DNA from: an uncultured Pseudoruegeria sp.
GTDB lineage: Bacteria > Pseudomonadota > Alphaproteobacteria > Rhodobacterales > Rhodobacteraceae
DNA: 64,000 bases
Direction: 5' to 3'
Assembly (NCBI GenBank): GCA_947498155.1
Contig: CANMJD010000003.1
Span: forward strand, 124,001-188,000
Under the pieces are notes generated by a model, which was given only the letters and a program-made list of their open reading frames with translations, was not told the DNA's origin and ran no database searches. Below are positions 1 through 64,000 of this stretch, one piece after another. Position numbers and translations under genes: made by a program. The stretch's first letter is position 1; every line of letters starts with the position of its first letter.

Positions 1-2
1 GA

Positions 3-791
3 ATGGCCGATAATCTTTCTCAGGAACGCATTGTTCTTTGCATGAAATGGGGCGATCTCTATCCCGGCAGCTACGTGAATGTGCTGTATAATGCGGTCTG
101 CAAGAACCTTGCAAAACCGTTCCGCTTTGTTTGCCTCACCAATGAGCCCGAAGGTCTGGCCGACGGCATAGAGCATTTCCCCCTGCCCGACCTTGATGTG
201 CCACAAGAGCGTTATAACGTTGGGGCCTGGCCAAAGCTTGGGGTGTTTCAACAGGATCTTTATGGGCTAAAGGGACGGGGACTTTTTATTGATCTGGACT
301 CACTGGTCCTTGGCTCGCTTGAGCCGTTTTTTGAGGCAGAAGGCGGTTTGATCTCTATCGCAGGCGGGCCCGGATGGCGTCGCGGCTCTGACAACCCCGA
401 ACCCAAACTTGCCTCGGGGGTGTTTGCCTTTGATATCGGTGCGCAATCGCAAATCCTTGAGGGGTTTCTTAAGGACAAACAGTGGCATTACGACAATTTC
501 CAAAACGAGCAACAAGTCGTTCAGCACTACTGCAATGACTGGCAGACATGGCCCAAATCCTATGTCATCAGCTTCAAGAAACACCTGCGCCAGCCTTTGG
601 TTCTGGATCGCCTTCTGGCCCCGCGCCTGCCCCCGGAAGAAACCCTGATCCTGGCTTTTCACGGCAACCCGCGCCCGATTGAAACCATCCGCACAGATAT
701 CAGGAATTGGGCGCATTTCCCGCATTACGGAAAGTCACCTATTCCATGGGTGCGCAAATACTGGCTCGACAACGGCTGGGAGGAAAGCTGA
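3..791 (+). CDS. Glycosyltransferase-like protein (GT8-type fold)
   Basis: A 262-residue soluble protein with no signal peptide or membrane segment. The sequence FIDLDS at residues 95-100 has the hydrophobic-DxD layout that binds a metal and nucleotide-sugar in GT-A glycosyltransferases. The segment GAWPKLGVF just before it and the AFHGNPRP segment near the C-terminus fit small bacterial GT8-like proteins that modify surface glycans. The sugar donor and acceptor cannot be read from the sequence. It is convergent with a sulfotransferase, leaving three bases between the stops, so both may act on surface carbohydrate. The ATG lies at the very edge of the window, so a start further upstream cannot be excluded. 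Confidence 0.6.
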   Translation: MADNLSQERIVLCMKWGDLYPGSYVNVLYNAVCKNLAKPFRFVCLTNEPEGLADGIEHFPLPDLDVPQERYNVGAWPKLGVFQQDLYGLKGRGLFIDLDSLVLGSLEPFFEAEGGLISIAGGPGWRRGSDNPEPKLASGVFAFDIGAQSQILEGFLKDKQWHYDNFQNEQQVVQHYCNDWQTWPKSYVISFKKHLRQPLVLDRLLAPRLPPEETLILAFHGNPRPIETIRTDIRNWAHFPHYGKSPIPWVRKYWLDNGWEES

Positions 792-794
792 CTC

Positions 795-1469
795 CTAGTC
801 GGGCATCCCAGTGCCATAGCCAAGCTTTGCGAAATCATCCCGATAAATCTGGCGCACCATCTCTTGGGTTTCAGCCGTATAATAGGACTGGAACGGGCGT
901 TTTTCAGATTTGCTCTTGGTCTTATTAACATGGCGCAGGGCAAAATCCGGCAACTTCAGCTCATCGGCCAAAGCATATAGTTCATCATTCAGCGCCTCAA
1001 AAGGCACCAACCGATCCACTGCGATCTCTCCGGTGGCGTCGGTCAGGTAGTAACACTGCCCCGGCATCCGTGCAAAAATCGTATCCTTACCGGCGGGCGG
1101 TTTGATCCGGTAACCCAGATATTGCTCAAAGCTCATCTGGCCGACTTTGTCAGCCGTGGATTTGATACGGAACTGCTTCATGTATTCGTAATGCGACACT
1201 GCATGATCATAGGGGTTACGGATCACCGAAAAGCTTTTGAACGCATCAAAAGCATCGCGGCCCAGTTTGTCGATCATCTTTGACACCGGTTCATGTACGC
1301 GAAAATGCGCCTTGGCCGGGCTTTCGCGAAATGGCAAGCGGCGGCTCATGCTGCGCAACAAGCTGCGGCTCTGTGGACGGCCATATTTGCCAAACGCATC
1401 GGTCACCGACATCCCTGCGGTTTTGGGAATATGGACAAAGATAAACTTATACTGCGTCGAGATAATCAT
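795..1469 (-). CDS. Sulfotransferase family protein
   Basis: A 224-residue protein. The motif FVHIPKTAGMSV at residues 11-22 is the 5'-phosphosulfate-binding loop of the Sulfotransfer_2 (carbohydrate sulfotransferase) family, and SVIRNPYDHAVSHY near residues 81-94 is the matching 3'-phosphate loop for PAPS. The family transfers sulfate from PAPS to a hydroxyl on a glycan or small molecule; the acceptor is unknown. An in-frame start 120 bases further upstream exists, but the added 40 residues have no family likeness, and MIIST directly before the conserved strand is the natural N-terminus. The gene faces the glycosyltransferase at the left edge. Confidence 0.8.
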   Translation of the reverse strand: MIISTQYKFIFVHIPKTAGMSVTDAFGKYGRPQSRSLLRSMSRRLPFRESPAKAHFRVHEPVSKMIDKLGRDAFDAFKSFSVIRNPYDHAVSHYEYMKQFRIKSTADKVGQMSFEQYLGYRIKPPAGKDTIFARMPGQCYYLTDATGEIAVDRLVPFEALNDELYALADELKLPDFALRHVNKTKSKSEKRPFQSYYTAETQEMVRQIYRDDFAKLGYGTGMPD

Positions 1470-1625
1470 GGCCGGTCCGTTCGGTGTTGCTGTGCATCGC
1501 TTGTACGCAGGACGGTTGTGCAGGTAAAGCCTTGGCCTTTGCCCTCGACAACCCACCGTCAGACAATAAGCGATCAAAGAGAGACGCATAAAGCCCAGTC
1601 ACATCGCGTGGAATTCTTTGAATAG

Positions 1626-1710
1626 TGGTACGGGTGAGAGGACTTGAACCTCCACGCCTCGCGGCGCCAGAACCTAAATCTGGTGCGTCTACCAATTCCG
1701 CCACACCCGC
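1626..1710 (-). tRNA. tRNA-Leu (anticodon UAG)
   Basis: Read on the minus strand, the 85-base sequence folds as a class II tRNA. The acceptor arms are GCGGGTG and CACCCGT with a terminal G-U pair, and the D-arm contains the leucine-like GGAATTGGTAGACGC. The anticodon loop TTTAGGT between CCAGA and TCTGG gives anticodon UAG. A long variable arm follows, then the T-arm GGTTCAAGTCC. The 3' CCA is encoded in the DNA at 1626-1628. It decodes CUA and, by wobble, other CUN leucine codons. Confidence 0.95.
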
Positions 1711-1919
1711 ACTCTGTTGCGCAAATTAGACGAGAATCTCTCTCGCTTCCGCGCAGCGCTTACCTAACAAAGCTTTTCACAAGGTGCGAGAGCAAAAATG
1801 TGCATTTCGCGCCACGGGGAAACAATCATTGAATTTCACCCTCATAAATTCGCTTTGCTGAACCATTTATTCATATATGCTGTCCTTAATAAAAGGCAGG
1901 CAAGAGCGAGATATAGCCC

Positions 1920-2426
1920 ATGAAACCGAAAACGGTCGGGCGTTTTGACGGGAGGATTCCCGTCCAGCGTCCAGTAGAGCCGCCCATTGGGGTGATTCAC
2001 GGTACAAAAATTCTGACGATGGACGGGGAAATCCCTGTCGAATTCCTGTCTGTTGGCGATCGCATGATCAGCCGAGACACAGGCATGGTTCGAATTACCG
2101 AGCTTAACGTCGGCAAAGCGCGCATTCGGCCCGTGTTAATTCAGCAAAGCAGTTTGGGGCACGGGCGTCCACAGGACGATCTACTGGTACACCCCCAGCA
2201 AAAACTCCTGATCCGCGACTGGCGCGCGCAGGCCCTGTATGGGGCGGCTCAGGCATTGATTGCTGCTGAAGATCTGATCGATGGTGAATTTGTACGCTTT
2301 GCCGAAGATTCCCGCAGCTACCGCTATACGGCGATCGGCTTTGATCGGGCCGAGGTGCTCTATGCTAACGGTGTGGAAATCGGCAGCCATCATCGGGTTA
2401 AGACTCCAGAATACCAAGCCGCCTAA
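1920..2426 (+). CDS. Stand-alone Hint-domain protein lacking the catalytic Cys
   Basis: A 168-residue protein made almost entirely of one Hedgehog/intein (Hint_2) fold. The block GTKILTMDGEIPVEFLSVGD (residues 28-47) matches the start of Hint domains, usually C-F-x-x-G-T..T..G..pVe.L..GD, and LLVHPQQKLLI (88-98) is the typical block with the conserved His. At the place of the nucleophilic Cys or Ser there is Gly24 (G-V-I-H-G-T), so self-splicing or self-cleavage looks unlikely. There is no signal peptide and no large N-terminal domain. It is convergent with the NAD(P)HX repair gene, three bases apart. Function unknown. A second, Cys-containing Hint protein lies at 49336-50331. Confidence 0.75.
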   Translation: MKPKTVGRFDGRIPVQRPVEPPIGVIHGTKILTMDGEIPVEFLSVGDRMISRDTGMVRITELNVGKARIRPVLIQQSSLGHGRPQDDLLVHPQQKLLIRDWRAQALYGAAQALIAAEDLIDGEFVRFAEDSRSYRYTAIGFDRAEVLYANGVEIGSHHRVKTPEYQAA

Positions 2427-2429
2427 AGA

Positions 2430-4040
2430 CTATGCACGGTCCCCAAGGCTGCGCAAAACCTTGGGGAGCTGTTCAGGCAAATCTTCCGCGATCAGGCCGG
2501 GCCCAAAAACCTTGGCAGCCTCCACATGCAGCCAGACCGCCGCCGTGGCAGCCTCAAAAGGATCAATGCCGCGCGCCAAGAGTCCGGAAATCAATCCAGC
2601 CAAAACATCACCGGATCCCGCTGTTGCCAACCAGGGCGCGCTGCGCTCGCCAGTTGCGGTATGCACGCTGCATCTGCCATCCGGCGCAGCGACCACCGTA
2701 TCCAGCCCCTTAAACACAACCACAGATCCGGCGCGGGTGGCCGCCGCGCGGGTGGCCGCCACTTTTGAAAGCGCCGGCCCGATCAGCGGCGGACGTGCCA
2801 GTTGATCAGCCAAATCCGGAAACAACCGCGCAAACTCTCCCCCGTGCGGCGTCATCACACAGGCCCTGTGCAGCAGCGCAAATAATTGCTCCGGCGTATC
2901 GCGATAGGCCGATAATGCATCGGCATCCAATACCGTAGGGCGCCCCGCCCCCAAACCGACAGGCACCACAGCACGCGCCCGCGCGATCCCCAAACCCGGC
3001 CCGATACAAAGCGCCGTTATGCGCGCATCCGCCAGAAAATACGCCAGAGCAGCCTCATCCTGCAGCGGCTTGAGCATAATCGATGTAACCTGCGCAGCGC
3101 ATTCCGCCATCGCCTCGGGCGGGGCGATAAGGGTTACAAGCCCCGCACCAATCCGCAATGCACTCCGCGCCGCCAGTCGCGCCGCCCCCGTGGCCCCAAA
3201 TCCGCCACTCATCACCACGGCATGCCCGTTTGAAAACTTATGCCCCGCGCCCCGCTTTAAAATCGGCCCATCGGCTTGATCAATCACCTGCACAAGGGCG
3301 TCATCCAGCCGGTGCTTCAGCCCGATATCAGCGACAACCACCCGTCCCGACGCCAAAGCCCCCTCGGCCAAAGCATGCCCCAGCTTGGCGGCATGAAAAC
3401 TAACGGTCAAATGGGCCGCAGGACGGTGATCCAGTGGCCCCCCTCCCAGAAAACGCCCGCTGTCGGCGCAAAAACCCGAGACGATATCAACCGCCACAAC
3501 CCAAGGGCCTGCCTCGCCTATCCCCCACTCGGCCAAGCGCTGTTGCACCGCTGCCAATCCCAGTACTGGCCGCGTCAATCCTGTGCCAAAGAGCGCATCA
3601 ACCACCAGATCAATCCCCTCACCGGTCCCGATCTGCGCCTGAAATGCGGCCTCGCTCAGCGCAAGAACCTCTCCCACATCAAGCCAGCGCCGGTAATTCT
3701 GCTGGGCATCCTTGGGTAAGGTCTCCGCCTGTCCCAGCAGAAAAACCATCACCGCCCACCCGCGCGCGCGCAACAGCCGTGCGATGACAAATCCATCACC
3801 GCCATTATTACCCGGCCCACACAGCACAACCGCCCGCCGCGCTGCTTCATTTTGATCCAAATATCCCGGGGGGACGGGGGCTGGCCCCCGCTCATGCGCC
3901 AACTGTGGCCATGTTTCAAAAACTGCATCCACAACGCCCTGCCCCGCGCGCTCCATTAATTGCAGCCCCGTCACAGCGCCACTTTCCATGGCCGTTTGCT
4001 CAATGGCGCGCATTTGAGCAGATGTCAGAAGTTCGCGCAT
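2430..4040 (-). CDS. nnr: Bifunctional NAD(P)HX epimerase / ADP-dependent NAD(P)HX dehydratase
   Basis: A 536-residue two-domain metabolite-repair enzyme. It reverses spontaneous hydration of NADH and NADPH: the N-terminal YjeF_N domain interconverts the R and S hydrates, and the C-terminal ribokinase-like domain dehydrates S-NAD(P)HX using ADP. Epimerase signature: VVLCGPGNNGGDG at residues 71-83. Dehydratase signatures: MTPHGGEFARL and [10 protein letters not shown] around 474-483. Residues 52-65 (GPAPVPPGYLDQNE) are encoded by a copy of a dispersed hairpin repeat that sits in frame between the first helix and the nucleotide-binding loop. The gene is divergent from glnB. Family assignment is very secure. 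Confidence 0.95.
   Translation of the reverse strand: MRELLTSAQMRAIEQTAMESGAVTGLQLMERAGQGVVDAVFETWPQLAHERGPAPVPPGYLDQNEAARRAVVLCGPGNNGGDGFVIARLLRARGWAVMVFLLGQAETLPKDAQQNYRRWLDVGEVLALSEAAFQAQIGTGEGIDLVVDALFGTGLTRPVLGLAAVQQRLAEWGIGEAGPWVVAVDIVSGFCADSGRFLGGGPLDHRPAAHLTVSFHAAKLGHALAEGALASGRVVVADIGLKHRLDDALVQVIDQADGPILKRGAGHKFSNGHAVVMSGGFGATGAARLAARSALRIGAGLVTLIAPPEAMAECAAQVTSIMLKPLQDEAALAYFLADARITALCIGPGLGIARARAVVPVGLGAGRPTVLDADALSAYRDTPEQLFALLHRACVMTPHGGEFARLFPDLADQLARPPLIGPALSKVAATRAAATRAGSVVVFKGLDTVVAAPDGRCSVHTATGERSAPWLATAGSGDVLAGLISGLLARGIDPFEAATAAVWLHVEAAKVFGPGLIAEDLPEQLPKVLRSLGDRA
3846..3890 (-). repeat. Dispersed GATATTT hairpin repeat, in-frame copy inside nnr
   Basis: On the minus strand a GC hairpin (GGGGGCCAGCCCCC) is followed by a C-run, GGGATATTT and then GGATCAAAATGAA. 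The 3' part ATCAAAATGAA is identical to the copy at 58070-58101, and the hairpin plus GGGATATTT matches the intergenic copy at 9437-9476. Here the element lies inside a conserved coding gene and is translated as GPAPVPPGYLDQNE. Confidence 0.7.
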
Positions 4041-4178
4041 TTACCCACCTTAAATTCTTTTCAGTTTGCACAATTTTAAAGCATATCGCACAAATACCAT
4101 GCGGAGCCGAGGGATTCCCTAATCCACCCCGACAGGGTTGACCCTAGCCAATTGTTCCTGCTGAGTGAAAGCATATGA

Positions 4179-4565
<387 letters not shown>

Positions 4566-4638
4566 TCACGGGTGTTCCTGAAACACGGGAACGACCATTC
4601 AACAATCCACTCAATCAACATAGGGAAGAGAAGGTCAC

Positions 4639-6045
4639 ATGAGCATCGCTGACGTTCTAAAAACCATCAAAGATGAAAACGTAGAATACGTGGACATCCG
4701 TTTCACCGACCCACGCGGCAAGCTGCAGCACGTGACAGTCATCAACGACGAAGTCGATGAAGACTTCCTCGAAGGCGGCTTCATGTTTGACGGCTCCTCC
4801 ATCGCAGGTTGGAAATCCATCGACGAATCCGACATGAAACTGATGCCCGACACCACTTCGGCCTACATCGACCCTTTCTATGCGGAAAAGACACTGGCGA
4901 TCCATTGTTCCGTGGTTGAGCCCGACACCGGCGAAGCCTATGCCCGTGATCCCCGCGGCACGGCCGAAAAAGCCGAAGCTTATCTGAAGTCTTCCGGCAT
5001 CGGTGATACGTCTTTCTTCGGCCCAGAAGCTGAATTCTTCCTGTTTGACGATGTACGTTTCTCTGTTGAAATGAACAAAGTTTCTTATCAGGTTGATGCG
5101 GTTGACGCGTCCTGGAACACAGACACCGAATACGAAATGGGCAACATGGGCCACCGTCCGGGCATCAAGGGCGGCTATTTCCCTGTGAACCCGATCGATG
5201 ACGCTCAGGACATCCGTTCCGAAATGCTGTCGACCATGAAGCGCATGGGCATGAAAGTGGACAAGCACCACCACGAGGTTGCCTCCTGTCAGCACGAGCT
5301 GGGTCTGGTTTTCGGTTCGCTTACCAAGCAAGCCGACGAAATCCAGAAATACAAATACGTTGTACACAACGTTGCCCACGCGTACGGCAAATCCGCAACC
5401 TTCATGCCAAAGCCGATCTCCGGCGACAACGGCACTGGTATGCACGTCAACATGTCGATCTGGAAAGACGGCAAGCCGCTGTTTGCGGGCGACAAATATG
5501 CCGACCTGTCTGACGAAGCCCTGTACTTCATCGGCGGCATCCTGAAGCACGCCAAAACGCTGAACGCCTTCACCAACCCGTCGACAAACTCCTACAAGCG
5601 TTTGATCCCCGGTTTTGAAGCCCCCGTTCTGCGCGCCTACTCTGCGTCCAACCGTTCCGGTTGTGTGCGTATTCCATTCGCAGAATCCCCCAAAGCCAAA
5701 CGCGTAGAGGCCCGCTTCCCTGATCCGGCAGCAAACCCCTACCTGTGCTTTGCCGCTCTGCTGATGGCTGGCCTTGACGGCATCAAAAACAAAATCGATC
5801 CCGGTGAAGCTTCTGACAAAGATCTGTACGATCTGCCAAAAGAAGAGCTGGAAGGTATCCCAACAGTTTGCGCATCCCTGCGTGAAGCTCTGGAAAGCCT
5901 CGAAGCTGATCACGACTTCCTGCTGGCAGGCGACGTGTTCACCAAAGACCAGATCCAAGGTTACATGGACCTGAAATGGGACGAAGTGTATGCCTATGAG
6001 CACACACCGCACCCTGTTGAATTCAAAATGTACTACAGCTGCTAA
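4639..6045 (+). CDS. glnA: Glutamine synthetase type I
   Basis: A 468-residue class I-beta glutamine synthetase, which makes glutamine from glutamate, ammonia and ATP as a cytoplasmic dodecamer. Visible signatures include [11 protein letters not shown] near the N-terminus, the ATP-binding region around [16 protein letters not shown], and NRSGCVRIP. The adenylylation loop has Tyr397 in DLYDLPKEE, so activity should be switched by GlnE under PII control. It sits 73 bases downstream of glnB, with AGGGAAGAGAAGG as ribosome site, and forms the classical alphaproteobacterial glnBA operon. A strong terminator follows. Confidence 0.98.
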
Positions 6046-6070
6046 TCAGCTTTGGATATTTGAAAAGAAA

Positions 6071-6094
6071 CGGGCACCTTCGGGTGCCCGTTTT
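6071..6094 (+). terminator. Rho-independent terminator of glnBA
   Basis: A perfect 8-bp stem CGGGCACC / GGTGCCCG closes a stable TTCG tetraloop and is followed by TTTT. It lies 25 bases after the glnA stop. Confidence 0.93.
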
Positions 6095-6243
6095 GCGTTT
6101 CCGATCCTAAACGGATGATGCTGTTTCCACATTCCTGAAACGAGCGATTTTTCAGGCGACGCAGAATATTCTTTGGATCAGAGGCGATCTGGGCCAATCT
6201 AAGCGAAACCGACAAATTTGGTAAACGCACATAAGAGGGCCCG

Positions 6244-7224
6244 ATGAAAAAATTCGCAAAAATCTTTTCAGTATTTGTTCTCGGACTATTCCCCGGGTTG
6301 GCACTCGCTGTTGAAGGCGGAATGGGCGCGTATCTGTTGGGCAGCCGAGATAGCTTTGCAGGTATAGTTCCCGGTCCGGGGAGTTACCTGTCGTTTGATC
6401 TCGTTTCAACGCGCGGGAATATAGACGGCCTATCACTCGCCGGGCTCCCCATTAGGGCGGATTCAGATTTGTCCGTCACCTTTGCCAAACTCAGTTATAC
6501 TTACGTTCCCAACGCAGAGCTTTGGGGCGGGCAACCCGCGTTTAACCTGACGGTGCCCTATGTCTTCGACGCCACATTGGACTATACGGGCATCACACCC
6601 CCATTTGTTGGCGTGCCTATCTCTGACTCCACATCGGGCCTAAGCGACATCACACTGACATCTCTGGTCGGCTGGCACGATAAAAAGTGGCATTACAGTG
6701 CTGCCTTTTCTGTATTTGCCCCAACCGGAAGCTACGAAAAGGCGACGGTTGATATTCCAAACCGTACCATCAGCGCCCTAAACACCGGCAAAAACATCTG
6801 GTCCTTTCAACCTGTCTTTGCCGCGACCTATTTCGACCCCGCGTCAGGCTTCGAGTTTTCCGGCGCCGCAAGCCTGCTGTTTAGTACACGCAACTCGGCA
6901 ACCGATTACCAAAACGCACCGGCGCTAAACCTTGAGGCCAGCCTGTTACAACACACGAAATCCGGCTGGGCTTTTGGTGCTACCGGATATGCTTACAGCC
7001 AGATCGGCGACGATAGCGGCGCCGGAGCAGAGGCAACGCGCGCCGCACTCGGGGCCGAAAGCCTGAGCGGCAGGGTTTTTGGGCTCGGGCCGATCCTGAC
7101 CTATTCCGGTGCAACGTTTTTGGGTCAGGAAGCGAGTTTCAAGCTTAAATACTATAAAGAGTTCGGCGCAAAACGACGATTTGAGAGTGATGTACTGTGG
7201 ATGAATATGGCTCTGACCTTTTAA
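6244..7224 (+). CDS. Outer-membrane beta-barrel protein (SphA / phenol MetA-like family)
   Basis: A 326-residue protein with a clear signal peptide (MKKFAKIF...GLALA, cleavage near residue 22-23). The remainder alternates hydrophobic and polar residues and ends in an aromatic residue (WMNMALTF), typical for a barrel inserted by BAM. Blocks such as LSYTYVPNAELWGGQPAFNLTVPYV and GLSDITLTSLVGWH fit the SphA/MetA-pathway phenol-degradation transporter-like family. Members are thought to help hydrophobic substrates cross the outer membrane; the substrate here is not evident. It stands alone after the glnA terminator and is convergent with the DUF3445 gene. Confidence 0.7.
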   Translation: MKKFAKIFSVFVLGLFPGLALAVEGGMGAYLLGSRDSFAGIVPGPGSYLSFDLVSTRGNIDGLSLAGLPIRADSDLSVTFAKLSYTYVPNAELWGGQPAFNLTVPYVFDATLDYTGITPPFVGVPISDSTSGLSDITLTSLVGWHDKKWHYSAAFSVFAPTGSYEKATVDIPNRTISALNTGKNIWSFQPVFAATYFDPASGFEFSGAASLLFSTRNSATDYQNAPALNLEASLLQHTKSGWAFGATGYAYSQIGDDSGAGAEATRAALGAESLSGRVFGLGPILTYSGATFLGQEASFKLKYYKEFGAKRRFESDVLWMNMALTF

Positions 7225-7250
7225 GGATCTGATTGTTTATTCAATGCGTT

Positions 7251-8036
7251 CTAAGTGTTGCCCACCCCCAAAAGCGCCGCCATCTGCGCGGCTGTCAGTT
7301 TTTCGCGCGCCATCAGCCACGTGTGGATTGAAAACACCACTGCACCACTTTCAGGAAGCCGCACAAGGCACTGCTTTTCCGAACGGAAATACGGTTGATC
7401 CGGCCCGGTATCCCGCCGCGCATCCTGTTCAGAACGCGGATGAAACAGTTCAGGTGTGGCGTAAAACAGCGCGTTATGGCGCCACATCGGCTGCTCTATC
7501 CGGATCAGATCAAACAACCGCTGCACGCGTTTTGCCATAGCCGCATCATATTCGGCCACCGGTGTATGAATCCCGATCAATGGTTTGCCAATTTTTTCTG
7601 AAAGCATCCAACTGGCCGGAAAACACAGCACCCCTGCGGTCAAAACATGGGCCTCTCCCTGCTTTTGCAGAATAGCCAAATCTTCCTGTAGCAACCGCCC
7701 GATGGTCAGCAATGGCGCATCGGCGTCCAGATCAACCCACTGACCATCCGGACAGCGCATCCGGTCGCCCTCTCGCAGAAATCCGGGGTGATATGCCAGG
7801 TGCGCCAGCACCGTGGCCAGCAATTCCGCCGCTGCCCCTTGCGCGCAAGACTGTGTGGCCAGCACCTCTGCGCGCCGGGTTTCCAACAATCCCCGCCGGA
7901 GCGCCATTTGGCCGCCATAGGCCTCATCCACCAGTATAAAGCTGCCTTCCAGCAACGGTCGCATCCCGGGCAACCGGTGTCCCAGCCGGATTTCCTCGGG
8001 CGTTAGGGGATAATGATCCTGAAGCACAATCGTCAT
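7251..8036 (-). CDS. DUF3445 heme-dependent oxidative N-demethylase-like protein
   Basis: A 261-residue protein with the DUF3445 blocks: LPGMRPL near residue 20, DEAYGGQMALRRGLL around 37-50, CFPASWMLSEKIGKPLIGIHTPV in the middle, and SIHTWLM near the C-terminus. Family members include the alpha subunit of a heme-dependent oxidase that demethylates N-methylated amines. The partner subunits are not in the window. An upstream in-frame ATG at 8201 would add 55 residues without likeness to the family and would leave six bases to the divergent gene, so the ATG at 8036 was chosen. Confidence 0.7.
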   Translation of the reverse strand: MTIVLQDHYPLTPEEIRLGHRLPGMRPLLEGSFILVDEAYGGQMALRRGLLETRRAEVLATQSCAQGAAAELLATVLAHLAYHPGFLREGDRMRCPDGQWVDLDADAPLLTIGRLLQEDLAILQKQGEAHVLTAGVLCFPASWMLSEKIGKPLIGIHTPVAEYDAAMAKRVQRLFDLIRIEQPMWRHNALFYATPELFHPRSEQDARRDTGPDQPYFRSEKQCLVRLPESGAVVFSIHTWLMAREKLTAAQMAALLGVGNT

Positions 8037-8206
8037 GCGATGCACTATAGGCGCAGAGAACCCGGACAAAAGATCAAAAACAGACGCGCCCACACCATGC
8101 GTCACACACAGCCGCTCACCATAGCGTGAGATACAGCTCTCCTGCCTTGCTGTTCTGTCCCTGCCCCCCCATCCTTTGTCAAAGGCAGTAATCAGGAGCA
8201 CGGCCC

Positions 8207-9424
8207 ATGAGCACCGAACGGGTTGAATTTATCGGACATTCCGGTGACCGGCTGGCCGCACGGCTGGACCTACCGGATGGGCCACATCTGGCCACAGCGA
8301 TCTTTGCCCATTGCTTTACCTGCTCAAAAGATATCCCCGCCGCCCGCCGCATCGCCAGTCGCCTTTCAGCCATGGGCATTGCGGTCCTGCGCTTTGATTT
8401 CACCGGTCTGGGCCATTCCGAGGGCGAATTTGCCAATACCACTTTTACCTCCAACGCCGAAGATCTGGTCGCTGCGGCAGCCTATCTGGCCGGACGCAAC
8501 ATGCCACCCGCCCTGTTGATCGGCCATAGTCTGGGCGGGGCTGCCGTGATGCGCGCGCGCGCTGACATTGCGGGTATCAAAGCCGTTGTCACCCTTGGCG
8601 CGCCCTTTGATCCCGCCCACGTCACCCATAATTTCCATAGTGCCCTGCCAGAAATAGCACGGCATGGCAAAGCCCGTGTGCAGCTCGCCGGTCGCTCTTT
8701 TATCATCGGGCAGGATTTCATCGAAGACATCTCCCGCGCCGATCTGACAACGCGGATTGAAACGCTGGATGCCGCACTGCTGGTGCTCCATGCGCCGCAG
8801 GATGCCACCGTCGGGATTGAAAACGCCAGCGACATCTTCACCGCCGCCCGCCATCCCAAAAGCTTTGTGACACTGGATGATGCCGATCATCTGATCACCG
8901 ACCCCGATGACGCCGAGTATGCCGCCGAGGTCATTGCCGCTTGGGCGGCCCGCTACCTTGATTTGCGCCCGCCAGCCCCGCCCATCGGTGCGCCCGAGGG
9001 TGTCATCCGCGTCACCGAGGCTGATGCGTCTGGCTTCCTGCAGGACGTCAACGCAGGTCCCTTCCACCACGCATTGGCGGATGAGCCGCTGGCCTATGGC
9101 GGCACCAACAAGGGCATGTCGCCTTACGGCTTTTTGGCCGCTGGTCTCGGAGCCTGTACCTCGATGACCCTGCGCATGTACGCCCGCCGTAAAGACTGGC
9201 CGCTCACCCATGTCTGGGTCGATGTCACCCATGACAAAGTCCATGCACAGGACGCCGGTGGCACCGCCAGCAGCCCCAAAATCGACAGCTTCAAACGGGA
9301 AATCCACCTCAGCGGCCCGCTTGATTCAGCGCAACGCCAACGGCTTCTGGAAATTGCCGATCGTTGTCCGGTGCATAAAACATTGGAAAGCGCCGCGCAT
9401 ATTACGACGCTTTTGGCAGATTAA
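8207..9424 (+). CDS. Alpha/beta hydrolase-OsmC fusion protein
   Basis: A 405-residue two-domain protein. Residues 1-250 form an alpha/beta hydrolase with the nucleophile elbow GHSLGG (Ser108) and the late HAP..D / DADH elements of the triad. Residues about 265-405 are an OsmC/Ohr-type peroxidase domain with the paired redox cysteines Cys317 (LGACTSM) and Cys387 (CPVHKTLES). OsmC domains reduce organic hydroperoxides, so the fusion may hydrolyse an ester or peroxide and detoxify the product. The same fusion is known in other proteobacteria. It starts near the divergent DUF3445 gene and ends beside a dispersed repeat. Confidence 0.88.
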   Translation: MSTERVEFIGHSGDRLAARLDLPDGPHLATAIFAHCFTCSKDIPAARRIASRLSAMGIAVLRFDFTGLGHSEGEFANTTFTSNAEDLVAAAAYLAGRNMPPALLIGHSLGGAAVMRARADIAGIKAVVTLGAPFDPAHVTHNFHSALPEIARHGKARVQLAGRSFIIGQDFIEDISRADLTTRIETLDAALLVLHAPQDATVGIENASDIFTAARHPKSFVTLDDADHLITDPDDAEYAAEVIAAWAARYLDLRPPAPPIGAPEGVIRVTEADASGFLQDVNAGPFHHALADEPLAYGGTNKGMSPYGFLAAGLGACTSMTLRMYARRKDWPLTHVWVDVTHDKVHAQDAGGTASSPKIDSFKREIHLSGPLDSAQRQRLLEIADRCPVHKTLESAAHITTLLAD

Positions 9425-9436
9425 GTCCTGCTTTCA

Positions 9437-9476
9437 GTTTGACCTAAATATCCCGGGGTCCGGGGCAGCGCCCCGC
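9437..9476 (-). repeat. Dispersed GATATTT hairpin repeat, intergenic copy
   Basis: On the minus strand: GCGGGGCGCTGCCCCG hairpin, a short spacer, CCCCGGGATATTT, then AGGTCAAA. This is the same element as the copy inside nnr. It lies between the convergent hydrolase-OsmC gene and the small secreted protein, where it could also act as a terminator. Confidence 0.65.
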
Positions 9477-9482
9477 AATCCC

Positions 9483-9827
9483 TTAGGGCAATGACACAAT
9501 GCGCCCGTTGAAAATCTTGCCCGTGGGCCCGGTAAACCGCAGACGCGTTTCATCCTCGATCTGCTGATCAACCGTATAACAGGTAATTTCGGCAGGCGGA
9601 AAACTGGAACAGTAGCGGTCCTTATTCACCGACCAACGCCCGGTTTTCTTTTCGCCCGTGTTATAAATCGTCACCCCGGAGGCCAGAAACTCCTGCCGCG
9701 CGGCGACATATTCAACATGAACGCCGGTCAAGACCTGCAGGATCTCGTTGTCATTCAGGGTTTTCCAATCCTCAGCCGCGGCCAAAGTCGGCACCAAAGC
9801 TAGGGCTGTCGCAATCAAAAAGCGCAT
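9483..9827 (-). CDS. Small secreted protein of unknown function
   Basis: A 114-residue protein starting MRFLIATALALVPTLAAAEDW, a clean signal peptide with AxA cleavage near residue 18. The mature part has two cysteines (YCSSF and ITCYTV) that could form a disulfide in the periplasm, and several short beta-like stretches. The phrases WSVNKDRYCSSFPP and FNGRIVSL recall small periplasmic proteins that are common in this order and have no known role. A start four codons further upstream would only lengthen the charged N-region. Confidence 0.65.
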   Translation of the reverse strand: MRFLIATALALVPTLAAAEDWKTLNDNEILQVLTGVHVEYVAARQEFLASGVTIYNTGEKKTGRWSVNKDRYCSSFPPAEITCYTVDQQIEDETRLRFTGPTGKIFNGRIVSLP

Positions 9828-9917
9828 TTTCTCTTCCAATCGATCAAACGAAGTCTGCCCGATCTTACTGTCGCTTCACCGCAGCGACAACGCCTGTCGC
9901 ACTGAAGTCGCAAAGAA

Positions 9918-9955
9918 AAAGCCCGCAAACACTGCGTGTCGCGGGCTTTCTTTTA
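9918..9955 (-). terminator. Terminator of bioY (usable in both directions)
   Basis: Arms AAAGCCCGC and GCGGGCTTT enclose a loop of about 14 bases. On the minus strand the stem is followed by TTTTTCTTT, giving a good U-tract 20 bases after the bioY stop. The plus-strand side also ends in a T-run. Confidence 0.85.
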
Positions 9956-9970
9956 GAACTGTAAACCAGC

Positions 9971-10576
9971 TTAGCTGCGGGCTTTCCCCACCAGCTTCCA
10001 AACGGCAGGCACCAGAAGAGCAGCCAGCGCCAGCTTCATCAGATCGCCGATCAGGAAAGGTGTCAGACCCCATTCAAGGATCGGCTTCTCCCATGAGTAA
10101 AGATGCGCCAGCCACAGAATGCCTGGAATATAAATCAGCGCATTGCCAACCAGCAAAGCACCGGCCATGCCGAACACGTTGCGGTCCAGACCCTTGCGCG
10201 CGGCAAAGCCCAGAGCCAGTGTCGCCAGTACGTACCCCACCAGATAGCCGCCTGTGCCACCGATCATATAGGTCCAGCCGTTTGCTTCAGCGGAAGAATT
10301 GGCAAAAACATCAAAGCCCAATGCGCCAATGATCATATATCCAAGGATGGTTGTCAGACCCAGACGCGGGCCATAGGCCGCCCCGATGGTCAGCACCGCA
10401 AATGTGCCCATGGTAACAGGTACCGGCGACGGTGGAATCGCCACTTTGATATTTGCTGCTACGGCCAATGCCGCGATTCCCAACAGGACGAGAACGACCT
10501 GTTTGATCCGCAGGGCTGTGCCCTCGGCTGGCCAAAGTTTTTCTGCAAGTGTTTGATCGGTCCACGCGATTGCCAT
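9971..10576 (-). CDS. bioY: Biotin transporter S component BioY
   Basis: A 201-residue membrane protein with about six hydrophobic helices. The block GGTGGYLVGYVLATLALGF (near residues 106-124) and the early PVPVTMGTFAVL are BioY signatures. BioY is the substrate-binding component for biotin, working alone or with an ECF energizing module; no bioM or bioN is adjacent, so it either works alone or shares a remote module. I did not find the alphaproteobacterial BioR box (TTATCTATAA) upstream. An imperfectly understood inverted repeat is present at 10610-10631. Confidence 0.9.
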   Translation of the reverse strand: MAIAWTDQTLAEKLWPAEGTALRIKQVVLVLLGIAALAVAANIKVAIPPSPVPVTMGTFAVLTIGAAYGPRLGLTTILGYMIIGALGFDVFANSSAEANGWTYMIGGTGGYLVGYVLATLALGFAARKGLDRNVFGMAGALLVGNALIYIPGILWLAHLYSWEKPILEWGLTPFLIGDLMKLALAALLVPAVWKLVGKARS

Positions 10577-10609
10577 GCGCCGTATCCTTTTCTCTGTTAC
10601 GTTTTCCTA

Positions 10610-10631
10610 CGTGCTTTTCACGTTCAGCACG
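10610..10631. promoter_or_regulatory. Inverted repeat upstream of bioY
   Basis: CGTGCT and AGCACG are separated by ten bases, 34 bases before the bioY start. Several ACGT/CGT half-sites are crowded into the same 45 bases. It could be an operator, or chance. Confidence 0.25.
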
Positions 10632-10682
10632 ACGTTCCCCTTGACCGTAGACCTACTGAAACCAGCGCTAAGGTCAAATACT

Positions 10683-11105
10683 TTATTGCTTTTCATAGCG
10701 GCTTATCAGCCGGTAATCCTTGCGCGGTCCCCGCACGCGCCATGTCACCTGCCAGACTGGCCAGCCGCTAAAATCATAGGTTCCGGCATAGTCATCCGGA
10801 TCGCAGGCGTGGTGACACTGCTGCAGCGCAGCATTCGGATCAAACGCGTGGAACGGGCGACCATCGTCAAAAAATACCACGATATCAGCGCCTTCTTCCT
10901 GCCACCTATACTGCCGCGTTGCGTGACTTACGCTGCCGCCCGGCAAAGTCAGCGACAGGCTCTCCTGATACTGCACACAAGCATCACCCAAAGTAAAAAC
11001 CGCCAGCCCTTGCGCCTGCAAATGCTGGTCTGCAGCAAAATCCTGAATGTGACGTGAAATCTGCCACTTCCCCTCAAAATCACTCAATCCGCGGATTTGC
11101 GTCAC
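10683..11105 (-). CDS. DUF6314 family protein
   Basis: A 140-residue cytoplasmic protein with no signal peptide. It begins LSDFEGKWQISRHI and contains FFDDGRPFHAF, HHACDPDDYAG and the closing pattern WPVWQVTWRVRGPRKDYRLISRYE, all characteristic of the DUF6314 family, which resembles a lipocalin/FABP-like small barrel. The family is common in Rhodobacteraceae and has no established function. The start (ATG at 11105) places FEGKW at the usual distance from the N-terminus. Confidence 0.7.
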   Translation of the reverse strand: MTQIRGLSDFEGKWQISRHIQDFAADQHLQAQGLAVFTLGDACVQYQESLSLTLPGGSVSHATRQYRWQEEGADIVVFFDDGRPFHAFDPNAALQQCHHACDPDDYAGTYDFSGWPVWQVTWRVRGPRKDYRLISRYEKQ

Positions 11106-11255
11106 CTGATGACCCTTCCCGATGTGTCACCCCCTATCACCAAAGCCAGCCTAGGCCGCGCCCTGAGACAGAATGTCTGGTGACATTGCTTGTTCAATTG
11201 CGCCCTCCGGTCTATGAGATGCCGAAAGCCGATACAACGCTGAAAGGTCTTTATA

Positions 11256-12563
11256 ATGATCCCCCGCTATTCCCGCCCCGAAATGGTTGCAATCTGGTCG
11301 CCGGAAACAAGATTTAAAATCTGGTATGAAATCGAAGCCCATGCCTGCGAGGCCATGGCCGATCTGGGGGTGATCCCGCGCGAAAACGCCGATGCGGTCT
11401 GGAAAGCCAAAGACGTCGAATTCGACGTCGCCCGCATTGACGAAATCGAAGCGGAGACCAAACATGACGTCATCGCCTTTCTGACCCATCTGGCCGAGCA
11501 TGTCGGCGCCGAAGAAGCCCGCTTTGTGCATCAGGGCATGACCAGTTCCGATGTGCTCGACACCTGCTTTAACGTACAACTCGTCCGCGCCGCCGATATC
11601 CTGATCGAAGACGCCAAAGGCCTGCTGGCGGCGTTGAAGAAACGCGCGATGGAGCATAAAAACACAATCCGCATCGGGCGTTCTCACGGCATTCACGCCG
11701 AACCCACGACTATGGGGCTGACCTTTGCACGTTTTTACGCCGAAATGGACCGCAACCTGCGCCGCCTGAAAACCGCCCGTGAAGAGATCGCCACAGGCGC
11801 GATTTCCGGCGCGGTTGGCACCTTTGCCAATATCGACCCTGCGGTCGAAGAACATGTCTGCAAAGCGCTGGGTCTGGACCCGGAGCCGATTTCAACCCAA
11901 GTCATCCCGCGCGACCGCCATGCAGCTTTCTTTGCCGCCCTTGGGGTTGTTTCGTCCACGGTTGAAAACATCGCCACCGAAATCCGCCACATGCAGCGCA
12001 CCGAAGTGCTGGAAGCGGCTGAATTCTTCTCCATGGGCCAAAAAGGCTCTTCCGCCATGCCCCATAAGAAGAACCCGGTGCTGACCGAAAACCTGACCGG
12101 TCTGGCCCGTCTGGTGCGTATGACGGTGGTGCCTGCGCTGGAAAACGTCACCCTGTGGCACGAGCGTGATATTTCGCACTCTTCCGTTGAACGCAACATC
12201 GGCCCGGATGCGACCATCACGCTGGACTTTGCTCTGGCCCGCCTGACCGGTGTGATCGACAAGCTGTTGGTCTACCCTGATAACATGCTGGCCAACATGA
12301 ACAAATTCCCCGGCCTGGTGATGTCCCAACGGGTATTGCTGGCCCTGACCCAAGCCGGCGTATCGCGCGAAGACTCCTATAAAATGGTGCAACGCAACGC
12401 GCTGAAAGTCTGGGAAACCGGTTGTGATTTCAAAGAAGAACTGCTGGCAGATGCCGATGTGGTCAAAGCTTTGGGGGTCGAGCAGATCGAAGAGAAATTC
12501 GACCTCGGCTATCACACCAAACATGTCGACACGATCTTTAATCGAGTGTTTGGCGAAAGCTGA
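11256..12563 (+). CDS. purB: Adenylosuccinate lyase
   Basis: A 435-residue member of the fumarase/aspartase superfamily. It splits SAICAR and adenylosuccinate in the purine pathway, releasing fumarate. Signatures: start IPRYSRPEMVAIWSPE, TSSDVLDTC, GRSHGIHAEPTTMG and the mobile catalytic loop KGSSAMPHKKNP. The length agrees with the family. A possible partner in the pathway, purF, lies at 33809. A ribosome site GAAAGG precedes the ATG, and an efficient terminator follows. Confidence 0.97.
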   Translation: MIPRYSRPEMVAIWSPETRFKIWYEIEAHACEAMADLGVIPRENADAVWKAKDVEFDVARIDEIEAETKHDVIAFLTHLAEHVGAEEARFVHQGMTSSDVLDTCFNVQLVRAADILIEDAKGLLAALKKRAMEHKNTIRIGRSHGIHAEPTTMGLTFARFYAEMDRNLRRLKTAREEIATGAISGAVGTFANIDPAVEEHVCKALGLDPEPISTQVIPRDRHAAFFAALGVVSSTVENIATEIRHMQRTEVLEAAEFFSMGQKGSSAMPHKKNPVLTENLTGLARLVRMTVVPALENVTLWHERDISHSSVERNIGPDATITLDFALARLTGVIDKLLVYPDNMLANMNKFPGLVMSQRVLLALTQAGVSREDSYKMVQRNALKVWETGCDFKEELLADADVVKALGVEQIEEKFDLGYHTKHVDTIFNRVFGES

Positions 12564-12590
12564 TCTACCACGCCAGAAAAAACGACCAAA

Positions 12591-12615
12591 AGCCCGCCTT
12601 CGTGCGGGCTTTTTG
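12591..12615 (+). terminator. Rho-independent terminator of purB
   Basis: Arms AGCCCGC and GCGGGCT enclose CTTCGT and are followed by TTTTG, starting 27 bases after the purB stop. Confidence 0.9.
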
Positions 12616-12692
12616 CTTGCTTCACGGCACTGTGACTTACCGCCCGCGCAAATCCCGCTACCTTCAACGTATCCTTTCAAAACAGGTGATTT

Positions 12693-13214
12693 ATGCGCTC
12701 TTTTCTTCCCCTGCTCGCCCTCTGCCTGCCGGTTGCCGCCTTTGCGGCGGGCAGCGACAGTTCAACCCCGCCAGCAGAGCCAAAATGTGAAAACGGTCAG
12801 GTCTGGGATAAAACCCGCGACATCTGTACCGATGCCAAAGACAGTCGGCTGGATGATGAAACCCTTTATCAGGCCACCCGCGAATTTGCCTATGCAGGTC
12901 AGTATCAAAACGCCTTGCGGACGTTGGCAGCGATGTCCGATGCCAATGACAGCCGCGTGCTGACCTATAAAGGTTTCATCGCCCGCAAAACCGGCGATTT
13001 CCCGGCCGCCATGGGCTATTACACTGCTGCCCTGACGCAAGATGCCGACAACCTGCTGGCCCGCTCCTACCTTGGTCAGGGTTTGCTCGCCGAAGGTGAT
13101 ATTGACGGTGCGCAGCTGCAACTGGCCGAGATCCGGCAGCGCGGCGGGCGCGAAAGCTGGCCTGAATGGGCCTTGGAGACCGCGATCAAATCCGGCAAAA
13201 CCTACGCGTATTAA
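12693..13214 (+). CDS. Secreted TPR-repeat protein
   Basis: A 173-residue protein with a signal peptide (MRSFLPLLALCLPVAAFA). After a short segment with two cysteines (KCENGQVWDKTRDIC), residues about 60-160 form tetratricopeptide-like helix pairs, for example REFAYAGQYQNALRTLAAM, KTGDFPAAMGYYTAALTQDADN and GLLAEGDIDGAQLQLAEIR. Such small periplasmic TPR proteins serve as scaffolds; a partner is not visible. The gene lies between the purB terminator and an acyltransferase on the same strand. Confidence 0.7.
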   Translation: MRSFLPLLALCLPVAAFAAGSDSSTPPAEPKCENGQVWDKTRDICTDAKDSRLDDETLYQATREFAYAGQYQNALRTLAAMSDANDSRVLTYKGFIARKTGDFPAAMGYYTAALTQDADNLLARSYLGQGLLAEGDIDGAQLQLAEIRQRGGRESWPEWALETAIKSGKTYAY

Positions 13215-13229
13215 TCCGCGTCCGGCTAC

Positions 13230-13260
13230 TTTGTTCCAAAAATATCCCCGCCGGAGGCAT
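13230..13260 (-). repeat. Dispersed GATATTT repeat, short form
   Basis: On the minus strand: GCCTCCGGCGGGGATATTTT followed by TGGAACAAA. This is the short form of the repeat (CCTCCGGCGGGGATATTT), which I recall as very frequent between genes in Rhodobacteraceae. It lies between the TPR gene and the acyltransferase. Confidence 0.65.
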
Positions 13261-13354
13261 CCCGACCTTGCCACCGGCGACCCCTTCGTTTCTTTGCCTC
13301 TTGTGCGCCTTGCCGCCGCGCCCTATTTCTGGGCCAACGACAACCGGAGACTCC

Positions 13355-14260
13355 ATGGGCAAGCGCAACCGTTTTATCGACAGGACCGTCGACCTTAGCG
13401 CGCGCGCCATTATCGCCATGGCCCTGGCGCTGCCCTATCGCAAAAGAGTCAATCTGGTGGGTGCGCTGACCGCCAATATCATCGCCCCTTTGGCTGGCTT
13501 TAACACCCGCATCCGGACCCAGCTCGCCTATGCCTGCCCGGAACTGGATGAACCCGAGATCAAACGCATCTGCAAAGAAGTGTCGCGCAACGTCGGGCGC
13601 AATCTGATCGAAACCTATTCTGGCAATGATTTCAAAACCCACGCCAAGTCTTTTAACGTCACCGGCCCTGGGCTTGCCGTGTTAGAGGCGGCCAAAGACG
13701 CAGGTAAACCGGTGATTTTTGTCAGCGGTCACATCGGCAGCTATGACGCCCCGCGCGCCGCCCTGATTGCGCAGGGATATCGCATTGGCGTGATCTATAA
13801 GCCCATGTCAAATCCGGCTTTTAACAGCCATTATGTGGCGGCGCTGTCTACCATTGGCGATCCGACCTTTGCGCGCGGACGCAAGGGCTTGGGCGACATG
13901 ATGCGGTTTTTGAAAAGCGGGGGCATGGTCGGCATCCTCAATGACCAGCATCTTGGTCATGGTGCTGATCTGCTGTTTTTCGGCAAACCGGCCAAAACCC
14001 CGACCTCTGCGGCTGAAATGGCTTTGCGCTATGATGCGCCGATGATCCCGATTTTTGGCCTGCGGCGCGAGAACGGCATTGATTTTGACATGCATATCCA
14101 AGCGCCGATTGCGCCCTCAGATGCCCTGACCATGACGCAGGAATTCAATGACCGGCTTGAAGAACAGGTGCGCGCCCATATGGATCAATGGTTCTGGATT
14201 CATCGCCGCTGGGCCGCGCTAAAGCCCAAGTATAAGAAGCCCGCCCCCGACGCAGACTAG
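13355..14260 (+). CDS. LpxL/HtrB-type lysophospholipid acyltransferase
   Basis: A 301-residue protein of the lipid A biosynthesis acyltransferase family. The catalytic HX4D motif is HIGSYD (His126, Asp131), preceded by GKPVIFVSG; GILNDQHLGHG and a C-terminal WFWIHRRW block are also family marks. It would add a secondary acyl chain to lipid A or a related lipid at the inner membrane. The start at 13355 has ACCGGAGA as ribosome site; a reading frame open upstream to 13166 runs through the TPR gene and a repeat and is not coding. The stop overlaps the stop of the convergent DUF1223 gene. Confidence 0.85.
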   Translation: MGKRNRFIDRTVDLSARAIIAMALALPYRKRVNLVGALTANIIAPLAGFNTRIRTQLAYACPELDEPEIKRICKEVSRNVGRNLIETYSGNDFKTHAKSFNVTGPGLAVLEAAKDAGKPVIFVSGHIGSYDAPRAALIAQGYRIGVIYKPMSNPAFNSHYVAALSTIGDPTFARGRKGLGDMMRFLKSGGMVGILNDQHLGHGADLLFFGKPAKTPTSAAEMALRYDAPMIPIFGLRRENGIDFDMHIQAPIAPSDALTMTQEFNDRLEEQVRAHMDQWFWIHRRWAALKPKYKKPAPDAD

Positions 14261-14955
14261 TGCAGTTTTGCCGCCGCCACGATCGGACCATTATCGGCAT
14301 GTTGGATCAGCACAGCAACTGGCTGTGAAGCCTCTACCGCTTTATTTAACTGCAGCGGCTTGCGCCCGTCCCATTCGGCAATGGCCTGCCAGCCGGTAAC
14401 GATATTGGCATAATCAAGAATTTTTCCGGCGTTTTCGCCGCGGGTGATATCCACCATGCGCATCGGATCAAATTCGACGAGTTGCACGACAAAACGCCCC
14501 GTGGTCGCGGTGTTCGCTGTCGCCTGAATATCAAGCGTTCCAGCGCTGCGGGTTATTTGCAGCGAAAAGGCACTGCCGCGGGCCGCGTGCCGATTGATCA
14601 GCTCTGCCACCTGCGCCGGTTTATTGCCGACGACATGATCTTCGCCATCAATAATCATTTGCGGGGTGTAGATCATGCGTTTACCGGCCGCCTTGGCATA
14701 GGCTTTCTGCCGCACCGTATGCTCAGGTTGCGCAAAGCTGTCTTTCCAGCCGATATAATCCCAGTAATCCACATGCAGCGCCAGAGCGATGACATTATCC
14801 TGCTGTGCCAGCTTTGCCAGAAGGGCATCCGCAGGCGGGCAAGACGAACAGCCTTGTGACGTAAACAGCTCCACGACCACAGGATGATCATCCGCTTGAC
14901 CCAAACCGGCCGACCCGATCCAGGCAGCCGCCAAAAGCGCCGCAAATTTCCGCAT
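14257..14955 (-). CDS. DUF1223 thioredoxin-like secreted protein
   Basis: A 232-residue protein with signal peptide MRKFAALLAAAWIGSAGLGQA. The mature N-terminus VVVELFTSQGCSSCPPADALL has the CxxC of the DUF1223 thioredoxin-like fold, followed by HVDYWDYIGWKDSFA and YTPQMIIDG, which are strongly conserved in that family. A role in periplasmic thiol chemistry is plausible but not shown. It ends four bases inside the convergent acyltransferase gene (shared CTAG). An ATG six codons upstream would give MGNNLI before the signal peptide; MRKF is the better start. Confidence 0.82.
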   Translation of the reverse strand: MRKFAALLAAAWIGSAGLGQADDHPVVVELFTSQGCSSCPPADALLAKLAQQDNVIALALHVDYWDYIGWKDSFAQPEHTVRQKAYAKAAGKRMIYTPQMIIDGEDHVVGNKPAQVAELINRHAARGSAFSLQITRSAGTLDIQATANTATTGRFVVQLVEFDPMRMVDITRGENAGKILDYANIVTGWQAIAEWDGRKPLQLNKAVEASQPVAVLIQHADNGPIVAAAKLH

Positions 14956-15079
14956 GATTAAGTTATTCCCCAACTTCTTTACAGAATCGTTTTACGCAAA
15001 GGCGGCTGTAATATCCAATCAAGCAATTGCGAGCATCCCGTGACGAAACGCGAGAAATGCATCAAATCGCGAAAAATGG

Positions 15080-15096
15080 TGTACAATAGTATACAA
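15080..15096. promoter_or_regulatory. GTGTAC-AATA-GTATAC operator-like element before acnA
   Basis: TGTACAATAGTATACAA combines GTGTAC and the palindrome GTATAC, about 90 bases before the acnA start. TTGTATAC-type sequences are typical targets of GntR-family regulators. It may overlap the promoter, since TACAAT at 15082 could serve as a -10 box. Confidence 0.3.
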
Positions 15097-15185
15097 ATTG
15101 CCGCCTCCCCCCTTGCGTCACGCCCCACAATCAGGCAAGAGAGCGTCAGCAAAACCCTGACCACACCCTAGGGAGGCCAAACCCC

Positions 15186-17879
15186 ATGACTGTTACTGTC
15201 GGCACCGATACTGCCAAAACCCGCAAAACGCTTAGCGTTGGCGGTGAATCCATTGATTATTATTCTATTCCCGCCGCCGAAGCCGCTGGCCTTGGAGATT
15301 TCTCCAAACTGCCCGCCGCGCTGAAGGTGGTGCTCGAGAACATGCTGCGCTTCGAGGATGACGGTTTCACCGTTTCCGTCGAGGACATCAAAGCGTTTTC
15401 CGATTGGGCCGAAAAGGGTGGGAAAAACCCGCGCGAGATCGCCTATCGCCCTGCCCGCGTCCTGATGCAGGATTTCACCGGCGTTCCGGCTGTTGTTGAC
15501 CTTGCCGCCATGCGCGACGGCATTGTGGCTCTTGGCGGTGACGCTGAGCAAATCAACCCGCTGAACCCGGTCGATCTGGTCATTGACCACTCGGTGATGA
15601 TCGACGAATTTGGCAACCCGCGTGCTTTCCAGATGAACGTGGACCGCGAATATGAACGCAACATGGAGCGTTACACCTTCCTGAAATGGGGTCAAAAGGC
15701 GTTTAACAACTTCCGCGTTGTGCCCCCCGGCACCGGTATCTGCCATCAGGTTAACCTTGAATACCTGTCGCAAACCGTTTGGACCGACAAAGACCAGAAC
15801 GGCGTCGAAGTGGCCTATCCTGATACGCTGGTTGGCACCGACTCCCACACCACCATGGTCAACGGCGCCGCCGTTTTGGGCTGGGGTGTTGGCGGGATCG
15901 AAGCCGAGGCCGCGATGCTGGGTCAGCCGATTTCCATGCTGATCCCCGAAGTTGTCGGCTTTGAGCTGACAGGCGCGATGATGGAAGGCACCACAGGGAC
16001 CGACCTTGTGCTGAAAGTCGTTGAAATGCTGCGCGAAAAAGGCGTTGTCGGCAAGTTCGTCGAATTCTACGGCGCCGGTCTGGACCGTCTGCCACTGGCC
16101 GACCGTGCAACCATTGCCAACATGGCACCGGAATATGGCGCGACCTGCGGCTTCTTCCCGATCGATGCCGAAACCATCCGTTACCTGACCACAACAGGCC
16201 GTGACGAAGCCCGCATTGCGCTGGTCGAAGCCTATGCCAAGGAAAACGGTTTCTGGCGCGACGAAAACTATGCACCGATCTATACAGATACGTTGCATCT
16301 GGACATGGGCTCCATCGTTCCTGCGATCTCCGGCCCGAAACGCCCGCAGGATTACGTTGCTCTGACCGAAGGCCAAAACGCTTTCCGCAAGGAAATGGAA
16401 GAAACCTTCAAGCGTCCCATGGGCAAAGAAGTCGCTGTCAAAGGCGAAGACTACACCATGGAAAGCGGCAAGGTTGTGATCGCTTCGATCACCTCCTGTA
16501 CCAATACATCCAACCCCTATGTGATGATCGGCGCAGGCCTTGTGGCCCGTAAAGCGGCTGCCTTGGGTCTGGACCGTAAACCTTGGGTGAAAACATCCCT
16601 GGCCCCCGGTTCGCAGGTTGTATCCGCCTATCTTGAGGCCGCAGGCCTGCAGGAAGATCTGGATAAAATCGGCTTTAACCTTGTTGGTTATGGCTGCACG
16701 ACCTGCATCGGGAACTCCGGTCCGATCCAGCAGGAAATCTCTGAAGCCATCGCCGAAGGTGATCTGGTCGCCACCTCTGTCTTGTCGGGCAACCGCAATT
16801 TCGAGGGCCGGATTTCTCCGGATGTCCGCGCCAACTATCTGGCGTCGCCCCCACTGGTTGTCGCCTATGCGCTGGCCGGTACGCTGGATATCAATCTGGC
16901 AAGCGATGTGATCGGTCAGGACAAAGACGGCAATGACGTCTACCTGAAAGACATCTGGCCCACGACACAAGAAGTCGCGGATCTGGTGCAGCAAACCGTA
17001 ACCCGTGAAGCTTTCCTCGAGAAATACGCCGATGTCTTCAAAGGCGACGAGAAATGGCAAGCGGTCGAAACCACAGACGCCAAGACCTATGACTGGCCTG
17101 CGGCGTCGACCTATGTGCAGAACCCGCCCTATTTCCAAGGCATGTCCAAAGACCCGGGTGTGATCTCGGATGTCAAAGACGCCAAGGTTCTGGCACTGCT
17201 GGGGGATATGATCACCACCGACCACATTTCTCCGGCCGGTTCCTTCAAGGAAAGCACCCCTGCGGGTCAGTATCTGATCGAACGTCAGGTCGCTCCGCGT
17301 GAGTTCAACTCTTATGGCTCGCGTCGTGGTAACCACGAGATCATGATGCGCGGCACCTTTGCCAACATCCGCATCAAAAACGAGATGCTGGACGGTGTTG
17401 AAGGGGGCTACACCAAAGGCCCAGATGGCGCAGAGACCTCGATCTTTGATGCCTCCATGGCCTACCAAGAAGCCGGCACCCCGCTGGTGATCTTTGGCGG
17501 TGAGCAATACGGTGCAGGGTCCTCCCGTGACTGGGCGGCCAAAGGTACGGCCCTTCTGGGTGTTAAAGCCGTGGTTGCCGAAAGCTTTGAACGTATCCAC
17601 CGCTCCAACCTCGTTGGTATGGGTGTGATCCCGTTCGAATTCACCGGCGGCGACAGCCGCAAGTCACTGGGTCTGACCGGCGAAGAAACCGTGTCGATCA
17701 CAGGGCTTGAGGGCGATCTGAAGCCACTTTCCGAAGTGCCTTGCAGCATCACCTTTGCCGATGGCACCGTGAAAGAGATCATGCTGAAATGCCGGATCGA
17801 TACCGCGGTAGAGATCGAATATATCGAGAATGGCGGCGTGCTGCATTATGTGCTGCGTAATCTGGCCAAAGCAGCCTAA
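15186..17879 (+). CDS. acnA: Aconitate hydratase A
   Basis: An 897-residue aconitase of the AcnA/IRP1 type, converting citrate to isocitrate in the TCA cycle. The [4Fe-4S] ligands are Cys438 (SCTNTSNP), Cys504 and Cys507 (GYGCTTCIGNSG), in the same spacing as in IRP1. GTDSHTTMVNG and GAGSSRDWAAKGT are the other active-site blocks, the last in the swivelling C-terminal domain. Start: GGGAGG is 9-10 bases before the ATG. It is followed by a terminator and an SDR gene. Confidence 0.98.
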   Translation: MTVTVGTDTAKTRKTLSVGGESIDYYSIPAAEAAGLGDFSKLPAALKVVLENMLRFEDDGFTVSVEDIKAFSDWAEKGGKNPREIAYRPARVLMQDFTGVPAVVDLAAMRDGIVALGGDAEQINPLNPVDLVIDHSVMIDEFGNPRAFQMNVDREYERNMERYTFLKWGQKAFNNFRVVPPGTGICHQVNLEYLSQTVWTDKDQNGVEVAYPDTLVGTDSHTTMVNGAAVLGWGVGGIEAEAAMLGQPISMLIPEVVGFELTGAMMEGTTGTDLVLKVVEMLREKGVVGKFVEFYGAGLDRLPLADRATIANMAPEYGATCGFFPIDAETIRYLTTTGRDEARIALVEAYAKENGFWRDENYAPIYTDTLHLDMGSIVPAISGPKRPQDYVALTEGQNAFRKEMEETFKRPMGKEVAVKGEDYTMESGKVVIASITSCTNTSNPYVMIGAGLVARKAAALGLDRKPWVKTSLAPGSQVVSAYLEAAGLQEDLDKIGFNLVGYGCTTCIGNSGPIQQEISEAIAEGDLVATSVLSGNRNFEGRISPDVRANYLASPPLVVAYALAGTLDINLASDVIGQDKDGNDVYLKDIWPTTQEVADLVQQTVTREAFLEKYADVFKGDEKWQAVETTDAKTYDWPAASTYVQNPPYFQGMSKDPGVISDVKDAKVLALLGDMITTDHISPAGSFKESTPAGQYLIERQVAPREFNSYGSRRGNHEIMMRGTFANIRIKNEMLDGVEGGYTKGPDGAETSIFDASMAYQEAGTPLVIFGGEQYGAGSSRDWAAKGTALLGVKAVVAESFERIHRSNLVGMGVIPFEFTGGDSRKSLGLTGEETVSITGLEGDLKPLSEVPCSITFADGTVKEIMLKCRIDTAVEIEYIENGGVLHYVLRNLAKAA

Positions 17880-17899
17880 GGGCTTGCATCTCTGACTTT

Positions 17900-17928
17900 A
17901 AAGGCGTCCGATTGGGGCGCCTTTTTTT
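17900..17928 (+). terminator. Rho-independent terminator of acnA
   Basis: Arms AAAGGCG and CGCCTTT, 11-base loop, then further T residues. It starts about 20 bases after the acnA stop. Confidence 0.85.
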
Positions 17929-17943
17929 CATGGGGGACGGCAT

Positions 17944-18642
17944 ATGTCAGAACGTAAAGTAGCCCTGATCACCGGCGCAAGTCGCGGAATCGGGCGCGCC
18001 ATTGTCGCCGATTTTAAGGCCGATCACGATGTGGCCCTGACCTGGCGCAGCACCCCGCCCAAGACCCAAGAGGGCCTATGTGCCATTCAGTCCGACCTGA
18101 CTGAATCTGGCGCCGCTGAGGCGGTGATAGAACAGGTTATGGCGCGCTTTGGTCGGCTCGATGTGATCATCAACAACGCCGGATTGGTGGCGATGACGCC
18201 GGTTGATGCCTATGCACTTTCGGACCATCAGGCCATCATGGATGTGAATTACCACGCTCCTGTGGCGCTACTGGCGGCGGCCCTGCCGCATCTGAAATCC
18301 GGGGCCGCGGTCGTCAATATCACATCGGGAAATGCCAGCCTGCCGCCGATGGGAGCGGTGACCTATGGCGCAAGCAAGGCCGCGCTTAATCTCTGGACCA
18401 AAGGCATGGCCAAGGAGTTGGGCGCGCGCGGTATTCGGGTTAATGCGGTTGCCCCGGGGGCGATTGAAATCCCCGAGGCACCGCGCCCTGCCGAATTGGT
18501 GCAGCTCTTTGTTGATCAAACCGCCCTTGGCCGGATCGGGCAACCCGACGACATCGCCCGTGCCGTGCGGTTTCTGGCCTCCGATGCGGCTGAGTTCATC
18601 ACCGGCGTGGTTCTGGATGTGTCCGGCGGCTATCGCCTATAG
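17944..18642 (+). CDS. SDR-family oxidoreductase
   Basis: A 232-residue classical short-chain dehydrogenase/reductase. The cofactor loop is TGASRGIG (residues 11-18), NNAG follows near residue 78, and the catalytic pair is in TYGASKAALN. TWRSTP after the second strand has Arg, which favours NADP(H). The protein is close to 3-oxoacyl-ACP-reductase-like enzymes, but the substrate is not evident. It lies 15 bases after the acnA terminator, with GGGGGA as ribosome site. Confidence 0.85.
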   Translation: MSERKVALITGASRGIGRAIVADFKADHDVALTWRSTPPKTQEGLCAIQSDLTESGAAEAVIEQVMARFGRLDVIINNAGLVAMTPVDAYALSDHQAIMDVNYHAPVALLAAALPHLKSGAAVVNITSGNASLPPMGAVTYGASKAALNLWTKGMAKELGARGIRVNAVAPGAIEIPEAPRPAELVQLFVDQTALGRIGQPDDIARAVRFLASDAAEFITGVVLDVSGGYRL

Positions 18643-18820
18643 ATCAATATTGCCGCGTAGGTATTTGAAAAAATTAACTAAAACCAATCCACCCACGCAA
18701 GGAGGGCGCTTAGGGCGGATTTGGAAACAGTGTTTTGCCGGTTTGGTCCTCGTCAAGGCGTCCATCGCCCCCTAGAAATGAGAGGGTATCACCTGTCCGC
18801 TTATTTTTTACGAGTTCAAT

Positions 18821-18916
18821 ATGTTTTGCAAGTCACGTAAGCTTTTCAACCGCCTGCCAGTACCCGTCTTTGAGGCCGCCTTCTTGTTAGGTCTGGTGAT
18901 CGTCACCCTGAATTAA
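18821..18916 (+). CDS. Possible 31-residue single-span membrane peptide
   Basis: A short reading frame encodes a basic start (MFCKSRKLFNR) followed by a hydrophobic helix (FEAAFLLGLVIVTL) and two final residues, the layout of a small N-in membrane protein. Its stop overlaps the stop of the convergent ccmG. A clear ribosome site is missing. The surrounding 270 bases (18643-18912) hold no other gene, only a degenerate copy of the dispersed repeat near 18650. It may not be expressed. Confidence 0.3.
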   Translation: MFCKSRKLFNRLPVPVFEAAFLLGLVIVTLN

Positions 18917-19452
18917 CGCTGCGCGGCTTTTTCCATGGCTGGCCGGATATATTCTCGCAATACCCGTTCGGTGATCGGCCCGGCAAACCGAAGCATGACC
19001 GTGCCCTCGCCATCGATCACATAGGTTTCAGGCACCCCGTAAAGCCCCCAGTTCAGCGCCATACGGCCCTGCAGATCCGCCCCCATTTGCCTATAGGGGT
19101 TGCCCAGTTCATCCAGAAACGCCAAAGCATCGTCGGGACGGTCTTTATAGTTGATCCCGTAGATCGCGATCCCCTCGCCCGCCAGTTTCTCCAGCGCCGG
19201 ATGCTCGACCCGACAAGGACCACACCAGCTGGCCCAGTAATTCACCAATTTGACCGAGCCATCACGCAGGGTTTCATCGGTAAACGGCACCGCATCACCC
19301 AGCGGGCTTAGCGCCACAGCAGGCGCGGGTTTGCCCTCTTGGGCCGAAGGGAGGGCGTCGGGGTTTTCTCGCTGCATCCCGACAAAGAACATCGCCGCCA
19401 GACCGGCAAATAACACCGGCGGCAGCACCATAAGCGGAGAGACCTTAGCCAT
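18913..19452 (-). CDS. ccmG: Thiol:disulfide interchange protein CcmG (DsbE)
   Basis: A 179-residue thioredoxin-like protein anchored by an N-terminal helix (residues 7-27). The active site is WASWCGPC, and the conserved cis-proline is in YGVPETYV. It keeps apocytochrome c cysteines and CcmH reduced in the periplasm for heme attachment. It overlaps ccmD by eight bases, and it is the last gene of the ccm cluster here; ccmE, ccmF and ccmH are not in the window. The ATG at 19452 gives MAKVSPLMVLPP; a start at 19488 would lie inside ccmD. Confidence 0.95.
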   Translation of the reverse strand: MAKVSPLMVLPPVLFAGLAAMFFVGMQRENPDALPSAQEGKPAPAVALSPLGDAVPFTDETLRDGSVKLVNYWASWCGPCRVEHPALEKLAGEGIAIYGINYKDRPDDALAFLDELGNPYRQMGADLQGRMALNWGLYGVPETYVIDGEGTVMLRFAGPITERVLREYIRPAMEKAAQR

Positions 19453-19600
19453 TCTTGGAGCGCCTTTCTTCAACTTTTCGCAATTCATCGCGGATGCGGC
19501 GCGCGCGGATCAGGCTTGCCCCCACCAGCAGAACAATCAGCGTAAGGCTGATGCCATAGGCCGAGAGCACCTCGGTGGCGTATTTTCCAAGATCGGGCAT
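19445..19600 (-). CDS. ccmD: Heme exporter protein CcmD
   Basis: A 51-residue protein: MPDLGKYATEVLSAYGISL, then one membrane helix (LTLIVLLVGASLI), then a basic cytoplasmic tail (RARRIRDELRKVEERR). This matches CcmD, which joins CcmC-CcmE-heme to the CcmAB ATPase. It overlaps ccmC (ATGA) and ccmG, so the three are translationally coupled. Confidence 0.92.
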   Translation of the reverse strand: MPDLGKYATEVLSAYGISLTLIVLLVGASLIRARRIRDELRKVEERRSKNG

Positions 19601-20334
19601 CAGGCTTCCATTCTTTCGCGGGCCATCAACGCCTTAAGCCGGCGCGCCCGGATTTCGGTCCGGGTCCGCAGCAGCACCAGCGCGACAAACATCAAAACAA
19701 ACCCCGCGATACAGAGAAGCAGCGGGAAATAAAACACATCATGGACGTTTTCTTGTTTGTCCAAGGACAGCGACGCCCCCTGATGCAGACCCTGATTCCA
19801 GAACCACACCGCATAGCGCGACAGGAGCGCAAAGACCGATCCCACAAGGCACAGCACGCTGGTCAGGTCTGCGGCGGTGTCTGGATCATCAATCGCCGCC
19901 CAAAGCGCCAGATAGCCAAGGTAGAACAAAAACAGGATCAAAAAGGCGGTCAGGCGCGGATCCCACGCCCAATAGGTGCCCCACATCGGCTGCCCCCAGA
20001 CCGCCCCTGTAAACAGCGCAATCAGTGTCATCACAAGGCCGATAGGTGCGGCTGCGCGCGCCGCCAGCGCCGATACATGGTGCCGCCGGATCAACCAGAT
20101 CAGCGAGGTCACCAGCATCATAATCCAGATGTTAATCGCCATCAGCGCACTGGGCACATGCAGATAGATAATCTTAACCGTGCTGCCCTGCCGGAAATCA
20201 TCCGGCGTAAAGAAAAAGCCCCAGATCAGACCGACCACGAGACAAACAGCCGCCAGCCCCGCCGCCCAAGGCAGCAGGATGGCAGAGGTCTGCATGAACT
20301 TTTTCGGGTTCGCGTATTCCCAGAAAGATGACAT
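19600..20334 (-). CDS. ccmC: Heme exporter protein CcmC
   Basis: A 244-residue protein with six membrane helices. The periplasmic tryptophan-rich WWD-type motif WGTYWAWDPRLT binds heme and loads it onto CcmE. Start MSSFWEYANPKKF is typical for the family. The gene is 51 bases after ccmB and overlaps ccmD by one ATGA unit. Confidence 0.96.
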   Translation of the reverse strand: MSSFWEYANPKKFMQTSAILLPWAAGLAAVCLVVGLIWGFFFTPDDFRQGSTVKIIYLHVPSALMAINIWIMMLVTSLIWLIRRHHVSALAARAAAPIGLVMTLIALFTGAVWGQPMWGTYWAWDPRLTAFLILFLFYLGYLALWAAIDDPDTAADLTSVLCLVGSVFALLSRYAVWFWNQGLHQGASLSLDKQENVHDVFYFPLLLCIAGFVLMFVALVLLRTRTEIRARRLKALMARERMEA

Positions 20335-20385
20335 TTTGAGTGGCCCTACAGTCCTGCGTTTGAGGTTATGTATAGAATGATTTCG

Positions 20386-21042
20386 CTAACGAATATTGAT
20401 GCGGATTGCCGCAGCCGCCGCAAAGGGCAAAAGCGAGATCGCCCCGGCTGTAATCCCTGCCAGCAGCAACAGCGGCGCGGTTGCCTCAAGGCCTTCGCTG
20501 CCCCGTCGCAGGGCTTCGGCCCCGAAAATCAGCGTTGGCACATACATGGGCAACACCAAAAGCGACAGCAGCAGCCCGCCGCGTTTGATCCCTACTGTCA
20601 GCGCCGCACCGAATGTGCCGATGAAAGACAGCGCCGGTGTGCCCAGCCCAAGGGTCAGCACCAGCCAGCCCATATTCTGCAGCGGCATATTCAACAGCAC
20701 GCCCAAGAGCGGGGCGGCCAGCGTCAGCGGCAACCCCGTGGTCAACCAATGGGCCAAAGCCTTGATCGCCACCATGCCCTCGAGCGGCACAGGGGCGGTA
20801 GCCAATAGATCGAGCGAGCCGTCTTCATAGTCCAGCGCAAAGATGCGGTCCAAGGACAGCAGGCAGGCCAACAAAGCCCCGACCCACAGGATACCCGGAG
20901 CAATGCGTGACAGGATATCGCTTTGCGGGCCAACCCCAAAGGGCACCAAAACCACAAGAATCAGGAAGAACGCCAGCCCCAGCCCGAACCCGCCGCCCGA
21001 GCGGATCGCCAGCCTTAAATCTCGAAGTAGCAAGGCGATCAT
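20386..21042 (-). CDS. ccmB: Heme exporter protein CcmB
   Basis: A 218-residue permease with six hydrophobic segments and the CcmB landmark [16 protein letters not shown] (about residues 66-81). It forms the CcmA2B2 ABC complex needed to release holo-CcmE from CcmC. It overlaps ccmA by four bases. Confidence 0.95.
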
Positions 21043-21671
21043 AAAAACGCCTCATCAAAACCGTCGCTATGGGCGGCGCTGCTATCGGCAGTGGCCTTAA
21101 ACGGTGTTAAATCAAGCACATCAGCGGTAAAGCCAAGTTCGATATGGGTGGCAATCAAGGCAGCGCCGCCTGCGGCGCAATGGGTTTTGATCGCCTCGGC
21201 AAACAGCGCAACAGAGGCCGTATCTAATGACACTGTCGGCTCATCCAAGGCCCAGATTTTACGCCCCGTCACCAAGAGCCGCGCCAGCCCGAGGCGGCGT
21301 TTTTGTCCGGCGGACAGATTATGCGCCGCCCGATCGGCCAAGGCGCTCAGGTTGAACGCGGTTAGGGCTTGGTCAATCGAACCAGTGCCATAGACATCGG
21401 CCCAGAACTGCAGATTTTCGCGCACGGTTAATGTCGCCTTCAACCCGTCGGCATGGCCCGCATAGGCAAAGGCTTCGCGGTCCAGCGATACCGTTCCGGC
21501 CAAAGCAGGCTGTAATCCCGCCAGCGTGCGCAACAGGGTGGTTTTGCCGATCCCGTTGGGCCCGCGCAGCAAAAGGCATTGGCCGGCCGCAAGGTCAAAA
21601 CGAACCCCCGTCAGCACCGGCACCCCGCCACGCATACACGCGAGATCTGAGACAATACATTCCATATGCAT
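21039..21671 (-). CDS. ccmA: Heme exporter ATP-binding protein CcmA
   Basis: A 210-residue ABC ATPase: Walker [12 protein letters not shown], signature [14 protein letters not shown], Walker [11 protein letters not shown]. It powers CcmB in cytochrome c maturation. It opens the ccmABCDG run. Two starts two codons apart (21671 and 21665) are equally possible. The 36 bases to the next upstream gene contain no terminator, so it may share the transcript of the sec genes. Confidence 0.95.
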
Positions 21672-21707
21672 AGGCTTTAGCCGATCCGCCCTCCTGCGCC
21701 CAGAGCT

Positions 21708-22061
21708 TTAGACCGGCAGCAATGCCGCACCCACGCGGCGGCCTTCGGAGACCAGAATATTATAGGTGCGACAGGCCGAGGGGCTGTTCATCTGTTCAAC
21801 CCCGACGCCCGCTTCCTCTAACTGTTGGCGCAGCGCTGCCGGAATATGGGCAACCTCAGCGCCTGTACCGATAAACAGCACATCCACATCCGCAGCGATG
21901 GCCAGCAGGCAACTGATATCCTCATAACCGCCCCACGCGGATACCCCCGTCGGCAGTACCAGAACCGCGCCCTGCACCAGATTGCCACCAACCCGAAAGA
22001 ACCCTGGCCCGTAGCCATCAATGGGCTGCGCATCCGTAAAAGTGATTTCATTCAACTGCAT
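21708..22061 (-). CDS. Mth938-like domain protein (DUF498)
   Basis: A 117-residue protein of the Mth938/NDUFAF3-like fold: start MQLNEITFTDAQPIDGYGPGFFRV, middle DVDVLFIGTGAEVAHIP, end MNSPSACRTYNILVSEGRRVGAALL. Mitochondrial relatives help assemble complex I; bacterial members often sit beside secDF and may assist membrane complex assembly. Here it lies between the sec genes and ccmA, in line with that. Confidence 0.85.
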   Translation of the reverse strand: MQLNEITFTDAQPIDGYGPGFFRVGGNLVQGAVLVLPTGVSAWGGYEDISCLLAIAADVDVLFIGTGAEVAHIPAALRQQLEEAGVGVEQMNSPSACRTYNILVSEGRRVGAALLPV

Positions 22062-22073
22062 AGAACACTCCGT

Positions 22074-22841
22074 TCAATCGGTGACAGGAAGGCCAAGCAC
22101 AATGGCAGCAAAGATAATACCATAGGCCACATTGCGATAAAGCACTTGGCGCGTGGGATCAAACAAAGCCTGCCCGATCCGTGCCCCGACCCCGTAAGGC
22201 AGGATCAAAAACAGACCGATGGCAACGGCCTCTGCGCTCAGCATGCCCTGAAAATACATCAGAGGCGCTGTCAGAAATCCGGTGAAGGTCAGAAACACGA
22301 TGGTATTGGCCCGAGAGCGCGCCACGCTATCCTGTCCTGACAATTGAAACAAGATCATCACCGGTCCGACAAGCCCCGTCGCGCCCCCCACAAGGCCCGT
22401 CGCCGCCGCCACTCCGCTGCGCATGGCAAGGGTCGGCTTTGCCGTATAGCGCCACCCCGACATCAGAGCGATCAGCGTCAGGCAAGCGACGGCCAAAACC
22501 GCCCACCGCATGATCGCCACGTCATTGCTGCGCAGAATGTATAGCCCAATGGGCAATGTCACAGCGGCAATGAGGATCATCAGTGACACCCCTTTGCGGT
22601 CCGCCTGTCCCCAGGCGCGCGGCACAACCGTCAGCAAGGACGCAATGGCAGAGACCGCAAAAGCCGCGACGGCCGTTTCAATAGGTAGGAAAATCGTCGC
22701 CACCGGCATAAAAATCAGCGCCGCGCCAAATCCGGCAAACCCGTAGACGATACCGGAAATCAGGGCGATCAGGAAAACCCAACCCAAACCGGTGACCTGT
22801 AACAGATCACCGGCCATGGATTGGACCATCTCAGGCATCAA
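22074..22841 (-). CDS. TauE/SafE family sulfite exporter-like permease
   Basis: A 255-residue protein with seven to eight hydrophobic helices. The blocks GIVYGFAGFGAALIFMPV near the N-terminus and TGLVGGATGLVGPVMILF in the middle are the duplicated TauE/SafE signature. The family moves organosulfonates or sulfite; the substrate is uncertain. It overlaps secF by 11 bases, so it is part of the same operon. Confidence 0.88.
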   Translation of the reverse strand: MMPEMVQSMAGDLLQVTGLGWVFLIALISGIVYGFAGFGAALIFMPVATIFLPIETAVAAFAVSAIASLLTVVPRAWGQADRKGVSLMILIAAVTLPIGLYILRSNDVAIMRWAVLAVACLTLIALMSGWRYTAKPTLAMRSGVAAATGLVGGATGLVGPVMILFQLSGQDSVARSRANTIVFLTFTGFLTAPLMYFQGMLSAEAVAIGLFLILPYGVGARIGQALFDPTRQVLYRNVAYGIIFAAIVLGLPVTD

Positions 22842-23799
22842 TATTGGCGTATTGATTACCTTGGTTATTGTCGGTTTTGCTCCAGTCCCGTTTTACGCCA
22901 AGACGCAGCAGGATGGCAGAGGCGACGAAGATCGAAGAATAGGTCCCGACCACGACACCCCAGATCATTGCAAAGACGAACCCGCGGATCACATCCCCCC
23001 CCAGAACGAACAGCGAAATCAGCGCGATCAATGTGGTGACAGAGGTCATCACCGTCCGGCTGAGAGTTTCGTTGATCGAGAGGTTCAACACATCCTTGAG
23101 GTCTTTTTTCTTGTATTTGCGCAGATTCTCACGGACGCGGTCAAACACCACCACGGTATCGTTTAGCGAATAGCCCACAATGGTGAGCAAGGCGGCGATA
23201 ATCGCCAGATCGAACTTGATCTGCAGGACCGAGAATATCCCGATGGTCAGCACCACATCATGCACCAAGGCCGCGACTGCGCCGAGCGAGAACTGCCACT
23301 CAAAACGCAGCCAGATATAGAACAGCACCGCCGCAATCGCCGCGACAACCGCCAGAACAGCCGTTTTCACCAATTCGCCCGAGACTTTCGGCCCGACCGA
23401 TTCGACCGAGGGAAACGTCAGGCTCGGATCAAGCGACAGCAATGCCCCCTGCACGGCGTTGATGGTTTCAACGGTGATGGCTTCGGCCCCCTCTTGAGCC
23501 TGAATACGCACCATGGTCACATGTTGATCAGCCTCGAAAGTCGGATCAAACACCTCGGTAATCGAAATGTCGCCCAGCTCCAGCGGATCAAGAGCAGCGC
23601 GGTAATCAGAGACCACCACTGGGGTTGTGCTCTCGGTGCGGATGGTCGTGCCGCCCCGAAAATCAATCCCGAAGTTCAGGCCAACCACAAAGAACAGCGC
23701 AATCGACGCCACCATCGCAAGGCCCGACAGCCCGAGCGTCAGCTTGGAGAATTTAAAGAAATCCCAATTGGTTTGGGCAGGAACAAGTTTCAAACGCAT
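22831..23799 (-). CDS. secF: Protein translocase subunit SecF
   Basis: A 322-residue protein with the SecF layout: one N-terminal helix, a periplasmic P1 domain after LNFGIDFRGGT, and five clustered helices near the C-terminus with GYSLNDTVVVFDRVREN. With SecD it uses the proton motive force to pull secreted proteins across the membrane. It starts three bases after secD. Confidence 0.97.
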   Translation of the reverse strand: MRLKLVPAQTNWDFFKFSKLTLGLSGLAMVASIALFFVVGLNFGIDFRGGTTIRTESTTPVVVSDYRAALDPLELGDISITEVFDPTFEADQHVTMVRIQAQEGAEAITVETINAVQGALLSLDPSLTFPSVESVGPKVSGELVKTAVLAVVAAIAAVLFYIWLRFEWQFSLGAVAALVHDVVLTIGIFSVLQIKFDLAIIAALLTIVGYSLNDTVVVFDRVRENLRKYKKKDLKDVLNLSINETLSRTVMTSVTTLIALISLFVLGGDVIRGFVFAMIWGVVVGTYSSIFVASAILLRLGVKRDWSKTDNNQGNQYANIDA

Positions 23800-23802
23800 G
23801 GC

Positions 23803-25464
23803 TTATACCTCGATGGTTTTCGGGCGTTTCCGCTCGAACCACATGACGATGATCAATCGGGTGACATAAATGGCCGTAAAGACCGAGGTGATGATCCCCA
23901 GCGCCAGCGTAATTGCAAACCCACGGACCGGACCGGCCCCCATCACAAACAGGATAACTGCGGTAATGAAAGTAGTGATATTGGCATCCAGAATAGCTGA
24001 AAGCGCCTTTTCATAACCAAGCTCGATTGCCCGTGCAGGCCCCTTGGCCGACTTCAGCTCTTCCTTGATCCGTTCAAACACCAGCACATTGGCATCCACC
24101 GCCATCCCGATGGTCAAAACGATCCCGGCGATACCCGGCAAGGTCAGCGTCGCACCGATCACCGACAGCAGGCCAAAGATCAAACCGACGTTAATCAGCA
24201 GCGCAATATTGGCGATGATCCCAAACCAGCCATAAGACAGCGCCATAAAGGCCAACACCGCCCCAAAGGCGACGATACAGGCGATGCGACCCGCATCAAT
24301 GCTGTCTTGGCCCAGTTCCGGCCCGATGGTGCGCTCTTCAAGGAACGTCATTTCCGCTGGCAAGGCACCGGCCCGCAGCAACACCGCAAGCTGGGTGGAT
24401 TCCTCAACCGAGAACTGGCCGGTAATGATACCCGATCCACCGGGGATATGATCCTGAATAGTCGGGGCAGAGATGACTTCGCCGTCCAGCACAATCGCGA
24501 AGGGAGAGCCGATGTTTTCGGCGGTATAATCGCCAAACTTGCGCGCGCCCGACGGGTTGAACCGGAAAGACACCGCAGGCTGGCCGTTCTGGTTGAACGA
24601 CGGCTGCGCGTCGACAAGCTCCTCACCGGTGACAACCGGCGATTTCTCGATCACGTAATAGACGCCCTCTTCATCGATAGAGGGCAGAACTTCATTGCGC
24701 AGACCGGCATCCTGTTCCGGATCACCGGTGCGCCCCACTACAGGGTTGAATGTCAGCTTCGCAGTGGTGCCGATCAGCGCTTTCAACTCATCCGCAGAAC
24801 CAAGGCCCGGCACCTGAATCAAAATACGGTCAGAACCCTGCCGCTGAATGGTCGGTTCGCGTGTGCCGACCTCATCCACACGACGGCGAATGATTTCAAG
24901 CGATTGCTGAATGGTACGTTCATCTGTGGCCAGACGTTCGGCCTCGGACAGGGTAACAACGATCACGTCACCATCCGCGCTGATATCCAGATCGGATGCA
25001 CCAGCAGCCGTGATTGAGGATACTGGCTGCGCCAGTTTACGCACTTCAGAAAGCGCTTCGCTCATCCCGTCTGGCTGGGAAATCCGCACGCGCAATTCGC
25101 CCGCTGCACTTTCCTGAAGACGAATAGTCCCAACTGTCGCCCGCAAAGGACGCAATGCATCGCGCACATCCGGCCATAACGCTTCGATCCGGGCCTCATA
25201 GACATCTGCAACCTGAACTTCGCCCAGAAGATGCGCGCCGCCGCGCAGATCCAGCCCCAGATTCACCAGCGCAGAAGGCAGAAAGCCCGGCCATTGGCTG
25301 GCCGCGGCTTGGTTTTCGGGCGTCACAGCACCTGCTTCGATAGCCTTATTGGCATCATTGTACCCTTCGACCCGTGGGTAAAAGAGATTTGGCACAGCAA
25401 AAAGGAGGCCCAGCACGCAGACCCCCCAAATTACCAGCCGCTTCCATGTGGAAAATTGCAGCAT
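23803..25464 (-). CDS. secD: Protein translocase subunit SecD
   Basis: A 553-residue protein, six predicted helices and a large periplasmic domain. Marks: LGLDLRGGAHLL, QVPGLGSADELKALIG, TGQFSVEES and, in the membrane, GIVLTIGMAVDANVLVFERIKEE. It is directly followed by secF and preceded by yajC, the standard cluster. Confidence 0.98.
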   Translation of the reverse strand: MLQFSTWKRLVIWGVCVLGLLFAVPNLFYPRVEGYNDANKAIEAGAVTPENQAAASQWPGFLPSALVNLGLDLRGGAHLLGEVQVADVYEARIEALWPDVRDALRPLRATVGTIRLQESAAGELRVRISQPDGMSEALSEVRKLAQPVSSITAAGASDLDISADGDVIVVTLSEAERLATDERTIQQSLEIIRRRVDEVGTREPTIQRQGSDRILIQVPGLGSADELKALIGTTAKLTFNPVVGRTGDPEQDAGLRNEVLPSIDEEGVYYVIEKSPVVTGEELVDAQPSFNQNGQPAVSFRFNPSGARKFGDYTAENIGSPFAIVLDGEVISAPTIQDHIPGGSGIITGQFSVEESTQLAVLLRAGALPAEMTFLEERTIGPELGQDSIDAGRIACIVAFGAVLAFMALSYGWFGIIANIALLINVGLIFGLLSVIGATLTLPGIAGIVLTIGMAVDANVLVFERIKEELKSAKGPARAIELGYEKALSAILDANITTFITAVILFVMGAGPVRGFAITLALGIITSVFTAIYVTRLIIVMWFERKRPKTIEV

Positions 25465-25492
25465 TTTTTTTATACGCCCGAGAAACGAGGGG

Positions 25493-25822
25493 TTACTTGG
25501 TGGGTTCAGTCTTGTTCAGAACCTGCGAAATGGTGGACTGGATCACTTTGACCTTCACACCTTCGGCAATTTCGACCTCTACCTGACCTGCGGTATCTGC
25601 ACCGTCCAGCACTTTGGTGACTTTGCCGACAATGCCCCCTTGGGTCACAACCTGATCGCCACGGCGCAGGGCTTTCACCATCGCCTGATGCTCTTTCAGT
25701 TTTTTCTGCTGCGGACGGATCAACAGGAAGTACATGATCGCAAAGATCAGGATCAGGGGGACAAAGCTGGTGATGGCCGAGGCCCCACCCGCAGCTTGCG
25801 CATAGGCAGGCGTAACGAACAT
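25493..25822 (-). CDS. yajC: Sec translocon accessory protein YajC
   Basis: A 109-residue protein with one membrane helix (FVPLILIFAIMYFLLI) followed by RPQQKKLKEHQAMVKALRRGDQVVTQGGIVGKV, the YajC signature. It associates with SecDF. It is the first gene of the run yajC-secD-secF-tauE-Mth938-ccmA. Confidence 0.96.
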   Translation of the reverse strand: MFVTPAYAQAAGGASAITSFVPLILIFAIMYFLLIRPQQKKLKEHQAMVKALRRGDQVVTQGGIVGKVTKVLDGADTAGQVEVEIAEGVKVKVIQSTISQVLNKTEPTK

Positions 25823-26002
25823 ATGGTTTTTCCTTGTACGAATGGTCCGGTATGACCCGAACCGGTTTGGCTGGCGCGCACCCTATCGTCGCCTCGGAAG
25901 GTTGGCAAGCAGCCCTAAGGGGCAATTCGCTCTTTCAAAGACAGGCGCGCTAAGGCATATGGGGCGGGCATAAAGAACTGCCAAGCAAAAAGGAATGGAC
26001 AG

Positions 26003-27295
26003 ATGCACGACATTCGCATGATCCGCGAAAACCCCGCCGCTTTTGACGCCGCCATGGCGCGCCGTGGATTGTCGTCTTTGTCCTCTGACATTCTGGCCCT
26101 TGATGAAGCCCGCCGCGCCAAAATTCTGGCCGCCGAAGAAGCCCAAGCCGCCCGCAACAAAGCCAGCAAGGAAGTTGGCGCTGCCAAGGGCCGTGGCGAT
26201 GAGGCCGAATTTGAACGGCTGCGCGCCCTTGTCGGCGAGAAAAAAGAAGAAATCGCCCGGCTAGAAGCCGAAGCTAAGGCCGAGGACGCCAAATTGGCGG
26301 ACATCCTAATGGGTCTTCCCAACATCATGTATGATGATGTGCCAGCCGGTGCAGATGAGGCGGATAACGTCGAGATCAACCGCTGGGGCAATCCGCGCAA
26401 CTACGCCTTTGACCCGAAAGAGCATTACGAATTGCCGGCCGTTCAGGACGGCATGGATTTCGAAACCGCCGCCAAACTCTCGGGGTCGCGCTTTGTGGTG
26501 CTTTCTGGCGCTGTGGCGCGTCTGCACCGCGCGTTGGCACAATTCATGATCGACACCCATGTCGAGGAACATGAGCTGTCCGAAACATGGACACCGGTGC
26601 TGGTGCGCGAAGAAATGATGCTGGGCACGGGGCAATTGCCGAAATTTGGCGAAGACAGCTATAAAACCACCGATGGCTGGTGGTTGGTACCCACCGCTGA
26701 GGTCTCGCTGACCAATATCGTCAACGGCACCACCATTGCCGAATCCTACCTGCCGCGCCGCTATGTTGCCCATACGCAGTGTTTCCGCTCCGAAGCGGGC
26801 AGCGCCGGACGCGATACCGCAGGCATGTTGCGCCAGCACCAGTTCGAGAAAGTCGAAATGGTCAGCGTCACCCATCCGGAAAAATCCGAAGAAGAACACG
26901 CCCGCATGACCCGCTGCGCCGAAGCTATTCTGGAAAAACTGGAACTGCCCTATCGCACGGTGAACCTGTGTTCCGGAGACATCGGCTTTGGCGCGCGCCG
27001 TACCCATGACATCGAGGTTTGGTTGCCCGGGCAAAACTGCTATCGCGAGATTTCCTCGATCTCCACCTGTGGCGATTTTCAGGCCCGCCGGATGAACGCC
27101 CGCTTCAAACCCGAAGCCGGTGGCAAACCGGAATTTGTCCACACGCTGAACGGCTCCGGTCTGGCGGTAGGCCGTGCTCTGATCGCAGTGTTGGAAAACG
27201 GCCAGAACGAAGATGGCTCTGTGACCCTGCCTGCGGTGCTGCACCCCTATTTGGGTGGGCGCACAACGATCAGCAAAAACGGCGTTCTGGGCTAA
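26003..27295 (+). CDS. serS: Serine-tRNA ligase
   Basis: A 430-residue class II synthetase. The N-terminal coiled-coil arm (about residues 30-105) that grips tRNA-Ser is rich in Ala, Lys and Glu. Motif 2 is in [26 protein letters not shown] and motif 3 in [16 protein letters not shown]. It charges tRNA-Ser and tRNA-Sec with serine. Start: AAAGGA lies before the ATG. It is divergent from yajC and followed by a set of hairpins ending in a terminator. Confidence 0.97.
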
Positions 27296-27303
27296 ACTGT
27301 TCT

Positions 27304-27360
27304 TTGGGGCGCTGCCCCAAACGCTGGAATAGTGACAAAACAAAGTAGACCCACTTTGTT
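27304..27360. repeat. Two perfect hairpins downstream of serS
   Basis: TTGGGGC-GCT-GCCCCAA (27304-27320) starts nine bases after the serS stop and resembles the GC hairpin of the dispersed repeat. AACAAAGT-AGACCC-ACTTTGTT (27339-27360) follows. A short-form GATATTT repeat and a further long hairpin come next, so four structured units are packed into about 140 bases. Confidence 0.6.
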
Positions 27361-27386
27361 CTTTAAATATCCCCGCCGACAGGCGG
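27356..27386 (-). repeat. Dispersed GATATTT repeat, short form
   Basis: On the minus strand: CCGCCTGTCGGCGGGGATATTT followed after two bases by AGAACAA. It is the short form of the repeat, like the copies at 13230 and 58070, lying between serS and alr. Confidence 0.65.
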
Positions 27387-27391
27387 AATAA

Positions 27392-27440
27392 ACGGGCGCG
27401 CGCGGGCATCATCGATGCGCAAGCGCGCCCGTCCTTTCTT
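27392..27440 (+). terminator. Long hairpin, probable serS terminator
   Basis: A perfect 10-bp stem ACGGGCGCGC / GCGCGCCCGT encloses 21 bases that contain an inner GCATC-GATGC hairpin; CCTTTCTTTCCCTCTT follows. The T-rich tail supports termination of transcription from serS. Confidence 0.65.
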
Positions 27441-27481
27441 TCCCTCTTGACCTTAAGCGCGATGCGGTGAAAACCAGACCT

Positions 27482-28528
27482 ATGGGAAATGGTACACTTA
27501 CAATCAATCTTGCCGCATTGGCGGAAAACTGGTCCGCCTTGGACCGCCACTCTGCGGCATCGGTTGAAACCGGTGCGGTGGTAAAGGCAAATGGCTACGG
27601 GCTTGGATCTGCCCGGGCTGCCAAAACGCTGGCCCAAGCCGGGGCGCGGCGCTTTTTTGTCGCCACCGCAGAAGAAGGCGCAGCGGTTCGGGGCGCTTTG
27701 GGGTCTGGCCCCGAGATTTGCGTTTTCGGCGGGCATATGCGCGGCGACACCGAAATGATCCACGATCTTCAGCTTGTGCCGATGCTGAATTCCATCGCGC
27801 AGATCACCCGCCACGCGGAATCCCTGCCCGGTCATCCCTGCGGCATCCAGCTGGATAGCGGCATGAACCGGCTGGGGTTGGAGGCCGCAGAATGGAGCGC
27901 AATCGCCGAGATCGCGCTGCAGCTTTCACCGCAGCTGATCATGAGCCATCTGGCCTGCGCCGATGAACCCGATCACCCCGCCAATGCCGCACAGCTGGCG
28001 CAGTTCAAATCCATGACCGACGGGCTGTCCATTCCAAGATCGCTATCCGCGACCGGCGGCATATTGTTAGGACCGGAATTCCATTTTGACCTGACCCGCC
28101 CCGGTATCGGCCTCTATGGCGGCTTGCCCTTTGTCGATGCAAAGCGGGTCGTCGGCCTGTCTTTGCCGGTCATACAAATCCGCGACGTCGCCGCCGGAGA
28201 ATCCGTCGGATATGGATATAGCTGGCCAGCCAAAGCCCCAAGCCGCATTGCGACCCTGTCGGGCGGCTATGCCGATGGCATTCTACGCGCGATTTCCGCC
28301 GGTGCGCAGCTTTATGATGGCGATATCCCCTGCCCGCTGGCCGGTCGGGTGTCGATGGATTTGCTGACGGTGGATGTCACCCATCTTCCAGAAGCCCCTG
28401 ACAGTCTGGATTTGCTCTGCGACCACCAGACAATGGACGCACTGGCCGATTGCGCCGGTACAATCGGCTATGAAATCCTGACGAGCCTTGGGCCGCGCTA
28501 TACCCGCCGCTTTGTCGAGACACCCTAA
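27482..28528 (+). CDS. alr: Alanine racemase
   Basis: A 348-residue PLP enzyme converting L- to D-alanine for peptidoglycan. The PLP lysine is in [10 protein letters not shown] near residue 35; [10 protein letters not shown] and the catalytic-tyrosine block GYGYSW are also present. A GTG five codons upstream (27467) is an alternative start, but homologues begin with a short stretch before TLTI, so ATG at 27482 is preferred. The stop overlaps the next start (TAATG), so alr is coupled to the ABC genes. Confidence 0.93.
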
Positions 28529-29313
28529 TGCCGGCGCTGGCTCTTCCTTTTACCCTGATCGGGCGCACGACGCTGGCGATACTGGCGACGATCGGTCAGG
28601 TGACCCTCTTTGCCCTATCGACCCTGAGCCACCTGCTGCGTCCGCCGTTTTATTTTCGGGAGTTTCTGTCTGCCCTGATGAACATCGGCTGGTATTCCCT
28701 GCCCGTGGTCGGCCTGACCGCGTTTTTCACCGGCGGCGCATTGGCGCTGCAAATCTATTCCGGCGGGGCGCGGTTTAATGCCGAAGCCGTGGTGCCTTCC
28801 ATCGTCGCCATTGGCATGGTGCGCGAGCTTGGCCCGGTTTTGGGGGGCTTGATGGTGGCCGCACGGGTGGCCTCCTCTATTGCTGCCGAGATCGGCACGA
28901 TGAAAGTCACAGAACAAATCGACGCTCTTGTCACCCTGTCGACCCATCCGATGAAATATCTGACCGTGCCACGCGTGCTGGCCGCCACGTTGGCGGTACC
29001 TGTCCTTGTCGCCATTGGCGATATCATCGGGATTATGGGCGGCTTTGTCATTGGCACCGGGCGGCTTGGCTTTAACGAATCCGTTTATCTGCAGAACACC
29101 GTCGATTTTCTGGAACCGTGGGATATTGGTTCCGGTCTGGTGAAAGGCGCCGTCTTCGGGTTTATCGTGGCGACCATGGGCTGTTATTACGGCATGTCCT
29201 CTGGCCGCGGCGCACAGGGGGTGGGTCGGGCGACAAAATCAGCCGTGGTGGCGGCGTCGGTTCTTATTCTGGCGGCCAATTACATCCTGACAGAGGCATT
29301 CTTTTCGGCATGA
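28528..29313 (+). CDS. MlaE-family ABC transporter permease
   Basis: A 261-residue inner-membrane permease of the MlaE/DUF140 family. The conserved segment GMVRELGPVLGGLMVAARVASSIAAEIGTMKVTEQIDAL spans about residues 92-130; around it lie five to six hydrophobic helices. Mla systems move phospholipids between outer and inner membrane and keep the outer leaflet asymmetric. The matching ATPase follows with a four-base overlap; an MCE-domain MlaD is not in the window. Pairing with alr is common in Rhodobacteraceae. Confidence 0.9.
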   Translation: MPALALPFTLIGRTTLAILATIGQVTLFALSTLSHLLRPPFYFREFLSALMNIGWYSLPVVGLTAFFTGGALALQIYSGGARFNAEAVVPSIVAIGMVRELGPVLGGLMVAARVASSIAAEIGTMKVTEQIDALVTLSTHPMKYLTVPRVLAATLAVPVLVAIGDIIGIMGGFVIGTGRLGFNESVYLQNTVDFLEPWDIGSGLVKGAVFGFIVATMGCYYGMSSGRGAQGVGRATKSAVVAASVLILAANYILTEAFFSA

Positions 29314-30050
29314 TCACCCTGCGCGATGTTCATAAATCCTTTGGCCCCAAAGCGGTGCTGCGCGGTGTTGATCTGACATTGCCCAAGGGGCAAAGCATGG
29401 TCATCATCGGCGGTTCCGGCACAGGGAAATCGGTTCTACTGAAATGCATTCTTGGCCTGATCAAGCCGGATTCAGGAATGATCGAGGTAAGTGGGGCCGC
29501 CGCGCAGGATCGGGACGCCTTTCTGGCGCAATTTGGCATGCTGTTCCAAGGTGGCGCTTTATTTGATTCCTTGCCAGTCTGGCAGAATGTCGCCTTTCGG
29601 CTGTTGCGCGGATCGTTAAAACGCCCCAAGGAAGAAGCCCGCGCCATCGCGCTTGAGAAACTGCGCCGGGTCGGGCTCTCGGCTGAGGTGGCCGACTTGT
29701 TTCCGGCGGAACTGTCCGGTGGGATGCAAAAACGGGTGGGTCTAGCGCGTGCCATTGCCGCGGAACCTGATATCATCTTTTTTGATGAGCCAACAACAGG
29801 GCTCGACCCGATCATGTCAGGCGTTATCAATGATTTGATCCGCGAAATTGTCGTTGAAATGGGGGCGACCGCCATGACCATTACCCATGATATGCGCAGT
29901 GTGCGCGCGATCGCGGATCAGGTGGCCATGCTTCACGACGGCAAGATCCGCTGGTGCGGACCGATTGCCGAAATGGACCACAGTGATGATGCTTATCTCA
30001 GCCAGTTTATCACCGGCTCTGCCATCGGGCCCATCGAATCGGTGAGATAA
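29310..30050 (+). CDS. MlaF-family ABC transporter ATP-binding protein
   Basis: A 246-residue ABC ATPase: Walker A GGSGTGKSVLL (residues 34-44), a long Q-loop region FGMLFQGGALFDSLPVWQNV, signature LSGGMQKRVGLARA, Walker B DIIFFDEPTTGLDP. The FQGGALFDS segment is characteristic of Mla/retrograde phospholipid transporters. The start ATGA overlaps the permease stop; a longer frame reaching back to 29118 is inside the permease gene. Confidence 0.93.
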   Translation: MITLRDVHKSFGPKAVLRGVDLTLPKGQSMVIIGGSGTGKSVLLKCILGLIKPDSGMIEVSGAAAQDRDAFLAQFGMLFQGGALFDSLPVWQNVAFRLLRGSLKRPKEEARAIALEKLRRVGLSAEVADLFPAELSGGMQKRVGLARAIAAEPDIIFFDEPTTGLDPIMSGVINDLIREIVVEMGATAMTITHDMRSVRAIADQVAMLHDGKIRWCGPIAEMDHSDDAYLSQFITGSAIGPIESVR

Positions 30051-30274
30051 GTCCTTCGGCCTTACCGCTAGAGGCCGTCATGTCCCAAACCACAAGCTCT
30101 AGTAGCCACCATTACATCTAGTAAAGTGCGGCGATTTTGCTCTCTCGAATTGTTACAATTCCCACCGATCCGCTTAATATTTTGTGATCTAACAGGCAAT
30201 TTCTTACCATTAACAAATCAACGTCGCAGGCTATCCTCTTTAAAAGAGTATATTATTTTATTCCGGAGCTGATT

Positions 30275-31036
30275 ATGCAAGCGCATTCCGACACTGCCTT
30301 TTTCAAGTTTCAGAAAATCTTACAGATTTCATCCTTGTTCCTGATTGTCTCTCTCGCGGTGGCACTGGTCGGCATTTGCCTATTGTCGGCTCTTGGAGTG
30401 TTGCCGTGGTTGTCCTTGACCGCCCATTTTGGTGATCACAGTTTTCCACAAGCCGGTATTTGGCTGCAATGCGGGGTTGCGGGCCTGTTTACCGCGCTGT
30501 GTTTTTATATTCCGGCCAACCGGCGTATGACGGCGCTGGAACGCTCCCATCGGGATTTTTCGATGACCATGGATGACGTGGCCCGTGCCTATGCGATCAG
30601 CCATGATGCGGATCGGCGCGGCGCTTTCATGCTGCGTAGTGAATTTGATGCCGTGCGCGAACGGATTGTTTATTTACGCCAACATCCCGATCTGGAAACC
30701 CTTGAACCCGAGCTTTTGCAAATCGCGGCGCAGATGAGCCAAGAATCCCGTGATATCGCCGATGTTTATGCCGATGAAAAAGTCGAACGCGCCAAAACCT
30801 TTCTGCGACAACGTCAGCAGGAAGTGGAACGGTTTCAGGAACAGATCGACATTGCCGCGCGCAGTGTCAAGGAGTTGAAACGTTGGCTGCATGAGGTGCA
30901 ACTGGATGAACATGTGATTCAAACGCAACTGGAGCGCCTGCACAAAGACCTTCAGGAAGTTCTGCCGGAAATCGGATTTTCCCTGCCGCTCTCTGACAGC
31001 AAGGTCGTGGCAATGGCAAAACAGAACAAACATTAA
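30275..31036 (+). CDS. Two-helix membrane protein with long coiled coil, function unknown
   Basis: A 253-residue protein. Two membrane helices lie at about residues 18-41 and 62-80. After them come a soluble helical region (RDFSMTMDDVARAYAISHDADRRGAF) and a heptad-rich coiled coil at about 160-230 (for example VERAKTFLRQRQQEVERFQEQID). I recall relatives in Rhodobacteraceae labelled DNA repair protein, but nothing here supports that: no nuclease, helicase or DNA-binding motif is visible. A structural role at the membrane is more likely. The AT-rich 224 bases upstream (30051-30274) probably hold its promoter. Confidence 0.6.
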   Translation: MQAHSDTAFFKFQKILQISSLFLIVSLAVALVGICLLSALGVLPWLSLTAHFGDHSFPQAGIWLQCGVAGLFTALCFYIPANRRMTALERSHRDFSMTMDDVARAYAISHDADRRGAFMLRSEFDAVRERIVYLRQHPDLETLEPELLQIAAQMSQESRDIADVYADEKVERAKTFLRQRQQEVERFQEQIDIAARSVKELKRWLHEVQLDEHVIQTQLERLHKDLQEVLPEIGFSLPLSDSKVVAMAKQNKH

Positions 31037-31097
31037 CACCCGGTGAAAACCGGCCTTTGTCTTGTCCTCTTCGGATCACAGCGCTATCGCAGAGGGC

Positions 31098-31559
31098 ATG
31101 AGCCATCTGATGCGAAACCTGCTGCGATATGGTAACCTTTCCTTGCTGGTGCTGTTTCCGATCGCCTGGGCTGCCCCTTTGTTGCGGGCGGGGCTTTTGC
31201 CCCTGTTTGGCCTCTCCGAGATCAGCGTCATCTCTGGCCTCGCCGCCCTGTGGGAGACCGATATCTTTTTGGCGGCACTGGTCTTTTTGTTCGCCTTTAT
31301 TGCCCCTTATGCCAAGACGCTGATGTTAACGGCGGTGCAATTCGGGCGCTTATCTCCACGGTTTTTGCCGCTGCTGACTTGGCTTGGCAAACTGGCGATG
31401 GCGGATGTTTTTCTGATCGCGCTGTATATCGTCTTGATCAAGGGTATCGGTGTCGGGCGGGTTGAAACCGGTTGGGGGCTGTATCTCTTTACGTTTTGCA
31501 TCCTGTTTTCGCTGCTCTTGTCCGCCCTGACGGCGCGCGAGATGAAAGCAACGGGCTGA
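31098..31559 (+). CDS. PqiA-like (paraquat-inducible protein A) membrane protein
   Basis: A 153-residue protein with four membrane helices, matching one half of PqiA: LPLFGLSEISVISGLAALWETDIFLAAL and FAFIAPYAKTLMLTAVQF, then LGKLAMADVFLIALYIVLIKG. PqiA works with MCE proteins in envelope lipid transport, consistent with the MlaEF genes 1 kb upstream. The zinc-finger cysteines of full PqiA are missing. The start is uncertain (31098 or 31110); an earlier TTG at 31062 is less likely. Confidence 0.75.
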   Translation: MSHLMRNLLRYGNLSLLVLFPIAWAAPLLRAGLLPLFGLSEISVISGLAALWETDIFLAALVFLFAFIAPYAKTLMLTAVQFGRLSPRFLPLLTWLGKLAMADVFLIALYIVLIKGIGVGRVETGWGLYLFTFCILFSLLLSALTAREMKATG

Positions 31560-31605
31560 CGCGCTATTCGCTTGGCATTTGGCCCCCGCTCGGGCACAAA
31601 ACGGC

Positions 31606-32970
31606 ATGGCAAAATCCAAATCCTATTCCTGCAATGACTGCGGTGCGGTTACGACAAAATGGTCCGGTCGCTGCGATTCTTGCGGCGCGTGGAACTCTAT
31701 CACCGAAGAGGTGCCGCTTTCCGCCGGTCCGGCCTCTAAATCGCTCGGCGCTAAACGTGGCCGTACCGTCGTGCTGACCGATCTGACGACAAAAGAAACC
31801 CCGCCCCCGCGCACGCAATCGGGCATGGCTGAACTTGACCGCGTTTTAGGCGGTGGGTTGGTGCCGGCCTCGGCTATTCTGGTTGGTGGCGATCCGGGTA
31901 TTGGTAAATCCACCCTGCTTTTGCAGGCTGCTGCCAGTTTTGCCCGCGCCGGTCTAAAAGCCATCTATGTCTCGGGTGAAGAAGCCAGTGCGCAAGTGCG
32001 CATGCGCGCCCAGCGGTTGGATTTGACCGATGCGCCGGTGAAGCTGGCCGCCGAAACCAACCTGCGCGATATCATGACAACGCTAGAGGCCGAAAAGCCC
32101 GACATCGCCATTATCGATTCCATTCAGACCATGTGGGCCGATAACGTCGAGAGCGCACCGGGCTCTGTCAGTCAGGTCCGCGCCGCCGCCCATGAGCTGA
32201 CGACCTTTGCCAAACGCAAAAACATGGCGGTGGTGCTGGTCGGCCATGTCACCAAAGAAGGCCAGATCGCCGGTCCTCGTGTGGTTGAGCATATGGTCGA
32301 CACGGTGCTGTATTTCGAAGGCGAGCGCGGCCATCAGTTCCGCATTCTGCGCGCGGTGAAAAACCGTTTTGGTCCCGCTGATGAAATCGGCGTGTTTGAA
32401 ATGACCGGCGGGGGCTTAAGCGAAGTACTGAATCCCTCGGCGCTGTTTTTGTCCGAACGCGAGGAACCCACCGCTGGGTCGGTGGTTTTTGCCGGGATCG
32501 AAGGCACGCGTCCGGTGCTCTGCGAATTTCAGGCCCTTGTGGCCCCTACCCCCCACAGCCAGCCACGGCGCACGGTTGTCGGCTGGGATGGCGGGCGTCT
32601 GGCGATGATCCTTGCAGTGCTCGAATCACGCTGCGGCATCCCGTTTACTGGGCTGGATGTTTATCTTAACGTCGCCGGTGGCATGAAAATCACCGAGCCC
32701 GCTGCCGATCTGGCTGTTGCGGCTGCGCTACTTTCGGCGCGCGAAGATGTGGCATTGCCCGCAGAAACTGTGGTTTTTGGCGAAATCAGTCTATCAGGGT
32801 CGTTACGCGCGGTCGGACAGACAGAAAACAGGTTGAAAGAAGCCGGAAAACTTGGTTTCACCAAGGCCATTGCGCCAGCGCGCAGCAAAAAAGGCGAAGG
32901 CACTGGGGTCGAGGTCACACAGATGGCCGATTTGACTGCCTTTGTCGGAGATATATTCGGAGCCGGCTAA
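31606..32970 (+). CDS. radA: DNA repair protein RadA
   Basis: A 454-residue RecA-like helicase that promotes branch migration during recombination. An N-terminal C4 zinc finger (CNDCG...CDSCG) is followed by Walker A GGDPGIGKST, the RadA-specific KNRFG motif and a C-terminal Lon-like domain (VYLNVAGGMKITEPAADLAVAAAL). The start MAKSKSYSC at 31606 fits the family; a start 27 bases earlier adds a charged tail. The gene is followed 21 bases later by cvpA. Confidence 0.96.
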   Translation: MAKSKSYSCNDCGAVTTKWSGRCDSCGAWNSITEEVPLSAGPASKSLGAKRGRTVVLTDLTTKETPPPRTQSGMAELDRVLGGGLVPASAILVGGDPGIGKSTLLLQAAASFARAGLKAIYVSGEEASAQVRMRAQRLDLTDAPVKLAAETNLRDIMTTLEAEKPDIAIIDSIQTMWADNVESAPGSVSQVRAAAHELTTFAKRKNMAVVLVGHVTKEGQIAGPRVVEHMVDTVLYFEGERGHQFRILRAVKNRFGPADEIGVFEMTGGGLSEVLNPSALFLSEREEPTAGSVVFAGIEGTRPVLCEFQALVAPTPHSQPRRTVVGWDGGRLAMILAVLESRCGIPFTGLDVYLNVAGGMKITEPAADLAVAAALLSAREDVALPAETVVFGEISLSGSLRAVGQTENRLKEAGKLGFTKAIAPARSKKGEGTGVEVTQMADLTAFVGDIFGAG

Positions 32971-32991
32971 CCGCCCGGGAGAGAGAGACGC

Positions 32992-33549
32992 ATGGAAGGC
33001 TTTACCATTATCGACGGTGTTGTTGCCGTTATTATCGTGGTGTCGGCAATTTTGGCCTATTCGCGCGGTTTCGTGCGCGAGGGCATGGCCATTCTGGGCT
33101 GGATTGCTGCCGCTGTTCTGGCGTTTTTATTTGCGCCCAAGGCCGAACCGCTGATCAAAGAGGTTCCGCTGCTCAAAGATTTCATTGCTGACAGTTGTGA
33201 ATTATCGATGATCGCCGCCTTTGCCGGTGTTTTTGCCTTGGCCTTGGTGGTTGTCTCGATCTTTACCCCGCTGTTTTCCAGCGCCATCCAGCGCTCTGCC
33301 CTATCGGGGCTGGATCAGGGGCTTGGTTTTTTGTTTGGCGTGTTGCGCGGGCTGTTGCTCGTGGCGGTGGGCCTTGTGGTTTATGATCGCGTGGTTGTGG
33401 ATCAGGCTGTGCCGATGGTGGATGACAGCCGTACCGCCAGCGTTTTTGCACAGGTTCAGGATAATATCGACGAAAACATCCCCGAGGATGCGCCGGGCTG
33501 GATCGTTGGCCGCTACGAACAACTGGTGAGCAACTGTTCTGCCAATTGA
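32992..33549 (+). CDS. cvpA: CvpA family membrane protein
   Basis: A 185-residue protein with four helices and the CvpA pattern: start TIIDGVVAVIIVVSAILAYSRGFVREGMAILGWIAAAVLAF, later SGLDQGLGFLFGVLRGLLLV. CvpA is linked to colicin V secretion and, more generally, to envelope integrity; its place between radA and purF is widely conserved. Confidence 0.92.
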   Translation: MEGFTIIDGVVAVIIVVSAILAYSRGFVREGMAILGWIAAAVLAFLFAPKAEPLIKEVPLLKDFIADSCELSMIAAFAGVFALALVVVSIFTPLFSSAIQRSALSGLDQGLGFLFGVLRGLLLVAVGLVVYDRVVVDQAVPMVDDSRTASVFAQVQDNIDENIPEDAPGWIVGRYEQLVSNCSAN

Positions 33550-33582
33550 TCCAACCATCGGTAAATCACGTCTAAAAGATAG

Positions 33583-33610
33583 AAACCCGTGCCAATGGTG
33601 CGGGTTTTTT
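33583..33610 (+). terminator. Rho-independent terminator of radA-cvpA
   Basis: Arms AAACCCG and CGGGTTT, extended by weaker inner pairs, then TTT. It starts 34 bases after the cvpA stop, so purF is transcribed separately. Confidence 0.88.
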
Positions 33611-33628
33611 GCCATTTGGGGCGCTGTA

Positions 33629-33647
33629 AATTGGGGTATACCCAATT
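33629..33647. promoter_or_regulatory. Perfect inverted repeat before purF
   Basis: AATTGGG-GTATA-CCCAATT: seven-base arms with a five-base spacer, 162 bases before the purF start and just after the cvpA terminator. The symmetry and AT-rich ends suggest a repressor site. No T-run follows, so it is not a terminator. Confidence 0.4.
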
Positions 33648-33808
33648 GCGTGGCGGCCAAAATTGGCAAAACCTGCGCCAAAACCCGTCAGGAAGGGTTA
33701 AATGGCAACATAACGCCCAGTGCAATTGCGAAGCTTTGGTGACAGTTGCCTTCAGAGCGCCTATGACAAGGCCAAACCACCGCCAAGGGATTCGGAGCTG
33801 CTGCCACT

Positions 33809-35272
33809 ATGCAAGAAATGCCCCCAAGCCATCCGTTCGACGATGATAAACTAAAAGAAGAATGCGGCGTCTTTGGCGTTGTCGGCGTAAAGGATGCGGC
33901 GAATTTCGTTGCTCTGGGCCTGCATGCCTTGCAACACCGCGGTCAGGAAGCGGGCGGCATTGTCTCCCATGATCCTGAACAGGGTTTCAATTCAGCCCGT
34001 CGTTTCGGCTATGTCCGCGATAACTTTACCAAAGCCAGCCTGATGGAAACCCTGCCCGGCCCCGTATCTATCGGCCATGTGCGCTATTCCACTGCTGGCT
34101 CAAAAGGCCAGACCGCGATCCGCGATGTGCAGCCGTTTTTCGGTGAATTCTCTATGGGCGGCGCGGCAATTGCCCATAACGGCAATATCACCAATGCCAA
34201 TGCCCTGCGCAAAGAGCTGATCGAGCGCGGCTCGATCTTCCAAAGCTCGTCTGATTCCGAATGTATCATCCACCTGATGGCACGCTCGCTTCAGCGCAAC
34301 ATTCCCGAACGCATGAAAGACGCCCTGCGCCGTGTAGAAGGCGCGTTTTCGATTGTCGCCATGACCCGCACCAAACTGATCGGTGTGCGTGACCCGCTGG
34401 GCGTGCGTCCGCTGGTGCTGGGTAAAATCGCCGATGGCTATGCGCTGTCGTCAGAAACCTGTGCGTTGGACATCATCGGGGCCGAATTCGTCCGCGAAAT
34501 CGAACCGGGCGAGATGGTGGTCATCACCGAGCATGGGGTTGAAAGCTTTCATCCGTTCGAGAAGAAGAAATCTCGTTTCTGCATCTTTGAGCACGTCTAT
34601 TTCAGCCGCCCTGACAGCATTCTGGGCGGGCGTTCGGTCTATGAAACCCGCCGCCAGATCGGTGTGGAACTGGCCCGCGAAACGCCGGTTGATGCTGATC
34701 TTGTTTGTCCCGTGCCTGACAGTGGCACACCCGCTGCGATCGGGTTCAGTCAGGAAAGCGGTATTCCCTATGCGATGGGGATCATCCGCAACCAGTATAT
34801 GGGCCGCACCTTTATTGAGCCGACCGAGCAGATCCGGAATATGGGTGTGCGTCTGAAGCTCAACGTCAATCGGGCGCTGATCAAGGGAAAACGGGTCATT
34901 CTTGTCGATGACTCTGTGGTACGTGGCACCACCAGCCGTAAGATCAAAGAGATGATTTTGGACGCCGGAGCCGCCGAAGTACACTTCCGCATCGCCTCTC
35001 CGCCCACAATGTGGCCCTGTTTTTACGGGGTAGACACGCCAGAACGGGATAAACTGCTGGCCGCCCAGATGAGCGAAGACGAAATGTGCGCCTATCTTGG
35101 CGTGGATTCGTTGAAGTTCATCTCTCTGGATGGTCTGTACCGCGCCGCTGGCGAGGCCAAAGGTCGGGATCCAAAATCGCCCGCCTATTGTGACGCCTGT
35201 TTTTCCGGCGAATATCCGGTGGCCCCCAGCGATAAGATTGAAGCCGGTTTTCAACTGAAAGCCGCTGAATAA
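33809..35272 (+). CDS. purF: Amidophosphoribosyltransferase
   Basis: A 487-residue enzyme for the first committed step of purine synthesis, making phosphoribosylamine from PRPP and glutamine. The Ntn nucleophile is Cys19 in EECGVFGVVG, so the 18 residues before it are probably a propeptide removed by self-processing. HVRYSTAGSKG and GGAAIAHNGNITNA belong to the glutaminase site; VILVDDSVVRGTT is the PRPP-binding loop. A cluster of cysteines in the last third could bind an Fe-S centre, as in the Bacillus-type enzyme. Confidence 0.97.
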   Translation: MQEMPPSHPFDDDKLKEECGVFGVVGVKDAANFVALGLHALQHRGQEAGGIVSHDPEQGFNSARRFGYVRDNFTKASLMETLPGPVSIGHVRYSTAGSKGQTAIRDVQPFFGEFSMGGAAIAHNGNITNANALRKELIERGSIFQSSSDSECIIHLMARSLQRNIPERMKDALRRVEGAFSIVAMTRTKLIGVRDPLGVRPLVLGKIADGYALSSETCALDIIGAEFVREIEPGEMVVITEHGVESFHPFEKKKSRFCIFEHVYFSRPDSILGGRSVYETRRQIGVELARETPVDADLVCPVPDSGTPAAIGFSQESGIPYAMGIIRNQYMGRTFIEPTEQIRNMGVRLKLNVNRALIKGKRVILVDDSVVRGTTSRKIKEMILDAGAAEVHFRIASPPTMWPCFYGVDTPERDKLLAAQMSEDEMCAYLGVDSLKFISLDGLYRAAGEAKGRDPKSPAYCDACFSGEYPVAPSDKIEAGFQLKAAE

Positions 35273-35302
35273 AGCTGGTATTGTAGCTGCTAAAACAATC
35301 TG

Positions 35303-35345
35303 CGCCCCTGTGTTTGTCTTGACGCTGGGGCGTTTTGCTTTTTAA
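35303..35345 (+). terminator. Probable terminator of purF
   Basis: CGCCCC (35303) pairs with GGGGCG (35327) across an 18-base loop, followed by TTTTGCTTTTT. Confidence 0.6.
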
Positions 35346-35354
35346 ACCTGCGGC

Positions 35355-36302
35355 ATGTCACCTACTCCCAAACCCCTGCGCTACAGACCGCATCATTTCC
35401 TGTGCTCGCTGGGCTATCAGGGCAAGGGCTATTCTGACGGCTTTACCGAAAATATGACGGCCATCGTCATGGGGCGTCTGCGGGCCAGTGGCGGGGACGG
35501 TGTAATCATCGAAGTTATAGAGGATCGCACCGATGACATCTGTGCCCCCTGCCCGATGCGCAACGCCGATCACTGTACAGATGAAGCAAAGATCGCCGCG
35601 CTGGATGCCCGACACGCCGAGGCCCTCGGACTTACGGCTGGCATGCGGCTGACCTGGGGCGACGCAAAACGGCGGATGCGCGAACATCTGCGCCCTACCG
35701 ATCTGGACCACCTTTGTCAGGGCTGCCAATGGCTGAAACTCGGGGTCTGCCAAAACGCCTTGGCACAGCTGCGCAAACCCGAGCCGCGCCAATACATCCG
35801 GCATACTGCGCGCCTGCGGCTCGAACCCTTTTCACCGCGCTACCTGAACCAGCTGAACACGATGAACAACACTCCAGAGGTCATGCGCTATCTGGGCGGT
35901 GAAATCCCCGAACCGCTGGAAAAAACCCGAGAGGGGATCACGCGGGTGCAAAAGCGCTGGATGAAACACGGGTTCGGCTGGTGGGTGGTCATCGAAAAGG
36001 CAAGCGACACACTTATCGGGGCGGCGTGCCTGCAACATCTGGCCCATCAGGAAGACGCCGATCTTGAAATCGGTTGGCGCTTGTTGCCGCAGCACCAAGG
36101 AAAAGGCTATGCGACAGAAGCCGGACAAGCGGCCATCGATTACGGGTTTCATACCATCGGCGTTGATCTGCTTAAGGCGGTGACCCTGCCGGAAAACATC
36201 AAATCCCAAAAGGTCATGCAGCGGCTGGGGATGCGTTATATTGGCGAAGAAACCCATTATGATCAAAACTGCACAACCTATGAAATCCGCAAGCCCGCGT
36301 AA
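35355..36302 (+). CDS. DUF1284-GNAT fusion protein
   Basis: A 315-residue two-domain protein. Residues 1-140 are a DUF1284 domain: YRPHHFLCSLGYQGKGYSDGF followed by cysteines 63, 66, 74, 121, 124 and 132 (CAPC, HC, CQGC, VC) in a ferredoxin-like spacing that may hold an Fe-S cluster. Residues about 148-315 are a GNAT acetyltransferase of the RimJ/RimL type, with LRLEPFS at its start and the acetyl-CoA loop QHQGKGYA. The two parts are in one open frame, joined by KPEPRQ. DUF1284 proteins are usually separate, so a redox-controlled acetyltransferase is an inference worth testing. The gene stands alone after the purF terminator. Confidence 0.8.
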   Translation: MSPTPKPLRYRPHHFLCSLGYQGKGYSDGFTENMTAIVMGRLRASGGDGVIIEVIEDRTDDICAPCPMRNADHCTDEAKIAALDARHAEALGLTAGMRLTWGDAKRRMREHLRPTDLDHLCQGCQWLKLGVCQNALAQLRKPEPRQYIRHTARLRLEPFSPRYLNQLNTMNNTPEVMRYLGGEIPEPLEKTREGITRVQKRWMKHGFGWWVVIEKASDTLIGAACLQHLAHQEDADLEIGWRLLPQHQGKGYATEAGQAAIDYGFHTIGVDLLKAVTLPENIKSQKVMQRLGMRYIGEETHYDQNCTTYEIRKPA

Positions 36303-36363
36303 AATCGGCGCGGCCCAACGCTTGGGGCTTGTGCCAACGGCAAAGGAATGACAAAGCAGCGCT

Positions 36364-37020
36364 ATGGCAGAGAACACAGAAAAAACCGCATTAGTGACAG
36401 GCGCTTCGCGCGGTCTGGGCGCAGCTTTGGCCTTTGAACTGGCGACGAAAGGCTATCACGTCATCGCCGTTGGTCGCACCACCGGTGCGCTGGAGGAGCT
36501 GGATGACCGCATTCAGGCGGCAGGGGGCTCGGCCACGCTTGCACCGATGGATGTCACAACCGATGCGGCGATGATGCATCTGTGCCGTTCGATCCATGAT
36601 CGCTGGGGCGGGCTGGATTTCTGGGTTCATACGGCTGTGCATGCCGCACCTTTATCGCCTGCGGGCCATCTGGCGGCCAAGGATTGGGACAAAAGTGTTC
36701 TGGTCAATGTTACCGCACCGGGGCGTTTGATCGGCTATATCGAACCGCTGCTTCTGGCGCGTTCCGGTCAGGCGATATTCATGCGTGATGATCGTGCCGG
36801 ACAGAAATTCTTTGGCGCCTACGGGGCCAGCAAAGCCGCCCAGAACGCTCTTGTCGAAAGCTGGCAGGCCGAGACCGTCAAAACCGGTCCCAAAGTGCAT
36901 CTGCTTGCACCTGCCCCGATGGCCACCGCCACCCGCGCGCGTTTCTTTCCCGGCGAAGACCGCAGCCCGCTGGCGACGCCCGCCGCAGAAGCAAAGCGCC
37001 TGCTGTCGAGTATTTTATAA
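36364..37020 (+). CDS. SDR-family NAD(P)-dependent oxidoreductase
   Basis: A 218-residue short-chain dehydrogenase. TGASRGLG (residues 14-21) binds the cofactor, and VGRTT after the second strand suggests NADPH. The active site is in AYGASKAAQNA. In place of the usual NNAG there is HTAVHA, and the catalytic serine region reads FMRDDRAG, so one catalytic position looks unusual. Substrate unknown. It is convergent with kdgK. Confidence 0.78.
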   Translation: MAENTEKTALVTGASRGLGAALAFELATKGYHVIAVGRTTGALEELDDRIQAAGGSATLAPMDVTTDAAMMHLCRSIHDRWGGLDFWVHTAVHAAPLSPAGHLAAKDWDKSVLVNVTAPGRLIGYIEPLLLARSGQAIFMRDDRAGQKFFGAYGASKAAQNALVESWQAETVKTGPKVHLLAPAPMATATRARFFPGEDRSPLATPAAEAKRLLSSIL

Positions 37021-37033
37021 TCCGCAGACCCCC

Positions 37034-37061
37034 ATGCGCCGAGTAAAGAACTTCGGCGCAT
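37034..37061. terminator. Hairpin between convergent SDR and kdgK genes
   Basis: A perfect 9-bp stem ATGCGCCGA / TCGGCGCAT with a 10-base loop. It lies in the middle of the 52 bases between two convergent stops. No T-run follows on either side, so it is a hairpin of terminator position but not of full terminator type. Confidence 0.5.
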
Positions 37062-37072
37062 AAGACATTGAT

Positions 37073-37984
37073 TTACAGGCCAAAGCTTTCTGGATCGATC
37101 TCAACAAGAGCACCGGGTTTGCCGATAACCTGCGCCGATAGACGGCAGCCGATGGCGACGGCTTCGCTTGGCGACAAACCCGCATCCATACCGGCAATGA
37201 AACCGGCGTTAAACGCATCTCCGGCGGCGGTGGTATCCACGACAGTGTCAACCTTTTGCGGCGAAACCATCGCCTGAGTATCCGCTGTCATCACCCGTAC
37301 CGGATCAGGCCCATCCTTGACGATGACCAAAGAACAGCCCTGCGTCAGATAGCGGTTGCCCGTAGCTTCTTGGTCTGCGTCCTTAAAGAAGGCTTCTTCA
37401 TCCTCAAATGAGGGCAAAGCAATATCGGAAACCGCAGCGCCTTTCATAATCCAGTCGCACATCTCATCTGAGGATTGCCACAGGCGGGGCCGCAGGTTCG
37501 GATCAAAGGCAACCCGTACCCCTTTGGCCCGCGCATCCTGCAAAACAGACAACAGACGCGCGCGACCTTCGGGCGGTAGAACCGCAAGGGTAATACCAGA
37601 GAAAAAAGCGATATCCCCATGACTTACGTCAGGTAATTCAAGAAGGTCATCCGCCAGCGTGCGGGCCGCCGCCGTGTCGCGCCAATAGGAGAAACTGCGT
37701 TCCCCCTTGTTCAGCGAAATCATGTAAAGGCCGACATGCCCCCCTGCCCGTACGGTCAACTCGGGCTGGATGCCCGCATCCTGCATCATGGCGGTCATGC
37801 GATGGGACGGCTCGTCATCGCCAACAGCCGACAGATAGGCCACCTGCAATTCGGGACGGGCCAGCTTGCGCAGATACCATGAGGTGTTGAAGGTATCCCC
37901 AGCAAACCCCATCGCAAATTTGTTATCCCCGATCGACGAAAGCTCGACCATACATTCGCCAATGGCGATGAATTTCTGTGTCAC
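37073..37984 (-). CDS. kdgK: 2-keto-3-deoxygluconate kinase (PfkB family)
   Basis: A 303-residue ribokinase-like sugar kinase. The start FIAIGECMVELS and the C-terminal signature DTTAAGDAFNAGFIAG (catalytic Asp) are family marks, and the overall pattern is closest to KdgK, which phosphorylates KDG to KDPG for the Entner-Doudoroff pathway. The start is GTG, and its GTGA overlaps the stop of the upstream GntR gene, so the two are translationally coupled and the regulator probably controls this pathway. Confidence 0.85.
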   Translation of the reverse strand: MTQKFIAIGECMVELSSIGDNKFAMGFAGDTFNTSWYLRKLARPELQVAYLSAVGDDEPSHRMTAMMQDAGIQPELTVRAGGHVGLYMISLNKGERSFSYWRDTAAARTLADDLLELPDVSHGDIAFFSGITLAVLPPEGRARLLSVLQDARAKGVRVAFDPNLRPRLWQSSDEMCDWIMKGAAVSDIALPSFEDEEAFFKDADQEATGNRYLTQGCSLVIVKDGPDPVRVMTADTQAMVSPQKVDTVVDTTAAGDAFNAGFIAGMDAGLSPSEAVAIGCRLSAQVIGKPGALVEIDPESFGL

Positions 37985-38670
37985 GTTTCTTCCTCAAAAA
38001 ACTGTTCGTTACAGGCCCGAAGGCCCGGCAAATCTGTGTTGATCCGCAGCAAATGTGTCTGCAGGAGCCGTTCAAGCCCCCGTTGGTCTTTGATCAGCAG
38101 TGTTGCCAAAAGCGCTTTGTGTTCGGCAAGCGCCTGCGGTCCCACATCCGACATCGACAAAAAGCGCGCCCGATCAATATGGGCTTTCTGATCCTGAATC
38201 AGTGCCCAGACGGTCTCATGTCCGGACAAGGCACAGATCGCTTGATGAAACCGGTCATCCGCCCGTTGAAACGCTGCGTTGTCCTTGGCGGTGATGGCGG
38301 CCTGTTGTTCCTCAAGAATGCCCGCGAAGCGCACTTCGGCCTCTGCATCGATGCGCCCGAAGGCATCTTTGAAGCAGGCCGTTTCCAGCGCCAGCCGAAT
38401 AAAACTGGCTTCTTTCACCCGATGGTCAGAGATTTTGGTTACAAGGGTCGCCCGTTGGGGCCGCACCTTAAGAAAATCAAGCTGGGATAGCCGGTAAAAT
38501 GCTTCTCGCACCGGTTGGCGCGATACATCCAGACGTTTGGCCAATTCGACCTCTGACACTTTGCTGCCCGGCGGCAATTCAAGTGATATAATGGCATGAT
38601 ACAACGACTCATAAACCCGATCCGCCGTCGAGGGGCTGGCCTTATAGATGAGGGTCGAGAGTTTGGGCAT
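37981..38670 (-). CDS. GntR-family transcriptional regulator (FCD type)
   Basis: A 229-residue regulator. The N-terminal winged helix (residues about 15-80) contains LDVSRQPVREAFYRLSQLDFLKVRPQRATLV, and the C-terminal FCD domain is all helical with the metal- and ligand-binding residues (DDRFHQAI, SDVGPQALAEHKALL). The FCD class senses sugar acids and other organic acids, in line with kdgK downstream. A long upstream region (38671-38830) may contain its own operator; I did not recognise one. Confidence 0.88.
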   Translation of the reverse strand: MPKLSTLIYKASPSTADRVYESLYHAIISLELPPGSKVSEVELAKRLDVSRQPVREAFYRLSQLDFLKVRPQRATLVTKISDHRVKEASFIRLALETACFKDAFGRIDAEAEVRFAGILEEQQAAITAKDNAAFQRADDRFHQAICALSGHETVWALIQDQKAHIDRARFLSMSDVGPQALAEHKALLATLLIKDQRGLERLLQTHLLRINTDLPGLRACNEQFFEEET

Positions 38671-38830
38671 GGCAAGCTGGATGTATTTTCAGTTGGATTT
38701 AACTACCATACTAGAATTCTTGAGCCAAGCCTTCCTTTGGGAGCGCGGATGCGAAGTCACCTTTTTGGCGGTATGGGCACGCCTGAACCCAAAGTGTACC
38801 GTTTTTCCCAAACCATCAACTTTCAAACTC

Positions 38831-38862
38831 AAAAAGGGCAGCTCTAAGTGCCGCCCTTTTTT
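38831..38862 (-). terminator. Terminator of the malEFG operon
   Basis: Arms AAAAGGGC and GCCCTTTT. Read on the minus strand, the stem is followed by TTTTTGAGTTT. It begins about 23 bases after the malG stop. Confidence 0.85.
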
Positions 38863-38884
38863 AGGTACTTTGTTGCTGTCCGGC

Positions 38885-39775
38885 TTATCCCTTGACCGCC
38901 CCGTCGCTTAGTCCCGAAACAAGGAAGCGTTGCGCAACCAGAAAAAGCGCTGTGATCGGCAGGCCCGAGAGCACTGCAGCCGCGGCAAAATCCCCCCAGA
39001 GGTATTTCTGCTCATAAAGGTACTGCCGCGCGCCGACGGCCAAAGTCATCTTATCGGTTTCCCGCAGCAAAACTGAGGCAACCGGATACTCGTTGATGAA
39101 AAAGATGAACGACAGCACAAAAACCACCGCCAAGATCGGCACCGACAAAGGCAGGAAGATATAGCGGAACGCCTGCCACGGGGTGGCCCCGTCAATTTGC
39201 GCCGCCTTATCCAGTGCCGGATCGATCGAGTCGAAATAGCCCTTGATGGTCCAGATATGCAGGGTGATCGCCGACAGATAGCTTAAAATCAGCGCCGGAT
39301 GGCTATCGACGCCAAGCCATGGCACCACGCGCCCCAAAGCATCAAAAATCGCATAGATCGCAACCACTGCGAGGGCGGCGGGGAACATCTGGATGATCAG
39401 CAATGTATCCAGCACCCCTTGGCGCCCTCTGAACGGCAGCCGTGCAAAGGCATAGGCCGAGGTAGTCGAAAGCGCCAGCACGCCGATAGAGGCAATCAGA
39501 CCAACTTTGATCGAATTCCACAGCCAGAGCAGCACCGGATAGGGCGGTTTAATCACTGTGCCATCGGCGCGGGTGTATTCAAACCCAAGCGCCAGTGCCC
39601 AATGTTCAAGTGTCGGGTTTTCAGGAAAGAGCGATCCGGTCGAAAAGTTACCCTCGCGAAAGGAAATCGACAGAACCATGAGAAAGGGAAACATGATCAG
39701 CGCGATAAAAACCAACAGGATGCCGTGGGCGATCAGCTTGCGGCGGAACAGCTCGGATTTGCTTTCAACGATCAT
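38885..39775 (-). CDS. malG: Maltose/maltodextrin ABC transporter permease MalG
   Basis: A 296-residue permease with six membrane helices. The EAA loop [24 protein letters not shown] contacts the ATPase MalK. It matches MalG, the second permease of the maltose/alpha-glucoside importer. The malF stop overlaps its start by one base, and a terminator follows. Confidence 0.9.
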
Positions 39776-41310
39776 CAGCGGGCACTCCGTTTGGCGGCAA
39801 GACGTTGCATGACGCGGAAATTGGCATAGGCAATAATGCCGGTGATGGCAAAAATCAGCGTCGAGATTGCACCGGCCATGCCAAAGTTCTGACCTGAATC
39901 GCCAAAGGCGATCTGGAAGGTGAAAGAGCCGAGCAAATCGGTGGACCCCGCAGGCAGCAAGGTGCCCGGAATATCCGGCCCGCCCCGCGTCAGCAGCAGG
40001 ATCAACACGATATTATTGAAGTTAAAGGCGAAATTGGCGATCAACAGCGGCACTGAAGGCGGCAGGATTTGCGGCAAGGTAATCGAGAAGAAACACCGCA
40101 CCGGCCCTGCGCCTTCGAGAGCGGCGGCTTTGTAGTGGTCGCGCGGCACCGCTTGCAGGAACCCTGCAATCAGCAGCATCCAATAGGGATAGCCGAGCCA
40201 TGTATTGACCATCAACAGCATCGTGCGCGCCAGCGCGGGGTCAGTAAACCAATCGGGCTTTAACCCGAAAAGCTGGCTCAGGATCAGGTTGATTTCACCG
40301 AAATTCTGGTTGAACAGCCCGCGAAACACGAGGATCGAAATAAACGATGGCACCGCATAGGGCAGGATCAACAGCACACGGTACAGCCCCGCGAACCGCA
40401 GGTAGGGCCATTCAAGGATCACCGCCAGCGTGGTGCCAACGCCAAAGGTCAACAGCATCGACACAAAGGCAAAGGTAAAGGTCCAGATAAAGATCTGGAA
40501 TATCGGCTGACGGATGCCTTCGTTGGTAGCGATATCGGCAAAGTTCTCCCAGCCGATGTTCACGCGCCAGCCCGGGGTGACTTTGCTGCCGTCTTGGGCC
40601 TCATAAAAACCGGTTTCGGCATTCGGGGTCAAACGGCTGCCATCCGAGCCAACAAGCACATCATTGTCCTGCAACGTATAAAGCGGGCTGCTGGCGGAAA
40701 AGGCCCGTAAGCCATCCATCGTCAGCGCACCGCCTTCCGGCGTGGCCACGACCAGCGTTTGCAACAGATCGCGCTGCGCCAGCACTTCTTTCAGGACAAC
40801 GGTTTCGGGGGCGGTCAAGGCAGTTTCCGCCGTCAGATCAGGCCCTTGCGTAATCGGAGGCGTAATCAGCGCCGTGCGATCACCATCGGCGGGGAAATAC
40901 AATTCACCCGCAGTGGTCAATGCAAAGGGACGTTTGCTGCCCTCTTCTTTGACAAGGGTCTGCAGGTGATAGGCTTGCACCCGTTCAAGCGTCAAAAGAT
41001 TGGTGGCCGAGTAATTGGTAAAGCCGATGGCCGAGGTATAAATTACCGGCAAAACGATAAAGACCGCGACGGCGGCGACACCGGGAAAGACAAAACGCCA
41101 TGTGTAAAACCGCGACCAGCCATAAAGGATGACGATGGCGGTCCCAAGGGCAAAGGTTAGAACGGCGAAAACCGCTTCTCCGGCCATGTAAAGCCCCCAG
41201 ATGACATAGAGAAAGGCCAGCGCAACACCGGTCAGCCCCGCCCATTTCATCAGGCGTGCCCCCTGCCCCGTCTGGGCAACGGTTGCTGGAATATCTTCGG
41301 CTGTGGCCAT
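39775..41310 (-). CDS. malF: Maltose/maltodextrin ABC transporter permease MalF
   Basis: A 511-residue permease with about eight helices. Unlike most CUT1 permeases it has a large periplasmic loop (about residues 90-270) between the early helices, the P2 domain typical of enterobacterial MalF that touches the binding protein. EAA loop: [24 protein letters not shown]. The second half carries [20 protein letters not shown] and [26 protein letters not shown], both MalF marks. It lies 60 bases after malE and overlaps malG. Confidence 0.92.
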
Positions 41311-41370
41311 TGTCTGCTCCCCCGATCTAAGGTGATTGCGAGCGGCATGAAGACGCCGCCCGCGATTGGA

Positions 41371-42540
41371 TTAATCCGCCAGAATACGGGTTTCAGCCGC
41401 TTTCAATGCTTCTTCAACGGAGGATTGACCGCCGGTGATGGCTTTCAACGCGGGCTCCATCGAGGACCAGAATTTACCCATGGCCGGGATCGACGGCATT
41501 GGCACACCGGTGCGGGCGTTTTCCAAAGTTGCGGCGATTAGCTCATCGCTGCCGACTTTTTCGGCAAAGGAAACAGAGGCCACAGCCCCCAGAGGCACGT
41601 CGTTGTTCACCGTTTCCAGACCAGCGTCTGTCAGCATGTAGTTTTCGATGAACTCAACCGCGATGTCCTTGTTCGGGCTGGCGGCGTTTACGGTTGCTGC
41701 CAATACGCCAACAAAGGCTTTGGAGGGCTTGCCATCCACAGAGGGGATCGGCGCGACACCAAAATTCACACCCGATTGCTGCAAGTTGGACCAAGCCCAT
41801 GGGCCGTTGATCACCATGGCAGTATCACCCTTGTTGATCGCTGCATCCATCACGCCGTAGTCCACACCAGTGGGCATAACGCCACCATCAATCAGGGATT
41901 TCACCACAGATGCACCCGCAATGGCACCGGCATTGGCAACGCCGGTTGCGGTTGCATCATAATTGCCATCGACTTTTTCAAAGGCAAAACCGCCGCCCGC
42001 CATCAGCAGCGGGAAGGTGAAATAGGTGTTGTTATAGTCCCACATGATCGGAGAGCTGACGCCCTCGATTTTCAGATCGACGATCTCTTCCATGGTGGCC
42101 GGAGGTGTATCGATCAGGTCCTTGTTGTAGATCAGACCAACGGCTTCGACCGCCATGGGATAGCCCCAGACCTTGCCGTCAAAAGTGACAGCGTCCCAGG
42201 TGAAATCAAAGGTATTGGCTTTGATCGCATCAGAAGGTTCAACCGGCGAAATCAATCCCCCCGCAGCCCATTCGCCAAAACGGTCATGGGCCCAGATAAA
42301 GATGTCCGGCCCCTGCCCGTTTGCGGCAGCTTGCTGGAATTTGTCGGTGACGGATTCAGGGTGCTCTACCACCACCTCAACGCCCAATTCTTCGGCGAAT
42401 TTATCGCCGACTTCCTGCAGGCCGTTAAAGCCTTTATCGCCGTTGATCCAGATGGTTAGCTTGCCTTCTTCAAGCGCAACAGCCGGTGTTGCGGCCAGCA
42501 AAGCCAGCACGGATAACGTGCTCTTAAGTTTCATCGTCAT
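41371..42540 (-). CDS. malE: Maltose/maltodextrin-binding protein MalE
   Basis: A 389-residue periplasmic protein with signal peptide [22 protein letters not shown]. The mature part is strikingly like enterobacterial Mal[88 protein letters not shown] and [16 protein letters not shown]. It delivers maltose or maltodextrins to MalFG. Upstream GGGAG lies 9 bases before the ATG at 42540; a longer frame to 42618 overlaps the glucosidase gene. Confidence 0.95.
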
Positions 42541-42568
42541 TGTATCTTTCTCCCGTTTTTCTCTGTCG

Positions 42569-44212
42569 TCATTCTTTGTTTGCAAAGTAGCTGCTGAACC
42601 CGTCGAGGGTGACGACACCCTCGTCGGCAGCCCCGATCAAATCACTGAACTGGCCATCTGGCAGCGTAAACTGAACGGGTGTTTCGGTGAGGTTGAACAG
42701 GCATAGCGTCGTTTCGCCCTGATGGCTGCGCAGATAAGCCAGCCCCTCCTCCCAATCGATGAAGGTGATGTCCCCATGGATGAGCGACGGACGGGTTTTG
42801 CGGAAAGCCAGAAATTCGCGATAGAATTCAAGGATAGACCCCTTGACCCCTTCTTGCGTGTCCACGGCGGCCTTCAGATGCGGTTCTGTAACCGGCAGCC
42901 ATGTTTTGTTGGCCGACGAGAACCCGCCGTTGGACGCTTTGGAATTCCAGACCATCGGTGTGCGGCAACCGTCACGGCCCTTGAATTCGGGCCAGAAAGT
43001 AATGCCATAGGGATCCGTCAGATCCTCGAATTGCAATTCCGCTTCGGTCAGCCCCAGCTCTTCACCCTGATACAGACATACCGAGCCTTTCAGCGATAAC
43101 AGCAGGCTGACGGCCTGTTTGGCCACGCGGCTTGGGTCATCACAGAGATGTGCCCAACGGCCCATGTGGCGCACCACGTCATGATTGGAAAACGCCCAAC
43201 ACGCCCATGAATTGCCTTGCGAAAACTTTACACTGGCCTCTTCGAACCGTTCCACACAGCCGCGGAAATGCGCCACCGAATACTCAGGGCTGAGCATGTC
43301 AAAAGAATAGCACATCTGCAGCCGGTCGCCATTGGCGGTATATTCCGCCATAGTTTGCAAGGAGCGTTCACCATCACCGACCTCGCCCACCGCAGCCGCG
43401 CCGGGGTATTGATTCAGCAATGCGCGGAAATCTTTCAGAAAATCAACATTTTCCGGCTGTGTTTTATCATAGATATGTTCTTGATACCCATAGGGGTTGA
43501 TGTCCGGAATATCGTTATTCGCGCCGGAATACGGCGGGTTACTGCGCAGTTCCTTGTCGTGCACATAGAAGTTCACCGTATCCAGACGGAACCCGTCCAC
43601 ACCGCGATCCAGCCAAAATTTGACAGTCTCAAGCAGCGTTTTTTGAACATCCGGATTGTGAAAGTTCAAATCTGGTTGGCTGGAGAGGAAATTATGCATG
43701 AAATATTGTTTGCGCCGCGGGTCCCACGTCCAGGCCGGTCCGCCAAAAATCGACTGCCAGTTGTTGGGCGCCGACCCATCGGGGCTTGCGTCGGCCCAAA
43801 CGTACCAGTCGGATTTAGCGTTATCCTTAGAGGCGCGGCTTTCGGTGAACCAGTCATGTTGATCCGACGTATGGCTTAGCACCTGATCGATCATCACCCG
43901 CAAGCCAAGCGCATGGGCTTTGGCCACGAGCGCGTCAAAATCGGCAAGGGTGCCAAAGATCGGGTCGACGTCGCAGTAGTCCGACACGTCATACCCCATG
44001 TCTTTCATCGGCGACTTAAAGAAAGGCGAAAGCCAGATCGCATCCACCCCAAGGCCCGCGATGTGATCAAGGCGGCGGGTGATCCCCTTGAGGTCGCCGA
44101 TCCCGTTGCCCGTATCATCCTGATAGGAGCGCGGGTAGATTTGATAGATCACCGCACCGCGCCACCAATCCACGTCACCAGCCATTAGGGTATTGTTATG
44201 TGATGTCGTCAT
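42569..44212 (-). CDS. aglA: Alpha-glucosidase (GH13)
   Basis: A 547-residue cytoplasmic enzyme of glycoside hydrolase family 13, subgroup of oligo-1,6-/alpha-glucosidases. [24 protein letters not shown] opens the barrel; catalytic residues are Asp211 ([11 protein letters not shown]), Glu277 (GEVGD) and Asp345 (FSNHDVVRH). It hydrolyses the maltose or related glucosides brought in by MalEFGK. The start at 44212 has GGGGGA as ribosome site. It is first in the operon aglA-malE-malF-malG. Confidence 0.95.
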
Positions 44213-44249
44213 TCGTCCCCCTTCAGACAGAATCGTCCGCTCGTCCATT

Positions 44250-44265
44250 TTGAAAGCGCTTTCAA
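44250..44265. promoter_or_regulatory. LacI-type operator upstream of aglA-malEFG
   Basis: TTGAAAGCGCTTTCAA is a perfect 16-bp palindrome with the CG centre typical of LacI-family sites, 38 bases before the aglA start. It is the likely binding site of the regulator encoded at 44462. Confidence 0.9.
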
Positions 44266-44413
44266 TATTTTCATTTCACCCCCTCCTGTCAACATCTTTC
44301 AACACCCTACCAAAATAACCCTATTTATATAGGTTAACCCACCGACACTCTAAAGAAATGGCTCGACAGCGGGGAAGAGGCTTGAAATATTAGTTCGCCT
44401 GTGTCAAAAATAA

Positions 44414-44427
44414 TGAAAGCGCTTTCA
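44414..44427. promoter_or_regulatory. LacI-type operator upstream of lacI-malK
   Basis: TGAAAGCGCTTTCA, a perfect 14-bp palindrome identical in its core to the site at 44250, lies 35 bases before the regulator start. The two sites sit at either end of the divergent promoter region, 163 bases centre to centre, so looping is possible. Confidence 0.88.
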
Positions 44428-44461
44428 AAGGCGGAAGCCACTTCGACAGGGAGGGAACAAG

Positions 44462-45472
44462 ATGAATCTAAAAGACCTATCAGAACATCTGGGCCTGTCG
44501 CAGGCCACTGTCAGCCGCGCGTTGAACGGCTACTCCACGGTCAGCCCGAAAACCCGTGACAAAGTACTGGCTGCAGCCCAGCAGCTCAATTATCGCCCCA
44601 ACACCTCTGCTCGGCGCTTGGCCACAGGCAAGGCCGGGGCGTTTGGCATGGTGCTCAACCAGACCGATGATCTGCTGAATGATCCGCATTTTGTTGATTT
44701 CCTTGCCGGATTCACCAAAGAGCTGGCGGCGATGGATCTGGATGTTGTACTGACGGCCGCAGACGGGCTGGGCACATACCGCCGTTTTGCCACCACCGGA
44801 AAAGTCGACGGATTTGTCATTTCCGCGCCCAAGGTACGTGATGACCGCATTCAGGCCCTGTCGGAAATGAACTTCCCTTTTGTGGTGCACGGGCAGACCG
44901 AAATCCAAACGCCCTATGCGTTTTTTGACATCGCCAATGAGGATGCGTTTTTTGACGCGACCCGGCTGTTGATCAACTTGGGACACCAGCGAATCGCGCT
45001 GATCAACGGTCAGGCCGATACGATGTTTGCCCGCCAACGGCTGACCGGTTTCCAGAGGGCGCTAGCGCAGGCGGGTTTAAACTGTGACCCCGGCCTGATC
45101 CTGCATGGCGGTATGAGCGAAGACGAAGGCTATCGCCAGACCCAACATCTGTTCACCCTGCCCCAGCCTCCGACCGCTGTTCTATGCTCCTCAACGCTTT
45201 TGGTGCTGGGCCTCACCCGCCGCCTGCGCGACGAAGGGCTGGAAATGGGCCGCGACGTATCAGTGATTTCCCATGATGACGGGCTGTCCTCGATGAAAAC
45301 CGAAAATTTCTCGGTACCGCTGACCGTGACCCGCGCCCCGATCCGCACCGCAGGGCGTGAGATTGCCAAAATGCTGGTGGCCCTTTCCGAAGGGGCCGAT
45401 GTTTCAACCCTACAACGTATTGTGCCCGCCGATCTGATCGTGCGTGCCTCTACTTCTGCCGTTCTTAGATGA
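44462..45472 (+). CDS. LacI-family transcriptional regulator of maltose/alpha-glucoside use
   Basis: A 336-residue regulator. The N-terminal helix-turn-helix with hinge is NLKDLSEHLGLSQATVSRALNGYSTVSPKTR followed by LNYRPNTSARRLATG; a sugar-binding periplasmic-binding-protein-like domain follows. It resembles AglR-type repressors. It is divergent from aglA and directly upstream of malK, and two identical palindromes flank the intergenic space, so it most likely represses both arms and itself. Confidence 0.93.
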   Translation: MNLKDLSEHLGLSQATVSRALNGYSTVSPKTRDKVLAAAQQLNYRPNTSARRLATGKAGAFGMVLNQTDDLLNDPHFVDFLAGFTKELAAMDLDVVLTAADGLGTYRRFATTGKVDGFVISAPKVRDDRIQALSEMNFPFVVHGQTEIQTPYAFFDIANEDAFFDATRLLINLGHQRIALINGQADTMFARQRLTGFQRALAQAGLNCDPGLILHGGMSEDEGYRQTQHLFTLPQPPTAVLCSSTLLVLGLTRRLRDEGLEMGRDVSVISHDDGLSSMKTENFSVPLTVTRAPIRTAGREIAKMLVALSEGADVSTLQRIVPADLIVRASTSAVLR

Positions 45473-45480
45473 GATCCGAT

Positions 45481-46560
45481 ATGACCGACACACAAGTTCT
45501 TTCCACCGTGAACCTCAAGAAATCCTATGGTGAGGTCGAGGTCTTGCACGATATCTCTGTCGCCATGGAGAGCGGCGATTTTCTGGTGCTTCTGGGGCCG
45601 TCGGGCTGCGGAAAATCCACCCTGCTGAACTGCATCGCAGGTCTGGAAGCGATCACCGCCGGCCAGCTGCAAATTGGCGGCAAGGATATGACACAGGTGC
45701 CGCCTCGGGATCGTGATATCGCAATGGTGTTTCAATCCTACGCACTTTATCCGACGATGACCGTGGGCGAAAACATCACCTTCGGCATGAAAGTGCGCGG
45801 CATCGACAAAGCCACCCAGCAGGCGGCATTGGCGCGGGTTGCCAGTGTTTTGCAGATCGAGCCGCTGTTGCAGCGCAAACCTTCCGAATTGTCGGGCGGG
45901 CAGCGCCAGCGGATCGCCATGGGACGGGCTTTGGTGCGCGACCCCAAGCTGTTTTTGTTTGACGAACCGCTCTCCAATCTGGATGCAAAGCTGCGGGTGG
46001 AAATGCGGGCCGAAATCCGTCGCCTGCATGAAACAGTCAATGCCTCCATCGTCTATGTGACCCACGATCAGATCGAAGCCATGACCCTTGCCACCAAAAT
46101 TTGCGTGATGAATCAGGGGTATGTGCAGCAATTCGGCTCACCGGACGAGATTTACTTCCGTCCGGCCAATACTTTTGTGGCGCGCTTTATGGGCAATCCG
46201 CCGATGAACCTGATCGCCGCAACGGCATCCCCCACCGCAACCGGCAGCACGCTTTCTTTGGCCAGCCATAGTGCAAAAGTGCCCGTTTCCCTGCCCGAGG
46301 GGCCCGTGCAATTCGGGTTCCGTCCGGAGGATGCCGAAATCGTCACCGCACCGGCAACCTTTACCACCCCTTTCACCATCCAGCGGATCGAGCGGACAGG
46401 TGGCGACAGCTATGCCGAAGTCATGCTCGGGGAAACCATGATCAATATCCGCCTGCCCGCCCGCACCTCTTTACAGGCCGGAGATGAACTGAACGTTAAA
46501 TTGCCCGATCACGCGCTGCATTTCTTTGATGACCAGACCGGTACACGCTGTGCCGACTAA
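45481..46560 (+). CDS. malK: Maltose-type ABC transporter ATP-binding protein MalK
   Basis: A 359-residue ATPase of the CUT1/MalK group: Walker A LGPSGCGKSTLLNC, Q-loop MVFQSYALYP, signature LSGGQRQRIAMGRA, Walker B LFLFDEPLSNLDAKLR, then the C-terminal regulatory TOBE domain from about residue 240. It energises MalFG. It is placed downstream of the regulator instead of behind malG. An ATG overlapping the regulator stop (45469) is an alternative start; MTDTQVLS at 45481 looks more natural. Confidence 0.92.
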   Translation: MTDTQVLSTVNLKKSYGEVEVLHDISVAMESGDFLVLLGPSGCGKSTLLNCIAGLEAITAGQLQIGGKDMTQVPPRDRDIAMVFQSYALYPTMTVGENITFGMKVRGIDKATQQAALARVASVLQIEPLLQRKPSELSGGQRQRIAMGRALVRDPKLFLFDEPLSNLDAKLRVEMRAEIRRLHETVNASIVYVTHDQIEAMTLATKICVMNQGYVQQFGSPDEIYFRPANTFVARFMGNPPMNLIAATASPTATGSTLSLASHSAKVPVSLPEGPVQFGFRPEDAEIVTAPATFTTPFTIQRIERTGGDSYAEVMLGETMINIRLPARTSLQAGDELNVKLPDHALHFFDDQTGTRCAD

Positions 46561-46604
46561 GCCTGCCCTTGAAGCGGCGCAGTTTATCATCTAAGGCTGA
46601 TGGA

Positions 46605-46627
46605 ACGGGGCAAGGTGCCCCGTTTTT
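46605..46627 (+). terminator. Rho-independent terminator of lacI-malK
   Basis: Arms ACGGGGCA and TGCCCCGT close an AGG loop and are followed by TTTT, 45 bases after malK. This also shows that the following gene starts at 46645 and not upstream. Confidence 0.93.
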
Positions 46628-46644
46628 CTTTGGAAGCGGCCTTC

Positions 46645-48914
<2,270 letters not shown>

Positions 48915-48939
48915 TCACTTCAATCTGAATAAATGATGA

Positions 48940-48968
48940 AGGGCGTACAGAAATGTACGCCCTTTTTA
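48940..48968 (+). terminator. Rho-independent terminator of eno
   Basis: Arms AGGGCGTAC and GTACGCCCT close AGAAAT and are followed by TTTTT, 26 bases after the stop. Confidence 0.93.
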
Positions 48969-49084
48969 TGTGTAAAAAGGACCGCTGCACCGACTGGCAT
49001 AAACCAAATATGAGTTGCAGTATGGCCAATATGTTCTCATAATGTTCTCAAGTGATGCGGCGTGAGTCGAAAAGGACAATTGCC

Positions 49085-49333
49085 ATGAAAACCCATTATA
49101 TCTGCCAACTTTATAGCGCCACCTCAAGCCGCGCCGGGATCAAGCTTGAGGTCAGCAAAATGATCGAAGGCACTTCAGAGACAGAGGTCATCAGCCGCGC
49201 CGAACGCAGTGTCGAACGCGGATTATGTGCGGGGGCGGATGCCTATGTCGTAACGGTAGATCCGGCCATTGGCGAACCGGGGGAGCCGCAATTTCTGGCC
49301 CGATTGGGTCAGGTGCCAGAGCTTCAGTATTAG
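49085..49333 (+). CDS. Small conserved protein of unknown function
   Basis: An 82-residue protein starting MKTHYICQLYSATSSRAG, with LEVSKMIEGTSETEVISRAERSVERGLCAGADAYVVTVDP after it. The pattern (beta strand, long helix, beta strand) suggests a small alpha/beta fold; no signal peptide, membrane helix or known motif is visible. AAAGGA precedes the ATG. Its stop is two bases from the stop of the convergent Hint gene. Confidence 0.6.
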   Translation: MKTHYICQLYSATSSRAGIKLEVSKMIEGTSETEVISRAERSVERGLCAGADAYVVTVDPAIGEPGEPQFLARLGQVPELQY

Positions 49334-49335
49334 AT

Positions 49336-50331
49336 CTAAGCGACCAGCAGTTTGCCTTCATATATCCGCAGGGCCGTGCGGGCTGTTTCACTATAGCCCT
49401 GCATGCCTTGCGCCAGTTCGGGAAATATGGCGAAGATTTCGCGCTGGGTCTCTGCCGACATTGCGCCCATGATGAAATCACCCGGGTGAAAGCTTTCTGT
49501 GGCAATCCCTTCGGCGTATATCACCTCATGCTGATCAAACAGCAGGTGGAAATATTCAACAGTTTCACAGGGTTCTTGATAGATATTCACGTTATCAATC
49601 AGGCTTTTGGCGGATGCTAACACTTCATCCTGCCCAAACAGAAGCTGGCATTTCCAGCCCTGCAATAAAAACCGGTGCTGCGGAGAAACAGCCAGGCGGT
49701 GCCGGTTTTCAAGCGCGCCCTTTTCAAGGATAATCGGGGCCAAATCACTCTGTCCCGACACGGTATTGCTGCCGATCCAGCGAATGGGTTGATAACCGCG
49801 ATCCATGGTTTCCACCAAATCCCCGACGGCCAGCGCCTGCACCGGCACATCCCCAATCGGCGTGCGCAGACAGGTTCCGCGGGTAAAACAGGGGAAATTG
49901 CTCGTACCGACTGTCGGGGTATTCAACACCCAGTTGCCCGAACCATCTGGTACGACAGAGCCGGTGGAAGAATTGGATAGCGGCGTGCCGATGCTTGGCT
50001 CCGAAGCGCCGCTTAGGCTACCGCCCTGTACGGCAACCGGGCTGGTGGGCCCCCAAAACACGGAGTCAATTGCAACACCGTTATCGGATAAGGCGATACC
50101 GGCGCGCGGCCCCTTTTCCAACGGAACGGCCAGCACATAATAATCATAGGTGCCGTCGCTGCTAAAAGAACCGCTAGACACCGCATAGGTCGCCGCAAGC
50201 CGCGCCCTTGGGCCGGCTTTATTATAAACTTCCAGATCCAGATCAGACACATCCGTGCCAGCGGTGACACGGACTTCTACAAAATCTCCTGCTGCTCCGT
50301 TATAGGAGAGCTCATTCAAATTGGCGGCCAA
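49336..50331 (-). CDS. Hint-domain protein with N-terminal beta-sandwich
   Basis: A 331-residue protein. Residues 1-145 form a beta-rich domain (NELSYNGAAGDFVEV.., TYDYYVLAVP.., WGPTSPVAV..) resembling lamin-tail/LTD-like adhesion domains. A Hint_2 domain begins with FPCFTRGTCLRTPIGDVPVQALAVGDLV (about residues 147-174) and continues to HRLAVSPQHRFLLQG and the C-terminal VIYAEGIATESFHPGDFI. Here the nucleophilic Cys (CFTRGT) is present. Such proteins are common in Rhodobacteraceae, often secreted by type I systems; their processing role is unproven. The first 168-aa Hint protein (1920) lacks that Cys. Confidence 0.8.
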   Translation of the reverse strand: MAANLNELSYNGAAGDFVEVRVTAGTDVSDLDLEVYNKAGPRARLAATYAVSSGSFSSDGTYDYYVLAVPLEKGPRAGIALSDNGVAIDSVFWGPTSPVAVQGGSLSGASEPSIGTPLSNSSTGSVVPDGSGNWVLNTPTVGTSNFPCFTRGTCLRTPIGDVPVQALAVGDLVETMDRGYQPIRWIGSNTVSGQSDLAPIILEKGALENRHRLAVSPQHRFLLQGWKCQLLFGQDEVLASAKSLIDNVNIYQEPCETVEYFHLLFDQHEVIYAEGIATESFHPGDFIMGAMSAETQREIFAIFPELAQGMQGYSETARTALRIYEGKLLVA

Positions 50332-50502
50332 ACGGCACCTCCAGTATCTTTCTCGGCCATCTTTCCCCCGAAAGACGGACCAAATGCGACTAAAGGCACC
50401 AAGTCAGTTTCAAGGGGGAGAATACCATTCGCTGATTCAAAGGACTACCCCGTTTGTTTGAAGCAGGGATTTGGTTAATAGATGGTTCTAAAGGAACACA
50501 TT

Positions 50503-50925
50503 ATGACCCCTGATGACATTATATCGCAGCTGCGCCTCTCGCCGCATCCGGAAGGCGGCTATTACCGGCAGACATGGGTGGCAGAGGGCCCGGACCGCCC
50601 CGTCGGCACCTGCATTTATTTCTTGCTAAAGGCCGACGAAAGCTCTCATTGGCATCGCGTCGATGCGACCGAGATCTGGCATTATTATGCCGGTGCGCCA
50701 CTAATCCTCTCCCGCGCAGCGACAGAAAAAGGCCCCGCCACCGAAACCGTTCTAGGGCCGGATTTGGCACAAGGCGCAGTGCCACAACTCATTGTTCCCA
50801 AAAGCCATTGGCAGGCCGCACGCACAACCGGCGACTGGACGCTGGTTGGCTGCACGGTTTCGCCCGGCTTTCAGTTTGAAGGATTTGAACTGGCTGATCG
50901 GGATTTTGACATCCCCAAAGCCTAA
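50503..50925 (+). CDS. Cupin-family protein (DUF985)
   Basis: A 140-residue protein. [43 protein letters not shown] and [17 protein letters not shown] are the DUF985 signature, a cupin barrel. The histidines (SHWHR, EIWHYY) could bind metal or substrate. The enzyme role is unknown. AAGGA lies before the ATG. The stop overlaps the convergent anmK stop by four bases. Confidence 0.88.
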
Positions 50926-52016
50926 GGGCGGCTGATTTGCCCACCACCAATAGGCATCGAAACCCCTGTTGTCGCCGGACAAGAGGTCGGCAGGCCCCGC
51001 ATGACGCGCACCGCCAGAAAGGCAAAGGCCTGCGCTTCTAACATATCGCCGTCAAATCCGGCGTCCTCTACCGGGGCCACTGGCACATCCAATAACACCG
51101 CCAGCATTGCCATCAACGTCGGGTTTTTACGCCCGCCGCCGGTGACCAACACGCCCGTTGGCGTACCGGGTAAATGCTCCATCGCGCGGGCCACAGAGGC
51201 GGCGCAAATCGCCGTCAGGGTCGCGGCCGCATCGGCATCGTCCAGATAGCCTACCCGTTCTAAAACGTCCGGAAAATCGTTTCGGTCCAGCGACTTCGGC
51301 GGCATGCGATAAAAATATTCTGCCTCCAGAAAATCACCGACCAAGTCTTCATCGACATCCCCATCCGCCGCCAATTCGCCATTTTGATCAAAGGTTTCAC
51401 CCCGGCGCTGGAACATCAGATCATTAAGTGGCGCGTTGGCAGGTCCGGAATCAAAGGCCAATAGCGCCCCTTCTTCCTCTGGGGTGTCATATTGCGGATC
51501 AACCCATGTCAGATTGCCCACCCCACCAAGGTTTAAAAACACCACCGGCCCCTCGGCCTCCATGAACTTGGCGCAGGCAAAATGGTAAAATGGTGCAAGC
51601 GGCGCCCCCTCGCCCCCCATTTCCACATCCGTGGTGCGAAAATCCCAAACCACAGGCCGCTGCAAAACCTCGGCCAAGACATCCCCGCTGCCCGCCTGAT
51701 GCGTGCCCTGCCCGCGTGGATCATGGGCCAAAGTCTGACCGTGAAACCCGATTACATCCGCATCTTCAAACTCGGACAATAACGTCGCATGGGCGGTTTC
51801 CACCACCTCGGCGGCCTCATTCACCTCTTCATAACCGGGCCAGAGCCCCAAAGCATGGGCAATCACCGCGCGCTCTTGTTCTGTATAAGCGCGATACCGG
51901 CTTTCACCAAAATCGATGATCTGGTGGCCATCCGTCTGAAGCAACGCAGCGTCAACCCCATCCAATGATGTGCCCGACATACAACCCAACGCCCAGACAG
52001 GTCCTGCTTTCAACAT
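50922..52016 (-). CDS. anmK: 1,6-Anhydro-N-acetylmuramic acid kinase
   Basis: A 364-residue hexokinase-like enzyme of peptidoglycan recycling that converts anhydro-MurNAc to MurNAc-6-phosphate. Marks: [20 protein letters not shown] at the start, [34 protein letters not shown] and [14 protein letters not shown]. It is next to tyrS in a divergent arrangement, as often in alphaproteobacteria. Confidence 0.94.
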
Positions 52017-52083
52017 GGTCTTCCCCTTTTCACTCAGGGCCGATATACCGCGCTTGGACGACGTTGAACATGGATAAAAACCG

Positions 52084-53334
52084 ATGACCTACCACCCCAA
52101 ATCAGAGTTTATGCGCGTGATGATGGAGCGCGGCTTTTTGGCCGACTGCACCGACTATCAGGCGTTGGACGAGGCCCTGATCCAAGGCGTGGTCCCCGCC
52201 TATATCGGCTTTGATGCCACGGCAAAATCTTTGCATGTCGGCTCGCTGATCCAGATCATGATGCTGCGCTGGTTGCAGAAAACAGGGCATAAACCGATCA
52301 CCCTGATGGGCGGCGGCACCACCAAAGTGGGTGATCCGTCTTTCCGCGCCGACGAACGCCCGCTGCTCGACGATGCTGCGATCAACGCCAATATCGACGG
52401 CATCAAGCAGGTGTTTGCGAAATATATTGACTATTCGGACGCTGAAAACGGCGCTTTGATGCTGAATAATGCCGAATGGCTCGACGGATTGAACTACCTT
52501 GAATTCCTACGCGATATCGGGCGGCATTTTTCGGTGAACCGGATGCTGGCCTTTGAAAGCGTGAAATCCCGCATCGACCGCGAACAGTCCCTGTCGTTTC
52601 TCGAATTCAACTACATGATCTTGCAAGCTTATGACTTCCTTGAACTAAACCGCCGTTATGGCTGTGTTTTGCAGATGGGTGGCTCGGACCAATGGGGCAA
52701 TATCGTCAACGGGATCGATCTGACCCGCCGCGTGTTGGATCACCAAATTTTCGGCCTGACCTCGCCCTTGCTGACTACATCGGATGGCAAGAAGATGGGC
52801 AAAACCGCCGATGGGGCGATCTGGCTGAACGCCGATATGCGCAGCCCCTATGAATTCTGGCAGTTCTGGCGCAACTCGACCGATGCCGATGTTGGCCGCT
52901 TCCTGAAGCTTTATACAGAGCTTCCCGTGGAAGAATGTGACCGTCTGGGGGCGCTGGAAGGGGCGGCGATTAATGATGCCAAGATCATTCTCGCCAATGA
53001 GATCACCACCCTGTGCCATGGTGCCGAGGCCGCCAAAGCCGCCGAGGCCACGGCCCGTGAAGTCTTTGAAAAAGGCGGAGTCGGGGATGATTTGCCGACC
53101 CTGTCGCTGTCGGCGGATGAGATTGGCGATGGCATTTCTATCGTGCAGCTTTTTGTGAAATCGGGCCTTGCTGGTTCCGGTAAAGAGGCCAAACGCCTGT
53201 TTGCCGAAAACGGTGCCAAGCTCAATGACACCGCCCTAAGCAACCCCGGTCAGATGATCACGCAAGATGATCTAGCCAGCCCGATGAAACTCTCGGCAGG
53301 TAAAAAACGCCACGCGCTGGTCACACTGGACTAA
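52084..53334 (+). CDS. tyrS: Tyrosine-tRNA ligase
   Basis: A 416-residue class I synthetase. The HIGH-type motif is HVGSL in [14 protein letters not shown], and the KMSKS-type loop is [14 protein letters not shown] and GGSDQWGNI are typical TyrRS blocks. The last 70 residues form an S4-like RNA-binding domain. Confidence 0.97.
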
Positions 53335-53385
53335 GTTCAAAGGGTCGTGCGCGTAACGGGCGCGACCCACAAACAGGAGCCGCCG

Positions 53386-53445
53386 ATGACAGAGCTTGAA
53401 AAAGCCGCCGCAGGTCTGCTCTATGACGCCAAACGCTACAGCTGA
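53386..53445 (+). pseudogene. Possible 5' remnant of a maltose O-acetyltransferase gene
   Basis: A 19-codon frame starts MTELEKAAAGLLYDAKRY after an excellent ribosome site (CAGGAG, seven bases before the ATG). The first 15 residues resemble the N-terminus of maltose/nodulation acetyltransferases (MTEKEKMLAG.LYDA type). The frame stops after Ser19, and the DUF3179 gene begins on the other strand shortly after, so the rest of the gene would be lost. A short real peptide cannot be excluded. Confidence 0.35.
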
Positions 53446-53463
53446 GCCCCCTGCCGCCATATC

Positions 53464-54441
53464 TTATTTCAACATCCATTGCCCCTCTGGCCAGAACGCA
53501 TGATAGGCAAAGGCGAACATCACATCATGGGCGACATCGCGCCCTTTGGCATCCTTCACCCGAATAGAGCCGACATCACGCCCCTTTGCGATGCTGCTGC
53601 TGTCCAATGCCGAGGCCTGCCCCGCACGCCAGCTGATCGTCACCCCGGCTTCTGTGACAGTGCCCGCCTGCGCCAGCCTTTCTAACGGCCAAGCCCGATC
53701 CCCGACCCGCACCACACGCGCCAAAGGCGATATGCCATGGGGCGGATTCTCTCCGCTGTATAGAAACGGGCGCGTCGAACTGTCGTAACCGCGATAGGGG
53801 TTAGAGCCATAAGCGCGGTTCCAATCCGGCTCTGCCATCACCAGCCCTTGCGGATTGCGGGTTTTAAACTCGGCATAGCTTTCCATCCATGCCGGTATCT
53901 GTTTCAGCTCTACACCGGTGAATTCCCCGACAACGCCGGTGCCAATGGCCTGCTGCCACCAGCTTTCGGTTTCGCGGTCATACATCACCATATCGGAATT
54001 GCGCAGCTTACCCGACACCCCGAAACTCAGGACCTGCCCCTGAACACGCCGGTCAAATACGATCCCTGAATTGCACAGCGGGCAGAAGGTCACCGCCACG
54101 GGCACGCCGCCGATGCGGTCATTAACGATCTCATGCCAGGTCAGATAACGGATCGGATAGCTCCGTGGTCTTTGACCGTCAAATTCGACGGTGATCACCG
54201 GCTCCCGATCGCCAATGCGGGTCTCATCGGTCGCCACCACAAAGCTTGGGTCAGAAAGCGCCGGAATCCCGTCCTTGGGTGGCCCACCGGAGAGGATCTC
54301 TCCCCAGTTTTGGATTGTTGTTTTGCTAAAATCGGTCGCCGGCCATTCGTGTTTCCAAAATGCCGGATCAGCCATAGCCAGACCTGCCGATAAAACGGCT
54401 GTCCCCACTCCGGCACAGATTGCTTGAACTATAGAACGCAT
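53464..54441 (-). CDS. DUF3179 domain protein, secreted
   Basis: A 325-residue protein with a signal peptide (MRSIVQAICAGVGTAVLSAGLAMA). The DUF3179 core is visible: ALSDPSFVVATDE, YPIRYLTWHEIVND, VAVTFCPLCNSGIVFDR, ETESWWQQAIGTGVVGEF. The CPLC motif is conserved and may bind metal or be redox active. Function unknown. It is downstream of two cyclophilin genes on the same strand. Confidence 0.88.
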   Translation of the reverse strand: MRSIVQAICAGVGTAVLSAGLAMADPAFWKHEWPATDFSKTTIQNWGEILSGGPPKDGIPALSDPSFVVATDETRIGDREPVITVEFDGQRPRSYPIRYLTWHEIVNDRIGGVPVAVTFCPLCNSGIVFDRRVQGQVLSFGVSGKLRNSDMVMYDRETESWWQQAIGTGVVGEFTGVELKQIPAWMESYAEFKTRNPQGLVMAEPDWNRAYGSNPYRGYDSSTRPFLYSGENPPHGISPLARVVRVGDRAWPLERLAQAGTVTEAGVTISWRAGQASALDSSSIAKGRDVGSIRVKDAKGRDVAHDVMFAFAYHAFWPEGQWMLK

Positions 54442-54534
54442 AAGGGTCCCCCTTCAGATCACGCAGCAGCCTGACAGAAGGAGGACCCTTTACCTAGCCC
54501 TGTTCACGCGGGTTTGACACCGCGCGAGCGTATC

Positions 54535-55083
54535 TTAACGGACGGTCACGGATGTGATCCGGTCCGGTTGGCCAATCACAGCCCCATTCGGGCCGGTTCC
54601 GCGTTTGATCTGATCCACCACATCCATACCGGATGTGACCTTGCCAACAACGGTATATTGACCGTTCAGGAAGGGGCCATCCTTGAACATGATAAAAAAC
54701 TGGCTGTTGGCAGAGTGCGGGTTCTGGGAACGCGCCATGCCGACAATACCGCGTTCAAACGGCGTGTCCGAAAACTCGGCCTTCAAATCAGGCTTGTCCG
54801 AACCACCGGTACCAGCACGGCGCATATTGCCGCCCAGCTTACCGTGTTCGACATCACCGGTCTGCGCCATGAAACCATCAATCACGCGGTGAAACACCAC
54901 ATCATCATAGGCCCCAGCAGCAGATAGTTCCGCAATCCGCGCCGCATGATCCGGCGCCAGCTCTTCCAACAGATCAATCACCACGGTGCCATTGGCCTCG
55001 CCTGCGATGGTCAGTTCGATTTCGGTGGCCGAGGCCATAACAGGCGCAGCCACCAGCCCGAGGGCCAGCAGGAGTTTACGCAT
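54535..55083 (-). CDS. Periplasmic peptidyl-prolyl cis-trans isomerase (cyclophilin)
   Basis: A 182-residue cyclophilin with signal peptide MRKLLLALGLVAAPVMASA. The catalytic block FHRVIDGFMAQTGDVEHG, then GIVGMARSQNPHSANSQFFIMFKDGPFLNGQYTVVGKV, contain the cyclophilin active-site residues. It speeds proline isomerisation in exported proteins. It overlaps the cytoplasmic paralogue upstream by eight bases, a tandem duplication with one exported copy. Confidence 0.94.
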   Translation of the reverse strand: MRKLLLALGLVAAPVMASATEIELTIAGEANGTVVIDLLEELAPDHAARIAELSAAGAYDDVVFHRVIDGFMAQTGDVEHGKLGGNMRRAGTGGSDKPDLKAEFSDTPFERGIVGMARSQNPHSANSQFFIMFKDGPFLNGQYTVVGKVTSGMDVVDQIKRGTGPNGAVIGQPDRITSVTVR

Positions 55084-55582
55084 CAGCTGCTACCTTTACG
55101 CTGATCATCCGGTCCGGTGTCGCAGGCGGCTCACCGCGCACGATCGCATCAACATGCTCCATGCCAGAGGTCACACGCCCATACACGGTGTACTGGCCGT
55201 TCAAGAAGTGGTTATCGCCAAAGTTGATGAAAAACTGGCTGTTGGCAGAGTTCGGATTGGCCGAACGCGCCGCGCCCAAAGTGCCACGGTCATGGGGCAG
55301 TTTTGAGAATTCAGCCGGGAGATCAGGCAGGTCAGATCCGCCAGTACCCGCCATACGGATGTTGAAATCCTTTTCCATATTGCCGTTGGCCACATCACCG
55401 GTCTGCGCCATGAAGCCGTCAATCACGCGGTGAAAGGCAATATTGTCGTAGTGACCGGCACGGGCCAGCTCTTTCATGCGCTCGGAATGCTTGGGGGCAA
55501 CATCGGGCAAAAGCTCGATGACAACGGTGCCACCCTTCAACTCTACGAGGATCGTGTTCTCTGGATCTTTATAGTCGGCCAT
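55076..55582 (-). CDS. ppiB: Cytoplasmic peptidyl-prolyl cis-trans isomerase (cyclophilin B type)
   Basis: A 168-residue cyclophilin without a signal peptide. FHRVIDGFMAQTGDVANG and GTLGAARSANPNSANSQFFINFGDNHFLNGQYTVYGRV give the catalytic and binding residues. It is the upstream gene of the pair and divergent from pgk. Confidence 0.94.
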   Translation of the reverse strand: MADYKDPENTILVELKGGTVVIELLPDVAPKHSERMKELARAGHYDNIAFHRVIDGFMAQTGDVANGNMEKDFNIRMAGTGGSDLPDLPAEFSKLPHDRGTLGAARSANPNSANSQFFINFGDNHFLNGQYTVYGRVTSGMEHVDAIVRGEPPATPDRMISVKVAADA

Positions 55583-55730
55583 TTGGCGCTCCTGTCATAC
55601 TCTGTTGATGCCTAATTAGGGTCTTACGGGCAAAAGGAAAAGGGGAAAGCAACTGAACTGTTGACCTTGGGGCGGGCTTCGGGTGTTAAAAGCCTAACGT
55701 TACGCCGTTTAATTGCAAAGGATGCGCCCC

Positions 55731-56924
55731 ATGGCTTGGAAAACCCTTGATGATATGGATTTATCTGGAAAAACCGTTCTGACCCGGGTGGATATCAACG
55801 TCCCGATGCAGGACGGTAAGGTCTCGGATGACACCCGCATCCAGCGGATTGTGCCCACGGTCACCGACATCCGCGCCAAAGGCGGCAAACCGGTATTGCT
55901 GGCGCATTTTGGCCGCCCAAAGGGGCAACCGGTGCCGGAATTGTCGCTCTCTCAACTGGTTCCGGCCCTCTCTGCCGCTTTCGGCACCGAAGTCACCTTT
56001 ATCGAACGCCCCAGCCGAGAGGCCTTGGATGCCCTGCCCAGTGACGCAGTGGTGCTGATCGAAAACACCCGTTTTTCCGCCATGGAAGAAGCAAATGATC
56101 CCCGCATGGCGGGCTTTCTGGCCACGCTGGGCGATGTCTATTGCAATGATGCCTTCTCTGCCGCCCATCGGGCCCATGCCTCTACCGAGGGGGTCGCGCA
56201 TTTGTTGCCCTCTTGTGCGGGCCGGTTGATGCAGGCGGAACTGACTGCGCTAGAATCCGCACTTTCCAAACCCGAACGCCCCGTGGTGGCCGTGGTAGGC
56301 GGGGCCAAAGTCTCAACCAAGCTCGACCTTCTGGGCAATCTGGTCAGCAAGGTCGATCATCTGGTGATCGGCGGCGGCATGGCCAATACATTCCTTGCCG
56401 CGCAGGGCATCGATGTCGGCAAATCGCTGGCCGAACATGACATGACCGACACGGCTATAGAAATCCTCGCCAAGGCAAAAGAGGCGGGCTGCGAGATCAT
56501 CCTGCCCGTTGATGTGGTGGTGGCGCGTGAATTTGCCGCCCATGCCGCCAATGAAACCGTCGCCGCAGATGCCTGCCCGTCGGAAGCGATGATTTTGGAT
56601 GCCGGACCGGCCACCGTGGAAAAAATCGCCAAAACGTTGGCAAATGCCAAAACCCTGATCTGGAACGGCCCCCTTGGTGCCTTTGAGATCGAGCCCTTTG
56701 ATGCCGCCACCAATGCCGCCGCCACACAGGCCGCAGAGATGTCACGGGCAGGCTCGCTGATCTCGGTTGCGGGCGGGGGCGATACGGTTGCCGCCCTGAA
56801 CAAGGCTGGCGCCGCAGAGGCGTTCACCTATATCTCGACCGCTGGTGGCGCTTTCCTTGAATGGATGGAAGGCAAGACCTTGCCCGGTGTCGCAGCGCTG
56901 CAAAAATCAGCCGAAAACACCTGA
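55731..56924 (+). CDS. pgk: Phosphoglycerate kinase
   Basis: A 397-residue enzyme linking 1,3-bisphosphoglycerate and ADP to 3-phosphoglycerate and ATP. Marks: [37 protein letters not shown] and the C-terminal [15 protein letters not shown] lies eight bases before the ATG at 55731; an upstream ATG at 55713 would add six residues. A TAACGTTA palindrome at 55695 lies in the promoter region and might be a weak relative of the operators at eno and fbaB. Confidence 0.97.
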
Positions 56925-56943
56925 TTTCTTTACAAAAACTTCA

Positions 56944-56978
56944 TGTTGGCGCTATCATTTCCTTTGTTAGCGCCAACA
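56944..56978. promoter_or_regulatory. Paired LacI-type operators upstream of fbaB
   Basis: TGTTGGCGCTATCA (56944-56957) and TGTTAGCGCCAACA (56965-56978) are each near-palindromic with a central CG, 21 bp centre to centre. Together they also form a perfect 11-bp inverted repeat (TGTTGGCGCTA / TAGCGCCAACA) around 13 bases. They lie 76-110 bases before the fbaB start. No T-run follows, so this is not a pgk terminator by sequence, though it could form a hairpin. Confidence 0.55.
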
Positions 56979-57053
56979 GTGTTGCATGACGCAAAGCAGC
57001 ATTTTATGGCGGTCCCATCGATTAGGTCCAAAACCCTTTGAAAGGAAACCGCC

Positions 57054-57983
57054 ATGAAAGCGACACGCGTTGTCAGCAAAATTCTCTCCAATTACGAAGG
57101 GGAAACGCCCGGCGTCAAAGGCAAGCTTTGCTCGATCCTGATGAACGGCAAACTCGGCGGTACCGGCAAGATGATCATCCTGCCTGTCGATCAGGGGTTT
57201 GAGCATGGCCCCGCGCGCAGCTTCGCGCCCAATCCCGAAGGTTATGACCCGCACTACCATTATCAACTGGCGATTGACGCCGGTATGAGCGCCTATGCCG
57301 CCCCGCTTGGCCCACTGGAAGCCGGTGCTGATACGTTCGCCGGTCAGATCCCGACGATCCTGAAAGTTAACTCCTCCAACTCCCTGATGAGCGGCACCGC
57401 TGGCAAAGACCAAGCCATCACCGCCAGCGTCGATGACGCCCTGCGTCTGGGCTGCGCGGCCATCGGTTTCACTGTTTATCCAGGTTCTGATTGCGCATTG
57501 GGTATGTTCGAAGAAATCGTCGAAATGCGCAAAGAAGCCGCCGCCAAAGGCATTGCCTCGGTGATCTGGTCCTATCCGCGCGGCGAAGGCATCACCAAAG
57601 AAGGTGAAACCGCTGTCGATGTTGCCGCCTACGCGGCCCATATCGCCGCCCTGCTTGGCGCGCATATCATCAAGGTCAAACTCTCGACCGATCACCTGAT
57701 GCTGCCCGAAGCCAAAAAGGTCTATGAGGACGAGAATATCGACATCGCCAGCCAAGCGGCCCGCGTTGCTGATTGTGTAAAATCCTCGTTTAACGGCCGT
57801 CGTTTGATTGTCTTCTCGGGCGGTGCCAAGAAAGGCGCTGACAGCGTTTATGACGATGCCCGCGCAATCCGCGACGGGGGCGGCAACGGTTCCATCATTG
57901 GCCGAAACAGCTTCCAGCGCCCGCGCGAAGATGCGCTGGAAATGCTAGGCAAGCTGGTGGATATCTACAAAGGCAAAGCCTGA
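57054..57983 (+). CDS. fbaB: Fructose-bisphosphate aldolase class I (FbaB/DhnA type)
   Basis: A 309-residue Schiff-base aldolase cleaving fructose-1,6-bisphosphate. MIILPVDQGFEHGPARSF at the start, GFTVYPGSDCALGMFEEI, IWSYPRGEG and the lysine block HIIKVKLSTDH match the archaeal-type class I family. It lies 129 bases after pgk, but the paired operators and a separate ribosome site (GAAAGGA) suggest an own promoter. Confidence 0.95.
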   Translation: MKATRVVSKILSNYEGETPGVKGKLCSILMNGKLGGTGKMIILPVDQGFEHGPARSFAPNPEGYDPHYHYQLAIDAGMSAYAAPLGPLEAGADTFAGQIPTILKVNSSNSLMSGTAGKDQAITASVDDALRLGCAAIGFTVYPGSDCALGMFEEIVEMRKEAAAKGIASVIWSYPRGEGITKEGETAVDVAAYAAHIAALLGAHIIKVKLSTDHLMLPEAKKVYEDENIDIASQAARVADCVKSSFNGRRLIVFSGGAKKGADSVYDDARAIRDGGGNGSIIGRNSFQRPREDALEMLGKLVDIYKGKA

Positions 57984-58022
57984 CCCCAAGGGGACTACCC
58001 CCTTGATCTGCTTAAGAAACTG

Positions 58023-58055
58023 AACCGCCGCCCGGACAACGGGTGGCGGTTTTTC
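58023..58055 (+). terminator. Rho-independent terminator of fbaB
   Basis: Arms AACCGCCGCCCG and CGGGTGGCGGTT (one unpaired position) close GACAA and are followed by TTTT. Confidence 0.88.
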
Positions 58056-58069
58056 AGCTCCCCCCTGTT

Positions 58070-58101
58070 TTCATTTTGATAAAAATATCCAGCCGACAGG
58101 C
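58070..58101 (-). repeat. Dispersed GATATTT repeat, short form
   Basis: On the minus strand: GCCTGTCGGCTGGATATTTTT followed by ATCAAAATGAA. The end is identical to the copy embedded in nnr. A further small hairpin AAAGGCCCC-CTC-GGGGCCTTT lies just to its right (58103-58124), where it could terminate the gene at 58122-58415. Confidence 0.65.
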
Positions 58102-58121
58102 AAAGGCCCCCTCGGGGCCTT

Positions 58122-58415
58122 TTAGGGTGCCTCGCCCGACACAGAGCGCACCGCCCGATAGCGCCACTTGGGCAGCAACCGCAGAATAATCGCCAGAATA
58201 CCTAGGGCGATCCAGAATATTTGAATCATCGCCGCAGCAAGATTGAAATCTTCGCTTAAACTGAACAAAACACATGCCGCCGCCAGAATATTTATCCCGA
58301 AAAATCGAATGCTGCGGCTATCAAGCCATTGAAATGTAATTAGGATATAATTGCCTAGATACAGAAAAAACCCAAGGATGCCTATCAAATCACCGTATCC
58401 CACAATACGCTCCAT
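58122..58415 (-). CDS. CBU_0592-family small membrane protein
   Basis: A 97-residue protein with three membrane helices: DLIGILGFFLYLGNYILITFQWL, then IRFFGINILAAACVLFSLSEDFNLAAAMIQIFWIALGILAIILRL. The FQWLDSRS and N-L-AA pattern matches the CBU_0592 family, whose role is not known. MERIVGYGD is taken as start; five further codons upstream are open. Several GTTA-rich inverted repeats lie about 100-140 bases upstream. Confidence 0.75.
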   Translation of the reverse strand: MERIVGYGDLIGILGFFLYLGNYILITFQWLDSRSIRFFGINILAAACVLFSLSEDFNLAAAMIQIFWIALGILAIILRLLPKWRYRAVRSVSGEAP

Positions 58416-58519
58416 CCCCCCTGTGCACATAAGTTAAAGGCCGCGCCCAAAATCCGGCGGCTCAAATCAAACCTGTGGGATCGAATTAGCAATCCACCGC
58501 ACAACAAAGCGTTACGGCT

Positions 58520-58536
58520 CCGTTAACGATTAACGG
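58520..58536. promoter_or_regulatory. CCGTTAA-CGA-TTAACGG inverted repeat
   Basis: Seven-base perfect arms around three bases, in the 249-base gap between the small membrane protein and the next gene. GTTACGG (58511) and GTTAGCTGAC (58543) lie on either side. It may be an operator for the membrane protein gene. Confidence 0.3.
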
Positions 58537-58578
58537 TCAGGCGTTAGCTGACATTATGGATCAATAGCCTGCCCCAGC

Positions 58579-58606
58579 AAAAAGCCCCGCAGATTGGCGG
58601 GGCTTT
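58579..58606 (-). terminator. Terminator of the FabMG-like gene
   Basis: Arms AAAGCCCCGC and GCGGGGCTTT close six bases; read on the minus strand they are followed by TTGC after an intact T-run. It lies about 60 bases after the stop at 58665. Confidence 0.85.
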
Positions 58607-58664
58607 GTGGGTCTATTGGGCAGATGAAGGGGTTGCCACTGGCCGCCCCGTTTCGGTTGGATGA

Positions 58665-59981
58665 TCAGGCTGGCAGGCCCGTGGTGCCCAGTGTTTTGGA
58701 GATAATATCATGGCCCATCCAATAGGCCGCACTATCGGCAACCCAGCTGTTGTGCAGCATGATATGACCACAGGCGGTGAACACCAGTGTGCTCAGGTAG
58801 GATGTCATCAGATCATCGCTATCGATATGCAGCCCGCGCAATTCAGCCGAGCTGTTGAGCATCAGATCCATCTGCTCGGGCTGGTTATGCTGGGGCCATG
58901 CCGCAAATTCACGGACATATTGGGCACAGGCCGCGCCGTGATAGGCATTAAGGATGTCCTGCATCCGAACCAACGCATCCGCCCCATCGGTCAGTTTCGC
59001 CGCACAGATGGCTTTGACCGCATCGGCAAAACCCGCACTTTCGGTTTCTTTTTCAAGCGCCGCAATAAGGCGATACAGCGGCAGCTCCACGCCCACAAAC
59101 AAACCCGAAGAATTGGTCAGGATTTCAGGCGCGTTATAAACGCTGGCGTTTACATCCTTGGCCCGCGCATCCGCCGCAGCGTCTTCAAGCTTGATTTTGG
59201 CAAAGCCCTGCAGATAGGGCACATAGGTCTGCCAGGTATAGGCGCCATCGATCAGACATTCAGTGCCATGATACCCATAGGCAACGTAGTTGACCTTGCC
59301 GCCAGCGGCTTGCAGTTCGGCGGCCAATCCGGCGGTGCCATCCACAAGATGGGTCAAGGTTCGCGCAGTGACCTCTTCAAAAGAAATCGCACAGGCGCGG
59401 CCCATGGGGCTTTCCCAAAACGCCTGACTGGATTGTGCCCGTGCACCCTGCCCTTTGAAGATGCGGTTGGACACAGCCAACACACGTTTGGACCCGGGAA
59501 TACCGCCCGCCATCGTATGGGCAAACAGGACGTTTTTACCGGCGGGGATATGCGGGCGCAGCGCTTCAAGATAGGCGGCAACCTGCCCCTTAAAGCGCGC
59601 TTCGCCTTTTTGACGACCCACTTCGATGGCGTCAAAATCCAGTTCGGCACTTTCCCAATCCTTGCCGGTTGCATTCAGCATCTCGATCAAGGTCTGGCCG
59701 TTGCCCATGTCTTCTTTGTCAAAACCGGCTTCCAGAGGCACGTTCACAATCGGGCTGTGGCCCTTTTCGGCAAGTTCTTCGTCGGTCAGCGGGCGCAGAT
59801 TACCCTCGGCATCGCGCCGTCCCACTGTACCATAGACCACTTTCATGCCGATTTTTTCAGCCGCATCGATCAGGCCATTCACATAGCCCCGACCAAAAAC
59901 TTCGCCAAAAATCACCAGCACATCGCCAGCGCCATAGCCGGACGGCGCCGGAACGGTGCGGATTGGATTAAATGGTGTCAT
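58665..59981 (-). CDS. Conserved protein, probable FabMG-family enoyl-ACP reductase-like
   Basis: A 438-residue soluble protein. The N-terminus GDVLVIFGEVFGRGYVNGLIDAAEKIGMKVVYGTVGRRDAEG looks like a nucleotide-binding Rossmann-type start. Further conserved blocks are LINVPLEAGF-like SPIVNVPLEAGFD, NVLFAHTMAGGIPGSKRVL, VAYGYHGTECLIDGAYTWQTY and APEILTNSSGLFVGVELPL. I recall this pattern as a family named after the enoyl-ACP reductase FabMG, but cannot confirm it here; function is uncertain. AGAGGG precedes the ATG at 59981. A longer frame to 60080 has no likely start. Confidence 0.5.
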   Translation of the reverse strand: MTPFNPIRTVPAPSGYGAGDVLVIFGEVFGRGYVNGLIDAAEKIGMKVVYGTVGRRDAEGNLRPLTDEELAEKGHSPIVNVPLEAGFDKEDMGNGQTLIEMLNATGKDWESAELDFDAIEVGRQKGEARFKGQVAAYLEALRPHIPAGKNVLFAHTMAGGIPGSKRVLAVSNRIFKGQGARAQSSQAFWESPMGRACAISFEEVTARTLTHLVDGTAGLAAELQAAGGKVNYVAYGYHGTECLIDGAYTWQTYVPYLQGFAKIKLEDAAADARAKDVNASVYNAPEILTNSSGLFVGVELPLYRLIAALEKETESAGFADAVKAICAAKLTDGADALVRMQDILNAYHGAACAQYVREFAAWPQHNQPEQMDLMLNSSAELRGLHIDSDDLMTSYLSTLVFTACGHIMLHNSWVADSAAYWMGHDIISKTLGTTGLPA

Positions 59982-60106
59982 GGGATGCACCCTCTTTTTC
60001 GCTAAATCTGTGTCAAACGGCACGCGACGCAACGTCACAAGCCGTTGGTATGACCTGCATCGCCTGCGCGCGAAGGTCAAGTTTCAAGTGACCGCGACGC
60101 CGATCC

Positions 60107-60565
60107 TTAGCCCAGTTTTTCCTTGAGCATACCACCCGCGCGTCCAAAATCCATCTGTCCGGTGAACTTTGCTTTGAGCGCGCCCATCACCTTACCCATG
60201 TCGCGAATGCTCTCCGCACCCGTGTCGGCAATCACTGCATCGATCGCGGCGGCTATTTCATCTTCGCCAAGCTGTTTGGGCAAAAACTCTTCGATGATAA
60301 CAATCTCTTCGCGCTCTTTCTCGGCCAGTTCCAGCCGCCCGCCTTCTTCATAGACGCGCGCGCTTTCTTGACGTTGTTTGACCATTTTGCCCAGAATCCC
60401 AAGGATATCTGCGTCCGACACCTCGCCTTCGCCGGTTTCCCCGCGCAGGGCGATGTCCTTGTCCTTGATCGCGGCATTAATCAGCCGCAATGTGGACAAA
60501 CGCGCCATGTCCTTGTTTTTCATGGCTTGTTTCAGCTTTGCGCTGATGTCTTCTCTCATACTCAT
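60107..60565 (-). CDS. GatB/YqeY domain protein
   Basis: A 152-residue helical protein: MREDISAKLKQAMKNKDMARLSTLRLINAAIKDKDIA, then ILGKMVKQRQESARVYEEGGR and FLPKQLGEDEI, closing with GKVMGALKAKFTGQMDFG. This is the YqeY family, related to the tRNA-binding tail of GatB; a role in tRNA-dependent amidation has been suggested. It is divergent from carA, a pairing often seen in alphaproteobacteria. Confidence 0.92.
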   Translation of the reverse strand: MSMREDISAKLKQAMKNKDMARLSTLRLINAAIKDKDIALRGETGEGEVSDADILGILGKMVKQRQESARVYEEGGRLELAEKEREEIVIIEEFLPKQLGEDEIAAAIDAVIADTGAESIRDMGKVMGALKAKFTGQMDFGRAGGMLKEKLG

Positions 60566-60758
60566 CGGTTAGCCGATCCCCATGCTGTTCCGAGTGTTAT
60601 TCAGAAACTTGCACATTAGCGAAAAGCCACAGGTTAGACAACCAAGGGATCAATTGGCTAACCGGTTGATTTTTAACATTTTTCAAAATCACCTTTGATC
60701 TTGACCTTCCTCGGGCTTCCCCCTAGTTTCCCGACAATTTTGTGCCGAGGAGTCGCCC

Positions 60759-61937
60759 ATGTCCGCCGCAGCAAGCCCCCTGTCTGTCCCCGCGAAACCC
60801 ACCGCCTGTCTGGCCCTTGCCGATGGCACGCTCTTTTATGGTGTCGGATTTGGTGCCGAAGGAAGCTGCGAGGCAGAGCTGTGCTTTAACACCGCGATGA
60901 CCGGTTATCAGGAAATCATGACTGACCCGTCCTATGCGGGGCAGATCGTGACCTTTACCTTCCCGCATATCGGCAACACCGGTGTGAATGTCGAAGACGA
61001 TGAAACCGCCGATCCGGTTGCCGCTGGCATGGTGGTGAAATGGGATCCGACCGACTCTTCGAGCTGGCGCGCCACAGAAGAACTCGGTCCATGGTTGGCC
61101 AAACGGGGGCGGATTGGCGTTGGTGGCATCGATACCCGCCGCCTCACCCGGGCGATCCGGCAACAGGGTGCGCCCCATGCCGCGCTGGCCCATAATGCCG
61201 ATGGCGAATTTGATATCGAGGCACTGGTCGCCAAGGCCCGCGGGTTTGCGGGGCTGGAAGGGCTTGATCTGGCTAAAGAAGTCACCTGTGCACAATCCTA
61301 TACATGGAACGAAATGCGGTGGGCTTGGCCCGAGGGCTACAGCCCGCGCAGCGAAGTGGGCCATAAGGTCGTCGCTTTGGATTTCGGAGCCAAGCGTAAC
61401 ATCCTGCGCTGTCTGGCTTCTGCGGGCTGCGATGTGATTGTGCTTCCCGCCACCGCCACCGCCCAAGAGGTGCTGGCCCATAATCCCGACGGGGTGTTCC
61501 TATCCAACGGTCCGGGTGATCCGGCCGCAACAGGCACCTATGCGGTGCCAATGATCAAAGAAGTGTTGCAGACCTCTGATGTGCCGGTTTTTGGCATTTG
61601 TCTGGGCCATCAGATGCTGGCTTTGGCACTTGGTGCTGAGACCATCAAGATGAACCACGGCCACCATGGGGCCAATCATCCGGTCAAGGATCTTGAAACT
61701 GGAAAAGTCGAAATTACATCGATGAATCATGGGTTTACCGTCGATAGTCAAAGCCTGCCAGACGGGGTTATAGAAACACATGTGTCGCTGTTTGACGGAT
61801 CGAACTGCGGCATCCGCATGTCGGATCGTCCGGTGTTTTCAGTGCAATACCACCCCGAAGCCAGCCCCGGCCCGCAAGACAGCTACTACCTGTTTGAACG
61901 CTTCGCAGAGGCGATTTCGGCCCATAAAGCTCAATAA
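60759..61937 (+). CDS. carA: Carbamoyl-phosphate synthase small subunit
   Basis: A 392-residue glutaminase subunit that feeds ammonia to CarB for arginine and pyrimidine synthesis. FNTAMTGYQEIMTDPSYAGQIVTFT and GVGGIDTRRLTR mark the N-terminal domain. The class I amidotransferase site is Cys281 in FGICLGHQ and the His-Glu pair in QYHPEASPGP. carB is not in the window. Confidence 0.97.
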   Translation: MSAAASPLSVPAKPTACLALADGTLFYGVGFGAEGSCEAELCFNTAMTGYQEIMTDPSYAGQIVTFTFPHIGNTGVNVEDDETADPVAAGMVVKWDPTDSSSWRATEELGPWLAKRGRIGVGGIDTRRLTRAIRQQGAPHAALAHNADGEFDIEALVAKARGFAGLEGLDLAKEVTCAQSYTWNEMRWAWPEGYSPRSEVGHKVVALDFGAKRNILRCLASAGCDVIVLPATATAQEVLAHNPDGVFLSNGPGDPAATGTYAVPMIKEVLQTSDVPVFGICLGHQMLALALGAETIKMNHGHHGANHPVKDLETGKVEITSMNHGFTVDSQSLPDGVIETHVSLFDGSNCGIRMSDRPVFSVQYHPEASPGPQDSYYLFERFAEAISAHKAQ

Positions 61938-61948
61938 GCTTTCAGTAG

Positions 61949-61967
61949 GGTTAACCACTGGTTAACC
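61949..61967. promoter_or_regulatory. CtrA-type binding site before the glycosyltransferase gene
   Basis: GGTTAACCACTGGTTAACC contains TTAA-N7-TTAA, the consensus of the alphaproteobacterial response regulator CtrA, with C residues after both half-sites and near-perfect dyad symmetry. It lies 44 bases before the ATG at 62011, where a promoter is expected. Confidence 0.6.
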
Positions 61968-62010
61968 TTACAACCGCTAGGCTCCCCCTGTGCAATAAGG
62001 GGTAGTTGGG

Positions 62011-63897
62011 ATGCCCGATCTCAATGTGGTAGAGTTTAGAACAGCACGCGCGCCGCGGCTCAGACGCCCTGATCCGTCCCGCCATGTGATTGAGTTGCTG
62101 ATCCACAGCGGCGATCTGTCCAGCGATGACCATACCATGGCGCTGGCCCTGCAACAGCGCGAGGACATCTCGCTGATCGATCTGCTGCTCAGCCATGAAT
62201 GGATTACCGAAGCCGCCCTTGCCCAAGCGCAAAGTCAGGTCTGGCGTACCAGCACCATCGACCTGACCGAGCACCCCCCGGATGCGACAATCTCTGGCCT
62301 GATCGATCCACGGCTTTGCCTGCAACATGGCATGCTGCCTTGGCGTCATGTCGGTGGGGCGACCGTCTTTTTAACGGCTGACCCCGCCGGTTTTGAGAAC
62401 TTTCAACAAAAACTGCCCCCCGATATTGGCCCCATACGGTTGGCCGTAGCGCAGAAATCCGATATCCGTCGTGCCATCCTGCGCCTGCACGGCCCGCAGA
62501 TGGTGTCTTTGGCGGAACATCGGGTGTTTCCGCAGGCGTCCTGCCGTTTCTGGACCCTGCCCCGCTCTGCCGCCTATGGCGGTGCGGCGCTGGCTCTTAC
62601 CGGTCTGTTTTTGCTGCCGGAACTTCTGCTTTCGATCCTGTTTCTCTGGGCGCTCTTCACGCTATTTCTGCTGACAGGGTTAAAGCTTACCGCAACTTTG
62701 ATGCAATTCAGATCGGCACTGCGCCCCCTGTCCCGTGATCCTCCGCCAACCATCGCCCGCCTGCCCATGGTCTCGATCATGGTGCCCCTGTTCAAAGAGC
62801 GTAAAATCGCCGGACAGCTGCTGAAAAACCTGGAGAAAATTGACTACCCAACGGAATTGACCGACATCTTGCTGATTGTCGAGGCTGTTGATGACACCAC
62901 AAAACAAACCTTGGCCCGCACAACACTCCCGGCTTGGATCAATGTCGTTGAAGTTCCCCCAGGGCAGATACAGACAAAACCCCGCGCCCTGAACTATGCG
63001 CTGGATTTTTGTCGGGGCTCGATTATCGGGGTTTATGACGCCGAGGATATTCCGGACCCCAGCCAGTTGCACGCCGTCGTGCGCCGGTTCCACGAACGCG
63101 GGCCCGAGGTGGCCTGCCTGCAAGGGGTTCTGGATTTCTACAACAGCCGCACGAACTGGCTTTCGCGTTGTTTTACAATAGAATACGCCGCGTGGTTCAG
63201 GTTACTCTTACCGGGATTGGTGCGTTTGGGCATGGTCATCCCTTTGGGCGGCACCACGCTGTTTTTCCGTCGCGCAGCACTCGAGAATCTCGGCGGGTGG
63301 GACGCACATAATGTCACTGAAGATGCCGATCTGGGGGTACGGCTGGCGCGACAAGGCTATCGCGCCGAAACCATCAACACCACCACCCGCGAGGAAGCCA
63401 ACTGCCGCACCTTGCCGTGGATCAAACAGCGCTCTCGCTGGATCAAAGGCTATATGATCACCTATTGTGTCCATATGCGGAACCCGATCAAACTCTGGCG
63501 CGATCTGGGGGCCCGCAAGTTTTGGGGGATGCACATCCTCTTTGCCGGCTCGCTGTCTCAGGTCTTGCTGGCCCCACTTCTGTGGAGCTGTTGGCTGATG
63601 TTTTTTGGGCTGCCCCATCCACTCACCGATGTCATGCCGGCTTTGGTTTTATGGGTGGGCATCCTGCTGTTTCTGATCTCCGAAGTCATCTCTATCGCCA
63701 TCGGGGTTACAGCGGTGCACCGCAAAGGCGACAAGGGGTTGGCCAAATGGGTGCCGACCCTGCATTTTTATCACCCACTGGCGGCATTTGCCGCCTACAA
63801 AGGCCTGTTTGAATTGTTCGGCAACCCGTTTTATTGGGACAAAACCGAACACGGTGCCCATCCGGCTACTGCCACTCCCCCCCCGCATCAATCTTAA
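62011..63897 (+). CDS. MshEN-domain membrane glycosyltransferase (GT2)
   Basis: A 628-residue protein. Residues about 25-165 resemble the GspE/MshE N-terminal domain (LIDLLLSHEWITEAALAQAQSQVW, later CLQHGMLPWRHVGGATVFLTADP), which in some proteins binds c-di-GMP. Two membrane helices follow (ALALTGLFLLPELLLSILFLWALFTLFLL). The GT2 catalytic part has PMVSIMVPLFKE, VYDAEDIPDPSQL (DxD-like), GGTTLFFRR, EDADLGVRLA and the QxxRW-like KQRSRWIKG. C-terminal helices follow. The layout resembles polysaccharide synthases such as cellulose synthase and phage N4 receptor NfrB, so it probably makes a surface polysaccharide. A CtrA-type box precedes it. Confidence 0.8.
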   Translation: MPDLNVVEFRTARAPRLRRPDPSRHVIELLIHSGDLSSDDHTMALALQQREDISLIDLLLSHEWITEAALAQAQSQVWRTSTIDLTEHPPDATISGLIDPRLCLQHGMLPWRHVGGATVFLTADPAGFENFQQKLPPDIGPIRLAVAQKSDIRRAILRLHGPQMVSLAEHRVFPQASCRFWTLPRSAAYGGAALALTGLFLLPELLLSILFLWALFTLFLLTGLKLTATLMQFRSALRPLSRDPPPTIARLPMVSIMVPLFKERKIAGQLLKNLEKIDYPTELTDILLIVEAVDDTTKQTLARTTLPAWINVVEVPPGQIQTKPRALNYALDFCRGSIIGVYDAEDIPDPSQLHAVVRRFHERGPEVACLQGVLDFYNSRTNWLSRCFTIEYAAWFRLLLPGLVRLGMVIPLGGTTLFFRRAALENLGGWDAHNVTEDADLGVRLARQGYRAETINTTTREEANCRTLPWIKQRSRWIKGYMITYCVHMRNPIKLWRDLGARKFWGMHILFAGSLSQVLLAPLLWSCWLMFFGLPHPLTDVMPALVLWVGILLFLISEVISIAIGVTAVHRKGDKGLAKWVPTLHFYHPLAAFAAYKGLFELFGNPFYWDKTEHGAHPATATPPPHQS

Positions 63898-64000
63898 GGC
63901 GGGTCTCAAAGGCCTGTGAAATATGGTTGCGTAAGGCTTCATAGGCGGCATCGCCATCGGCGTTTTCTATCGCGCTTACAATGGCATCATGTTCCTGCAG
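63866..64000 (-). CDS. GntR/FCD-family regulator, 3' end only
   Basis: The last 44 codons of a gene that enters from the right edge. LQEHDAIVSAIENADGDAAYEALRNHISQAFETRLK is the typical closing helix of the FCD ligand domain, where H-D-A-I-V and RNHI hold the metal ligand region. The stop lies 32 bases inside the end of the convergent glycosyltransferase gene. Regulated genes are outside the window. Confidence 0.75.
   Translation of the reverse strand: MQEHDAIVSAIENADGDAAYEALRNHISQAFETRLKIDAGGEWQ

Follow-up and report, generated by a model that had tools for sequence, protein, structure and literature searches.

REPs are short GC hairpins that occur in high copy outside genes, sometimes as inverted pairs. 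Rickettsia palindromic elements (RPEs), 105-146 bp in length, are spread over many unrelated genes (PMC2229807, PMC10969869), and MITEs such as Correia and ERIC are small non-autonomous repeats that can fuse in frame to genes (PMC2229807). Among R. japonica orthologues, different RPE groups have been described near one another in one gene; an insertion hotspot and a common origin have both been weighed, and common origin was favoured for RPE-4, RPE-6 and RPE-7 (PMC3767692). For Rhodobacteraceae, titles and abstract openings, a coverage outside which subscription journals mostly lie, yielded no such element, and a paper on REP families (PMC3733652) makes no mention of Rhodobacter, Ruegeria or Roseobacter.

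The window analysed here, a stretch of 64,000 nucleotides from the 3.71-Mb genome of an uncultured Pseudoruegeria sp. (G000), carries on its minus strand, at 2430..4040, the nnr gene for a bifunctional NAD(P)HX epimerase/dehydratase of 536 aa, recognised by its open reading frame, its relative in the PDB and the Nnr set of Pfam domains (YjeF_N at residues 27-221 and Carb_kinase at 275-512). The closest solved structure is 2ax3 (TM0922), and the nearest named relatives by nnr are Roseicyclus, Pseudophaeobacter and Pseudooceanicola. The genes glnB/K and glnA adjoin nnr divergently at 4221-6045, and the glnB/K motif was present at 44 of the 46 nnr loci examined. In G004, G018, G021, G022, G024 and G028 the epimerase and dehydratase parts of the gene appear to stand in separate frames, in some cases with a stop codon close to the junction and in G024 with the two parts on different contigs. 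Two neighbouring matches to the N-terminal part in G236 (C1:1184187 and 1185166) may reflect a duplication of the epimerase part.

Comparison with other copies of the repeat and with relatives whose site is empty places the element inserted in nnr at 3843..3891 on the minus strand, with approximate ends, and its net contribution at about 48 nt (56 against 40 aa from LMERAG to GGDG inclusive). Read along the plus strand, it is made up in order of a tail, CTTCATTTTGATCC (3845..3858), of a class common in the genome; the 13-base core AAATATCCCGGGG (3859..3871), which we call variant A; and a GC hairpin, itself assigned to the minus strand at about 3874..3891, with the plus-strand sequence CGGGGG-CTGG-CCCCCG. 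Translation from the minus strand gives R51 followed by GPAPVPPGYLDQNE as residues 52-65, the latter as the sequence-only reading had proposed. As RNA, the hairpin of this copy is no stronger than shuffles of the same make-up (z -0.05), so that the evidence for the element is the recurrence of its sequence and not its folding energy, and RNA structure as a selected feature is unsupported. An Rfam search of the window returned tRNA only.

That the insert belongs to a dispersed hairpin repeat was borne out by the genome, which contains 34 exact AAATATCCCGGGG cores against none for the same core read backwards; two of the matches look like a single copy in a 77-base overlap of contig ends, which leaves about 33 copies. 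The core of a second subfamily, AAATATCCCCGCC, occurs at 52 exact places, again against none in the backward control, and with 34 and 52 exact cores the repeat is a short dispersed extragenic palindrome in high copy, as REPs are. An ordinary copy consists of a tail, AAATA followed by three variable bases, CGGGG, a hairpin that varies and may be missing, and GGGGGCAGCGCCCCC or similar, the tails in this genome being mostly TTTCA[GT]TTTGA[CT] or ACTTTGTTC. The second subfamily has the tail and AAATATCCC in common with the first and a different hairpin; the conserved part thus seems to be the tail plus core, the hairpin being exchanged between subfamilies. Within the window, four plus-strand copies lie elsewhere: one of the same subfamily as the nnr copy, between convergent genes at 9432..9475 (L017); two of the second subfamily with AAATATCCCCGCC, which the sequence-only reading had not named, at 13226..13279 (core at 13240, another hairpin) and at 27353..27386 (core at 27365, hairpin CCGCC-GACA-GGCGG); and a related one at 58070..58123. 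The copies at 9437 and 58070 had both been called the same element as that in nnr; this is correct for the first and half correct for the second, which shares the tail and AAATATCC but carries another hairpin.

By mechanical gene calling, 18 of the 34 AAATATCCCGGGG copies lie between convergent genes and none between divergent ones, the others being between tandem genes (6 and 5), spanned by a frame (4) or at a contig end (1). Inverted pairs of copies a few tens of bases apart are also seen, for example at G000:C1:710075/710114 and C5:168522/168561 and at loci L006, L011, L012, L018 and L022, some of them pairing both tail classes in a BIME-like manner. A plasmid search with the element consensus returned 24 records, all from genera that are Rhodobacteraceae-type by name except one Acuticoccus; the best places in 22 of the records had no annotated feature beneath them in a gene table that is itself incomplete, and the 2 others carried no annotation at all.

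Most relatives across the family have 40 aa from LMERAG to GGDG inclusive, while in many genera 13-33 extra residues stand at the same place in nnr, and their DNA is the element. We collected 102 distinct sequences of the site, a set enriched on purpose for inserts and restricted to loci matching the motif by which the site was excised (one search alone had 18 that did not match): 29 carry a recognisable element, 18 carry other or decayed inserts, and 55 are empty. The figure of 29 is conservative, as the criteria miss decayed elements and look for one orientation only. Fifty of the 55 empty sites are exactly 40 aa long. In a wider sample of 394 family genomes, mostly one per genus, the site was matched in 328, and in at least 41 of these the best place was 285 nt long or more, typical empty sites spanning 252 nt, a judgement by span with part of the 41 read. 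Most sampled relatives therefore appear to do without the extra residues, as the sequence-only reading had expected. The 29 recognisable elements are read in three frames, 18 in that of the window copy, 9 in a second and 1 in the third (L263), with one more shifted within the core (L133); some inserts have no hairpin any more and are still in frame.

Allowing two mismatches, the core was found in the orientation of the window copy in 33 of the 47 inserts and in none of the 55 empty sites, which were scanned in both orientations. No truly reversed element was found among the 47 inserts, the three matches in the opposite direction being overlaps inside correctly oriented elements. Stop codons do not explain this single orientation, since inspection by eye shows two open frames in the reversed window element, as in the forward one. 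A contrary case, in which distant genera had the same residues with no DNA repeat beneath them, was not seen, similar inserts showing the repeat or a decayed form of it, with the proviso that 18 of the 47 inserts fall outside our criteria for the element and some of these have no likeness left.

Several lines bear on how often the site may have been entered. On a tree of 75 Nnr proteins built without the insert columns, the pattern of inserted and empty sites takes 15 to 16 changes to explain, of which well-supported branches force no fewer than 6 to 7, against 18 to 23 when the labels are shuffled. Support for this tree is weak, with 37 of its 72 inner branches below 80; seven degenerate inserts were scored apart, as neither present nor absent. 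Counts of three core variants across 47 genomes, with the nnr copy subtracted where it is exact, showed the variant of the insert elsewhere in the same genome for 18 of 18 inserts, where label shuffling predicts 5.3 absences (p ~0.0005; 0.0012 with two sister species taken as one; 0.0067 on also dropping three inexact inserts), the test excluding G167 and G265, whose cores are outside the three counted types, L063 and inserts found later. Insert tails likewise match those of the home genome (p ~0.00004 over 10 genomes, 8 of whose pools hold 1-4 copies that were found by likeness to the insert peptide); the clear exception is G245, with only 6 of 11, the one genome that a search of its genus gave. 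The tail of the window copy, with one mismatch allowed, is found in 18 of 35 copies in its own genome, in none of 25 in genus g32 and in 1 of 29 in others. Close relatives can differ in what they carry: in genus g32, inserts of the RGPAPAPPGYL type, of variant A and in one frame, occur in three of five species, and the other two carry GGPAPQTPRSISGEMK-type inserts that are B-like and read in a different frame, one of the two decayed. In the genus of the window, the insert of G000 is of variant A and its genome has no C copies; the inserts of G001 and G002 are of variant C, and each of these genomes has 45 C copies, counting the one in nnr.

A dispersed repeat thus stands at the same site of nnr in many genera, in three frames, with a core variant that matches the home pool and a tail that mostly does. 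We read this as an orientation-specific insertion hotspot in nnr that has been used many times and is kept open by selection on Nnr, to which we give a probability of roughly 0.7; the number of independent events, the preference for the target and the selection for an open frame are what these patterns would imply. A small REP-like hairpin element that normally resides at the 3' ends of genes in Rhodobacteraceae would insert repeatedly, in one orientation, between the first long helix and the next strand of the epimerase domain, each time from among the repeats resident in that genome. Insertions that break the frame would be lost, because Nnr must still be made, and any of the three frames would serve; the insert would then be tolerated as a disordered loop and decay.

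The main competing account, that one ancestral insertion in nnr has been overwritten by gene conversion in each genome and deleted in many lineages, seems to us unlikely while still deserving attention. It would fit the single site and single orientation seen wherever the element can be recognised, and the single orientation indeed does not speak against it; it would also fit the presence of inserts, of two kinds, in all five species of g32. Full-length alignment of the inserts with the repeat pools gives it some further room: the home pool ranked first in no more than 4 of the 9 cases that could be tested, and the window insert has no clear home pool, its own genome coming third with a score of 32 behind the copies of G147 (39) and of g32 (34), which argues against a simple story of copying from home. 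Many of the foreign pools in this comparison were chosen for likeness to the insert peptide, that of g32 not among them. On the other hand, the equal length of 50 of the 55 empty sites is what would be expected had they never been entered, and an ancestral insertion would need many exact deletions to produce it. Moreover, frames and flanking residues differ between inserts, and conversion between copies of unequal length would, we infer, often break the frame.

The model of the window Nnr, built from an alignment of 42 sequences, has a mean pLDDT of 92.3, falling to a mean of 55 over residues 51-60 and 71 over residues 61-70, and the insert region is modelled as coil between a helix at 25-43 and a strand at 69-74. 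The insert is thus most likely a flexible, disordered loop, and it would be exposed at the surface; the suggestion that the element is tolerated as a loop agrees with this low-confidence coil in an otherwise confident model.

A third account holds that the element has a job at this locus, at the level of DNA or RNA, such as attenuation of nnr or an effect on glnB/K-glnA, and is kept by selection. The glnB/K motif is indeed near nnr at all 21 inserted loci examined, and the orientation is fixed, but the same neighbour is found at 23 of 25 empty loci, and the frame persists in some inserts whose hairpin is gone. Nor does the element stand nearby when nnr is empty, the 25 empty loci holding between them a single weak core match, so that we see no local compensation. 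Because loci with the same neighbours do without the element, because the hairpin can be lost while the frame is kept, and with the window copy folding no better than shuffles, we consider a local function very improbable. That the insert is a chance hydrophilic loop that only resembles the repeat, as its richness in proline and glycine and the 18 of 47 inserts that show no element by our criteria might suggest, is refuted for the window copy by its exact 13-base core with 34 genome copies against none in the control, and by the 21 insert loci scanned, all of which have a core that is exact or one mismatch away, against none, even at two mismatches, in the 55 empty sites.

The sequence-only reading had also likened the element to palindromic elements that enter coding genes in Rickettsia; as worded, this part was not supported, a general entry into coding genes not having been seen. 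In the genome of the window, chance often leaves a frame open across the element, and the 16 frames outside nnr that span AAATATCCCGGGG copies there (15 of at least 100 aa and one of 86 aa, the frame antisense to nnr not being counted) gave no match to Pfam at E 0.01. When 25 genomes were searched with a profile built on the insert peptide, the matches listed included many copies, and of 20 long-frame matches outside nnr taken from these, none was, by eye, inside a recognisable domain; the element stood upstream of a plausible start, or the frame looked non-coding. This check covered the first-subfamily AAATATCCCGGGG matches of the genome and the 20 long-frame matches from others, and within it nnr is the only gene found with the element inside a recognisable coding domain, at one site and in one orientation, many times.

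Evidence that the element is gained or lost elsewhere, as had been supposed, comes from genus g32, where alignment of the stretches around nnr shows it cleanly present or absent between species at two intergenic sites. At one, the element is present in G274 (position 93380) and 74 bases are missing in G275; at the other, in the comparison of G277 (119950) with G033, the difference lies directly after a stop codon. Both differences may be gains or losses. Several further sites in g32 that looked empty were set aside, as they proved to be decayed copies or, at G033 14447, a core standing by chance within a gene, and other differences there were less clear. No target-site duplication was found, the ends of the element being blurred both in nnr and at the intergenic sites. 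The RAYT family (Y1 transposase, PF01797) was absent from 43 of 47 genomes, including that of the window, in a search that matched 5 of 14 control genomes, and we reject a RAYT origin with PF01797 in only 4 of the 47. One genome, G254, differs from the other 46 searched in having eight Y1-transposase matches, several of them broken. It may be, and here we would not quite offer even odds, that a site- and orientation-specific element moved by a putative non-RAYT mobiliser has entered nnr tens of times from resident pools, so that nnr would act as a trap that records its activity and the current variant in each lineage. As such a trap, nnr could help to identify what moves the element, and the series of loops from fresh to decayed could reveal how an enzyme tolerates a random peptide insert.

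Set beside the known systems, the Rhodobacteraceae element resembles REPs, BIMEs and REPINs in being a short GC hairpin, in high copy, extragenic and sometimes in inverted pairs; it differs from REPs associated with RAYTs in that 43 of 47 genomes lack PF01797 and in having a copy inside a coding gene. Like MITEs such as Correia and ERIC it is a small non-autonomous repeat that can be fused in frame to a gene, and it may differ from them, neither an IS-linked terminal inverted repeat nor a target duplication having been seen. A parallel is offered by the Rickettsia palindromic elements (RPE-1 to RPE-7, with relatives in Wolbachia), in which a palindromic repeat likewise lies in frame within a housekeeping gene, at a place where exposure is expected. 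Those elements are 105-146 bp long and occur in many unrelated genes, whereas the nnr element is about 48-75 bp and has been found in one gene, at one site and in one orientation; our best reading, by analogy, is that it works as RPEs do but hits a single gene. The choice between a hotspot and one old, diverged insertion, a question that comes from Rickettsia (PMC3767692), becomes testable in nnr, where recurrence, outside the Rickettsiales, is favoured by what stands at a single codon position, namely inserts in three frames, with several core variants and with tails specific to their genomes.
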